Assembly (NCBI GenBank): GCA_026874595.1
Contig: CM049322.1
Coordinates: 33,622,340 to 33,686,339 of the forward strand
Length of the DNA stretch: 64,000 bases
Reading direction: 5' to 3'
DNA from: Sipunculus nudus
Taxonomy: Eukaryota > Annelida > Sipuncula > Golfingiida > Sipunculidae
Shown: one piece after another, positions 1 to 64,000 of the stretch
Layout of the letters: every line of letters starts with the position of its first letter
Numbering within the stretch: the first letter of the stretch is position 1
The notes under the pieces: model-generated
What the model saw: only the letters and a program-made list of their open reading frames with translations
Databases searched by the model: none
Told to the model about the DNA's origin: nothing
Translations under genes and position numbers: made by a program

Positions 1-273
1 ATATATTTTCATCTCCTGTATTGTAAAGAGCTACCTTAATACAGTTTAATTCAGAACGTATTTGACCAAGGAAAATATTGAACAAAATATCTTTTTCAGA
101 ACATCTTTGCCTGTGTATAAACATTTTGGCTTGTAATATTATAAAATTCAGATTATCTACATGAATCGATTTCGTTTGATCGTTAGACCCAAACAGAATT
201 GTGTTGAGTGATAATGAAAGTTTTATTTTATCATACTTTTCCCATAATGGTTCAAATTTATTCCAAAATGAGT

Positions 274-546
274 TCAATATGGACATGAGAAGAATATGTG
301 TTCCATGGAGTCAACATTCGATTTGCAGTAGTCACATATATTATTTTCTACAAGTTTCATGTGGTGAAGTCTCCCCTTGTACAGAATTATTTTATGCATA
401 AATCTAAAATGAAAATCTTGTGTTTGAATACTACTCACATATCTCAGCAGTTCGCTTATAAATATATAAAATTGATTAAGACTAATGATGTAGTTTTGTT
501 TCCAGTAAGCAAAAGCTGTTGGTTCTTCGTATTTTGTTTTTATCAA
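274..546 (-). pseudogene. LINE C-terminal zinc-binding region
   Basis: The 90-codon frame ends ICDYCKSNVDSMEHIFFSCP. This matches the CxxC...H...C zinc-binding module found downstream of many LINE reverse transcriptases (zf-RVT type). Upstream in the frame, FRFMHKIILYKGRLHHM matches the stretch normally before this module. It is collinear with the RT on the same strand and marks the end of the degenerate ORF2. Confidence 0.75.
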
Positions 547-1399
547 TATATTATAAATATGTTTACATTTATTTGATTTGTTTTAAAATTCTGTGCTGTC
601 TTGACCATCTGGTGTTTAAGGTCTTAGAATTAATAACTGACTTCTCCAATGTTTTGGTATTGCATTAATTATACCATAATATTCAATAAAATTTATATTT
701 ATCTTATAGTTCTGTTTCAACTCTTCCATTGATAAGATGGCTGAATTCTTGATCAAGTCCCTGACACGCAGAATCCCTGTATATACCAATGTTTATAAAA
801 TATACCCTTTGAACCGTTATCTGTTGTTATAAATGTATTATACCAGATTATATCTTTTTCGATATGTTTGCAGGTGGTCGGTGATGCGTGAGATCAAATT
901 TCTTAAGCGTATTAATAACATTCACATAGAAGGGTGGCAAGTCTCGAGGAGTATTTAATAGGCAACGACTATGGAGTATATCTCTGAAGGACATAAAAGC
1001 CTTCCCCAGGTAAACATTTACTAAATTTTCTATAACCGAATTAGGTCTTCCCAGAGTTTTGCTAAATCAGCTAGCCTTTATTGCTTTGTTCTGTATTTCT
1101 ATGTCTGGAAGCTTTAAACCCCTTATGTGAACAGTCCTTATCAACACATAATGTTTTATCTTTGGTGGTCGGTCATTCCATATAAATGAATTGATACTGC
1201 GCTGTGCCTCTTTTATATATAAATCTGGTATATTTAACATGGACATATATTACATTAGCTTTGACAGACCGATAGTTTTAGTGATTAAAATCTTGCCTTT
1301 ATGTGTTAGTGAACTCGACACCATGAATTCAACAGTACTTTCATTTTTCTCTATTCTTTCCTTTAAATTATGTTCCGCAGTTTCAGGTTAGCTTCTACA

Positions 1400-2260
1400 A
1401 AATGTTATCCCCAGTGCACGAAATTTACCAACGGTCCATCTGACTGGTAGATCACCGTCCTCTTTCCCTGCTCTGCAGCCTAACCACAGGGCTTACGTTT
1501 TATCTAGATTTGCTTTTAAGCCCGATTTTTTTTTCAAAATTATTAAAATTTTCGAGAAGCCGTTTTCCTGACACCAGATCTAATTGACTTGTCGTTTCGG
1601 ATATTAATCGACAATAATTTAAGTGCCAAAACATATAGAATGGGCGATAATGGACACCCTTGTCGAACTCCCCGCTTTATTAGATATCGATCTGACATAA
1701 AACCATTGTTCGTTACACAACTACTTATGTCCGTATAAAGAACCTTAACCCATTCCTGATAGTAACTGGGTATATTATATTCATTTAATGTTTGCCATAA
1801 GAAATCCCATTCTAAGGTGTCAAAAGCCTTTTCTAGGTCGACCAGGATTAGTAAATCTGGAATTTTATGTATAGAGGATAAGTTTATAACATCTTGTATT
1901 ATTCTTACATTTTCACACTAATATATCGGCCTGGCAAAAACCTGTTTGGTTTGGGTGTATAAGGTGAGATAAATATGGTTTCAGCCTGTTTGACAAAGCT
2001 TTAGCTATTATTTTATAATCAATTGGGAGAAGTGAAATTGGCCGCCAGTTTTTTATTAAAATTTTGTTTTTATCTTTTTTTTTAATTAGCGATATTAGGC
2101 CCCTTTTTTGTTCTACTGAAAGCGACTTAACTCTGAATGAATAATTTATACACTGTAAGAATAAATCCGATATACTATCCCAGAAAAATAAATAAAATTC
2201 AGAAGTGAAACCATCGAGTCCAGGGCTTTTCCCCGGCTTGAATTCTTTTAATGCACGGTG
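1400..2260 (-). pseudogene. LINE reverse transcriptase domain, multiply frameshifted
   Basis: Translating the minus strand gives the classical RT blocks in order: GKSPGLDG, WRPISLLPIDYKI, FLPGRYIS, the motif A block LVDLEKAFDTLEWDF, then GVRQGCPLSPILYVLA. They are spread over several frames. After the PLSP block the sequence continues through SINIRNDKSIRSG and then jumps to the post-catalytic GLKANLDKT region at about 1500, so the FADD/YADD segment is deleted. Family knowledge places this with the L1/Tx1 lineage, but the branch cannot be fixed by eye. Confidence 0.85.
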
Positions 2261-2618
2261 GCATTCTGCAAGTGTAAGCGTTTTTTTAGCTGTTCTGTCT
2301 CTGGAAAGTTTGGTTTTGGAGTATTCGGTTGGTTAAAGAACACACATTTTATTGGTCCATTTGAATTAGTTCTTTTGGATATATAGAGGTCCCGGTAAAA
2401 ATCATGGCATACTTCTAATATTTTTGTCTGGTCACTAATTAGATTTCCGTCTTTTTCAAGCGTCGAAATGCATTTACCATTATAATTAAACGTGTTTTAA
2501 CTTCTTTTAATTTGCCAAGGGATATTTCATCTTCTGGGTTTTCGTTTGTTTTTACAAACAATTTTTCAAACTCTTTCTTAAGTATTTCTTCCTCTCTTTT
2601 CTTCCGCTTTTTTCCGTT

Positions 2619-2897
2619 TTAAATATTGGATTGTGTACCCCCGGATTTGGCACTTAACTGTGTCCCACACTGTATGTTTATTTCCACTTCATTATATTTG
2701 GTTATTTTACATAAAAGGGATTTTATTAAATGTACATATTCAACTTCTAATAACAATTCATTATTAAATTTCCAATAGCTTGGACCTCTTTTCTTTTGTA
2801 AGTTTGATTGAAATGTCACCGTTATTAAGCAGTGATCTGAGATTGTGGACGCTTTTATTTCGGAAGATTTTAGAGAGGGGAGTAATGTTTCTGACAT
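2619..2897 (-). pseudogene. LINE endonuclease C-terminus and linker
   Basis: A 92-codon frame contains ISDHCLITVTF, the terminal SDH block of APE endonucleases, where the His is catalytic. It continues into the poorly conserved linker that leads to the reverse transcriptase. It sits downstream of the broken endonuclease frame at 3068-3532 with the spacing expected for one ORF2. Stops separate it from both neighbours. Confidence 0.75.
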
Positions 2898-3067
2898 TAA
2901 CCAAAAGTCTAATCTCGAAGCAACCCAGGGATTTTGCTGGACTCGTGTATATTAACTATTTGTAGGGTTCATCGATCACCAGGCATCAAAAAGAGAAAAG
3001 CTTTTACACATATCCTGTATTTTAATCCCTGAAGGACTTATCTTTTCGCTTGGCCCGCCTTTCTTGT

Positions 3068-3532
3068 CTAATGCTGGATCAAGTATAATATTAAAGTCTC
3101 CCCGAGTATGATTGTATTATCAATGTACGGAGTTATGTATGTTCTTAAGGTATCTATCACAGCAACTTGATCCTTCAGGTGGTCTTTGGTAGGCATGTAA
3201 ATATTAACTACTATGAAATTCTCTTCATCAATGACACAATCGATTAGTAATATCCGACCAGAAGGGTCTTTCTGTGATGTGTTAATAGTAATTTTAAGAT
3301 CGTTGGTCCACAAAATTGGAACTCCTTTACTTTTATTTGATCCATGCGCAAATTCGATTTTACTACCCCATTCTTGTGACCAAATTGGTTCATCTTTAGA
3401 TTTTCTAATAGTTTCCTGTAAAAATGTCACTGTCTTTTTATAATCTCTTAAATATGTAAATATTTTCTGCCTTTTGACATAATTTTTCATTCCTCTTACA
3501 TTAAGACTGTTAATTTGGAAATTGAATGACAT
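3068..3532 (-). pseudogene. LINE APE endonuclease domain, N-terminal part
   Basis: The 154-codon frame starts with NSLNVRGM, the first conserved block of APE-type endonucleases (N for metal coordination). It follows with FLQETIRK (the catalytic-Glu block) and VVNIYMPT. The GGDFN block near 3095-3110 is broken by a one-base loss, so the frame ends in unrelated residues; the neighbouring frame continues with DFNIILDPALDKKGG. The C-terminal SDHCLI block of the same domain is at about 2835 in the next open frame (2619-2897). The enzyme would nick target DNA for reverse transcription, but this copy is inactive. Confidence 0.85.
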
Positions 3533-3646
3533 GATAATTTGATTATATTTCTCAATGCATTTTGCACCGAGTCTGTAGAGAGAGCATTCATTAAGAATCG
3601 GGTAAATTTATCCGATTCCATTGACTCAAGTGGGTCCATTTCTCTC

Positions 3647-3880
3647 TCACTGTCTGTCCGGATTTCCTGGCGCATTTGGGAAAGCGGCTCCTCCTCTGAA
3701 TCGCAACTCTCTTATGTATTCTGATTTTTTTGTAAGTTGATTGGGAGAATTTGTAGAGGAATCACTCAAAACTCTCTTAGGAGTGTCCTTGGATTTAGGG
3801 GGGTCTACTCGGGGGGCTGGGGTTTTGTTACGAATTTTCGGTGCACCCTGTGATCCTCGAGCCCTATTGTTACTAGACAT
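3647..3880 (-). pseudogene. ORF1-like remnant of the LINE
   Basis: A 77-codon open frame starts MSSNNRARGSQGAPK and is rich in Pro, Lys and Ser, as the disordered N-terminus of a LINE nucleic-acid-binding ORF1 protein can be. Near 3720 the coding signal appears to move to another frame, which reads SCDSEEEPLSQMRQEIRT and continues to about 3540, directly before the endonuclease frame. This is much shorter than usual ORF1 proteins, with no RRM or zinc knuckle visible. The assignment rests mainly on position upstream of the endonuclease. Confidence 0.5.
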
Positions 3881-3899
3881 TGGTATCTAATCTTAACCT

Positions 3900-4430
3900 T
3901 TCTGTTATAACAAATGCAAGTGCGTGCCACTTGTTATATTATGTAGTTTTGTCCAATAAAGTAAAGCAGTGAAATTAATTGTTTGAAAATTAAGTTGGAA
4001 GATATGTTGATAGAATGAAGAATAAATGCAAAACTTTACTGTCCTGTTTAAAAAGAGGCCTTCAGAGTGGCATTGAAGGGTATCGTGTGCCAGTTTTGCA
4101 CAGGTTACTCAGTACAATATCCACTAATTACGCTAAAATTAGATTACATATAGTGTTCATTTTTTCACACCTACTAAAGATAAGTATGCTACATATATTG
4201 GTGAAATATAACTATTCTTCGGCAACAATAACCTATTCAATATTTCCAAAAAACAGCGGAACCGATCTAACTTCCCCATACTCCTGAAGCGCCATCTACC
4301 GTCCTGTTTATATTGCATATGCACTTTTATACTTGTACATATCCTTTGTGTTAACATTTGTAAACTAAAATAAATTTATATATATATATATATATATATC
4401 CATGTATATGTGATCAAAATATATATCTTT
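3900..4430. other. Intergenic, no gene seen; TA tract near 4377-4400
   Basis: Between the LINE 5' end and the lectin gene I see no convincing exon. The open frames at 4015-4287 and 4157-4357 overlap on opposite strands, have no recognisable motif and look fortuitous. A short TA microsatellite ends the stretch. Confidence 0.5.
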
Positions 4431-4432
4431 AC

Positions 4433-4501
4433 AAACAGTCGGTGTTGCTGTTGTCGCTGTGTTTTCAAAATTCTTCTCACTAGAAGTTGATATATCGGAC
4501 C
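4433..4501 (-). CDS. Possible CTLR1 exon 6, Ser/Thr-rich stalk
   Basis: An AATCACAG acceptor and a GTAAAG donor frame a 69-bp exon that fits the phase-1 pattern. It encodes SDISTSSEKNFENTATTATP, a Ser/Thr-rich stretch likely to be O-glycosylated. No CTLR2 counterpart was found, where the CTLD2 exon joins a transmembrane exon directly. It is supported only by splice signals, phase and composition. Confidence 0.35.
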
Positions 4502-5335
4502 CTGTGATTAGTGAATAACATTTTCTTTTAAAACTCACACTTATGTCTATAACCTAGAGTGGTGGATGTTAAATATCGGTAAAGATAATACACAGAGAAT
4601 ACATGAGCCTACTGCAAAGCAAGAGCAAAGCGAAGAGACGTGTTACTTAAAGTAAATTTCTATGAAGCAGAATGGCGTAGAGAGGTAGGGGCTACATGGC
4701 GTATTAACCCCGGTTAATATGGTTTGGCGTAGAAAAATAAAGGCTATATAGAGTATTTTCCTGTAAAAAATGATCAGTACAAGAGCAAACCATGCACGAC
4801 GAAAGTCACATAATATAGAAATAATAATTATGTTTTTTTTTTAATCCGAACTTTTAAACATGCGATACATACCTCTTTGCGTCGACTTATACATATCTGT
4901 TCCTTTTCCGTGAGGATCGTTCGACCCGTGATCTGGACTACATAATACGTCAACTGTACTATTACATGAAAGAGGTTGCCAGACAATGTAACTTTTACTT
5001 GTCAGCCTTGCAACTATGCATTCCTTAGCATAATCGCTTGTTGACGGGTCCGTGTCCCAAAAAGAATAGTCCAATTCCACTTCTACAGTAAAATCAATTG
5101 TTGATAAGTTGACTTAATTTCTTTTGTTTCAGTTTATTCTTACATCTATCACACTTTCCGAACATCATGTCAATACAAAATAACAGAGATTGATCTTTAT
5201 TCAATATCAATATTAAAAACAGACCTTTGATTTTTACATTTTAAACATCTATATGAACTTTTTTTATTAGATGATTCTCTCACGCAAATCATGGGTCAAT
5301 TTTAAAATCATCCAATGTTATTATTATTGATATAA

Positions 5336-5391
<56 letters not shown>

Positions 5392-6826
5392 GTATATAAA
5401 TATAAACACATGTACATACTCATGTTAGTTAATCAATTTCACCTTTGCCGTCCATTTCTATTCGAAGGGAATATGCACCAACCCATAGTGATGTCCCTAT
5501 GTTCATGTCTTTAAGATAACAAGTCATATGTGATGGGTCTGGTATTACAGCTAGTTCACCTCCCCATGTTTTGCATGCTGCTTTCGCCGTCCACCAGTCT
5601 GTCTTTGAGTGATGCACGGAGTAAATAACATTCCCAATGTGGAGCCAGTTTATTAATGGTATTCCTGGCGGCCTAAATGTTTCTGAAATAATAAAAAGCA
5701 CTATATTATTTTAAAACTTAAATTAGGTATTTAAAATAAACCGCCCAATGCACCTGATATTATTTTATTACACTGAATTGACCAATTTTAGGACGTAGCT
5801 GCCATAGTTATATAAATGGTTTTACTAATCTTTAGGACCTCCTTACCGTTATGACTGCAAAGGTATGCTTGTTGTACATTGCAATGGGACCCCTCAAAGG
5901 AAGAAGCAGTGATGGTAACACAGCCTTTCTGAGATATAGTTTGAACTGGTGGACAAATAACATTTTGTCGTTGGACATGAATAATAGGGGAACGAGATGT
6001 AACAGAAATTACTGTACAATAATTCAAATTAACACGCATGGGTCTCTATATTGTAGAACAACTTGCATACACAATCGGTCCCAGTTTACACAGATGTTTA
6101 AGCCCCGATATTTATTGCACACTAATGGAGTCATCGGGTGAAAATACTAATAGATAATGTATGAAATAAAACACAGACAAACCAAAATCTTCGCCATTTA
6201 TCCATTTTGTTTGGTTTAGGTATCCTAGTGTGAAATTAAGCCACACTGAAGTCAAATTGTTTCGCTTCATGCTACCAAGTAACCGGTGATATTCCTCTGG
6301 TGTTGCGTAAGCAGGGAGGCCAAAAACTATATCTGCTTCAGATAGGTTTCCACAAAAATTGTATGCTTGCACCCACGTCATGTTAGACGAAACACTATCC
6401 CTCGCACCTGTTAGAAAGATTTTATCGAATAAAAAATATTACATCAAATTGGCCCATAATTACATTTTATGCGTTAGACCTATGTTGAAAATATATTTAC
6501 TATTGTTCTCATAATTGTGTTTAAATTGCATTTTAAAATAAAATGTTTCAATTTTGAGTTGAAATGAATTAGAAAAAAAAAAACATATTATTTTTACGCA
6601 TTATTCTGGAATCATCGGAGTTAACCATAAATGTTTATGTTGACATATTGTATTATAGTCCTTTACAATTTTATATTACCTATCACATTATTGGATAAAT
6701 AAGTTTCCCTTCAATCCCTTCAATCGTTTCCCTTCAGAAAGCCTTTTGAATGAGTCTTTTGTTACCTGCCCTGATCCAGAAAATACTGAAAAGAATCCAC
6801 CTTATGACAAGCAGCGAAGGAATCAT
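4433..6826 (-). CDS. CTLR1: two-CTLD lectin-like protein gene (5 firm exons, 1 tentative)
   Basis: Exons in transcript order: 6766-6826 (signal peptide), 6183-6407 and 5847-5945 (CTLD1), 5443-5682 and 4873-5082 (CTLD2), and tentatively 4433-4501. Every junction has GT/AG borders and phase 1, and the five firm exons match CTLR2 in length to the base. They encode about 278 residues: an Ile/Trp/Phe-rich signal sequence, a short CTLD with N-glycosylation sequons, then a more typical CTLD with YSVHHSKTDWWTAKAACKTW, LAVIPDPS, LWVGA and a closing C...LC. No EPN/QPD or WND calcium-sugar motif is present, so canonical sugar binding is doubtful. No transmembrane exon is seen here; the 3' end may lie left of the inserted LINE. 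Confidence 0.88.
4873..5082 (-). CDS. CTLR1 exon 5, CTLD2 C-terminal half and linker
   Basis: The 210-bp exon begins after a CTGTAG acceptor and ends at a GTATGT donor. It encodes DYSFWDTD, ECIVARLTSKSYIVWQPL, SCNSTVDVLC and a polar linker. The Cys trio and the Trp fit the CTLD long-loop and C-terminal strands. The usual WND calcium motif is not visible before the second Cys. Confidence 0.9.
5314..5392. repeat. ATT/TTA trinucleotide microsatellite in a CTLR1 intron
   Basis: About 75 bases of near-perfect TTA repeats lie in the intron between CTLR1 exons 4 and 5. CTLR2 instead has TATC and TA repeats at the equivalent place. Confidence 0.95.
5443..5682 (-). CDS. CTLR1 exon 4, CTLD2 N-terminal half
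   Basis: The 240-bp exon has a TTATTTCAG acceptor and a GTGAAA donor. It encodes ETFRPPGIPLINWLHIGN, YSVHHSKTDWWTAKAACKTW, GGELAVIPDPS and SLWVGAYS. These are CTLD strand 1, helix 1 with its Cys, helix 2 and the WIGL-type core (here LWVGA). Confidence 0.92.
5847..5945 (-). CDS. CTLR1 exon 3, CTLD1 C-terminal half
   Basis: The 99-bp exon is bordered by an acceptor ending CCACCAG and the donor GTAAGG. It encodes ISQKGCVTITASSFEGSHC followed by NVQQAYLCSHN. The C...C...LC spacing is the closing part of a CTLD, shorter than usual. The matching CTLR2 exon reads ISEQGCVTITGFSFE and has the same length. Confidence 0.88.
6183..6407 (-). CDS. CTLR1 exon 2, CTLD1 N-terminal half
   Basis: The acceptor TTTCTAACAG precedes 6407 and the donor GTTTGT follows 6183; the length is 225 bp, as in CTLR2. 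It encodes NMTWVQAYNFCGNLSEAD, a TPEEYHRLL helix region and NLTSVWLNFTLG, then WINGEDF. The W, A, C and VWL positions fit the first half of a C-type lectin-like fold. Sequons NMT, NLS, NLT, NFT and NQT suggest heavy N-glycosylation. Confidence 0.88.
6766..6826 (-). CDS. CTLR1 exon 1, signal peptide
   Basis: The ATG at 6826-6824 opens a 61-bp exon encoding MIPSLLVIRWILFSIFWIRA, a hydrophobic signal sequence, ending at a GTAACA donor in phase 1. CTLR2 has a 61-bp signal exon in the same place and phase. Joining to 6407 creates a Gly codon and then ARDSVSSNMTW. I chose this start over a longer frame in another phase because only this one splices in frame. Confidence 0.8.
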
Positions 6827-7735
6827 TTCTGATTTTTCCAAAATTACAAGTAGATTTATTCAGTAATATTCTGAAATTGAACAGAAAGGAAAGCTGTCGC
6901 TTCAAACAAAATATTAAATGAAAATCATATTCACATGGTTTTGTACTCATGTAAAACAACTGAGTAATATTCTTCATAACCAAGGTTTGATTCGTGTAAT
7001 ATTTATCCTGAACAAAAAAGTCTATTTAAATGGTTGTTGCTGTAATATACACTAGTATTTGTAAGTACTACGTGATCGAAGGGAACTTATAACACTGAAG
7101 CATTACATTTCTTGGTCTATCAAATTCCAGGAAAAATAAATCAAATTGTTTCCTTTTAAATCAATTGATTTATCTTTTGCAAGAGAAATAGCATACACTG
7201 CTCATTTTCGAGGGCATATCCTTGTGTACACAGAACATCTATATAGTTGTAGTTAGATCAAGTTTGGCCTTGTATGATGGAACAGAATGTTCATTGTGCC
7301 ATAGGTATGATCGTACAAGCACATACCTATGTCCCAAAAATACAGACATATGACTCCTACACACCATGTATACAAAACTAAAATTTTGAAGATTTGATAT
7401 TAACAAAATATATATGATTGATACATCGTTCCACGATAGATCCACAAAGTAGGCCAGATGATATGAGCCTTAGATTTAGAAAAATAACAATTTAGCAAAA
7501 AAACTCACCTTTTTTATCAAGCATACGTTTAAATATGGGAATGCTCTATCCCTGGTCATTATACTGATAAGTGGAATATACAGTTGGATAATGCCTGGTA
7601 ACAAATAAAAGGAAGGGTTATAATAATAAGTTTTGAGTCGTTTCATTTGTTTACATATTCTTTAGGCTTAACATGTTTTCAAGCACTTGACATGTTTGTG
7701 CTAAATCCTTGTTTATGTTGTTGTTTAATAAACAA
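6827..7735. other. CTLR1 upstream region, no gene seen
   Basis: This stretch should hold the CTLR1 promoter and any 5' UTR. A GTGAGT donor-like site at about 7508 on the minus strand could end an untranslated exon, but nothing else supports it. Short open frames here have no recognisable protein features. Confidence 0.3.
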
Positions 7736-7737
7736 TA

Positions 7738-7970
7738 TATTAAATAATTTGTGTATACACCTATCAGACAATGCCGTTAATTATCACATTAAACATTGGG
7801 GTTAATCCTAAAGCATATTGATAAACTGAGTAGAAGGTTATATGTGTGGAATCAAGGACGAGGTAGTGGCAATATGCAACTTAGTGACATACTAAACACA
7901 GTGATTGCCTTGCATCTGTCCCTGTTTAGCATTGTTTTCCTAGGGTTCCCATGCGCGACCTTCATTATGA
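7738..7970. repeat. 5' flank of CTLR1, duplicated upstream of CTLR2
   Basis: The stretch with TAAAGCAT.TTGAT, AAGGTTATAT, a GGAC..GGTAG block and ATATGCAAC recurs in the same order at 49380-49530, upstream of CTLR2. The duplication unit that produced the two lectin genes therefore reached at least this far upstream. Confidence 0.7.
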
Positions 7971-8331
7971 GATGCAGGTGATGACATGTTGCGCAACTGT
8001 TTTGTAGTAGACTATTGGTGAGAAGAGACGTTGGTGTATTATTCCTATAAGGCTCTATATAAATAGAGTTCTCATGTTATGTGTCATATTTTTTTTTCTC
8101 GATCTGATGTTGCTTTATGATAATGTCACATGAAGGTATATTATGTATTCATATAACATAAGACTTAAAGCCGAGCACGAGTAATATTCAATAACCACAA
8201 TTCTTCTTAAAATATAAGTTATGCATTATAGGGGTTTTTGGTTTGATGTTTACTGTTGGTACTCATCTCTCGTTCAACAAACGAGGTCTGGTTAATCATT
8301 GATTATATACTGTGGTTGTCTTTTAATTCGC

Positions 8332-8345
8332 GGGGGGGGGGGGGG
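8332..8345. repeat. G14 homopolymer
   Basis: Fourteen consecutive G in AT-rich surroundings, directly after TTCGC. Such runs are prone to slippage and to quadruplex formation between molecules. Confidence 0.95.
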
Positions 8346-8365
8346 TTATTTTTGCGATATCATTT

Positions 8366-8396
8366 ATATTCGCGAATGGAACATAATCGCGAATAT
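8366..8396. repeat. Inverted repeat ATATTCGCGA / TCGCGAATAT
   Basis: Two 10-bp arms (8366-8375 and 8387-8396) are separated by 11 bases. Beside the G14 run and another TTCGC, they look like the subterminal part of an unclassified repeat. Confidence 0.7.
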
Positions 8397-8399
8397 GAA

Positions 8400-9730
8400 A
8401 CCTCGGGAATAAGCTGCCCTTTTATCGAGGATAAACAATAGGGTATGATTCATCTGTACAAATGAGTAAGTGAGCACACCTCTGAAAACATGGTTTATTA
8501 ACCATAAAACGCCGATGGTCCGATATAAAGTCTGATATATTGTTACCCTATTCATACATATATTCATTACATTAGAACTTTAACAAAATATGTACTAAAG
8601 TACAGCATGCGATAGACAGGAAAATATAACGAAAAGACATATGAAAAATATATTTACTTAAGTAGGATATAAATGTTTATAAAGTAAGACAATTATACAA
8701 TTATTTTGGTAATTGAGATTGCATAAACCTAACCATGTAAGGTTTTAGATTGTGCTGATCTTTGGAGAGTGAATATAGCGATTTACTGAAGTAAACGGAA
8801 TCTTGCGGCCTTAGATTGCTTAGCTCTTAATTTAAAAAGGATAGCCAAGAAAAGGGGAAAGATTCAGGTACATAAAGAGAAATGGGATAGCTTATAAAAG
8901 AGTGGATACTTACATAGATGAAGCTGTATAATCTTTTAAACAGAGTTTGAATTATCACAAGATCTGTATATGTATAATCCATTCCGTTTATTCTGCTACC
9001 TCCCATGTGTGTTATGGTTTTGTTGTGACCTTGTTTTATGAATTGATGTCTTGTCTGTAATGCTTTATCTTGTTTGTAAGTATATTATTTGTTTTGTTAA
9101 TAAAAAAAAGATGCATAATCAAGAATAAATTGCTTTGAGAAAAGGAGCATTGCTGGTTTCGTCTGATAAAAATTCTGTAAATAAAACTATATAAAATATC
9201 AGCATGAATTTATTCAGAATATAGAGAATTATCAAATACGCTTTACAAATAATTATCTGAATGTTAATCTATATTTACTCTGATTGTCCACTAAGATACA
9301 GTTTGTCAGAAATGTAGTATACGGAATCAAACGGCAAATGTATTCTTAGACAAAAACAAATGGTATAAGAATTTCTATAATCATGCACATTTAACATAAC
9401 ACGAATTATATAACAATGCATTTATGCGTGTAATCGCCGTATAAATCTGACCAACGTTCTCCGGATATTTGTAGTTTTAATTAAAAACTTACTTTTTGAG
9501 GTATTACTGTGAAAAATAAGATCAGAAAGAAGGAACATCTGTGTTGATTCACAAATCGGTTACAGATACCTATTTGTACTAATACCTCTTTATTTTGTTT
9601 AGAGAGTATAAGCAGAGGAGGGTAATATATAACGAGTGTTGGTCGATCTGTCCTCATTTATTATACCTCAATAGTTGTCTGTTTCTTTTTAAAAACACAC
9701 GCACGTATATGTCGATCAGTACAGATTTAA
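8400..9730. other. No gene or structured repeat seen
   Basis: AT-rich sequence with only short, unconvincing open frames. No splice-site pairs with conserved coding content were found on either strand. Confidence 0.4.
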
Positions 9731-9732
9731 GA

Positions 9733-9735
<3 letters not shown>

Positions 9736-9800
<65 letters not shown>

Positions 9801-9820
9801 AGAGAGAGAGAGAGAGAGAT
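9736..9820. repeat. Compound (TA)n-(GA)n microsatellite
   Basis: About 62 bases of TA are followed by GGAGAGAGAGAGAGAGAGA. The open frames spanning it on both strands consist of Ile-Tyr and Glu-Arg repeats and are not genes. Confidence 0.97.
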
Positions 9821-10225
9821 AGAGAATACCCATCATCTTCCGAATTCCAGTCGGTTGCTTTAACCAGTAAGCTACAACATATCTCTAACCCCTCTCTTTA
9901 ATTTTATAGCAGCCAGCGAAGTGATGTCATGGTAGTGACGACAGAGTGCTACCCACCACATGTTACGGCACGGCGGCTTTGTATGCAGCAGCTTGAACTG
10001 ATCGCCTGATATGGTGAGCGACACATATTGTATATTTGTATGACCAGTCTGTCATCTAGTGTTAGAAATTTTAGGCACTGGCTGTCTAGTACTTAAAACG
10101 TGGAAATTGTAGGAATTATTTTACATAAAACGGAAAAATTCTTGTCCTGCAAGCATTCATGTTAGTGTTTCGGGCAGGATTTCCCCCACGAGCCTACATT
10201 CGTGTACTCTTAAATTGCAACAAAT

Positions 10226-10385
10226 TCGCCCTGTACCAGGACTGGCGGAACCGGAGCCTGACTAGCGGAACTGGACCCCGACTAGCGGCACTGGACCCCG
10301 ATTGGCGGTATAGTACTTGATCCAGACTGGCGGCACAGGACCCAGACTGGAGATACTTGAAGCCGACTGCCGACACTGGCGGCTT
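10226..10385. repeat. Degenerate GC-rich minisatellite, about 20-21-bp unit
   Basis: Units of the form GACTAGCGGAACTGGACCCC recur with drift (GACTGGCGGCACAGGACCCA and similar) about seven times. The region is much richer in GC than its surroundings. The open frame on the minus strand across it is repetitive and unlikely to be coding. Confidence 0.8.
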
Positions 10386-10454
10386 GCAGGCTTCTAGACA
10401 TCGAAGACTTTACATGAATCTTCATTTAAATGAAGATTACTTAATTAAAGTAAA

Positions 10455-10700
10455 TTTTACATAGAGAAACAACATTGAGCACACTGGTTCACGGGATCAA
10501 ACATATTTTAAATAGCTTTGATTCAATTGATGTATTTGAATTTTTATTCACAATGCATTACGTTCGTAATTTTAGCGGCAAATATCTTTGGAAGACAGCG
10601 CTATTTTCATTAATTTTCAATTTTATGGATTAAGTTCTTCCTCAAAACGTTCCTCATTTGTTAAAGTGTCACTTAATTAATAAATAACCGGATTAACGAG
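10455..10700. repeat. Block F copy 1, similar to 53395-53720
   Basis: Starting at GAGAAACA and running through TTCAATTGATGTATTTGAAT, this stretch aligns at roughly 85% by eye with 53400 onwards in the same orientation. Both later contain CATT.TT.AA.GTGTCACTT. No coding content is shared. Confidence 0.75.
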
Positions 10701-10989
10701 GCACATTCAATTCCTTTTTTTTATCTGAGCGGGACATGACCAACCTTCGTCATTCCGATAACTTGTTTATTATTTAAAACAAAAACAAAAAAAAACCAAA
10801 ACAAAAACAGCATGACTATTTACCTTTGTAAAGATTGATGTGCAGGGAAATTGTGTTGCAATTAAGTATATTCTTGGTCACAAAATATTTTTAAATCTAT
10901 TTCTTTCCCAAGTTAAGAATATATAATACTTGTTGCCTTACAAACTTCCTCCTCCTGTATATATCCCCCTATGATGTATATTATGTCGA

Positions 10990-11335
10990 GGCCCTGATTA
11001 GAATCTGGCTCAATTTAAAACGGGGCCAGCCCAGATCAAAATTTTGATTTGGACCGGCCCAGATCAAAATCAAAATTATAATCTAGGCCAGACCAGTTTT
11101 AACTAGGCCAGCCAAGATTAAAATTTTGATCTGGGCCGGTCCAGATTAAAATCCTGTGTTGAATACTTCAGGATTTAAATCTGGTCTGGACTGATTTTAA
11201 ACTTGGCCAGCCGAGATTAGAATTTTGATCTGGGCCAGTCATTTTAACAATCTTGTGGTGGACTGATTTGAAACTAGACCAGCCCAGATCAGAATCCTCA
11301 TGTACTCCTAGGCTGGCTTTAATTACACTATATTT
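10990..11335. repeat. Tandem/inverted repeat of a CAGCCCAGATCAAAATTTTGATCTGG motif
   Basis: Variants of GGCCAGCCCAGATCAAAATT and its complement alternate about eight times. The local AAAATTTTGATCTGGGC palindromes mean that both orientations are present. No protein is encoded. Confidence 0.75.
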
Positions 11336-11530
11336 ACCTAGCTGGGCTTTTATCAATTCAAAGAATTTGTAAAACATTGTAATTGATAATAATTGATATT
11401 TTATGAATTTATTCCATATTCTATGAATATATCATTGGTTGGACTCCTGTCATATTTATTTTATAATTTTACCTCTTATGTGAAATGTCTCAAATATAAT
11501 TATAACATAATCATGTTAAACATTGGTATT

Positions 11531-11859
11531 TAAGGCCAAAATAAAAAAAAAGGTATGGTTCTCAGGCACTTTTTTTCAGAAATCAATGCGGGCGAGGTTT
11601 TTTTTATGTTTAATTATTTGGTATGTTTCGATAAATATGACAAATACTTAGAGAAAAGCATGATAATTACAGATTTATTTTGCTAAACAAGTAAAAGCCC
11701 TACATAAAAAAAGGAAATTGTATGATTTTATCTCCTTGGACGAAATGTCCGAGTGGTTGCAGTTTCTATTGAAAATCAAAATAAAAATGTTTGATGCGGG
11801 GGATTAAAATTGATGCAGGCAGTGTCTGAGAACCATACCTTTTATTTTTTTTGGCCTTA
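11531..11859. mobile_element. MITE-like element with about 38-bp terminal inverted repeats
   Basis: The left end TAAGGCCAAAATAAAAAAAA followed by GGTATGGTTCTCAG is mirrored at the right end by CTGAGAACCATACC and an AT run ending GGCCTTA. The element is about 329 bp with no coding capacity, fitting a non-autonomous DNA transposon. A clear target-site duplication is not visible, so the superfamily is unknown. Confidence 0.8.
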
Positions 11860-12039
11860 CAGCTAAAAACTACAAATATAGCTTGCTGAACGTGCATTAA
11901 TTCAACAAACTAAAACAAATTTTAATCAATAATAATTAATATTTATGTGGTCCAAGACGTGTAAATACAAAATTTTATTTGTTATTTAAAGTTATTTATC
12001 ATTTATCATTAGTTGGGGTTTTAGGTCTGTCATCTCATC

Positions 12040-13672
12040 CCCCCCCCGGGTCACCCTTTAACTAGGGACCCATGGTCCTCGACGCTCAGCTGAATTTGTC
12101 TATAAGGATATATTTTTTGAGGTTTTCCAAAATATTGGTCCTGTGATCAGTTTGAAGCCAACCTGTCTACCCAAACTGGCATTACCATCCAAAAACTAAT
12201 TTGTGAATGGGTGGGGGCCTGTGACCTTAACCTTTGACCTTGTGACCCCAAAATAAAAAAGAAACTTCCCCTATTGGCAGGTGCACCACATATTGATAAT
12301 GGAAGGATCGAGATTTAAAGTTTGGCTTCAAATGCATCCACAATCTTTCTAAAGTGGTGGGTCCTGTGACCTTGACCTTTGATCTTATGACCCCAGAATC
12401 AACAGTTCTTACTTTAGTGGTGGGTCATATATAAGTCAAGTTTGAAACCAATATTTCAAACCAAACTGGTGTTATCATCTGGAAACTAATATGTGGATTG
12501 AAGGCCCCATGACCTTGACCTTTGACCTTGTGACTCCAAAATCCATCAGTTACTTCCACTATTTGCAAGTGAGCAACATCTGGGAGATAGAAGGTTTGGG
12601 ACAGAAAGTTTGGATAAAAATACATCCGCAATCTTTTAAAGAAATGGGTCCTGTGACCTTGACCTTTGACCTTATATCCCCAAAATCAAGAGGGTTCTGA
12701 CATTATTGGTGGGTCATATATGAATCAAAATTGAAACCATTATGTCAATCAAAACTGGAGTTATCATCCAGAAACAAATATGTGGACAGATGGGCCGCTG
12801 TGACCATGACCTTTGACCTTGTGATCCCCAAATCAATCAGGTTCATCCCCTATTTGCAGGTTTGGGATGAAAAGTTTTGCTTAAAATGCATCCACAATCT
12901 TTGTGAATAAGTGGATACTGTGACCTTGACCTTTAACCTCATGACTCCAAAATTGACCAGAATCTTTCCCTATTGGCTGATCAGCATCAGGTGAAGATGG
13001 AAGGTTTGCAATGAAAAGTTTGGCTTCAAATGCATATGCATTCTTTTTAAAGAAATGGGTTCTGTGACCTTGACCTTTGACCGTTGGACCCCGAAATCTA
13101 CACAGTTCTTACTTTAGTGGTGAGTCATACATAAGTTTGAAACCAATATGTCAAAGTAAATTGGAGTTATCATCTGGAAACTAATTTGTGAACAGATGGC
13201 CCCTGATACCTTGACCTTTGACCATGTGACCCAAAATTCATTTATGCTCTCCCCATACTGGCAAGTCAGCTATATGTGCAAGATGGAAGGTTTGGGATAA
13301 AAAGTTTGGCTTAAAATGCATCCACAATCTTTCTAAATAAGTGGGTACTGTGACCTTGACCTCTTACCTCATGACCCCAAATTTGAGAAGAATCTTTCCC
13401 TATTGGCAGTTTAGCAACATCATGAAGTGGAAGGTTTGCAATGAAAAGTTTGGCTTAAAATGCAGCCATAATCTTTTTTAAATAAGGGAGTCCTGCGACC
13501 TTGACCTTTGACCTCGTGACCCCAAAATCATATAGATTCTTGCTTTAGTAGTGGGCCATACATAAGTCAAGTTTGAAATCCATGTGTCAATACAACCTGG
13601 AGTTATCAACTGGAAACAAATTTGTGTGGATGGACGGATGGATAGACAGACAGACGAACAGGCAGACAGGGT
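12040..13672. repeat. Pearl-like tandem array 1 with about 144-bp monomers and GGAC/GACA microsatellite
   Basis: The core TGACCTTGACCTTTGACC recurs near 12366, 12510, 12654, 12801, 12921, 13065, 13206, 13351 and 13494, a period of about 144 bp. Neighbouring monomers alternate between two types, giving a dimer of about 290 bp. The array ends in a GGATGGACGGATGG/GACAGACA tract at 13617-13672. Family knowledge: pearl elements of oysters and DTC84 of Donax combine 150-165-bp core repeats with an ACGG/ACTG-type microsatellite. The assignment is by architecture; the termini were not identified. Confidence 0.75.
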
Positions 13673-13809
13673 GATTACTATATGACATCCACTTGTGATC
13701 AATAAACACACCAGGTTTTGGGACACTTGATGTTATTACAGCTAAGGAACTGACATGATTGTTGTCATTTTAAAAATAGAAAAATATTCGTTAAAATAAT
13801 ACAAATACA

Positions 13810-13821
13810 GGTGGCGCCACC
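13810..13821. other. Perfect 12-bp palindrome GGTGGCGCCACC
   Basis: The identical palindrome occurs at 20268-20279. The flanks differ apart from an A-rich left side, so it is probably a shared fragment of an older repeat. Confidence 0.7.
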
Positions 13822-13968
13822 ACTTTTCGGGAACTGACAAAACTAGTCATGGTCAATATTCAAGGCAAGATTCGTGACAATCCACGCATTAATTATCAAG
13901 ATACTGGAGGTTTTGTATTATATTTTTGATTATACTGGGAGGTACTTTCAAGCCCCATAGCTTGGAGG

Positions 13969-14002
13969 ATATAGGTCACAGTGACCTAATTTCAGGTTTC
14001 CA
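13969..14002 (-). repeat. Solo fragment of a pearl-2 monomer with a perfect inverted hexamer
   Basis: ATAGGTCACAGTGACCTAAT followed by TTCAGGTTTC is the exact reverse complement of the monomer core at 28021-28050. It is an isolated piece in inverted orientation. The 15-mer AGGTCACAGTGACCT (13973-13987) is a perfect AGGTCA-n3-TGACCT palindrome. Confidence 0.75.
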
Positions 14003-14059
14003 ATGAGATTTTTTATTGACCTTCTTGGACGTCCACCTAGAAGTTTGAGTATTTTGTGT

Positions 14060-14460
14060 ATTTTTCTTCCTATTAGCTTTTTTACCCCGGATGAGACCAC
14101 ATCGGTGAGGCCGAATAGCACAGGGCGCAGAGTAGGTGTACTGTCCAGCTGACGGAGTAAAGGACATCCCTGGATGGTGGAAGGTGACTTGTAAGAGCAG
14201 CACCGCTGAACCGCACGGTCGACGCAGGGTTGGTCAAAGAGGCCGAGAGAGGACGCTAAGGTGTGGCCGGTTGAGAGAGGGTGATTAATCAGTGGCTAGA
14301 AGAGTCGAGATACTGCTGTTACGAGCAGTAAATAATAAAGGCCTGAGGTCGCACAAGTCCAGCACAGAAGAACCGGTAGTCTTTGTAACGACGTCCAGAG
14401 TGCAGCGGATCGGGATAGCGCTCCAGGTTTCCGACCAGATCTCATGATTTTACTGTTTAG
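14060..14460 (+). repeat. GC-rich dispersed repeat, copy 1
   Basis: From TTAGCTTTTTTACCCC to CATGATTTTACTG this stretch matches the reverse complement of 61070-61425 over about 370 bp. Shared blocks include GAGACCACATCGG, GAACCGCACGGTCGACGCAG, GGTGTGGCCGGT and CCTGAGGTCGCAC. Neither copy keeps a matching long reading frame. It could be a SINE or an untranslated piece of a larger element; I do not recognise the family. Confidence 0.75.
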
Positions 14461-15000
14461 AATATAACATTTTGAATCAGTTAGGGTAAACGCATTTAAG
14501 TTAATTTTATCTGATGCTGGTCTCCCTCATTACTGTAAGCCAAAAGTGTGTGTATGTGGGTGTGCGTGAGCGATTGGTTCAGAATGTTCAGCTTCCTATA
14601 CAGATTTGTAAACCAAGGTATACATGAACCGACCAAAACTATATTTACATACAGATTGTTTTCTCTAGAAGAAAGATCATTTTTAATGAAAGGATATGCT
14701 CAACACGTTTTTAATGTTTGTCATAGGTATGAATTGGAAAATGTATTGCAGGAATATATTATTAGCTGCACTTTCCGAGACAAATTAAATTGAATGATGA
14801 TTAGCCAATACGAGAATGATGTAATTGCTAAAAATGACGAATAATGAATAGGCAAGTCCAGAATGTAATGTTAAGTGGCACATAATGATTTGATAATTCT
14901 AGAATGATGTAATGTTAAATGACGCATAACGATTAGACAACGTGAATGACGTAGTATCCTTGGAAAGGAAAGGTAACTTTAGACTCTAAGAATGAATGGT
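14460..15000. other. No supported feature
   Basis: An 81-codon open frame at 14548-14793 has no recognised motif and no splice or paralogue support. A short repeat, GAATGATGTAATG...AAATGACG, recurs about four times at 14810-14950. Confidence 0.3.
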
Positions 15001-15004
15001 GCTT

Positions 15005-16390
15005 TTCAGGAATCTTTAGGGTTCTTTACCCCCTAAAAAATTTGGAACCCTATTTGGTTCTTTAAAGAAGCCTATGACAGGGTTCTTTGAAAGAGCCCTT
15101 TGATAGGGTTCTCTGAAACACCTTAAAGTTCTTTAAAAGAACCCTCTCACAGGGTTCTTTGAAACATCCTGGGTTCTTTAGAGAACCTTATATCCTGTTG
15201 ATTGTCGGGTTCAGTAAAGAATCCTTGACAGTTATGGGACAGTTAGAAAACCCCATTTTTTTTTCTTTAGATGAAAAATATGAATGATTAAAAATTAACT
15301 TCCTTAAACATAAGGCGTACTGTCATTCATAGTGCATTGGTAGTGAGGTCGCCGAGTATCAGCAAATAAATACAAATTTTGTAAAATATGATAAATTTCA
15401 ATACAGATATTATTTTATTTTCATCGAGCAGTTAGAATAATATAAATAGGAGCACTAGTTGTCCAAAGCTATGTTTCATTAATCGTAAAAAATCCAAGAT
15501 GAGGAGTCACTTCTTATACGTAAATATCAATGAGCTTTTAAAAATATATAAGTATCTGTGATATAAGACAAATCTTATATTAATAATGTATTTTCAGCAA
15601 TCTAATTTTACAGGGCTTTATCTGATGATAGAAATATAAAAAAATAATATCTGGTATATTGGGCCACTGATGATTCAATAAGCCGGCCCTTATCACTGAT
15701 GGGCCAAAAAGAGCAATTTGTATATATTTTTTATTACTCATACTTGCATCATGATACATCTACCAGACAATGTATCAACAAGATTATATATGTTATGTTT
15801 GCACATTTCAGGTATTCTATAGTCAGTCCATTACAAATACATCCAAGAATTCATTACTCTTTACTCAGACTGATGCTTATTCACATTCTTTTCCTATATT
15901 TGGAGCTAAAGTGAAATAGATGATTATATACTTACAAGACGTGAATTTTCTTCTTTCTAAACGCACGACCGTTAAGCTCTCCATATATGGCAGGATGACA
16001 GGGACAATTTCTCAATTCAAACGGAAGCAAGTGCATACAATATTTGATATGTATATATTTACCGTTTGTAATATATAGCATTATTAATATTTAGGCCAGT
16101 CGGTTTACACGCTGAGGAATTCCATCTTCCAGGTTTTGTTGTATTTCAATAGGAGGCGCTTGTCTTATATCCTTACTATTGTATAATTATAGTTAATCTT
16201 ACTTGAAGCGTGGAACATTCGTTTTGACGTCAGCTGTTGTTCTACACTTAATTTTTGACATTGTCCTAAAGAACCCTCATTCATGTTTAAGAACCCTAAT
16301 ACATCCTTAAGAATCCACCTTTATTTAAAAAATGATTCAAAACACCCTAGCGTTCTTTACTCAACCTTGCGGTTCTTCAGAGATCTTTAC
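15005..16390. mobile_element. Possible non-autonomous DNA element with inverted GGGTTCTTT-rich ends
   Basis: At 15005-15220, GGGTTCTTTGAAA and AGAACCCT units recur about ten times. At 16264-16385 the complementary AAAGAACCCT, TTAAGAACCCT and TAAGAATCC units recur. The middle 1 kb is ordinary AT-rich sequence with no transposase frame. Subterminal repeats of opposite orientation suggest a DNA transposon remnant, but exact terminal inverted repeats and a target duplication were not found. Confidence 0.4.
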
Positions 16391-16439
16391 TTAGATTGTA
16401 ACATTTACTTAAACGTACACAGGGCATTATACCCTTGCC

Positions 16440-16910
16440 ACGGTACGCTATAGGTAAACGAAGAAAATTACAAACAGGTAAAATATTCCAGCAGATAAAA
16501 TGTATAAATGGTGCAGGACAGATAATGATTTGCATATATATGATATGTGATATCATTCTAACAATGACTTGGTTAAGCACTTGTTTTTCTTAGAATTTAA
16601 TTGAATTAGGTGATAAGTGTTGGGATTCTTTAACATACATCTACATGTACTGTATATAGTGGAACCATATTTAATCAGCATAACGATGAGGTGATAAACA
16701 TTTTACCTGGTGCTGATGGGCTCTTACTACCCACAAGAGCAGGAGCTATATGCTGATTTGTGGCAGGTTTGCACAACACATTGCAATATTACTAATTTTT
16801 TTAGAACGGTAAATATGTTACTGGGTCGTTTCATGAAATGCAATGTGGTTGATTTCAGCTCAGCTGACGTAAGTCATCTAAGCTATAGCGATTACCCTTT
16901 GTCCATCGTC
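16440..16910. repeat. Block B copy 1, left part
   Basis: GCTATAGGTAAACGAAGAAAATTACAAA and the following 450 bp align collinearly with 27285-27760 at roughly 88% by eye. Both run into AGCTCAGCTGA.GTAA.TCATCTGAGCTATAGCGAT and then a GTCC tract. No gene is contained. Confidence 0.85.
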
Positions 16911-19420
16911 CATCCGGTTGTGCGGCCGTCCGTCCGCTAACATGGCACAAATCGTAACCTATAAATTTTTAACAATTCATACAGGGAGATCCTAGGCTAA
17001 TCTTCTAAGAAACCTTAAATTAGGTCATGTTGACCTATAATCTGCGACCTTTAGGAACAAAATATGTCACACGAGCACCCTGAATGTCAGATAGGCACAA
17101 TTGTGTCCATGAGGCATAGAATCTTCTGACGCAACATCCTGGGAAGTTCTAGGCAAATTACCTTAGAATCCTGAAATTAGGTCACCCTGACCTATATTTT
17201 GTGACCTATGGCCAGAAAACATGATTTTGAGCAACCAGAGAGTCGGACGAGGCACAATTTGTATACATCAGACATAGAATCCTTCAACGTAACATTAAGA
17301 GGTCCTCGGCAAATGTCCTCGAAAATGTAAAATGAGGTCACTGTGACCTATATTCTGCGACCTATAGGAAAATGATGTCATATGAGCACCCTGAATGTCA
17401 GATAGGCACAAATCGTTTCCATGATTAAGTCATAGTGACCTATATTTTGTAACCTTCGGTCCGAAAACATGATTTTGAGCACTCAGACAGTCAGATAGGG
17501 CACAAATTGTATCCATTCGGCCGAGAATCCTCATACGCAACATTTAGAGATTCCTAGACAAATGTCCTCGGAAAAGTGAAATTAAGTCACTGTGACTAAT
17601 ATTCTGTGACCTATAGGATAAAAATGTCATATGGAAACCCTGAAAGTCAGATCGGCACAAATCGTATCTCTTTAAATCTAGAAACATCTAACTGTACGAC
17701 ATGGAAGGACCTTGGAAAATCACTTTGGAAACCTAAAATTAGGTAACAGTGACCTGTATTCTGTGACCACAGGCTAAACAATTGGTTTGAGCACCCAGAC
17801 AGTCAGGGGGCAGAAATTGCATCCATTAGGCCTAGAATCGTTTAACATAACTTTCGGAGCGGTCTTAGCTAAATGTTCTTGGAAAAATGAAATAAGGTCC
17901 TGTGGACCTATTTTGTGCGACATATGGGAAAGAGATGTTAAATTAGCACCCTAAATATCAGATGGGCACAAATCGTATTTGTTAATCCTAGAAAATCTAA
18001 CTTTAAAATCCATAGAGGCTATAAGCAAATCTCCTTGAAAACCTGAAATTGGGTCATGGTGACCTACAGGCTGAAAACATGATTTTGACAACCTAATATC
18101 CTTTAACATAACATTAAGGGAAATCCTAGGCAAATGTCCTTGGAAACCTGAAATAAGGTCAATGTGACCCATATTCTGCGACCTATGGGGAAAAAAGATG
18201 TCATATGAACACCCTGAAGGTAAGATCAGCAAAATTCGTATCTTTTAAACCTAGAAACATCTTACTGTACACCAAGGGAAGTCCTGTGCAAATCACTTTT
18301 GAAACCTGAAATTAGTCAATAGAACCTATCTTTTGTGATCTATGGGCGGAGAAAAGGTTTTTAGCACCAAGACAGGCAGATATGGCACAGCTTGTATCCA
18401 TAAGGCCTAGAATATTCTGACGTAATATTTTATGACAACCGGGGCAAATGTCCTTGGAAACCTAAAATTAGGTCACTGGGCCTATATTCTGCTATCTATA
18501 GGAAAAGGTGTCATATGAACACCCACGCAGTCAAACGGGACACAAATTGTATGCATTAAACCTTAAAATTTTTAACATAACATCCAGGGTTGGCCTAGAC
18601 AAATGTCCTTGGAAACATGAATTAGGTCACTTTGACCTATATTCTGCAACCTACAGGATATTGAGGTGTCATATGAGCACCCTAAATGTCAGATTGGCAC
18701 AAGATGCACACATAAGGCCTAGAATCATCTAGGGAGCAACATCCAGGGCGGTTATAGGCAAATCTCTTTGGGATTCAGAAATTAGGTCATGGTGCAAAAG
18801 TTATATTCTATACGCTATGAGCCAAGGAAATATGAATTTTACCTTTGAACCTTATCTTGAAAAGTCCAGAGAGGTCGTTGGCAAGTCTTCATTGAATCTT
18901 GAAATTAAGTTACTTAATTGTTAATAAACATGTCAAATACAGTTAGATAGGGCACCCTTTAGCCCTAAAACCTTCTAACACACTATCCAGGGAGAACTTG
19001 GCATATACCACTGGAAACCTACACGTGACAGGCTAGAAACATGATATGAGCACCTTTAACGTCAGATGGGTACAAAATGTATACATTAGGCCTAGGTACT
19101 TGGCAAATATTCTTTGAAATTTTAAATTAGGCCATGGTGACCTATATTGTGTGAGCTATGGACCAGAAACATGATTCTTAGCCCCCAGACAGACAGGGAA
19201 CACATTGTATCAATTTTCCTTGGAACCTTCTATTGAGAAGTCCACTGGAGTCCTTGGCAAGTCTCCTGAGAATCCTGATTTTTTTTGTTTCTGTCCATTT
19301 TCCAGCATATTAACATTAGCCATAGGCTATTCTCACAGAGAATATATAATATTAATAAAAGAAATGAGCACCCAGGAAAATTCAGCTGAGCGTCATGGCC
19401 CATGGGACACATTTTATGGT
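16905..19420. repeat. Pearl-like tandem array 2 with about 156-bp monomers
   Basis: The array begins at a GTCCATC/GTCCGTCC tract (16905-16940). Each monomer carries CCTGAAATTAGGTCAnnnTGACCTATATTCTG.GACCTATGG, TTTGAGCACCC and ATTAGGCCTAGAATC. The inverted hexamer core starts at 17022, 17179, 17335, 17427, 17584, 17741, 17895, 18051, 18156, 18314, 18470, 18624 and 18784: mostly 154-160 bp apart, with two short steps. The architecture fits pearl/DTC84-type elements. Copy 2 at 27760-29100 has fewer monomers. Confidence 0.8.
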
Positions 19421-20100
19421 GTATATTGAGTGGCTAAACACCGCAATATGGTAAACATTGACATGTTAGGTTTACTTTTGTAATAGCGTTATGTTCATCG
19501 TCCATTGTATTATACTCCATTTAGTTTGAATTACTTGGGTAATTTACTCAGCATTATAAATGATTAATCCTTTTAGTCTACAAAGGAAATAAATATATAT
19601 TATTCAAGCAATCAGTTCTGCTCGGTCCACATATATCAGGCGCACAGCGTCACAAATATAACACTGATACCCCGTTTACATCCGTAATGTTTTAAACATT
19701 TCATAATCATAAATATACTGAAATCTCTAACCCGAACACCTGAGGGTCCAGTCTTATCGGTCGTGTTAAGGGGTTAGGGGTGGTTCTGATAGCTTTGTGA
19801 GATTTCAGGCACGATTTTGCTGTAAATCATTCAGCCCTAATGCAGTAAAATATACGACCATGACACGTTTGGCTCATGTGAATTGATAAGACACGGTAAA
19901 TATGATTATAATATTGTGTTCTCTATTATTATTAATGACTGATGACGTTCAAGTGCAATGATTAACGTTTTCCAACATCGTCATCAAATGATTGCGAATC
20001 TGTTGATTCAAAGTCTTTATTTTTGAATGAGGAAGCTTTATATTGAATTTGAAAGAACATTTTCCTCCATACATGTGGTATGATGAATATAAAATCTAGC
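19420..20100. repeat. Block B right part (19790-20050 matches 29107-29400); no gene
   Basis: GAGATTTCAGGCA.GATTT through CACGGTAAATATGATTATAATATTGTG is shared with 29115 onward. The first 350 bases are AT-rich with nothing recognisable. Confidence 0.7.
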
Positions 20101-21770
20101 TTGTAAGGTCACTGCAGGTCGCAATAATTACACAAGGACTGCTCGTCAGGGTACAGCTCTCAAATGGCCAAAGCACACAAGAACATTAGATCAGATATAT
20201 TATTCAGCCCATGTAAAATACAGGAAGTTGGTTTGCTGATGATGCATGTACAAGCAGTAAATATGTAGGTGGCGCCACCAAATTTAGCCAAGCATGTACA
20301 ACATTGAAACAGAATAAGTATCAGTTCAATTATAAAGATATCAATTCAGAAGGGACTTCATGCGTCATTCTGGACTTTTTGTGAAAAGCATCCTGGCCAT
20401 GTTACATACCTATGACCACATCCGATGGGTGGTATAACCAGAAATTGTCATAGATTGGACAGCAGACCGTTTTCCTGTCATTAGCGACACCTTTCGGCGC
20501 AACAGGCACTTGATGTTTTAGTTCTTTGTATGTATCAAAATAATCATATTTTGTAATAGTAAACAATATAGGTAAAAAAACTATTTGATCTTTATCTGAT
20601 CTTATGTATCTGGCTTATTTTGACAAAACACGAATTGCTAAACCATTGCACCCTACACTGCAGATGTCTGTTACTGACAGTGTGCGTGCGAGTTTTTAAG
20701 ATCTAATGCCTTGAATCAAAACATGACATAAAAAGAACAGTTACACTTGTGACCCATGAACCATCTGAGGATGGTCGTCGTTAAAGATCATTTACTTATG
20801 CACATGCCATTATTGCTGGAACCCCATTTTATTGCTGCCCTTCAATTTGTATAATCCCAGGACGCATAGAAGACCTATCTCTGTACTTTTATTCCACCTG
20901 TGCGATAAGAAAATTTATTATTTAATATCGGCGATTTTCTAAATGTATGAAAGGTAGATGACAGCTAAATTGATGGAAAACACATGACCTAGATGACCTT
21001 GTCGCACTGTTAGCTTTGCAAACAGCTTACTACAAACATAACCCGACACAAATAATTCGGGTTACTAAAACCACAACCACACCATTTATATAAACATAAC
21101 AGTGGATTGTTCTTTTTTTCTAGAACTGAATTAAGACTTGCATCATACCCATCAATTACACTGCGTCAACGCCGCCATAGTTTTTGTGACTACGATATAT
21201 CCATAAGATGCATTCACATACATTCCACAATTAAACTGAATCATGAATTAAATACTTTACATAAGTATAATAATACTGTTTCATTTTATGGCGTCTAAAT
21301 TGTTTGTTAATGATTAATATTGCCAACATGCAGCTTTATTTTAACAAGAATACAAAGGGTTGCTAAATCTTTAAAATATTAATTATGTTGATCTGAGCAT
21401 TTTTCAACTTTGTAAATTAAGTGAAAATTACCTTTAAAGATCTTCTCTAAATACTGTTGAGTACAAGAGTGTAGATAATAGGTTTTCAAATTTAACATTT
21501 AGTGAAAGAGAATGAAATATTCCTGTATGTTTTGCTTCGATCAGCATTCGAGATGTATTTACTTCGAGATTTATTCACTAATCAAACATGAATTGAAAAA
21601 TAAATTGTTATGACTTTGACGCAACTTTTATACGATAAAAACGATTAAATATACAAAATATTTAAAAAATGAAATATATAAAAAAGATTTTGATTAAATC
21701 TCTCATGTTAGAGGGAAACGATTAATATGTCGGTATTGGGTAGACAGGACTTCTCAACGTGTGTACTTAA

Positions 21771-21984
21771 TATATATAAACTTATTTATTTTACATATGG
21801 ATTGTACATATAGTTATTATAACTAATCGAGGCACTCTCCTTGGCTCCGGTGATGGTGTTAGGCCGTCTGCAGAGGTGGAGGAAACCGGAGTACCCAGAG
21901 AAAACCATCGGCCTTGGACGGGAAACTGCAACCCACTCTCATAGCCACGCCAGGGGATCGAACCCGGGTCGCTAGCGGGGAGAG
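21771..21984 (-). mobile_element. SINE-like insertion with a tRNA-type box B, absent from the paralogous site
   Basis: Block C copy 2 reads GTGTAATTAATTATGTTCAG at 41726-41746. Copy 1 carries 214 extra bases between ACTTAA and TTATGTTCAG. On the minus strand the insert starts CTCTCCCCGCTAGCGACCCG, then GGTTCGATCCCC (a good RNA polymerase III box B). It later contains CTCTGGGTACTCCGGTTTCC, a block widely repeated in marine invertebrate genomes. Box A is missing, so it is 5'-truncated. It ends in an AT-rich tail. Confidence 0.7.
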
Positions 21985-22744
21985 TTATGTTCAGAACGCA
22001 TTTTTTATGAGCATGGGTTCCAAAATCCTTTGTATAAGTTCAACACCTTCGGAGCCATTTAATAATAACAATACATCACAGAAATGGGTTCAAGACAGCT
22101 GTCGGAATGTAGTAGCTTCCTCAATTTCTACCTTAAAACAAACCTTTTAACATAAGAAGAATACAAAAGATTTAACACTTAAATTTCTCAATTCTCACTG
22201 ATAACAGGTCTCATCGAAAGACAGGTTTTCCTCTGGTCGTTTGATTGTGAAGGTTCCGATATTATCTTAGCATGTTTTCTTCTGTTCAGCGAAAACATAA
22301 ATGCGAAACATATCATTGGAAAAATCCCTTTATCTGCAAACACTCTGGTACTGACCAATGGCCTAGTTCTCAGACTTGTGTCAAATTCTCTGAACATTAG
22401 AATGTTTATCTCCTTTAAGTTCCAGGTGGTTTAATGCAAATATAACGAAAAACATGTATTTACTTGCACGGAAATGGTAGATATCCTGTGTTAAAAACTT
22501 GTTGCTGTATTCATATTAGGTCATATGATACTCATGAAGTAATGTTGTGTCGTTTCTTTTCCCAAATAACATATAAATTATTCCATTAAAATGTAAAACG
22601 CTCATGAACAAAAACACAACCAAATCTTTACGCATTTTTTCAACTTAGCAAGAATTCAAATTTGGTAAATATCTACACTACAAAATATTAATAATCCTAA
22701 ATAATTAACTTCTTATTTTAATTAATATGTTTTAAATTTCTAAT

Positions 22745-22753
22745 TGTAATAAC

Positions 22754-22789
<36 letters not shown>

Positions 22790-22790
22790 C
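22745..22790. repeat. (AAT)n microsatellite in block C
   Basis: About 14 AAT units; the paralogous site near 42805-42840 has a shorter, interrupted version. Confidence 0.95.
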
Positions 22791-22999
22791 CTGTTACAGC
22801 CTACAATTTTCTATTACCTTAACGTTGCTGTTACTTTCATCATTACAATATTATCCTCCCACCCGTAACAGCATATTATTATATTATTATTACTGATACA
22901 TAATACCGTTATTTCTTCCCTGCAAAGTATCAATGCTACCCATTTAAGTTTTAAAATATAATAAATTTTATGTTTAAGCAATTAAAGGGGATTTATGTA

Positions 23000-23535
23000 C
23001 AATTATGTACAAGTCCTTATAAATTTCAGGCATATTTCTTAAACAGGTATTGACTGTCGGCAATCATTTTTTTCATCTGCATCACAATCATAACGGACAG
23101 AACGGTAAAAATAGCCATAATTCCCACGCTAACAAGTTCTCGTCTTGTTCTTAAACATGTTCTGCACACTTCAGCCAACATATAACATAGATTGTTTAAA
23201 TATCCGTTACCAGTATATATAGTATTGGTAACCATCGCGCAGGCGAGATTTCCTTTTAAGGTGTGACATTTATGAAAGTGAAATGTTTCCTCTATGTAGA
23301 TTAAGTGCTTTTTAAGTAATAGCGCATAGTTTTATATGATCCCATTACCTTTTTTATATCCATTCTATTGTGATCAGCTTGCCGCAAATTGTCGGTACAC
23401 AAACTAAACTCTTTAATTGCACGTTATTTTTAGTTAAATAGTTTAGATATCAATGCATCGACCTCAATGCATATTTTAAGAGAATCCCGCATTTATCGGT
23501 AAATATGGGTCTTTCAATAATGATTCGTAGCTTAT
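23000..23535. other. No supported feature between blocks C and D
   Basis: A 69-codon minus-strand open frame (23026-23235) contains a hydrophobic segment, but no splice sites or paralogue support it. Otherwise it is AT-rich sequence. Confidence 0.3.
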
Positions 23536-23539
23536 GGGT

Positions 23540-25103
23540 AGACCATATATGGTCGTTATACTGAGTAAGGCGTTAACATATGTGCAAACAATACAGATAT
23601 TTGGAAAACCTCATAAATGCATAATATCGTGCTTACCACCACCGGTTCCTCATGGTCAGGTCTATACTCCGCCTTGCCAATATAAAAATATTTGTTTTCA
23701 GCGTACAATACAGCACATTATTAGACATGGTATTAACCAGCAGGTATAATTTTTATAATAACGTATGTTAAAACCACAGTAGTTATATAATTATGAACAA
23801 TTCGCATTTGTTTTTACCAGATAATACCTACATATATAACAATACAGGATCCCTGGTTTTACATGTATCCAATTATACCTAGGAGCACACATATGACATT
23901 CTTGTTGTATAAAGCTCTGCCAAAACAAATAAATACATTGATGTATTAATTATATATATGTACAATGCTTTCAATAGGGCATTTTCGTAGGCTACTGGAT
24001 TTCTGTGTCAAAATTTTGGGGATTCCCATGATATTATGGGGGGTTTAACGGGTCCTTTGCTAAAATTGAAGGGTCTGCTTAATATAAAATAAATAAACAC
24101 TCGGCACATTAAATAAATTAAGTTTAATTTTGAAAATACTTATCAAAACTGTTACAACTCATGTTTATCATTTATTTATGAAATCACGCTCAGCTCATTA
24201 TAAAATAAGTGAAATGTAACTTTATTAAAATCACCAATTTTTTTTTAAAGTCCAGGTAGCCTCCATCCTTAAAAAGGTACAATTCCACAATATTTCACGA
24301 GTAAGTATTGTGTTTTGTCATTGATTAGAAACTGTATAGTTGAAATAAATTCATAAGTCAGTAGGAATACTTGGGGGTCGTGCTTAGGACACATTTAAAG
24401 TAGAAACTTCTATCAATTAAACTCACGATTTCATAACGTATGCAGATACTCTTTGTTTTTAATGGTAAAATGACCTCGTGCCGTATTAAATTGATATCAT
24501 TTGTCATGAAAAAAAAACACCGGTTAAAAAAATTGAATGAATGCAACACTGTTACAAGAATATATTGAAAAAGCGGGAGATTAGTGAAATTGAAAACATG
24601 TAATGCAAATTTCATTATGCATGTTTAACGACCGATTCATTTATGAATCTTCTATGATTATGTGAATTATCAGTCCACTGTTTTGCACTTATCCTCATAA
24701 TACCAGCAATAATTTTTAAGGCAATTTTATAATATTATACAGTTTACTATAGAAAAAGTCTTATGTAAAGTCTAATTTATGTATAAGTTCTGGACATATA
24801 AGTACGCTACTTTGGCGTGGTCAGAGAAGTACGCCGACGATCGTGAGTGAATTTATTAGGTGTCAGGTCATTGATTGGGTCATACGGGTTCCCCAATTAG
24901 GCCGAGCGCTGAAAGGCACACGAAAGGCTTGGGTTATGATCGCTGGTAAACGACTGTAACGGAGCCCCTTTGATCTTCACGTAGTGACGGCTTCTGGATT
25001 TATAACCGCTGGTCTCAGATAGGTATCACGCATCTCTGACACCTATTCCCGTGTTCCTGAAAACCGTTATATATATATATATAATATATATATATATATA
25101 TTA

Positions 25104-25177
<74 letters not shown>

Positions 25178-27278
25178 ATATATATATATGGTGTCCCTGC
25201 GATGAAGGTCGATCTTATGAAGGAGGGGAAGCGAGACCAATACACAGTCTGGACGAAAAACTGTAAAAAAAATTTAGTAGCCAATCGTTCATATTTCCCT
25301 ACTGGTAACATTGATATTTTAGGTAATCCGTTACATTTTGCTTCATTCATTTATATGGTTATCAAGAATGTTATTACAATAATCTCAGAATCCTAGGTTG
25401 CACTCAAAGATTTAGGAGCTGCTCACAAAATATTGATAAAAAGCTTTTGTTAGTCATAATTTTACTTTCCAAATCAAATCCACTGACGTGAGAAAATAGA
25501 AACACTTCAGCTTTCCGAAAAGGCTACAGAAAATAGAATTGTTAAAATAGTACCAACTGGACAGAGTGCTTTTGTTTAATATCATTTTCCGGAAATTCGC
25601 TTGGTGCACAATTCGATTTCTGTGTTTTACTAATATTTCCATGCACAACCGAATATTGATCGAGTAACTTGCATAAGTATTTAACATCGAGTGACCCTCC
25701 GCCTCCGTTTCACTCATCTAAGTGCAAGCAGACTGATGCTATACATGACATATCTTTTATTTCATTTTTATTAAATAACATGCACGGTTTTGAATAGAGG
25801 GTTGTTGACAATGACAGACAACACAGTCAGTGTGATACATGTGATTGTAACCATCACACCGTTGGGGTTTTACATGCAGACAGACAGCTTTTGGTAAGTT
25901 CTCCCTGCAAAATAATAATTTGGTAATTGTTACCTGTGACCCATAGGCATATATGTCGTATGGTTTGCATCAGTGTGTCAGATTGAGCTAGGCTTAAGCG
26001 TGATTTGGCCATTACTCAAGAGATACCGACTCTATCATGATAATATTGTCTAAATTAATTTTATATAACAGGGAAAAATATAAATGTGTATTTTAATAAG
26101 TCGCCTGTATGAGATAATAAATTGAATTTTTCTTACATAGAGGAACATGGAGAGGTTAGTATTAGAGTATAAATTACCATTAATATAAAACATTTAAATG
26201 CCTTATAGAAAATTCTTGTTGTGCACTTGTTTGGTTTTTATGCCATCAGTATTAATGTAGTTGTTATAGCATTGGAGTAGACTAGCTACAACATTTTTAA
26301 ATCGCTGCCATTAATTATGTGCTACATCGTCTGATATTTTAGCTAGAACAGACCACATTTTCCATCAAGGTTCTCACCTACTTGACAGTTGCCAGTTTCA
26401 ACACACTTCTAACGCACCTATCTAATATTGGAGACCATGTTACAGATAACATAACTCAAGTTATAAAAACACAGGTTTGAAAATGTACCTTACAATTATA
26501 TAATATTACAATTATTATTTATTATTCTCTGTGCGTATATGGTTGTGGGGAAAAAGAGAAACAGCCTGTCCTATTCTCAAACTCAAACAAAAACATACCT
26601 TTGATACAATTGTGGAAGCAAAGTTCCGAGAGGTGTAAGTGAAAACCATTGCAGTACAACTTTCTATGAACTTCTCTTTTTACTTAATTGCATGGAAATA
26701 AATGAAATAAATACATACCATAATCCCCGTTAGATCTAAATGGCTGTACCAGCATTAAAAAAGATGAAGCGATAACGGGAATAAGTTATGTACAGCATTT
26801 AAATGAATAATCATATAACCACTCTTTGGTCTTAATATATGTAATTTATCTTTATTATTAGCAGAGGAAAGTAGCTATAACTTAGTCTTTGTTGTTAACT
26901 TCAGGAAATGTTTACACAATGCATGCATTACTGTAGAGGTATATTTGATTATATCAGAAAAAAAACAAACCCTTATTCGGATTTATCATGAACCTGTTGG
27001 TTCGCTGGATGAAACTTTACATGTGTAAAGTAAATACCCTTGATTTAAACATCATTGTTTTCCAACAGCCACTATAGCGTCGCGCCGCCTCGATTTTTTT
27101 TTCTCACCGCCACGCCAAAAAGTTACAACCATCTCTTTAATCAATCAAAGGCAATTATTATCTAATATCAGTTGCAGTCCAAGGGAACAGCCAAAGACAT
27201 GTTCCCCTGGCTATGCATCGTAATATAATACCCAAACACAGCCTTTAATGGCTCCCTCTTTAGTCACCTTTGGATACA
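23540..27278. repeat. Block D copy 1
   Basis: It begins CGTTATACT...ATATGTGCAAACAATAC and ends TTTAGTCACCTTTGGATAC, collinear with 54165-59690. Identity looks near 85%, with small indels. Copy 2 carries about 1.5 kb extra (56255-57815). Peptides that look conserved between copies only reflect DNA similarity. Confidence 0.85.
25065..25190. repeat. (TA)n microsatellite in block D
   Basis: About 125 bases of interrupted TA repeat. The long Ile-Tyr open frames across it are artefacts. The homologous tract in copy 2 is at 55806-55859. Confidence 0.97.
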
Positions 27279-27284
27279 TTCGCT

Positions 27285-29400
27285 ACTCTATAGGTAAACG
27301 AAGAAAATTACAAAAAGGTAAAATATGCCAGCAGATAAAATTTATAAATGGTGCAGAATCAGATAATGATTTGCATATATGTGATATGTGTTAACATTCT
27401 AACAATGACTTGGCTAAGCACTTGTTTTCACAATCTGGGAAATTAATGGAACTAGATGATAAGTGTTGGGATCCTTTTACATACATATACATGTATTACA
27501 TATAGTGGAACCATATTAAATCAGCGAAAAGATGAGGTGATAAACATTTTCCTTTGTCGCGAATGGACTCTAACTGCTCCCAAGAGCAGAAGTTATATGC
27601 TAATTTGTGGCAGGTTTGCACAAAACACCAACTTACTAAAAAATGCTTTATTCTGGAACTGAAAATATGTGACTGGGTCGTTTCATAAAATGCAATGTGG
27701 TTGATTTTAGCTCAGCTGATGTAAATCATCTGAGCTATAGCGATCAGCTTTTGTCCATCGTCCATCGGTTGTCCGGCCGGCCGTCCGTCCGCTAACATGG
27801 CACAAATCGTAAGCGTTAGACCTAAAAATGTTTAACAATTCATCCAGCGAGATTCTGAGTTAATCTTCTTGGAAACCTTATATTAGGTCATGGTGGCCTA
27901 TATTTTGAGACATACAGGCCAAAAAACATCATTTTGAGCAACCAGAGGGTCAGACGAGACACAAATTGTATACATTAGACATAGAATCAGTTAGGCAGGT
28001 CCAAAGGAAAATTTTCTTTGAAACCTGAAATTAGGTCACTGTGACCTATATTCTGCGACCTATAGAGAAAAGATGTCATATGAGTATCCTGAATGTCAGA
28101 TAAGCACAAATCGGTACTATGAGGCTTAAATCTTCTAACGCAACATCCAGGGAGTTTCTAGGCAAATCACTTTGGAAACCTGAAATTAGGTAATAGCGAC
28201 TATCTTTTGTGACCTTTGGGCAAAAAGGAGGGGGTTGAGCACCCTGCCAGTCAGTTGTGGCACAGCTTGTATACATTAGGCCTTAAAATCTTCTGACGTT
28301 AAATTTTGTGACAGCGGGGCAAATGTCCTTTAAAACCTGAAATTAGCTCACTGGATCTATATTCTGTGACTTATGGGAAAAGGTGTCATATGAACACCCA
28401 CACAGTCAGACGACCGGGACACAAATTGAATTCATTAGGCCTAAAAACTTCTAACATCCAGGGTTGGCCTAGGCAAGTGTTCTTGGAAACATGAATTAGG
28501 TCACTAAGGTCACAACCTACAGGAAATGAGGTGCCATATGAGCACCCTGAATGCCAGATTGGCACAAATTGTATGCATTAGGCTTAGAATCAGCCAGGAA
28601 GCAACATCCAGGGAGGTTATAGGCAAATCTCTTTGGGACTCAGAAATTAGGTCATGGTGCACAGGCTATATTCTATGCGCTATGAGCCAAGGAAATATAA
28701 ATTTTAGCATCAAGATAGACAAGGTACAATTGTACCTTTGAAACTTCTTTTGAAAAGTCTAGAAAGGTCGTTGGCAAGTCTCTATTGAATCTTGAAATTT
28801 AGTAACTTAGTTATAATTAAACAGGTCAAATACAGTTAGATAGGGCACATATTGTATCCTTTAGCCCTAAAATCTTCCAACGAACCATCCAGGGATACCT
28901 TGGCATATCCCACTGGAAACCTGCACGTGACAGGCCAGAAACATGATCTGAGTACCTTTAACGTCAGATGGGTACAAATTGTATACCTTAGGCCTAGGTC
29001 CCGGTCAAATCTTCTTTAAAATTTAAAATTAGGTCAATGTGACCTATATTGTTGGAGCTATGGACCAGAAACATGATTCTGAGCCCCCAGACAGACAGGA
29101 TCCTGGTAGCTGGTTGAGATTTCAGGCAAGATTTCACTGTAAATAATGCAGCCCTAATGCAGAAAAATTTGGACCATTCCGCTTTTGGCTCATGTGATTT
29201 CATAAGACACGGTAAATATGATTATAATATTGTGTTCTCTATTATTATATAAGACTGCTGACAATGAAGTGCAATGATTAACGTTTACCATTCCATGTCA
29301 TCAAATGATTGCAAATCTGTTGATTTAACGTCTTTATTTTTAAATGAGGAACTTTATATTTAATTTGAAGGAATATTTCCCTCACTACATCTGGTATGAT
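27285..29400. repeat. Block B copy 2 with shortened pearl-like array
   Basis: The left flank matches 16440-16905. A GTCCATC/GTCCGTCC tract lies at 27750-27795, followed by about eight monomers. It includes the perfect palindrome AGGTCACTGTGACCT at 28033-28047 and AGGTCAATGTGACCT at 29031-29045. The right flank matches 19790-20050. Relative to copy 1, several monomers are missing, consistent with unequal exchange. Confidence 0.85.
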
Positions 29401-32030
29401 AAATATAATATCTACAACTTGTAACATGTAATAATTGAGCTTTTTTTTCTTTGAAATTGTAGAGTATACCGACTATTTTATCTTTTTATCGAATCTCTTG
29501 TACGTAGAAAATATTCCATTCAAAAACATTGTAAAATAATTCCAAAAGTATTTCACTTCTAAACATGTTGTGGATTTGTGGATTGAACCCTCTTAATATT
29601 GATATTTAATGTTTACTTATTGATGTTTTGACAATATCCATTTTGTTTATACACATTTTCTAATCAAGTTTACATTGAAAATCCTACATTTTGATTCCTG
29701 TGTACGTGTATATGGACATTGCAGTATATTCCCCAGTCTTCTCCTGTAATGATATTTCCCCAATCAATCTTTTTCAGCACACATACATAATATTGTATGG
29801 AAAATTGAAATGGACAATAGACTTCATCTTTAAAATGTACATATAGGTTCTTAAGTTAATATGAGTTCGCAGTAGCTTTTTTCCCATTCTTGAATTAAGA
29901 AAGATCATGTTTCTACCTATTGCCATACCTATCTTTTAATCTGCCTACTTAACTACCTGTCTATCTACTTGTTCTTCTTGCTGTCATTAAGACAATAGAG
30001 TCAATAAAAGGTCTGTGCATATGGACTACTTAACTATATAGTGTTTATAATAAGGAAAAGTCACCTAAATAATATTGCTTTACTCGAGATTCGTAACTTG
30101 ATTCGTTTGCACAGTATATCATGCAAAAGGTTGCTTAAATTTCTACAGATATTGCATGGTTTGTGAGCATATGTCTTCAGCCGCTTCACGCTTGAACTTC
30201 ATGCATTACCATGGTATAATAAAAATGTATATACAGACATAACACAAGGTACAATGACGTAATTCGTAAGCCTTGGTGACGGAAAGTGCTTTCCAAGCAG
30301 TGGACGACATATAAACCATGACGTAAGCAAAGAATCAAGGACTTTAAATATCGGGCGTCAAACGCACACACACATTTAGATATATATATGCGTATATGTG
30401 TGTTTAAATCACCCAGGATTCCCTTGTAAAATATGGCATGGCTGTTTATACATATTCTCATTATAAGGCATCACACTCAATAAGTTCATGAGGTTTCTCT
30501 CTCATTTAAAATTCATTTTAAATCATTAATACATGGTATAAATTCTATAATTATTATTATGAATGTTGTGTCGTACTTTTTTTCTCATTGGAGAACAAAG
30601 AATTGTTTAAGTGTAAGGTCAAGAACCCCACCTGGATTACATTATATCTGATAAGAGACGTGCCCAGGTTGAAGCTTACTATAATACTATTTGGTACACA
30701 CACAGACATATAATATAGCTAGACAATGTATAATTCCACGGAGGTAAATAAGATATTTGTCAAGAATATAACCAGCAAACAATCACTTGGTCACAGTACG
30801 GAGTGTAGTTTACCTTACTCCTATGGCCAATGGAGTGGATGGAGTATCGTTATTGGTTATGAATTTAATGAGAGAGAACACAAACATCATTGTACAAGCA
30901 AGTGGAGAGATTCATTTTGGCAACGCGGCACCTAAAATGATTTTTGTGTATTGACATTTTCATTATATTGGATATATCACTTAGAAATATAAAAAACGGT
31001 TTCCTGAATTGCCGAACTCAGGTCTTTTGTTGCTCTGGGCCACAAATGCCACAAATTTGTGTACGCGAGAATGTGAGATGAAAATGCAGAATTTAGCTAC
31101 AGTAATGGAACTTCACACCCCGATCGGACACAACGATTTTCATCACTATATTTTCCCCCTAAAAGTGCTTAAATTAAAATGATGGTAAAAGGGACACTGT
31201 AGAATTGTAATAAAATTGTAGACCCATTATTACTATATATAATAACATCTGATATATTAAAGTGCCCTGGCGATTTATATATAATATGATAGGACCGGTT
31301 TAAAGCAAAATGGCCTCATTATATGCATCATGTCACCGGCGGTCGATTGTCATTTTAACGTTCATACATCAGATGACATTGACTATTGCATATTATAGCC
31401 TTACATCTATCATGGATGTTTTTCCTCTTTCGGTCATGTTTTCCATGGCGTCTCAAGCTACGTTTGTGTCATATGTTTGTTCTGCATTGATTTTCACGTG
31501 TGAACAAAAAGAGATACCGCAAAACCTGTCATTGAATGTGATTACTGCACTTCGCACATACTGTGCCGAATCGCATATTTACATTAATTCAGAAGTCTCA
31601 AACATAAAGCAGAGGGTGAGGGTTTTAGATAATTAATTCCTCTGATGCAGCCCCACCGTTTGGATATTATCGACACCGAATGTCAATTTCAAATACTTTT
31701 ACACTGTATGCATAAAATATGTCTCGAAGCTTGTACTGAACGATATGATACAACATGCAGGGATTACGAGTTTTCGCCTTTTTTTCCCTTCCATCCTCTG
31801 ATAATACCATCAAGTAGAGTGATTTTTATTCAGACTAAAATTTAGGTTTCACATCAACATACATATTATCCTCCGTTTGCATTTTTTATTTCAGTCACTA
31901 CAAAATTGCCATATGTTTAAAAGTTACAAGCAAAGCAAGATTATGGTGTCAGTCTGTGTCAATATAATATCTGAAAAGTATAATAAAACACGAAATAAAC
32001 ACTAAGCACTTGAGAGTGATAAAAGCATTC
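29400..32030. other. Single-copy stretch, one weak ORF
   Basis: This 2.6 kb has no counterpart elsewhere in the window and separates B copy 2 from C copy 2. A 69-codon plus-strand frame (30726-30935) contains GQWSGWSIVIGYE, which recalls thrombospondin repeats only superficially. The best ORF is listed separately. No repeats stand out. Confidence 0.4.
31310..31636 (+). CDS. Hypothetical 108-residue ORF
   Basis: The frame has a favourable start context (GCAAAATGGCC). It contains a long hydrophobic region, SIVILTFIHQMTLTIAYYSL to SYVCSALIFTC, that could form one or two membrane segments. The polar C-terminus is SEVSNIKQRVRVLDN. No family is recognised and no splice partners were found. It lies in single-copy sequence, so no paralogue is available for comparison. 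It may be chance. Confidence 0.25.
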   Translation: MASLYASCHRRSIVILTFIHQMTLTIAYYSLTSIMDVFPLSVMFSMASQATFVSYVCSALIFTCEQKEIPQNLSLNVITALRTYCAESHIYINSEVSNIKQRVRVLDN

Positions 32031-32035
32031 CCAGC

Positions 32036-33317
32036 AGGTCACTGCAGGTCGCAATAATTACACAAGGACTTCCCGTTAGGGTACAATATTTAAATGGCCA
32101 AAGCACACAAGAAGATAAGATAACATTAGATATATTTATTAAGCCAATATAAAATTCAGGAATTTGTTTTGCTGAGGATGCATGTACAATCAGGAAATAT
32201 CTAGGTGGCATAAATAAAATTTAGCCAAGCGTGTACAAAATTGAAACAGAATAAGAATAAGTTCAATTAAAAAGAAATTAATTTAAAAGAAAGGTTTCGT
32301 GCATCATTCTGGACTTGTTGTGAAAGGCTACCTGGCCATGTTACTTACCTGTATCCACATCCGATTGGTGGTAAAACCAGCAATTGATCTATCCATGAAT
32401 TCTATGTGACCTTAATCGCATATTCATTCAGTGAATAATCATAAGCATTGGACTAAGGAGAAACCAAACAGATGACCTTAAACATTGTAAAGCGTGAATT
32501 ATCTTAACAAAAAAGGAAATAAAATTTTGCATAATTTGACAGAGCTCTGTCAAACAGATCACGTGTAGTCTGTACCAGTACCAATGTCGGCATGTTTTCC
32601 CGGAATATTTATTTTTGTACACAGGAGACAGAAAAAAAACGTTTTAGGCTATAGGTTGCTGGAGCCATTTCTCCGACTACCGAATGAATAATAATGTCTA
32701 ACCTGGCACGTAATTCGTATGAGACAAATAATCCAAAAATATTGCAAGACAGTTCCCAATGACTGCGAAATATTCAACAATAATTATTTAGAACAGCAAT
32801 ATCAATTGAAGAAGTCAGTCTATGCGACGTCATAAGTCATCGACCTTTGTGACGTCAATATTTGTGCAAACAGCTCTCGCTACCATGAGCAGGGAAGACC
32901 TTCTGTGAAGGAGAGTTTCGGGGTCTCGTTATTATAATTAGGTTAAAAGGGTGGGGCATTTGGGCGGTGGTGGATAGGTCGATTGTCATAGGTTGGAGAG
33001 CAGACCTTTTTCCTGTGATTAACGACACCTTTCGCTGCCGACTGGCACGTGGTGTTCCAGTTCTGTGTATCTATAAGGAAAACTATACTTTGTAAAATAA
33101 TAAAAAAAAACTATTTGATCTTTATATGGTTTCATGTATCTGGCTTATCATGAACAATACGAATTGCTAAACCATAGGACCCATACACTGCAGACGCCCA
33201 TTACTGACAATGTGCGTGAGCGTTCTACATATATTATGTCTTGCATCAAAACATGACTTAAGAAGATCAGTTACACTTGTAACCAATGAACAATCTGTTC
33301 ATATTTCATATAAACCC

Positions 33318-33364
<47 letters not shown>

Positions 33365-34710
33365 CACACTTCTATCACTCGGGAGATATAGCAGTAGTGT
33401 CATGTAAATAACATGGTTATCAAACAAAGCCCGCATCCCTGTTCCAACTAACTATGAATATTTATTTCCCTGGCAAACACCGAATCACCTGTCACTGGCA
33501 GGTCGTTTAACCCAATATCTAGCCTACGTACTATCTTGCTTGGAAAATAATTTCAATGCAAATACTTAATTATCTCATTTGCGTATGCCAAATTTTACTT
33601 ATGATTCAGAAATAAAGACATTTGATTGATATAGAAGATTGGTTTGAAATTTATAATTGCAATAGGCTATAATTTTGTTTATGTAATGATTATTTTATTA
33701 TTTAACACCAAGTCCACCTGGAAAACGTTCACGCCACAGTGATAGTTTAAAAACAACCTTATTCGGACAGTGCGGGTGCTATAGCCCCAACATGTAAAAG
33801 GAAAAGGAACTACATTGCACTCGAAGTATCCAGAGTCAAGCGAATGTAGGGCTGAATTTGACTTTCATCATCAGGAAACAATCTTGAATAACGTATTTGT
33901 TTGCCCACAGCATAGAGATGCATAGAGTAATCTGGAGTGTATTAATAACTTATGCACATGCCATTATTGCTTGAACCCCATCTTATTCCTGCCCGTCAGT
34001 ATTTTTATAACCCCAGGACGCTTATAATACCAGTCTCTGTACCTTTTTGCCTCATGGTATATAGAAAATGTATCGTTAAATATCCGCGATTTTTTTATTA
34101 CATGAAAAGGTAGATGACAGCTAAATTAATGGACAACATACGACCTAGTTGACCTTGTTATGCTCTTAGAATTGCAAACAGCTTACTACAAAAAGATTAA
34201 CTCCCCCCCTCCCCCCAAAAAAATAATGTGGGTTGCTAAAATCACAACTACACTGTTTATTAAAAAAAACATGACAGTGGATTGTTCTTTTACTGAAATG
34301 AACTAAATAAAAATTTGCATCATGTCCATAAATTACACTGCGTCAACGCCGTCATAGTATTTTTGGCTATGATATATTCATAAGATGCGTTCACATATAT
34401 AACACAATTAAACAGAATAATTAATAAAATACTTTACATTAGCAGAATAATACTATTTCATTTAACTTCGTCCTTTTTTTAATTAAGATTTAGATTGCAA
34501 TTATGCAGCTTTGTTGATCTCAGCATTTTTCAACTCTGTAAATAAAGTTAAAAAAAAAAACTTTTTGGAAAGGCCTCTAAATACTGTTGAGTACGAGGTT
34601 TTCAAAATGAACTTTAAATGGAAGAGAATGAGATGTTCCTGTATGTTAGGAAAGGTTGTTTTTAATTTCGAAATAGCATTTGAGACATATTTATTTGAAA
34701 AAAAAGTCAA
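32036..34710. repeat. Block C copy 2, left part
   Basis: Aligned with 20105-21560, with a large extra stretch around 32400-32980 and a TA tract at 33318-33362 that copy 1 lacks. Shared markers are CACTGCAGGTCGCAATAATT, GACACCTTTCG, CTATTTGATCTTTAT and TTACACTGCGTCAACGCCG. Confidence 0.85.
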
Positions 34711-34966
34711 CCAGGAACAGAAATGAGCTTAAATTGTGTCTGACATTATTTTCAAAGGTATTAGTGACAGCATGATGTCAAATACCAGATAACAAGAAAT
34801 ATAGAGAAGCAATTACAAAAATATGTTGTCAAGGTCACTACTCCAGGTTTATAATTTAAGCCTAAGTACCTTGTTTCCAGTTCTTTTTATGACTGACTCA
34901 TGCCTCAAATACTCACCAAGATATTGTCTTGCACCACTTTATACCACAGAGACCATAACACAAGAC

Positions 34967-36100
34967 TGAAGAAACAAATGAATTTATTAAACTATGGACA
35001 GCTTTCGAATGTCGGACCAAGTGGTATCTCTGCCTGGTTACACCAAAGGCAGCATTTTGGACCCACTGCAGACGTTTACCGACAGAAACCCCAAAATCAC
35101 TGAACTTGGGCCTAGCCTAGAAAAAAAAAACATAAGGACAAGATTTTTGAACGGCTTGGGACCAGAAACACTTTATAAACTCATCTGTTTTATTTGTTCG
35201 GTAGGAGTGAAAACCACAATATCGAATTTATATTTGATACATGGGCTGGGTCTTCCAGACTTACAGCGACTTAGTATAGTAGTAAAGTCTAATAACTGAG
35301 TTACTGACCGGACTTGGACATATTTTATAATATTACATATACAAGCCACACAAAGAAAGTTCTGTCATTGCCAAATGAGAAATAATTCATATAAGGCTCA
35401 CCATGCCATAAGACCCTCAGAGTGCACTGCAGAATTTGAGACGTTACCAACATCTCTCTGGTTTTGGAATCAGCCAGGGATACTTGTGTCCACAGCAATC
35501 TTGTATACCATCAAGGATTCAGCCTGGGTTGCTTGTGACGTCCAACGTTATTAAAGGTTATGGTGCTTATGGTGAAATAGAGTCCACAGTTGGCTATCTT
35601 CTGCAAGAAGATTATCTGCAGGGTCAAATCAAGGCCTAGTTTGAGTGCATTATATTTCAAATCACACCTCCACAGTTCGAGTGTGAGTGGCTAACTGACT
35701 GAAAATTCAGCTCGGCTTTGCCTTCACAATTATTCTCAAAAGCGACAGAACTTGCCAGTAAAAAGCATCATGGCCCATTATATGAAGAAAACTTGAAAAT
35801 CCCCTCAACAAGAACAATGAAAGGTTCAATGGGCACAAGGGGTGGTAGCGGGTCAGGCCGGAAGTAGGAACATCTGTAAAAAGGTCATTGTAAAGTTACC
35901 CATTCTCTCATGGATGACTGGACACAGGAGAATGTGTATTACCTGGCCAAGACAACATTAGTTTAACACTATCAATTATTCCATTTATGGGGAAAACCTT
36001 GGCAAATTCATTGTGATTGAACCCAGTGGTGAGGGTGGAAGAATAGGGATGGACTTAAGGGGAAATAGGGTAAACAATGGACAGATGCGAGTCTGTGACA
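34967..36100 (-). repeat. 3' LTR of the gypsy-type element, with an extra 300-bp segment
   Basis: Aligns with 40514-41338 except for 35102-35402, present only here. That segment is either an insertion in this LTR or a deletion from the other. A polypurine tract GGGGGAATGAA (minus strand, 36101-36111) directly precedes the LTR, as expected for plus-strand priming. Confidence 0.85.
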
Positions 36101-36239
36101 TTCATTCCCCCGCATATTAAGAAAATGTTATCATTTTCACACAAAGTATATATCTATAACATGTATGAATGGTGAACTTACATTATGGACGTGTAGAAAA
36201 GATTAATCACCTTATCAAATATAATCCTATCTATCAATC

Positions 36240-37822
36240 ATGTTGGTATTTTTACTCGGGGTACTGATACCACTCAGACAGATTAATTCTATGCAGCTGC
36301 TTATAGTTACAGTGCTTGGGCTCCACTTAGAAAGTCCGGTCCGTGGGTGGACCTCCCAGGATAGGTTCGATGGTGAATTGATACTCTTGGAGTACCATGG
36401 CCAAATCCATAATTCGCTTATAAAGGCACTTTGCCTTATTGATGTAAGCCAGCGGTTTGTGATCCGTTTGGATTACAAAATGCTTACCAAACAGGTAACC
36501 TCAAATTTACTTATGGCCCATAAAATGACCAATGCTTCCCGTTCTATCACGGAATAGTTTCTTTCTCTATCGGCCAGCTTTCTACTGGCATAAGCCATAG
36601 GATGCAGACTGCCATCACATTCCTGCAAACGGATGGCGCCAAGACCGTTATCAGATGCATCTGTCCTAAAGAAAAATCTCTTCGAGAGGTCAGGCAATTG
36701 TAATATGGGAGGTTTGACCAGCAATGCTTTCAAGTTCTGAAAGGATTTCTCTTGGGGATCAGCCAATTTGACCTTGTTACTCTGACCTTTACGGTCAAGC
36801 TCCGCAAAATTTGGAATAAATTTCCGATAAAACCCAAGCAGTCCCAAGAATGACCTTATTTCTTTTTTGTTGTCGGTCTCTCTGTATTCTGAACATTGTC
36901 AAGTAATAATTGATCAGTTGCAAGTTTACCCCTACCAAACTTATGACCAAGAAATCCAAGGTCAAAGAAACCAAAACAGCATTTGTTTGGTTTGGCTGCT
37001 AAATTCGCCTCTTTCAGGATTCTGAAAACCTGCTCAAGTAGAGTCAAGTGATCTGACCTTGACGCAGTATGACAGAGCACACCATCAATATAACATGCGC
37101 CATTTACATCAGCAAATAATTTTCTCATCATACGATTGAATTGGGCTGGAGCTAGAACAAGACCGAATGGCATAAATTTAAACTGGTATTGTGCATCTGG
37201 AGTCACAAATGCGGTTAATTTCTTTGACTGCTCTGAAATTGAGTTCTGCCAGTATAACTTTGTCAGGTCCAGTTTTGAAAAGTAGGTGTTATTGTTCAGA
37301 AGCGCAAACATATCTTTAGGATTTGGTATTGGTTCCGGATCAAAGAGTAAAATGCGGTTGAGTTTCCGGAAATCAACACAGAAACGTACACTATTGTCTT
37401 TTTACGCACCATTGCAACTGGAGATGCGTACCTCGAGTCTGATCTCTCTGTTATCCCAAGGGAAAGCATATCCTGAATCTCTTTTTGCTTTGTCTCTCTC
37501 AATGCATACGGGACTGGGTATGGCTTAGAACGTACCGGCTGAGCAGTAGTGACCTGTCACATTCTATTACATGGGCTTTCTTTGGGATGTCAGTAAACAC
37601 GCTTTCATACCTATCTTTTAGACTAATCAGCTGGGCTTTCTGAATGAGTTTGTCACTTACCTGTATGTCAGCAGGACCTGGCTTACCTACAACACTTGGC
37701 ATGGTTATTATACACATTCCATCATTTATCATCTCATAATCAAGATTCTGGTCTCCTGTACTGGAATTAGTAATACTTGCAAGAGACAATGCTTCATCAC
37801 AGGGTGTTAAACGGCAAATCAA
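36240..37822 (-). pseudogene. Reverse transcriptase and RNase H remnant
   Basis: The leader (37822-37499) ends LKDRYESVFTDIPKKAHVIE, a typical start of gypsy RT. It continues with DMLSLGITERSDSRYASPVA (37502-37296), the motif A block FSKLDLTKLYWQN and QFKFMPFGL (37311-36856), then CYIDGVLCHT. The last is the YxDD box with its second Asp changed to Gly. The thumb GLLGFYRKFIPNFAEL and RNase H blocks FRTDASDNGLGA, IEREALVILWAI and IQTDHKPLAY follow (36847-36310). Frameshifts separate the parts. Confidence 0.9.
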
Positions 37823-37924
37823 ACAAGCTCAACGCAGAAGGAGCTGAATTAGTTCTCTCAACATATTTTTTTCAGCAAATTAATGTGCAAAAAATTGACT
37901 TTACCTTTCATTTTGATCCTGTAA

Positions 37925-38861
37925 TCACAGTCGTTGAATCTCTTTAGGCCTGCCTGTAGGAAGTAATACTAAGACCTTATCACCTACCTCTAAGGATCTG
38001 GGTTTTGCTTCCCGGTCATAGTATTCTTTATACCTGCCGGCTGCCATGCTCAGCATCTGTTGTGCTAAGTCACAGGTGTCGGACAGTCGCTGTTTTAAGT
38101 CAATCACATACTGATACGTTGTTTTAATGTCAGAGTCAGTACCTTCTTTTGTGAGTAGTTCTTTCAACACTTTCATGGGTCCTCCCACAGACCTGCCATA
38201 TAACAAATCAAAAGGGGAAATCCGCCTAAAGATTCATGAGGAGATTCACAATAGGCGAATAGGACTGGGGCCAAACAGCGGTCTCAATCCCTGGGCTGTT
38301 CAGCACACATTCGTTTGAGCATTCTTTTGAGGCTGTCATTAAATTTTTTTACAAGTCCATTACAACACTGATTGTAGGGTTTAGTTGTCAACTGTCTAAT
38401 GCTAAGTAATCTGCTTACCTCGAGCATTATGGATGACGTGAACTGGCTGCCCATATACGTCAAAACTTCCTCAGGTATGCCAAGTCTACTGCAAATGTCA
38501 AGTAAAGCCTCAGCCACAGTTTCTGTTTCAATGTTACGAAGTGCAACAGCCTCCGGATACCATGTAGCGTAGTCCATTGCTGTTAAGATAAATCGCTTAC
38601 CAGTGTCTGATGCAGGGAAAATCGGGCCCACCAAATCCAGGGAAATGCGCTTGAAGGGTTAGTCTATCAGAGGCACTCTGCCCAACGGGACTCTATAGTA
38701 ACCTTACCCTTTTGTATAGTCATTTGACTAATGTCACAAGACTTGCAGAATTGTGAGACATCGGCATGAACACCTGGCCAAAAGAACTGAGAGCTAACTC
38801 TTGCCAAAGTGCGACCAATGCCTTGGTGACCAGACATTAGGGCTTCATTGGCCAACTTCAT
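37925..38861 (-). pseudogene. Integrase remnant, zinc and catalytic ligands altered
   Basis: The HHCC domain (38861-38667) reads KLANEALMSGHQGIGRTL and FCKSCDIS; the first His position is Asn, while the second His and both Cys remain. The core (38634-38284) has the first catalytic Asp in LTAMDYATWYPEA. The second Asp is Tyr (LTYMGSQF) and the Glu is Lys (NGLVKKFN). The C-terminal part (38206-37925) has GDKVLVLLPTG. Three frames are separated by small indels. The enzyme would join element ends to host DNA; this copy cannot. Confidence 0.88.
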
Positions 38862-38939
38862 AATGTCTGCCCTGTAACATTTGGAACAATAAACTTGGTT
38901 TGGAACTCACCTGAATTATATTAATCTGCCCGCAGACGC

Positions 38940-39473
38940 ACTAAAGCTCCGTTCTTGATGGCAAACTTACATTGACCAACTTGAACCTGAGAAACCTTGT
39001 CCCATAGGTCCGAAATAGAATGATCATTCTTCTGAGCATCAAGAAAGTCTGAGCGACTAACTGCAGAAATCGGGCTTGGAACAGAGAGAGGCTTTGGAGA
39101 CTTACCTTTATTCCTAGCATTGGCCCTTGTTTCTACTGCACTAGCAACATCAAGAGTGTGGGGTGCATCTCTAAGAGGAGAGATCCAACTAGTATCTGGA
39201 CATTGTGGCTCTCCATCATCCTTAATATTACCTACTATCGGGTCATAAACTGGGTTGTCAACACAGAGTGCCTCCGGTAAAGAATGGAGTATTCACCTTT
39301 ACCTGTGCCAGTGGAAAGGTTTTCACTGTTCCATCAATAAGTATACATGTCTGGGACTTACCAGTAATTTGTTGTGGTGGAACTAATACAGACCGTACTA
39401 CAGCACTGCTACACCAAGATTCTCTTAAAACCGACACTTCGCAGTTGGAGGTAACACCTTTACAGGTAGGCAT
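38940..39473 (-). pseudogene. gag-pol spacer / protease-position region
   Basis: Broken frames read SVLRESWCSSAVVRSVLVPP, GTVKTFPLAQVKVNTPFFTG and SDLWDKVSQVQVGQCKFAIK, collinear between the gag and integrase remnants. A DSG/DTG protease active site is not visible, so the protease is either too degraded to see or deleted. The last segment resembles the region directly before the integrase zinc domain in gypsy elements. Confidence 0.55.
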
Positions 39474-39495
39474 GCCAGGTGGATGAATTTCGGGC

Positions 39496-40480
39496 TTACC
39501 AATTAAGGATATCCAGCTCCCTTTTACTTTGAATATCAGGTCGACTTTCTGTTGGGAAAGTATCAGGCAAACATTTATTACCTTCAGAGGGTACCTTACC
39601 TGTTATATTTAAAGCCTCGATCTTGACGGCTTTCTCCACCGCTTTTTCAACTGCCTTACTTACTGCGTGATCCCTTGCTTCGGCGATAGCATGTGGCTGG
39701 TCCAAAGCCTGAAAAGCATGAATGGATTCTCTAGCCTTTTCTGGCAGTTTCCATTGAAATGGGTTGTGACCTTCAACTCCACAATAAAAGCAATTTAGGA
39801 TAGATGAACTAGCAGTAGAAGCAGAGGTATACTTCTTGCCTTGTTCAGAATACTTGAATCCAGTCTTCTCAAGTGGTTTTTCATTTTGTTTGAGACTAGT
39901 ATGTGGTTTGTGGAAAGAGGTAAAACTACCATGTCCATGAGCATCTACAAACCTCTCTACAGTTTCAGTCATTGAGTCAATGTAATGGGAGTCCCGCTCA
40001 CGCAAGAAAATAGACAGTTCCTTGGAACATGAGTTCAGGAATTGCTCTACTAAATCTACTAGGCAAAAGGTCTACTAGAGACTCATAAGATCGCTCAATC
40101 CCTGAAAGTCTTACCCAATTGTCAAAATAACCACTGATTCTGGCAACAAATTGCTATGGGGATTCCTGCTTTACGAAATTTTGTCCGATACCCTTCTTCA
40201 GTCATTTGGTACCGTTTAAGTAAAGCTAACTGTTGCCTGTCATAGCATGAGGGAAGACGTGTATAAACCTCAAGGGACTTACCTTTTAGCAAAGCACCAA
40301 GTCAAATAGCCCAATCCTTTTTCTCCCATTCCTGACCTTCAGCAAACATTTCAAATTGCTCCAGATAGACATTCATTCTGTCTCGACTTTCCGCAAAGGC
40401 TCGCATTTAAAAAAAAAGTCATACCTGAAGGTTTTACTGGAGTTTGGGGAGGGGGACTATTTTCAGCATGTTGTAATTTT
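39496..40480 (-). pseudogene. gag remnant with altered zinc knuckle
   Basis: The minus-strand region opens with MKLKLQHAENSPPPQTPVKP near 40485. It continues through frame-shifted capsid-like sequence (NVYLEQFEMFAEGQ, then YDRQQLTLLKRYQMTEEGYR). It becomes open at 40005-39496 for 169 codons. There CFYCGVEGHNPFQW gives a C-x2-C-x4-H-x4-W spacing, so the fourth ligand of the CCHC knuckle is Trp. A repeat-like AVSKAVEKAVEKAVK helix follows. Gag would form the particle and bind RNA. Confidence 0.75.
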
Positions 40481-40513
40481 AATTTCATTATTTTAATTTC
40501 GTGAGCTCGAGAT

Positions 40514-41338
40514 TGAAGAAACAAATGAATTTATTAAAATATGTACGGTTTTTTTTAATGTCAGACTGAGTGGTATCCCTGCCTGGTTACACCAAAAGCA
40601 GCATTATGGACCCACTGCAGACGTTTACCGGCAGAAACCCCGAAATCACTGTCATGAGACCCTCAGAGTGCATTGCACAATTTGTGACGTCACCAACATC
40701 TCTCTGGTTTTGGCATCTGTCAGGGTTGCTTGTGTCCACAGCAATCTTGTATACCATCAAGGATTCAGCCTGGGTTGCTTGTGACGTCCCAGAGTAGTAA
40801 AGGTTATGGTGCTTATGGTGAAATAGAGTCCACATTTGGCTATCTTCTGCAAGAAGAATATCTGTCAAGGCCTAGTTTGAGTCCAGCATATTTCAAATAA
40901 CACCTCCACAGTTCGAGTGTGAGTGGCCAACTGACTAAAAATTCAGCTCGACTTTGCCTTAACAATTATTCTCAAGAGCGGCAGAACTTGCCAGTAAAAA
41001 GCATCGTGGCCCATTATATGAAGAAAACTGTGGAAAATCCCCTTAACAAGAACATTAAAAGGTTCAGTGGGCACAAGGGGTGGTAGAAATAGGGCATTTG
41101 TAAAAATTTCATTGTAAATTTACACATTCTCTCATGGATGACTGGACACAGGAGAATGGGTATTATCTGGCCAAGTCAACATTAGTTTAACACAAGCAAT
41201 TGTTCAATTAAGGGGAAAACCTTGGCAAATTAATTGTTTTTTTTTTTAACCAGGGTGGCTTCTCAACCCAGTGGTGAGGGTGGCAGAATAGGGATGGGGA
41301 AATAGGGTAAACAATAGTACAGATGCGAGTCTGTGACA
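40514..41338 (-). repeat. 5' LTR of the gypsy-type element
   Basis: This 825-bp copy matches the 3' LTR over its length apart from one 300-bp segment. It has TG...CA ends on the minus strand. The sequence after the LTR reads ATCTCGAGCTCACG; an obvious tRNA-complementary primer site is not recognised. LTR divergence looks near 10%, so the insertion is old. Confidence 0.85.
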
Positions 41339-41529
41339 CATGTACCTTTAGCCACTAACATGCCTTATGGTCGTTTCTTTCCCTATTACTTGTCCGCTTT
41401 AAGAGAAATATATTGTTACTCACAAGCTGGTTTTTACAAACATTAATATTAACGTCTTTTACATAATGCAGCCACAAGGGGACATCGACCAAACGTTCCA
41501 TACATATTTACATATTCTATCTTAGATTG

Positions 41530-42990
41530 CCCAAATCTTTCACTAATCAAATATTAATTGAAAAGAAAATAATAATAACTCCTTTGATGCATCCTTAATA
41601 CGAGGAAAATGGTTATTTATACAAAATAGCTTTAAAATAAAATATATAATAAGATTTTGATTAATTCTATTAAGTATTAGTCACACGATTGATATATCGG
41701 TAATGGATGAAAAGGACTACTCAGCGTGTGTAATTAATTATGTTCAGAATGTATTTTTTTTTCATAGACCGGAGTTTAGAAATCTCCTGTTCAGTTCAAC
41801 ACCTATTGACCCATTAAGCAATGACAATGCATCACCGAAAGGGGTTCAAGACATCTGTGTCGGAATATTGTAGCTTCCTCACATTCTACCTTAAAACACC
41901 TTAACTTAAGTATAATATAAACGATTAAACATTTACGGTTTCTTAAATCTAACTGATAATAGGCCTCATCGAAAGACAGGTGTTCCTCTGATCTTCTTAT
42001 TGTAACGGTCCTTATATTATTTTAGCATGTTTTCTTCTGTTCAGTGAAAACAAAAAAAAGGCGAAACATATAATTGATTCGCATCCGCAAACATCCTGTA
42101 ACGGACCTATTGCCTAGTTCTAAGGCTCGTTTCTAATTCCCATCATATGTGTATGTTTATCTCCTTTATGTTTAAGGGGATTCAATGCAAACATAACAAA
42201 AACAATAGGTCTTTACTTGAGCCGGAAAAGTAGATATCCTGTGTAAAAATACTTATTGTTGCTGTAAAAATATTAGGTCATATGACGCTCATGTAGTAAT
42301 GTTGTGTCGTTTCTTTTTCCAAATGACATATGAATTATTCCATCGCAATATAAAAACAAATGCTCAAAACCACAACCACAAGGAACATGTTAATGATCAA
42401 CATGGTCCCACACGTCCCCAATTAAAAAGTAAACCTTATAATATACCGCAATTAAATGGGCACATATGTTTAGAAAATTTAGTGTAAGCCGCCACTAGTA
42501 TTTTGAAATCCTAAAATTAAAAAACATTTGTTTCGTAGGAGAACAAGTTGTGCTGTTTATGAGTATTTTTTTTATCACGTCAATGGTTCTTCCCACGTAG
42601 TTTCATTTTCCCGTGTGTCTATGATACAAAATTAAAACATATGCATAGTAGTTTTAAACTGACTCCTAAAGCATATAAAGCTACCAAACCTTTACGCATT
42701 TTTTTATTTAGCAAGGATTCAAATTTGGTAAATATTATATAAACATAATTAATCTTTAATTTATAACTCCTTATTTCAAAGTAATATGTCACAAACTTAT
42801 GATTTTAATAATAGTAATAATAAAAATAATAATAGTTATAAAACTGTTTTGGCCCACAATTTTTTATTATTATAACGTTGCTGTTACTTTCACTTTTACT
42901 ATATAACCTTGCCACCCGAAACATTATATTATTATTACTGATTCATATGAGCATTACCAAATTTCCTGAAAAGTGTCAATGCCGCGGTTT
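41530..42990. repeat. Block C copy 2, right part
   Basis: TTTCACTAATCAAA through TTATTATTACTGATTCATA aligns with 21570-22910. It holds the empty site (41726-41746) for the SINE-like insert of copy 1. No gene seen. Confidence 0.85.
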
Positions 42991-44985
42991 ATGTTTTAAC
43001 ATATAATAACCTGTATGTATAAGCTGCTGAAGGGGATTTATTGTCTTATTGCCTTTGTTTTTCTTCTGACTGGGTGATGTTGTTAACATGTGAAAACAAT
43101 AAGCTTTCATTACATTCACGTGGTTATTTGCTTCACCATGTCGTCCACAACACACCATAATGTGTTTGATTGAATTAAGGGAAAAAGTAAAATCAGTTTT
43201 GATATATTATAACCGTCAAGCATTGTTAAGGTGTTGGCACGTAAGTTTTATATGTAATTGCCAGTAGTGATGCATTATAATAACCACATATGAAACAATA
43301 CTGTATTCTTGTAAACCGTGTATTATGTATTAACGATATAAACCCAGGAAATTATTCTAAATATCTTATTAACTGGCATATTAAACGTCCTTACGACATT
43401 ATTGTTATAAATGCCTTACATTTCGCAGCTATTTCAGTTCAAACATAAAAATTACAAGCATTTGAATTAATTTAAATTATACATTGCATGAAAAAATCTA
43501 GAGTATTCCTGTAGCATATTTTATGGTACTGCATGCTCTAATTTTTCAAGACACCTATAAGATGCAAACCCTTCTTAAAATAACTATAACATATCAAGCA
43601 AATTTTGTACAACAGCTGTACATGTTTTACGACATGTACGAATTGTGAATTCATATTCTGTTAATTTGATATAAATATTTTGGTTTGTATAGTACCCTTT
43701 TAAACCAATGCATCAAAAATGTATAAGTGAGAAGACGATCGTATACCTTTCTATAAAAAAAAACGGTTTTTTTCAGTCACAAAATGTTTCCCGTGCAATA
43801 TGAGCATCCTTTAAGGTCGATACTGAATCAACATATTAAAATGGCAGATGTTGTATTTCAGCCGCCGAGAAGCTCAGATGCAATAAGCTCATCCGAATAA
43901 AGGAACCAAATAAAAGCAAAATTCTTGTCTATATTAAAGGTATTAAAGATTAATGTATGTATTGGTTATTTTCAACCTCTTATATACAAGTGACACCAAG
44001 GAATAAATTATTTCACTCTAATGAATCTCTATGAATTCATTTCTTAAATTAACAAATATAGGACAAAAAGAAATGATCCTGAAGTCAGACTTTTCATTCA
44101 ATAAATTTGTCATGTCAAATTGTATATTTGACTCCAATTATGATTATACAGAATTAATATCACAGGACACCAACGTCCGTGATCGAGTATTTAGGTCTAA
44201 TTCGAATTGAGACGAATACAAGTATAAACTCTTAGGAAGAACTAAATCATAAAACCAGTGGTAAATACTATCTGACAAATAAAACTGTAGCTATAAAACC
44301 ACTAAGTGTGATGAGCCTTAGGAATCTATTTTTGTTAAAACTTTATGTGAGTCAAAATAGGTAAATAGTTTGCTTGGAGTAGTATGTATGACAAATGGAA
44401 ATAATGATCAACAAATGGCAAATGAACGATGTAATATACATTATAGCTCGCTCTTCTTTGAAAATGCACGTTTTGTAACCAAGTGATGCGTTTTGCATAT
44501 TTATTAACTCTGTATAACAATTTGTTTTATATGTGTTTTACCGCTAATTCGACTACTACTATCGCGTATAGTTCAACACATTAAGTCTCATATCACAAAT
44601 GCATTAAGGACTAACCCAATTAATCCCATTATCATCCTGCGTATAGACATTTTGACCGCTTTAAAACGAGAACAACATGGTCTTGCCATCAGTCTGACAT
44701 TGTCCGTATTTCATTCAACTGAAGGAATACATCCCCTCTTTTTACACATCATGTGTAGACTTAAGTTGAATCTTCATTCACATCAAACCCTTTTGATGTA
44801 AATTATTTTGACATAAGCACTGTTTATTAACTCATAAATCATGAGGTCAAACCAGAAATATTTTTGCGTTTTTTGTACATACAAAATAACCATATGCTGC
44901 TATAGATATAAAAACATTCTCAACTGATACGATGATTATTCTTCAGTGAAATAATTGCTTTATTTAACAATAATGATGAATAGTT
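42990..44985. other. No firm feature; CTLR2 3' exons expected here
   Basis: CTLR2 exon 8 ends in phase 1 at a GTAAAC donor, so at least one more exon should lie at lower coordinates. I could not pick one with confidence. A short plus-strand frame (43842-43901, starting MADVVFQPPRSSDAISSSE) and possible AATAAA signals are present but unsupported. Confidence 0.3.
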
Positions 44986-44988
44986 TAC

Positions 44989-45030
44989 CTTTGTTGATAG
45001 CTCCTACAAAATCCTGGATTTCCGCGTACA
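44989..45030 (-). CDS. CTLR2 exon 8, 42-bp micro-exon encoding YAEI
   Basis: Bordered by a strong polypyrimidine tract with TTTTAG and a GTAAAC donor. Joining to exon 7 gives EVYAEIQDFVGAINK. VYAEIQD repeats VYADIEE of exon 7, suggesting a duplicated signalling module. Being a multiple of three (42 bp) and flanked by phase-1 introns, it could be skipped without a frame change. Confidence 0.75.
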
Positions 45031-46590
45031 CTAAAAGTACAAAGAAAAACCAGATATAACATAGATGTTAAACTATGATAATAACTTATATATAATTAAC
45101 TTCTCTGTTATTTTCTTGTACAATAGAAACATCTCTTGAACCATAAATATCTTCAGAATAATATTTTTACCTTCACCTTGGGTTATGAAATTGGACGCAG
45201 CCTCTTCTATATCTGCGTATACGGTGCATGAGTGGTTCGTTCGATTCATAATCGATTCGCGTTCATCTCTTTTCTTATACTTCCTAACTTCATCGTATAA
45301 ATGTTCCGCAGTCTGTTCAGATAAAAGTCTGTCCGATTGTCTCACTCCTCCTAACAGAATGTGCGTTTCCATGCGTTCTCCGGTAGCAGCGTATGGGCCC
45401 ATTGGTTCCAATAACTGCGACTCAAAAATGGTTCTTTCTGCCATGTCATTATAGATTGTGGTCGGGCTATATCTAATTAAACATTGTATACCATTTCCAA
45501 TATATTTCATACGTATCCATTGTTTGTTATGATTTATTTAATTAAATTTAGTGATCTTTAAATTTAGTGTTCTCCCATGAGCCAAGAGAGCTAAAGAAAA
45601 AAAAATAATCATACGAAAACTGTTTAAGAATTATAAAATCCTGCTTTAATCTAGACAGACAAACATAAACACGTGTAGGTTTATTGATTATTATTCAGAT
45701 CGAATACCGAATCGAGAGATTTAAGCTTCCTTACCCGCCCTCTCTGAGATACCTGATGCTGTGGACAAAACTCGCAAGGTGCATAAGCACTAAAAGGCAG
45801 CTGCAAACTATTACGACAATCACGTAAAAACTGTTGATATGATGACAGCAGGATAAATTGTTATCTCCTATTTATAAAAAAAAATATAATCAAATTAAAA
45901 TACAAAATAATAACTGAGGACATTAAAATCATGGTCATGAGGCCTTTTTCAAATCTTTCGGTCAATGTCATCACAAAAAGATGGATATTAGTTAGTATAT
46001 CTTATATTTTTCGTTAATTATGAAACAAATTGGTAATAAAATATAAAAAGGAAAGAAAACACGATGCTGTTTTTAATCAAGAGCAAATTTGTTATAGTAT
46101 ATAAATTTTCAATAACTTTCCACGAATTGTCATAGTAAGGTAGAGGCTATATTGAGTGCACCCCATGGTTAATGTGAAGAGTAGAAGAAAAAACCACGCA
46201 TGCGTAAGTCAAAAATATAATTCGCAACTTTTATCCTGACGTCTCACATATGGAAAGCGTACCTTTTTGCGTCGGCGTACCCTGATCCATTTCATTATGA
46301 TGGGAATCGTTTGATCTGTGTTCTAAACTACATAACACGTCACCTGTACTGTTGCATGAAAGTGGTAGCCAAATAATGCTATTGTTACTTTCCAATCTTG
46401 CAACTATGCATTGCTCATCTTTATCAATTTTTGATTGTTCATTGTCAAAAAAAGAGAAGTCCAAATCAATATCTACAACATAAAAATTAAATATATGAAT
46501 GACATTGTAGTTAATTATGGTTTATAATACGTCTTTCAAACGATCATTGCTATCATAAATATGTATCTATCTATCTATCTGTCTATCTAT

Positions 46591-46637
<47 letters not shown>

Positions 46638-46731
46638 ATAGAAGTATAAAAAGCCATGCTGGTTCATTGTATTCAGATGGAAATGGTATACTCCCACCGG
46701 CAGTGAACCGACTTTTCTGAGTATACCATTT

Positions 46732-46783
<52 letters not shown>

Positions 46784-48233
46784 CATATAGATCTCGTAAT
46801 GGAAGGATCATTGTAAAATCAGAACCTTGTGATTACAAAGAAATGACTCTATAAACTCATGATCTGCCATTTTGATAAATGTCTTCCAGTTACTTTAGAT
46901 TTGCATATACATTAGTAAATTAACAGTTCTACCCTTTCCGTCCACTTCTATTTGAATTGAAAATGCGCCGATCCATAATTTTATTGATTCTTTCCTCTTT
47001 CTCAGAAAGTCCTTGATACTTGATGGGTCTGGTATCACAGCCAGTTGACCACCCCATGTTTTGCATGCTGCTCTCGCCGTCCACCAGTCTGACTTTGAGT
47101 GATGCACGGAGTAACTGACATTTCCAATACGGATCCAGTTAATGAATGGTACTCCTGGTGGCCGAAATGTTTCTGTAATAATACAACAAATTTTATTCGT
47201 GAAATAATCTTTAAATTGAGCCAAAATATATTATATATACATATATATTTATATGTACGTAACAAATATTCAAATATTGTTAAGGCCTTCCATACCATGA
47301 TGGGTGCAAAGATATCCTTTATGAATACAACACGGTGATGTTTCAAAGGAAAAACCTGTGATAGTTACACAACCTTGCTCCGAAATATATTGACCTGCAA
47401 AACAAAGTTTAACTGGACATCTATCACATGCACAGTAAAAAAATAGCACTACAAGAAGAAAGCCACTCTAAAAGAAAATGTGTCGATCTGTATAATTATT
47501 TTAGAAGTTGTCTTTTTCATGGTATAGAAACCTCGGATCTCATATTATGGCAGATATTTATAACATTATATAACATATAACATGTTTGAATAGGAAGTTC
47601 ATAAAAAATCACATACCATGGACTGCCCCATTGATCCAATATGTACTATTCATGTGTTTAAGTTTGAATTTAAGCCACACTGAAGTTAAGTTCTGTTGTA
47701 TCATTCTGTCGGCCAGATGAGCATTTTGTGCTGGTGTTTTGTGATCAGGCAACCCGAGGACTTTGTCTGGTTCGGAGGTGTTTTTGCAGTAAAAGTTCGC
47801 TTGCCCCCACGTCATGTTAAACGAAACCGTTCCCCAAGCATCTATATTTCAGAATATGCATTTATTATCCTAAATAAACTAAAATTATGCTATTAGATTT
47901 TAATTTATTTCAATATTCAAGTTATTTGTATTTTATAATGACATTGTTTTAAAGACAAACCCTTTTATGAAAGCATCATAGCCCTTACTCTCAAATCCAT
48001 TTTTTAGATATAGGATTAATGTCAGAACAGTGCCTGTCCTTTAAGTTATTTTATTAGTAGATATGACATGGCACGGTACTCAAGATGTTTCTTGGATAAG
48101 TAAAATTATTATGAATTTTACTTTACAAGATAACATATGCAACATTAAAACGGAAGAGTGCGATTTCCTTACCTCCAGTTACACGAAATATATTGATTAA
48201 GTTCAACTTTATTAGGAAAAGGAACGCCTTCAT
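44989..48233 (-). CDS. CTLR2: two-CTLD transmembrane receptor with tyrosine-motif tail (3' end not found)
   Basis: Exons in order: 48173-48233, 47617-47841, 47296-47394, 46933-47172, 46263-46472, 45753-45867, 45171-45472, 44989-45030. All have GT/AG borders and matching phases. The joined frame is 431 codons: signal peptide, CTLD1, CTLD2, a polar linker, one transmembrane helix, then a cytoplasmic tail of about 115 residues. Tail motifs are YNDM, YDEV, YADI and YAEI, candidates for SH2-domain docking after phosphorylation. The CTLDs lack EPN/QPD and WND motifs. Type I membrane topology is inferred. CTLR1 is the paralogue. The last exon(s) and stop codon are unassigned. Confidence 0.88.
45171..45472 (-). 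CDS. CTLR2 exon 7, cytoplasmic tail with YxxM/YxxV/YxxI
   Basis: 302 bp after a TTTAATTAG acceptor; the first base completes the Arg codon begun in exon 6. Encodes YSPTTIYNDMAERTIF, PYAATGERMETH, EHLYDEVRKYKKRDERES, then SCTVYADIEEAASNFITQGE. YNDM is a PI3K-type YxxM; YDEV and YADI are YxxV/I motifs. An in-frame ATG lies upstream inside the preceding intron, but the splice fit argues that the exon starts at 45472. Confidence 0.85.
45753..45867 (-). CDS. CTLR2 exon 6, transmembrane segment
   Basis: 115 bp after a T-rich tract ending ATAAATAG, with a GTATCT donor in phase 2. Encodes DNNLSCCHHINS, then the hydrophobic helix FYVIVVIVCSCLLVLMHLAS and FVHSIR. The incoming phase fits exon 5 and the outgoing phase fits exon 7. 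This supports a single-pass receptor. Confidence 0.85.
46263..46472 (-). CDS. CTLR2 exon 5, CTLD2 C-terminal half and linker
   Basis: 210 bp from an ATGTTGTAG acceptor to a GTACGC donor. Encodes DFSFFDNE, QCIVARLESNNSIIWLPLSC, NSTGDVLC and a His/Asn/Thr-rich juxtamembrane linker. It joins in phase 1 to the transmembrane exon. Confidence 0.9.
46558..46782. repeat. TATC and TA microsatellites flanking a hairpin in a CTLR2 intron
   Basis: TCTA/TATC units (46564-46590) run into TA (46592-46632), and a second TA tract spans 46734-46782. Between them, GGAAATGGTATACTC (46679-46693) and GAGTATACCATTTCC (46719-46733) form a perfect 15-bp stem with a 25-base loop. Confidence 0.9.
46933..47172 (-). CDS. 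CTLR2 exon 4, CTLD2 N-terminal half
   Basis: 240 bp from a TTATTACAG acceptor to a GTAGAA donor. Encodes ETFRPPGVPFINWIRIGN, YSVHHSKSDWWTARAACKTW, GGQLAVIPDPSS and KLWIGAFS. This is the best-conserved stretch between the two lectin genes. Confidence 0.92.
47296..47394 (-). CDS. CTLR2 exon 3, CTLD1 C-terminal half
   Basis: 99 bp after a TTTTGCAG acceptor, ending at a GTATGG donor. Encodes YISEQGCVTITGFSFETSPC and CIHKGYLCTHH. It has one more Cys than the CTLR1 counterpart (SPCC), so the disulfide pattern may differ. Confidence 0.88.
47617..47841 (-). CDS. CTLR2 exon 2, CTLD1 N-terminal half
   Basis: 225 bp between an AAATATAG acceptor and a GTATGT donor. Encodes NMTWGQANFYCKNTSEPD, the helix region HKTPAQNAHLADRM, and NLTSVWLKFKLK before YWINGAVH. 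It is the direct counterpart of CTLR1 exon 2. Confidence 0.9.
48173..48233 (-). CDS. CTLR2 exon 1, signal peptide
   Basis: Encodes MKAFLFLIKLNLINIFRVTG, ending in phase 1 at a GTAAGG donor. The length of 61 bp equals CTLR1 exon 1. Joining to 47841 gives Asp then AWGTVSFNMTW. A second, defective copy lies 269 bp upstream. Confidence 0.85.
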
Positions 48234-48441
48234 TTTATATTAATCTAATATACCTCTATCTTGAATTGAAGTTTCCTGAAATGTAGAAGAAATGGTTAAC
48301 AAATAAAATAAAACAACGCCATATATAATGAAAAAAAAGTATGACATGACACGGGTGTTTTTAGATAAGTAAAATTATTATGCATTTTACTTTACAAGAT
48401 AACATTTGCAACATTAAAACGGAAGAGTGCGATTTACTTAT

Positions 48442-48502
48442 CTCCTGTTACACGCAAACTATTCATTAAGCTCAACTTTATTAGGAAAAAGAATGCCTTC
48501 AT
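48442..48502 (-). pseudogene. Duplicate CTLR2 signal-peptide exon with destroyed donor
   Basis: Encodes MKAFFFLIKLSLMNSLRVTG in 61 bp, but the GTAAGG donor of the working copy has become ATAAGT. Unspliced reading meets TAA two codons later. Either the exon is dead, or an alternative splice uses other sites. Confidence 0.8.
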
Positions 48503-48604
48503 TTTATATTAATCTAATACACCTCTATCTTTAATTAAATTTCTAAAAATGGAGAAGAAATGGTAAATAAATTAAATAAAACAACGCCGTATATATTGAA
48601 AATC

Positions 48605-49380
48605 AACGTGCAATTTTATCTTGAAGAGACAAAGCTATCAAAACTTGTTAGTGTCAAAGATATTCACTGTCAAAGTGTCTTGTTATTATTCACGTCAGTC
48701 ATGTATATTGCAATTTTTTGCTGCATAGATTCGCCAAAGTTGCTGAAGTTTAACGACAAGTAACACAACATATATAAAGGAAAATCAGAACTTTAATTTT
48801 GTTTATTGACCTTCAGTTCATGTTATATTTTTTACTTAATATATATGCAAAGTGTTTTAAATACAATAACTCTCATATAACAATGAAACAATTCACTGCT
48901 TATACTCCACAACTTTCACACCTTATGTGTACACAGAACATGTTAAACGTAGCCCAGCATTTAAGCCGCAGGACATCTGAACTGGAGGTCAGATATCACA
49001 TACCTTTTTCACATCACGTCTTATCACGGCTTATATGATAAACCTACAATTCATACAAAGATATTTTGTTGGATGTTTACAATCTGCTTCAGTAAATAAA
49101 CAATGCATGCGCAATATAGGGATGTTCGCTTTGTTTACTCACCTGTATATGGAAGACTCACCTGTTACCAATTGTTTATTATAGGGATGGGACTGCACTT
49201 TCCCTGACCAATCTATAGATGAGTCGACCAGTTACAATAAAACGTTAATTGTTTCTTTGTCGACCACATTTTAGGATTATCACGTGCTACCGATAAACAG
49301 AACACTGAACAGTTCATTATACCACAACCATGTATATGTCATTATTTATTTAACAATTATTAAATCTGTCCCTGTTATAA
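48605..49380. other. CTLR2 upstream region, no gene seen
   Basis: Contains open frames without recognised features. It presumably holds promoter sequence for CTLR2. Confidence 0.3.
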
Positions 49381-49530
49381 AACCCGTTAGCGGTGTTGGT
49401 TATACCAGCATTAAACTGTTAGATAAGTCCTAAAGCATGTTGATTATTCCTGTTACAAGGTTATATTTTTTGTGATCATGGACAGGGTAGCAGAAATATG
49501 CAACACTAACATATGCTAAAAGTAGTATAT
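49380..49530. repeat. 5' flank of CTLR2, counterpart of 7738-7970
   Basis: TCCTAAAGCATGTTGAT, AAGGTTATAT and GGACAGGGTAGCAGAAATATGCAAC follow the same order as upstream of CTLR1. Confidence 0.7.
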
Positions 49531-49828
49531 GACCTCCATGTGACTGAATTTAGCAGTGCGGATCCAAGTACTTATGATACATCCTCATGCAGGGCTTTTA
49601 GTGATATATTGGTGCTTAGGGTACAACCATAGGTTTAATATAATCTTGTGTGTTTTTGCTCATGTAGCTTTCACAGTAAAAAAGTGAGCAAGACAGAAAA
49701 CAGGTAAGTTAACATCTAGAACTTGTTTTGGTATTTAGCCACAAAATAAATAGCTTCCAATCTTATATTAATACATGATTAATATATTTTTTCGGAGCTA
49801 TAGCAGGTATCTCAGCGACTTAGGTTAG

Positions 49829-49829
<1 letters not shown>

Positions 49830-49872
<43 letters not shown>

Positions 49873-49890
49873 TATATATATATATGTATA
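49830..49890. repeat. (TA)n microsatellite
   Basis: About 60 bases of TA with a few interruptions. Confidence 0.95.
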
Positions 49891-49899
49891 TATATACTA

Positions 49900-50665
49900 C
49901 TGGTTGCGTTTATAGTTATACTATGATGAGTATAATTTTAGTAATTTTCACACAGGTATCACGAATTTCATTTAATTAAAACATGCTGTATTGAAGACAT
50001 TATACTATTATTATTTTTATTATTATTATCTATATAATTGATAAGCAGTTGGGCTTTTTCTACCGATTGGTTAACCTGCTTCCGGTCTGATTTGACTCTC
50101 CAAAATTCTGCATACGTATCGTTGATATCCTCTTCAAGGACAAGTTTGCTCTATTTTGCGGGATTATTTCCAATGAAGCTGCCTAGTTAATTTTGTTTTT
50201 AATATTTCTCCACTATGTGCCCCATTATTCGTTTGTGCTTTTACTTCCTCCACGCATTTCATGCTTTTTCAGAAGGTGCCTTGGAGATTTACTTTCAGTC
50301 CGAGCTTACTTGCCTGTTAAGACATGCCCTGCCGGACAATATGCGGTCAAGCGGATTACCTGTCATCCTCATTAATCCCCATTTCCATTATATCGCCTGT
50401 AAAGGAATTCTACTCTTTCAAAAGGAAGTAACGATTCTAAATTAAAGCAATCAACACATGTCTACATGAAAGAGCTTTCGATAGCGAGTGTTTTCTTTCG
50501 CTGAGTGGATAAAAGGAGCTGAGACCCTTCACACGATCACAGGTAGGTAGATTTTTATACATTTAGAAGTATCTTTCCATTATAACCATAGTTTTTATTT
50601 GTTCTGTCGATTGATTGGCTGTTTGCAAAAGCACTTTTCAAAAGAAACCCTTCAATCTGACATCA
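49900..50665. other. No firm feature
   Basis: Two overlapping plus-strand open frames at 50193-50445 have no recognised motif. A TATA-like GATAAAAGG (50508-50516) lies 27 bases before a CAG/GTAGGT donor-like site, too close to define an exon on its own. Confidence 0.3.
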
Positions 50666-50669
50666 ATTC

Positions 50670-50712
50670 GAGGGAGGGGTAGGGGTGGGAGGCGGGGTGG
50701 AGGGGAGGGGGT
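50670..50712 (+). other. G-rich tract, likely quadruplex-forming
   Basis: Seven runs of three to five G are separated by one to four bases (AGGGAGGGGTAGGGGTGGGA, then GGCGGGGTGGAGGGGAGGGGG). This fits the G3+N1-7 quadruplex pattern with runs to spare, in otherwise AT-rich DNA. Confidence 0.85.
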
Positions 50713-51019
50713 GCACACTTTTTCTTCAGATTCTCTATCTCGAGGGACTTTGAAAACGTGACAGTGCATCTGTAAATATGGAATCCATTCCAAAATATAT
50801 TATGCGTTGGGAGCCTACGAACCCCCGTCAGAAACTTCACATCAGTCATTATTTCATATAAGCACATTTCATGTAGTATATGTAATGCTCCAATAACACG
50901 GGTTCACCTAGCCAGTGGCAAATCAATTGCACACGAAAGGACGGCTCCCACATGAGGTATGGCGGAAAAGTCCTTTAGAACGAAGGCGCCGTCGATGGGT
51001 ATACATAAAAATGATGAGT

Positions 51020-51665
51020 CTTTCCGTCCGTCCGTCTGTCTGTCCGCAAAGATTGATGTTAAGAAATTACTTAAAAACATATCCACATACAGAAACCATA
51101 CTCACATTATATGCAAGGTCAATTTCGAAACAGATCGATGACCTTGACTTGTATTTATAAATCACAGGGGCGATAATGTCAAAATGATGCAACACGCCAT
51201 AGCTTGAAAATATATTCAGGCACAGTCACCAAACTCGATGCATTCAAACAGCTCATAAATGGCTTGGTCAAATTTGAATATTGATGAACTTTACAGAATT
51301 GCTCAAGGTCACCGAAGTGATAATGATGAGACAATGTAAACGCAATAGACTAAAATATTTTAGGAGGCACAGTTACCAAGCTTGCAGTATTGAGACACCT
51401 CATGAAAGGCTTGGCGGAGTTATAATATAGGTGACTTTGACGCATTTTTCAAAGTCATAAAGACGATAATGTTAAATCATTTAAACGTAATAATTGAAAA
51501 ACAATTTGAGAGACAGTCACCAAACATGCAGCATTGAAACACCTCAGTTAGGCAAGGTCAAATTGAATATTGTCACGGTCATAGAGGCAATTATGCTTAA
51601 ATGATTTTAACGAACTTGACAGTAATTGAGGAACAGTCACCAAATTTGCAGCTTTGATATACCTC
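51020..51665. repeat. Pearl-like tandem array 3 with about 145-bp monomers
   Basis: A GTCCGTCCGTCTGTCTGTCCG tract at 51024-51046 is followed by about four diverged monomers. These are marked by CACAGTCACCAAAC.TGCA.CATT near 51224, 51369, 51516 and 51636. Each also carries AGGTCA and a CATAAAGACGATAATG block. Same head-plus-array architecture as arrays 1 and 2, with a different monomer sequence. Confidence 0.7.
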
Positions 51666-51744
51666 ACATTTGGCTAGTTAATGTTTAATTATGGATAACC
51701 TATTTTTCCAGCTTCTTTCACAACAGGTGGGGGAAATATCAAAT

Positions 51745-51927
51745 ATGTTCCACAGATCAACTTTTTTCTTGTGTGTAATTGCTATTTTGGCCCTTACGGG
51801 AAATATGTATTATAATGATTCTGATTACCTCGAAAACGTTATAGATTACGGATACGGTTTTGACCCTACTGTTCTGCAAAAATTCAGCAAAATATGTTCA
51901 AAACTTTTTTGCGTAAATTTGCTATAG
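51745..51927 (+). CDS. Candidate small secreted peptide, 60 residues
   Basis: The frame starts MFHRSTFFLCVIAILALTG, a good signal peptide with a basic start and a Leu/Ile core, with likely cleavage just after. The rest is acidic and Tyr-rich (NMYYNDSDYLENVIDYGYGF) and ends in a two-Cys tail (ICSKLFCVNLL). A strong acceptor (TTTTTCCAGCTTCTTTCACAACAG, AG at 51725-51726) lies 18 bases before the ATG, so the upstream in-frame ATG at 51691 would be intronic. No family is recognised. A GTAAAT at the end of the frame could be a donor to a further exon. Confidence 0.4.
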   Translation: MFHRSTFFLCVIAILALTGNMYYNDSDYLENVIDYGYGFDPTVLQKFSKICSKLFCVNLL

Positions 51928-51929
51928 AC

Positions 51930-53390
51930 AGTGTAACGAAATGGGCTGAAGCTGATTATTTGCCATATATGCTTCAATGTGTTTATCTGCTTTCTTTTTA
52001 TCTAGCAGAGTTTCAGACCTGCTTATTACTTGACCACTTACATTACTCAAACCAAACATTTGATACTATTTGAATATATTTTCCTGAGCCTGTCTATTCA
52101 CATTCGCATCTATACTAGTATGTTTCGCGTAAAGGGCCTTCAAAATCATATGCATTTGTTTACGCATATCGTATGTGTCTGATCACATGCCTAAGACTAT
52201 CCTTAACTAACTACACTGGATAAAAATCGTGTTTTCCTATGTCGTCTGACCATCAAAGTATGCAAAGTATCTTTCATAAACTTGTACTCTGTTATATACA
52301 TATAATTGCACAGTAGAAAACTTCATTATACAGTCGTTATATCTACAACATTTTCCAAGTAATGCTGCTGTAAGACCCATGCTGTTTGTCGGAAAAAAAT
52401 GTTCTAACGTTAAAATTCGTACACCCTTAATATGCCTCACGTCTCTTTTTAAAACTTATTTTATGTGTGGTCTCTGGAAAAGAATAATTTGTATTCTTAG
52501 TTAATGTTTTTGGGTAAAGGGTTTCCTCGAGAATCCTAGCATAAGTAATCATTATATAATGTAAGGGAAACACATGGTAAAAGTCCCTGCAAAAGTCTTA
52601 ATAATAAAACGTGCATTGTTAAGTCCCTAACAGCTCATTGCAGGTGTAGCCAGTTATATTTTTATTTGCTACTAAGTCTGTTCATTGTAAACTTTTTTTT
52701 TTAAATTCAGCCAAAATTATTTATTACGTTTCAATAGGACATAATAAATGTACATTTCAGCAAATAAACAATGCAGTTGCCGAGTAATTATCTTAACTAA
52801 TTAGTAAAAGATAAAAATACAGTGTATATAAGTATATAACCTTTTGAAATTACATATTATTAATAAAAACGTAAATACTTGATAACAATAGTAGGAGCAA
52901 GAGAGATATTGAACAACATTACTTATTTGCAAATTTTATATTAATCCTTAAAAGATAAATGATATGACAATAATATTGATATTCAATCTTTTATTCTACA
53001 AATTCGGCCTGGGTCCTCATCGAGTTGATATACGTTACCTGTCTGACACATAATCGGAAGGGCTGGCATTAGATAACTGTATTTATAACTGAGCCAATAA
53101 TATATACAAACCACAAATGTATTCAACCTTAAACAAAAAAAAATACACTGGAACACTAAACTAAAATACTAATTTTATACACAGGGTAGCAACATAGGAT
53201 CGACTCCATAGGGTAAAATCTCTGCAATTTAAACGATTGTAAATAAAAAAATAAATGCAATGCAAAATTTACTAGAGATCAGTATTTTGTTGGAATACGA
53301 TTTTGTCAAAGCGATTTGATGCATATCTTGAGTACAAACCCTGAACTCTGGAATCTGCAACATTAAAGTAAAATTATTTGATTGAAGCAT
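51930..53390. other. No supported feature
   Basis: AT-rich sequence; open frames are short and lack recognisable motifs. No internal repeats stand out. Confidence 0.35.
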
Positions 53391-53394
53391 ATTT

Positions 53395-53720
53395 TAAAAT
53401 GGAGAAACACTGTTGCGCTCACCGGTTTAGGGGATCAAATATATCTTAATAGGTTTGGTTCAATTGATGTATTTGAATTTTTATTCACATTGCATTATGT
53501 TCGTTATTTTTACGGCGAATATCTTTGGACAACAGCGATACTTCCATTATTTAAGAATTTTTATGGATTAAGTAGTTCTTGCTTATCATGTTGTATAATG
53601 GAGCTTACAATCTCACATCTCCACACGTAGGTAGACGGCCCGGTGCGTCAGTGTTATATCCTCAACTAAATCATTTGATAAAATAGAGGCAAAACATTCC
53701 TCATTTATTATAGTGTCACT
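53395..53720. repeat. Block F copy 2
   Basis: Counterpart of 10455-10700, same orientation. The 82-codon plus-strand frame here is disrupted in the other copy, so coding function is doubtful. Confidence 0.75.
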
Positions 53721-54039
53721 TCATTAATATAATCATATCGTTTATTTATATTGCTTTTTTTGTAAAAAACTACAGAATTTTATTTGCTCTGAAATTTTTC
53801 TATCTTAAGGGGGCATGAATTTTATCATGACAAAATCAAGCCTCTGAATAGAATCCTGGTAGAATGTGGGTATGCCCCGGGAAAGTAGAAATGTGTAAAA
53901 TAATGTCAAGGTCTCGATTACCCTTTTAGAAATGGATATAGTGTTTTCATAACTGATTTCTTATTACCGTATTTTGACGGGTAAAGGCCAGTCTTTAGTA
54001 GTCAGATGACATTTATCAAGACCTTTTAGCAGACCGTAT

Positions 54040-54043
54040 ATAA

Positions 54044-54096
<53 letters not shown>
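54040..54096. repeat. (TA)n microsatellite
   Basis: Pure TA of about 54 bases just before block D copy 2. Confidence 0.95.
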
Positions 54097-54098
<2 letters not shown>

Positions 54099-54164
54099 CA
54101 TGTACATGCCACTATTTTTACCAAAGATTAAACCCAATATGAAAATAGATCATATACTTGATAA

Positions 54165-55802
54165 GGCAAACCGTTATACTAAAATGGCGTTTACATATGT
54201 GCAAACAATACTGATATTTTAAAAAGCTTAATAAATGTGAATATCGTGCTACCACCACCAGTTCCTCCGTGTTCAAGTCTATACTATGCCTTGCCAATCT
54301 AAAAACAGTTGCTTTTACCGTACAATACAGCATATTATTGGAAATGTTATTAATCAGCTGGGACAACTTGTATAATAATGTATATTAAAACCACAGTAAT
54401 TATATATTTATGTACAATTTGCATTTGTTTTACCAGATAATTCCAATATATACAACAAAACATGATCCACGGTTATATATGTATCCAATTATTCCTAGGG
54501 GCACACAAATGACATTTTTGTTGCATTAAGCTCAGCCCGAATAAATATATACATTGATATATGATTACATAAATATACAGGGCATTCAATAGGTCATTCC
54601 TGTAGTGTACTGGACTTCCGTGTCAAGATTTGGGGATTCCCATGAAATTAAGGAGGGTCTCACGGTTCCTTTGCTAAAATTGAAGGGTATGCATAATATA
54701 TAATAAACAAAGAGCCGGCACATTACATAAATGAAGTTTAATTTGGAAAATATTTATTACAAATGTTACAACCCATGTACATCATTAATATGAAATCACG
54801 CTAAGCGCATTATAAAATAAGTGAAATATAACTATATTAAAATCACTAAATGTTTGTAAAGTCCGAGTGCACTCCATCTTCAAAAAGTACAATTCCACAA
54901 TATTTCTCTACATGAAATTTATAGACATTCAATCATGTATAACTCTCGATTGACTAAACAAAACCTAGATTACGTCAACAGCTAATGATATTTATATTCC
55001 CCTTAAAGAGAGGCATTGATCGTGCCCACTGAGGCGTGTCAGTACACTTATGACTGTCCATCAATAAGCATTGGGTTTTGTCTATGAATATAAACTGTAC
55101 AGTTGAATTATATTCGTTAGTCAATAAGAGCACCTGGGGATCGGGCTCAGTACACATTTAAAAATATTTAGAAACTTCTATCGATTAAACTCAGGATTTC
55201 ATAACGTATGCAGATACTCTTCGTGTATAATGGTAAAATGACCTCGTGCCGTATTGAATTAATATCGTTATAACGGAATATATTCAAATAGCAGGAGATT
55301 TGAAAACATGTAATGCAAATTTCATTATGCATGTTTAATAACCAATTCATTAATGAATCTTCAATGAATACGTATACTAATTATCAATCCACTGTATTGT
55401 ACTCATTCTCATAAAACCAGAAATATGTATTTAGACCATTAGATAATACTATACGCTTAAGAATAGCAAAATTCTTATGTAAAGCCTAATCTATGTATTA
55501 GATCTGGACATACAAGAGCGCCGCCTAGATGTGGTCAGACAAGTACGCCGACGATCGTTTATTAGGTCTCAGGCCATTAGGTCGTACGGGTTACCGCAAG
55601 CGGTCTGGGCGGTTTATTTACACACGAAAGCCTTGGGTAGGGCCTAATGATCGCTGGTCAACGACGGTAACGGAGCCCGCTTTGATCTTCAGGTAGTGCC
55701 AGTTGTAAACACGCGACCGGTGGGACGGTTCTGGGTTGATAACCGCTAGTCCCAGATCGGTATCATGCATCTCTGACGCCTATTCCCGTGTTCCTGAAAG
55801 CC

Positions 55803-55861
<59 letters not shown>

Positions 55862-58800
55862 TTAACAAGCCGCGTGGTCTAGTAACAACTTTACCTAAGG
55901 TCAGAGTTCCTTCCAAAGAAGGAATTGTTACAAAATGCAAAATATGAATGTTTATAACAAAAACTCATCCTTTTCCTTTCCATTTTTTAAGCCCTTTTAA
56001 TGGAAAAATGATTTGCAAAGCACACGAAGATCCTATCTTAAGTTTCCTTCTGATGAAGGTGAGTTCTTTGAAGGAGGATAAGCGAGACCGCAACCCTGGA
56101 TGAATAATTAAAAAAAAAAAAAATGAGTACCTCTATCGTTCATATTTCCCTACTAGTAAAATTAACATTTTAGACGATCCGTTACATTTTGCCGATTGGT
56201 TGTATTATTTAAGCCAGCGTCATGTATATGGTTATCAATAATGTTATTACATGCTACTGTACCATCTGCGATATATATATATATAATTATATATTTAATA
56301 TATATATATACACATATATATTTTAGTGGTAGGAAATGGTTGTAAATCACATACGATTATCAAAACATTAATAACGGTCCAAAATCATTTAAATTAATCA
56401 TGTTTTATGTACATTTTATATATAACCATCAGTATGTTGTATTGAATTATAACTAAACTATTGACCGTATGAATTGTTATCTCAGTAACTTCTCCAACCT
56501 GCTAATAAGTTATGTAATGCAATGGCCTTGTTGTTGACCCTTATGCTTTGGGCAAATACAGTTTTACAGTTGTTCGCTGTTTTGTGCGACGTATATCGTA
56601 TCACAACTATAAGAGAATATTTTATTTCATGAATATTTCTCTGGTTGTGTTTAACTGATCGGTTGCGATAGCTAATGCAAAGAAGAAACAAATTTATAAG
56701 GATAAAAACAGTCACCAGAATAATCAATTGAATGCCACGCCACTAACAAGTGTGTGAAAAACCGGATGCAATATGAATTCGTCTAAATTCTTCGGTAGAG
56801 TATTATAGCGCAAGTGTTCATTGACCAAGAAAATTGTTCATTGTTAGAGGAACATGGTCATCGTAAAGCAGGTAGGGTATAACAGGTATCTTGAGTCAGA
56901 AGCCGTGCCATAGGATTGCATCTATAGCACCTGTTCGTGTATATGACTCTGATTTTACGCCTATCCTTAATGAATAAATGACTGAAACCACCAGAATGTA
57001 AGGATTATGTTTGCAAATTATATAAATATGATAGCTGTGTTTTTTTCTGGCGTGTATTAAATAAAATGCTAACAAGTTAATGGAAAAGAATGTGAGCATA
57101 ACCCCTGTTCCTTGGTGTTATGATGACACTCTAAGCTCCAGAAGATGCGACAGACACTGATTTTTGGTGACACCTGGATACAACATAGGAAGCGGGTGGT
57201 ACTGCCAGATCTTGAAGCCAAGGAAATAGAAATGGAATTATGCAGATGATACTTAGATAATTAATTGGACACGACTGCATTTAAATTGTGTCAATCGGGC
57301 ATTGGACTATACCATATCCCGATCTGGGTATGTTCAAGCTTAAATCGTTACCAGGAATACCAATAAAATCCAAACATTGTCATCCACAATGCACCATAAC
57401 TAGCAGGAACTATCCTGTTCAACTTTTTAGCGCAACATTACGGTCACTTCAATCCAAAATTGCAGTACCCTACATTTTTTTACGATGTGTCATGCCGTTT
57501 AATTAAGGGGAAAAAACACACTTCTATACACACTTAGGGTGCAAGCAGCTACATATACTGGTCATGTTTTATGATGATACAACTAAATGTATGTACTGCC
57601 CTTTCGGTTATGAACCTACCGACATATAGGTACAGTAGCTGAACATGGCAACGATTTCTGATAAAATTTACTTTGTTTAAAATAATAAAAGGCACTGGTA
57701 TGTGCACTCGAAAAGACTATTTTTTAATCAGGAGAAGGGGATACTTCAGATAAGGATACGAAATGAATGGATATGAGTTATAGTTCATTTTTGAGCTATA
57801 AGCAGCAAACTGTACAATATACTCACAATCAAGGTTGCTCTCATCGATGTTGAAGCTGCCCACAAAATAGCAATAAATAGCATTTTGAGTCATAGTGTTA
57901 TTTTTTTAATCATTCCACTTACGTAAGAAAATATAAACACCTAAGCTTTTTCGAAAAGGCTACTGAAAGTAGGATTATTGAAATAGTACCCACTAGGCAG
58001 ATTGCTTTTGTTTAATATAATGTTTTCGTTCTGTGTTTAATTATTATTTAGCATGCACAACCGAATATTGATCGAGTAACTTGCATAAGTATGTAAACAT
58101 CGAAGGGCCCCACTTTTCAATCAGCTACGTGCAAGCAGATTGAAGCAATACGTGGCACTATGCTTTATTTCATTATTATCAAATAACATACACGGTTTTG
58201 CATAGAGGGTTGTTGACAATGACAGACAACACTGTCAGTGTGATACATGTGATTATAACCATCAGACTGTTGGTGTTTTACATGCAAGCTGGTAAGCTCT
58301 CCCTGTAAAATAACAATTTGCTTACTGTAAACTGTGACCTATAGCCATATATGTCGTATGATCTGCAGCAGTGTGGTAGATTCAGCTTGGCTTGAGGGTG
58401 TTTTGGCCATTTATAAAAGAGATACCATTTCTTTTATGAAATTACGTCTAAATTAATCTTACGTAACAGGACAAAATATTATAAAAACGCATGTTAATCA
58501 GTCGTCTGTATCAGATAATAAATTGATTATTTTTATATAGAGGAACATTAAGAGGTAAGTATTAGAGTTTATGTTACCATTAATATTAAAGCATTTAAAA
58601 TGCCTCGTAGAAAACTCTTGTTGGTACACTTGGTTGATTTATTATGCTATCGGTATTAATGTAGTTGTTATAGCATTGGAGTAGACTTGCTACAAAATAT
58701 TTAAATTGGTGCTGAAAATCATATGCTACATGCTCTGCAAGTTTAGCTAGAACAGACCACATTTTCCTGAAGGTTCTCACCTTATTGACAGTTGCCGATT

Positions 58801-59690
58801 TCTATACACTTCTAACGCACCAATCTAATATTGGAGACCATGTTACAGATTACATAACTCCAGTTATAAAAACACAGGTACCTTGAAATTATTATAACAT
58901 TACATTTATTATTTATAATTCCCCGTGCGTATATGGTTGTGGGAAAAGAAAAAAAAAGAGAAACAACCTGTCATATTCTCATATTCAAACAAAAACATAT
59001 CTTTTTATACATTTGTTGAAGCAAAGTTCCGAGAGGTGTGAGTGAAAAACAATGCTCAACAACTTTCTATGAACTTCTCTTTATACTTAATTGCATAAAA
59101 ATAAATGACATAAATACATACGGTAACCCCCGTTGGATCTAAATGGTTGTACCAGCATTAGAAAAGATAAAGCGATAACGGGGATAAGTTATGTACTGCA
59201 TTTAAATGAATAATCATATAACCACTCTTTGGTTGGTCCTGTCTCTATATATGTAATTTATTTTTATTTTTAGCAGATGAAAGTGGCTATAATTTGGTCT
59301 TTGTTGTTAACTGCAGGAAATGTTTACTCAATGCATGCATTTCTGTAGAAGTATATTTGATTATATCAGACAAACAAACCCGTATTCGGATTCATCATGA
59401 ACTTGTTGTTTCGCTGGATGGAACTTTACATGTGTAGAGTAAATATCCTTGATTTAAACATCATTGTTCTCCAACACCCACAATAGCGTCACGCCGCCTC
59501 GATTTTTTTTCTCACCGCCAAGCGAAAAAGTTACAACAATCTCTTTAATCAGTCAAAGGGTTTTATCTAAAATCAGTTGCAGTCCAAAGAAACAGCCCAA
59601 CACACGTTCCCCTGGCTATGCATCGTAATATAATATCCAATCACAGCCTTTAATGGCTCTCTCTTTAGTCACCTTTGGATACGTTCATCA
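54165..59690. repeat. Block D copy 2
   Basis: Collinear with 23540-27278. It carries TA tracts at 55806-55859 and near 56271-56320, and a 1.5-kb stretch (56255-57815) absent from copy 1. The region after 59500 also forms the outer part of the terminal inverted repeat. Confidence 0.85.
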
Positions 59691-60806
59691 AAAAGTTTAA
59701 TTTTAATAGGAATTCTCTTATTTATATTCGAGCCAGAACATACTGTGAACTCACGGACCCGCCGTTTGTTGAAACATGCTTTTGCCGGGGCCTTGCCATT
59801 TATTACATTTAAAATACTATACGCTTATACAATAGGTCGATGAGTGAGCGATAAAAGAAGTTTTGCTATTTTCTAGCCAACCTACTTACAGTACTGTGCA
59901 CAGGTTAATCATATAACCTAATATGGCATTAAAGATCTGTTTCAATGTGATAATTGTTCAACCTCAAAAAATTAATACAGGCGTCTATGATAAGATTGTG
60001 CATAGTTAATGGTATATTTCTATATCATATATGTATAACTTGCAGATTTCAATATGTAATAATTTACAAAGGAATAAGCAATATATGATATCCCTGTTGA
60101 ATCTATATGAGTGTTCATAACATGAAACTAAAGACTTGTATCAACTACAAATTCAAATATCTTAATTTGATCTTTATGGAAATTCATAAATTGAGGGCTT
60201 TTGTTGAGTTTTTTTTTCACATTTGTATATATAAATATATATATATATATATATACACATATATATAGTTACTGTGGTATAAAATAGTGTAAATGGCGTA
60301 GGATTTTCCCAATGAAATAAGATCTTTAAAAAGTATTTGCGTCCGTTGTTATAAAATAATCATTCACCACACATTTCTGAATAATTAATTACAAATTCCG
60401 TATCAATCCTTTGTAAAAGTACCAGAAACGTTGAGCCGTCCTCACTACCCACTCTGTCAGAAATTCGACAGAAGAACACTAAATATATCCATGTTCATAT
60501 ATTTCATGGGGTTTCGATGCGCAACGCTTCAAGAAATGTACCAAACGTAATATTTAAAAAAAGCGATTTGTTTAAATGTTATGGTCTAAATTTTGGAAGC
60601 GGAACCCTTGCTCATGATACGTTATATCGAGTGCAGTAATCGGTTAAAAAGACTAGAGGGCTTGTTTTTGCAGAAACTTAATCGGTCAATAACCAAAACC
60701 AATTGAAGCAGATATGGCATTTTGATAATAATATAATAAAGAAAACTTATGGTATGTGTAATACTGGAAAAGAATCAATGACAGCATCATTTATGTCGAC
60801 AGCAAG
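59510..60806 (+). repeat. Left arm of a large inverted repeat
   Basis: The reverse complement of 62672-64000 matches this arm over about 1.3 kb. Differences are scattered substitutions, indels and a shorter TA tract (60230-60262 against 63211-63270). It starts inside block D copy 2. The arm contains an in-frame relative of the 62610-62960 ORF, but with two stop codons. Confidence 0.92.
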
Positions 60807-61069
60807 ACACACAGAGAAAACCCTTTCATTTCAAAATTATCTTTCATCAAGAGAACTTCGAACAATCTGTATGTAAAGTTTAGTTTTGGTTGGTAAATGT
60901 ATACCTTGGCCAACAAATGTATAGGAAGCTAAACAATTCTGAACTAATCGCTCGTGCACACACGCAGATACACACACTAAAGGCTAACGGTAATGACGGA
61001 GACCAGCATATAAGTTAAAAGTGTCTTAAATGCGTTTAACCTGACTGATTAAAAATATTCTACTCTTAA

Positions 61070-61425
61070 CAGTAAAATCACGAGATCTGGTAGGAACCTC
61101 GGAGCGCCCTTACAATCCGCTTCACTCTGGACTTCGATACCCAGACTACCGGTACTTCTGTGGTGGACTGGTGCGACCTCAGTCCTTGTTTATTCACTGC
61201 CCGGACCAGCCATATCTTGATTCGTCTAGTCACTGACGAATCACTCTCTCTCACCGGCCACACCTGAGCGCCCTCCCTCGGCCTCGTTGACGAGCCCTGC
61301 GTCGACCGTGCGGTTCTTTCGGGATGTCCGCTGCTCCATCATCTGAACATGTAGTACACTCTTTCACCCCTGCGCTTTCGGCCTCGCCGATGTGGTCTCA
61401 CACGGGGTAAAAAAGCTAACAAGAA
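61070..61425 (-). repeat. GC-rich dispersed repeat, copy 2 (inverted)
   Basis: The reverse complement matches 14060-14460. It lies in the spacer of the large inverted repeat. A 61-codon minus-strand frame (61078-61263) is not conserved in the other copy. Confidence 0.75.
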
Positions 61426-61429
61426 GTAA

Positions 61430-62610
61430 AATACTTATAACATCTATGGCGATGTCAAGTACCACGGCACGTATGCCATGAGAGCCTACTGGCTAGAAAG
61501 GTTCCTACTCCGGGAACAGTTACCTCCTACCCCTGACAGTAAGTAAGTCACAGTACGTGGCAGCTTTAACAAGTTTTGCGATACCTCGCATATTGATATC
61601 AAGAAAGCCCCGTATTTACCTCATAATAATAATTCCTGCATGGAGAGGATGTTACCGATTGAACGGAAGCCCCCTTTAAACTGTCCAGTAAACAAGTTTA
61701 GCTGCTTTGCAATACATTTCCATAAAAAAATAGTTGCCTCTCATCTATACAGTGCACTGGCGATAATGAATACGTTACTCCACGTAAAATCGGGCTGAAC
61801 ATTTTTTAATAGTCTTTAGCGAGCCCTTCTTTAAAGGTCTACTTTAAGTTTTCACAATCTGTGTTCATACTGTGAGGTAAGACTATGTATCTAGAGTAAC
61901 ATTTCCAACAGTGTCAAGTGAGAACATCTTACGGGTCTTCATAACAAACCTTTTGGATGACACTCGATCTTCTTCCGCTTGCAATCAATTCAGGTTGGTT
62001 GTTGTGGAAAGAGTGGGCCTAACCCAGCCTTGCCAGTCTATTTATGCTTGACCCTGGTGATAGGTACTGAATATTCATAAGATATAGGAAAACAATGTGT
62101 GACTAATACGAAAAGTGGTCGGTAGCCCTATGAATATCCATTAACTTCGACACGCAAGATAAACCATTTATACACGTGTCGTATTCCTTCATCTTTGGAT
62201 TGGCGACCTCTAACTTCTGACCTTAGCGTTTGGTCTCAGGTGTTAAACAATAGTCTATGCTTACATGCGGAGGCGGCCGAATTGCAATAAGCGCTCACTC
62301 ACCTTGAAAGGCAAAGAGGCTAGTGACAGTTCATCCACACTTCAGTCCATTTTTTCTGGTGGGAAATTTATGACACGTCTTATAATCTTAGTTGAAGCTG
62401 ACATGTAAGTGCAGTCACTCTAACCTAATACGCCCCTCACAACCTACACATGAACTCTCAAAGCCTTGTATCGCTTTAGTTGCATTATATTAAATTCTGG
62501 TTAACATCTGTATCGATGTCATTTTTAAATATTTGCAAAGATCAGGTCCATGTAGCTGTGATGGTAGACACATCTTCCCCCACAGGAGGAAGGAGATTAT
62601 ATATAACCCT
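61430..62610. other. Palindrome spacer, no gene seen
   Basis: Single-copy within the window. Open frames near 62480-62730 are partly the reverse of the minus-strand ORF in the right arm. Nothing else is recognisable. Confidence 0.4.
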
Positions 62611-62960
62611 TATGCCTCCCCATATACCTCGACTAACAAAGATTTGTTCTTTTCACACATAGAATTATTTCTTGCTGTCGACATAAATGATGCTGTCATT
62701 GATTCTTTTCCAGTATTACACATACCATAAGTTTTCTTTATTAGATTATTATCAAAATGCCATATCTGCTTCAATTGGTTTTGGTTATTGACTGATTTAG
62801 TTTCTGCAAAAACAAGCCATCTAGTCTTTTTAACTGAGTACTGCACTCGATATAACGTATCATGAGCAAGGGTTTCGCTTCCAAAATTTAGACCATAACA
62901 TTTAAACAAATCGCTTTTTTTAAATATTACGTTTGGTACATTTCTTGAAGCGTTGCGCAT
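62610..62960 (-). CDS. Hypothetical ORF in the palindrome arm, 116 residues or more
   Basis: Starts MRNASRNVPNVIFKKSDLF and contains YGLNFGSETLAHDTLYRVQY and WHFDNNLIKKTYGMCNTG. The frame stays open upstream of the ATG for some 40 codons (LPTLSEIRQKNTKYIHVHIF), so it could be part of a longer coding unit. The left arm has the same frame with stops after YRVQ and FAET. No family is recognised. It may be a fragment of a mobile element. Confidence 0.35.
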   Translation of the reverse strand: MRNASRNVPNVIFKKSDLFKCYGLNFGSETLAHDTLYRVQYSVKKTRWLVFAETKSVNNQNQLKQIWHFDNNLIKKTYGMCNTGKESMTASFMSTARNNSMCEKNKSLLVEVYGEA

Positions 62961-63213
62961 CGAAACCCCATGAAATATATGAACATGGATATATTTAGTG
63001 TTCTTCTGTCGAATTTCTGACAGAGTGGGTAGTGAGGACGGCTCAACGTTTCTTGTTCTTTTACAAAGGATTGATACGGAATTTGTAATTAATTATTCAG
63101 AAATGTGTGGTGAATGATTATTTTATAACAACGGACGCAAATACTTTTTAAAGATCTTATTTCATTGGGAAAATCCTACGCTATTTACACTATTTTATAC
63201 CAAAGTAACTATA

Positions 63214-63271
<58 letters not shown>

Positions 63272-64000
63272 ACAAATGGGGAAAAAAAACTCAACAAAAG
63301 CCCTCAATTTATGATTCTCCATAAAGATCAAATTAAGATATTTGAATTTGTAGTTGATACAAGTCTTTAGTTTCATGTTATAAACACTCATATAGATTCA
63401 ACAGGGATATCATGTATTGCTTAGTCCTTTGTATATTATTGCATATTGCATATTGAAATTTGCAAGTTATACATATATGATATAGAAATATACCATTAAC
63501 TATGCACAATCTTATCATAAACGCCTTTATTAATTTTTTGAGGTTGAACAATTATCACATTGAAACAGATCTTTAATGCCATATTAGGTTATATGATTAA
63601 CCTGTGCACAGTACTGTGAGTAGGTTGGCTAGAAAGAAGCAAAACTTCTTTTATCGCTCACTCATCGACCTATTGTATAAGCGTATAGTATTTTAAATGT
63701 AATAAATTGCAAGGCCCCGGCAAAAGCATGTTTCAACAAACGGCGGGTCCGTGAGTTCACAGTATGTTCTGGCTCGAATATAAATAAGAGAATTCCTATT
63801 AAAATTAAACTTTTTGATGAACGTATCCAAAGGTGACTAAAAAGAGAGCCATTAAAGGCTGTGATTGGATATTATATTACGATGCATAGCCAGGGGAACG
63901 TGTGTTGGTCTGTTTCTTTGGACTGCAACTGATTTTAGATAAAAGCCTTTGACTGATTAAAGAGATGGTTGTAACTTTTCCGCTTGGCGGTGAGAAAAAA
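62672..64000 (-). repeat. Right arm of a large inverted repeat (runs off the window)
   Basis: Inverted counterpart of 59510-60806. It still matches block D sequence at the last base (CTTGGCGGTGAGAAAAAA), so the arm probably continues beyond the window. The spacer between the arms is about 1.87 kb. Confidence 0.92.

What the first reader, a model, noticed from the sequence alone, without database searches (positions are those of the whole stretch)
44989..45472. CTLR2 tail carries four tyrosine motifs, two of them a duplicated VYA(D/E)I module joined by splicing
Reading across two introns gives YNDM, YDEV, YADI and YAEI in one tail behind a transmembrane helix. YADI and YAEI are separated by 13 residues, one more than the classical ITAM range, and their -2 residues (Thr, Glu) are not strict ITIM. 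The pair could be an ITAM-like unit, and YNDM a PI3K docking site. A C-type lectin receptor with its own multi-motif signalling tail would be an interesting invertebrate innate receptor. Motif function is inference; splice phases and residues are seen.
Basis: partly seen in the sequence, partly recalled or inferred. Interest (0 to 1): 0.85.

Follow-up and report, generated by a model that had tools for sequence, protein, structure and literature searches.

The report
Lectin receptor with tyrosine signalling tail
This is one gene of a repeated family of cell-surface lectin-like receptors, and comparing the copies suggests that one short tyrosine motif, carried on its own tiny exon, is the best-kept part of the inner tail, while the other tyrosines come and go.

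Summary
The tail is real. CTLR2 (minus strand, 48233 to about 44989) is an intact type I receptor model of eight exons: signal peptide, two C-type lectin-like regions, transmembrane helix and a tail of about 115 residues, with GT-AG junctions in matching phase. YNDM, YDEV and YADI lie in exon 7 and YAEI in exon 8, with 13 residues between the last two. By composition four YxxPhi motifs are only mildly unusual (P 0.03), so I tested conservation in the window's own genome. Eight tail copies form array 1; a more diverged second array lies about 11 Mb away. YNDM is not kept (tail codons 1-55: omega 0.93). The distal tail with YDEV, YADI and YAEI is constrained (omega 0.42, P 0.0016, post hoc split). 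YADI is absent from the three array-2 tails read. Exon 8, YxxIxD, is kept in 10 of 12 copies read and in 8 of 8 open ones, and holds 3 of the 6 invariant columns of eight aligned tails. 'ITAM pair by duplication' and 'PI3K site' are weak; the core looks like a single hemITAM- or Src-SH2-like motif. Oyster C-type lectin receptors with Syk-binding hemITAM tails are already reported.

The parts
48173..48233 (-). CTLR2 exon 1: start codon and signal peptide MKAFLFLIKLNLINIFRVTG (by eye)
   Evidence: GT donor, phase 1; like exon found in paralogues A, C and X, not found in W1, D, E or F at that cut-off
47617..47841 (-). CTLR2 exon 2: first part of CTLD1
   Evidence: GT-AG, phase 1
47296..47394 (-). 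CTLR2 exon 3: second part of CTLD1
   Evidence: GT-AG, phase 1; CTLD1 of CTLR2 is not matched by Pfam on its own
46933..47172 (-). CTLR2 exon 4: first part of CTLD2
   Evidence: GT-AG; Pfam Lectin_C over protein residues 155-257, E 1.4e-7
46263..46472 (-). CTLR2 exon 5: second part of CTLD2 and stalk
   Evidence: GT-AG; Pfam Lectin_C
45735..45867 (-). CTLR2 exon 6: transmembrane helix (by eye; no K/R/D/E in its core), then HSIRYLREG
   Evidence: GT-AG, ends in phase 2
45171..45472 (-). CTLR2 exon 7: tail with YNDM, YAAT, YDEV, YADI
   Evidence: GT-AG, phases 2 and 1; seven further array-1 copies
45442..45453 (-). YNDM (YxxM); not conserved
   Evidence: YxxM in 2 of 7 other array-1 tails; region omega 0.93
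45286..45297 (-). YDEV (YDxV type)
   Evidence: Y..V in 4 of 7 other array-1 tails (A, C, E, F), and 1 of 3 array-2 tails (YGDV)
45208..45219 (-). YADI in TVYADI
   Evidence: Yxx[IVM] in 6 of 7 other array-1 tails; 0 of 3 array-2 tails
44989..45030 (-). CTLR2 exon 8: 42-nt mini-exon, YAEI with I at +3 and D at +5
   Evidence: Y, I and D in 10 of 12 copies read, missing in W1 (exon gone) and in the degenerate 41.36-Mb copy; first 26 nt 71% identical between arrays, flanks 29-33%
45017..45028 (-). YAEI
44761..44789 (-). Tentative exon 9, ...GFDVNEDST stop; acceptor shifted in CTLR2
   Evidence: acceptor AG in 7 of 8 aligned copies, lost in CTLR2; in phase

Best explanation
CTLR2 is an intact, probably working member of a duplicated family of type I surface receptors with two C-type lectin-like regions. 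Its tail is a phosphotyrosine docking scaffold. Clustering of the ectodomain would let a Src-family kinase phosphorylate the tail. The core site is exon 8, Y-x-x-I-x-D with Glu or Asp before it in most copies: a single acidic YxxI that would dock Src-type or Syk-type SH2 domains (hemITAM-like). YDxV (Nck-type) and, in array 1 only, YADI add further docking sites, which would couple the receptor to actin and uptake and strengthen Syk binding. Shown: gene structure, motifs, conservation, selection on the distal tail. Inferred: splicing in the cell, phosphorylation, SH2 partners, direction of the signal, ligand.
For: Eight-exon model with GT-AG junctions in phase. Lectin_C once in CTLR2, and two Lectin_C stretches (at E<=1) in each of three paralogues given. 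Distal tail omega 0.415, P 0.0016, proximal 0.93. Exon 8: Y, I(+3), D(+5) in 10 of 12 copies read and 8 of 8 open ones; E or D at -1 in 9 of those 10; 3 of 6 invariant columns in eight tails. Between arrays it is 71% identical over its first 26 nt, while the DNA before and after is at 33% and 29% and its own 3' part at 29%. TM core has no charged residue that would pair with an adaptor (by eye). Precedent: oyster CgCLec-HTM and CgCLec-TM1 are reported to associate with CgSyk through a hemITAM-like tail (PMC13027682 and PMC12842671, passages).
Against: No transcript, phosphorylation or binding data. CTLR2 itself departs from the family: V instead of E/D before YAEI, and a lost exon-9 acceptor. 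The split of the tail was chosen after seeing the alignment, with five sequences; pairwise tail ratios run up to 1.10. X lost YDxV and the array-2 tails read lack YADI, so the other sites are dispensable. The three array-2 tails read were the three of six without in-frame stops. The presence of Syk, Nck or Src in this genome was not shown: the SH2 search did not complete.
Confidence: 0.58

Rival explanations
1. The YADI/YAEI pair is a true ITAM that binds the tandem SH2 domains of Syk as one unit.
For: Gap of 13 is the same in the five open array-1 tails, and the linker EE.AS.FI.HGE is largely conserved.
Against: 13 exceeds x6-8 (PMC10008955, passages). Strict Yxx[IL] pairs are in only 3 of 5 open tails (W2 by inspection), and YADI is absent from 3 of 3 array-2 tails read.
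Confidence: 0.17
2. The motifs are YxxPhi sorting signals read by AP-2: the receptor is an endocytic scavenger, not a signaller.
For: All four motifs of CTLR2 fit YxxPhi; lectin receptors are often endocytic (recalled).
Against: Acidic residues round the exon-8 Tyr and the Asp at +5 in the ten copies that keep it are typical of kinase/SH2 sites rather than of basic AP-2 signals (recalled).
Confidence: 0.13
3. Inhibitory or switch receptor: TVYADI (TxYxx[VI]) and YAEI recruit SHP-2-like phosphatase.
For: TVYADI fits the switch motif (recalled) in W2, A, X and D.
Against: Neither motif fits ITIM (I/V/L/S)xYxx(L/V) (PMC10008955, passages): -2 is Thr and Glu, +3 is Ile. The switch form is lost in C (TAYAEM), F (PVYTDV) and the three array-2 tails read.
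Confidence: 0.08
4. No signalling role: chance motifs in a drifting, decaying array.
For: Composition P only 0.03; W1, E, D and the 41.36-Mb copy carry broken tails; three of six array-2 tail places hold stops; TM omega is not significantly below 1.
Against: Distal tail and ectodomain are constrained; exon 8 is kept between arrays while its surroundings are near chance.
Confidence: 0.04

Closest known systems
CgCLec-HTM and CgCLec-TM1, Pacific oyster C-type lectin receptors with hemITAM-like tails (PMC13027682, PMC12842671; passages only)
   Same: C-type lectin domain, transmembrane helix, tyrosine-based tail; CgCLec-HTM is described with a C-terminal TM, so type I order
   Different: CgCLec-HTM is described as single-domain, and both with one hemITAM; here two lectin-like regions, three to four YxxPhi motifs, the core motif on its own mini-exon, in arrays; QPS/WHD listed for CgCLec-HTM, no such motif seen by eye in CTLD2 here
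Vertebrate CLEC-2 / Dectin-1 / DNGR-1 hemITAM receptors (PMC10008955, PMC9287148; passages)
   Same: lectin-like receptor, single YxxL/I, own tail
   Different: vertebrate ones are type II with N-terminal tails (recalled); +3 is Leu there and Ile here
Nephrin YDxV tail (PMC12203975; passages)
   Same: YDEV/YDDV fits YDxV, the Nck SH2 motif
   Different: one site here against three; lost in X and D
Classical ITAM receptors
   Same: two YxxI in one tail
   Different: gap of 13 instead of 6-8; first site (YADI) missing in the array-2 tails read

Membership tests
C-type lectin-like domain proteins | Lectin_C profile above its curated cut-off | tested here: met
   CTLR2 32.6 bits against 22.6, one stretch, residues 155-257; paralogues A, F and X 29.8-42.7 bits with two stretches each at E<=1
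C-type lectin-like domain proteins | EPN/QPD and WND sugar and calcium motifs | tested here: not met
   read by eye in CTLD2 of W2, A, C, X, F: FFDNEQ/FWETEL and WLPLSC/WQPFLC in those places; domain membership does not need them
Type I transmembrane receptor | signal peptide, then ectodomain, TM, tail in one spliced frame | tested here: met
   signal peptide and TM judged by eye, no predictor run; no transcript
ITAM | YxxL/I-x6-8-YxxL/I | tested here: not met
   gap is 13 in CTLR2 and the four other open array-1 tails
ITIM | (I/V/L/S)xYxx(L/V) | tested here: not met
   -2 residues Thr (YADI) and Glu (YAEI), and +3 is Ile. YDEV has His at -2; YNDM has Thr at -2 and Met at +3
ITSM | TxYxx(V/I), recalled | tested here: met
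   TVYADI in CTLR2; not kept in C, F or the three array-2 tails read
hemITAM receptor | single YxxL/I that binds Syk after Src-family phosphorylation | tested here: inconclusive
   motif in 10 of 12 copies read, acidic -1 residue in 9 of those 10, V in CTLR2; Syk binding not testable
Nck docking (YDxV) | YDxV, phosphorylated, bound by Nck SH2 | tested here: inconclusive
   sequence met in CTLR2, A, C and F; binding not testable
PI3K p85 docking | YxxM (recalled), conserved | tested here: not met
   sequence present in CTLR2, kept in 2 of 7 other array-1 tails

The most novel reading that the evidence does not exclude
One receptor family shows an ITAM-like pair in the making: an old single acidic YxxI on a 42-nt mini-exon is the fixed signalling unit, and array 1 gained a second YxxI at a constant 13-residue distance, giving a stepwise path from hemITAM to a double motif in an invertebrate, independent of vertebrate ITAMs. 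The direction (gain in array 1 rather than loss in array 2) is not shown.
Probability: 0.15. Interest if true: 0.68.

Novelty: new variant of a known kind. Interest (0 to 1): 0.45.

Why it matters
Invertebrate lectin receptors are plentiful, but a tail whose signalling motif is supported by comparison rather than by pattern matching alone is more useful. Here natural copies separate the sites: one tyrosine is kept in both arrays, two are kept in part, and one is free. That names which tyrosine to test first, and offers a case for asking how single and double YxxI motifs arise.

Tried and rejected
Exon-7/exon-8 duplication: rejected at DNA level. YNDM as a family PI3K site: rejected. Read-through of exon 8 as the C-terminus of array 1: it gives unlike ends (KGKLFIIIVK* in W2, KG* in A, no stop in the 40 codons read in C, X, F), so exon 9 is preferred but unproven. 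The three array-2 tails read do end in exon 8. Rfam on window 42900-49000: no match at gathering thresholds. PDB sequence search: best hits CD23-type CTLDs, E 0.00027, no help for the tail. Weak Pfam DUF7923 match over the tail (E 0.04, below cut-off): ignored. A first codon-model run printed no omega and was replaced. The 41.36-Mb copy has a degenerate tail. Structure prediction was not used: the spliced protein is not read letter for letter from the DNA.

In print: none of the rows listed by searches named a two-CTLD molluscan receptor with this tail. Several lists were cut (20 of 43, 20 of 977, 25 of 7,097, 15 of 13,960, 8 of 20), and only open-licence papers are held. I saw listings, and passages of nine papers.

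Full report
What is there. The minus strand of the window carries a gene whose exons I rebuilt from the sequence: 48233-48173 (signal peptide), 47841-47617, 47394-47296, 47172-46933, 46472-46263 (two C-type lectin-like regions and a stalk), 45867-45735 (transmembrane helix), 45472-45171 (tail) and 45030-44989 (mini-exon). The junctions of these eight exons are GT-AG; the phases match (1,1,1,1,1,2,1) and there is no stop. Pfam finds Lectin_C once, at residues 155-257 (E 1.4e-7); the first lectin-like region of CTLR2 is not matched on its own. In three paralogues given (A, F, X), two Lectin_C stretches at E<=1 are found in each. By eye, the canonical sugar and calcium motifs are missing in the second domain. 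There is no transcript evidence; splicing is inferred from phase, consensus and conservation.

The finding. By letter composition this is only mildly unusual: 4 of 7 tyrosines in YxxPhi against 1.44 in shuffles (P 0.03), and an ITAM-like pair in 3.8% of shuffles. Conservation therefore decides.

Selection. With five open array-1 genes and a codon model written for this purpose, omega is 0.49 for the ectodomain (P 9e-10), 0.71 for the TM exon (not different from 1, P 0.29), and 0.65 for the tail (P 0.022). Splitting the tail before the YDEV region gives 0.93 (P 0.8) for the proximal part and 0.415 (P 0.0016) for the distal part. The split was made after seeing the alignment. Pairwise tail ratios range from 0.35 to 1.10, so the signal is moderate.

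Is it a duplicated module? DNA similarity of the two segments is no better than shuffled (P 0.45). Protein similarity is P 0.009 for CTLR2, and 0.03 with the paralogue-majority letters. Convergence on a short motif is as good an explanation as duplication.

The end of the tail. In the three array-2 genes read, exon 8 ends in a stop. In array 1 a GT stands at the donor place in seven of seven copies with exon 8, and a conserved block downstream has an acceptor and, by eye, a short open end (EDST stop in A and F, KDST stop in C). CTLR2 has lost that acceptor; an AG six bases on (44789-44761) or an earlier one (44819-44803) would keep the frame. The last ten or so residues of CTLR2 are therefore open.

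How it most likely works. Shown: a type I receptor model with two lectin-like regions, a TM core without charged residues, a tail with one fixed YxxI and two partly fixed sites. Inferred: ligand clustering, Src-family phosphorylation, docking of a Syk- or Src-type SH2 at exon 8, Nck-type docking at YDxV, an extra YxxI site in array 1. YDxV as a Nck motif is from PMC12203975 (passages). hemITAM signalling by one YxxL is from PMC9287148 (passages). The ITAM and ITIM formulae are from PMC10008955 (passages). The switch-motif formula, AP-2 preferences, p85 preference and Src SH2 preference are recalled.

Against what is known. Oyster C-type lectin receptors CgCLec-TM1 and CgCLec-HTM are reported to bind CgSyk through hemITAM-like tails and to raise IL-17 (PMC13027682, PMC12842671; passages). 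So a molluscan lectin receptor with its own tyrosine tail is not new in kind. What differs here is the two-part ectodomain, the motif set, the mini-exon and the arrays.

Verdict. A real, conserved signalling-type tail; the pair and the PI3K reading are the weak parts, the mini-exon motif the strong part.

Noticed in passing
window 43089-43682 (positions 1790-2383 downstream of the tail exon start, minus strand): A block of about 600 bases downstream of the gene is 65-85% identical across eight copies in 40-column steps, about as high as the tail exon, yet has 11-17 stops in every frame of CTLR2's copy and no Rfam match. Possibly regulatory or a long 3' UTR.
   Followed up: partly
window 48443-48502: A second copy of the signal-peptide exon (MKAFFFLIKLSLMNSLRVTG, 75% identical) lies about 270 bases upstream of exon 1; its donor reads ATAAGT instead of GTAAGG.
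   Followed up: no
window 6405-4871 and C17 just before the window: The window's other lectin gene (W1) has ectodomain exons in the window, but its tail, outside the window, has frame shifts and no exon 8: a likely pseudogene.
   Followed up: partly
C17:33831772-33835162 (offsets 289772-293162 in the joined stretch; L029): Copy F shows its four ectodomain exons twice, 2,115 bases apart with identical protein matches: a gene with doubled ectodomain, a very recent duplication or an assembly error.
   Followed up: no
window 36476-40071, minus strand: ORFs that read like gag-pol of an LTR retrotransposon lie downstream of CTLR2 (by eye).
   Followed up: no
window 1546-3607, minus strand: ORFs that read like a LINE endonuclease and reverse transcriptase lie downstream of the W1 ectodomain exons (by eye).
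   Followed up: no
L037, L038, L039 (C17:45.1-45.3 Mb): Second array of the same receptor family with more diverged tails; in the three read, exon 8 ends in a stop and YADI is absent.
   Followed up: yes
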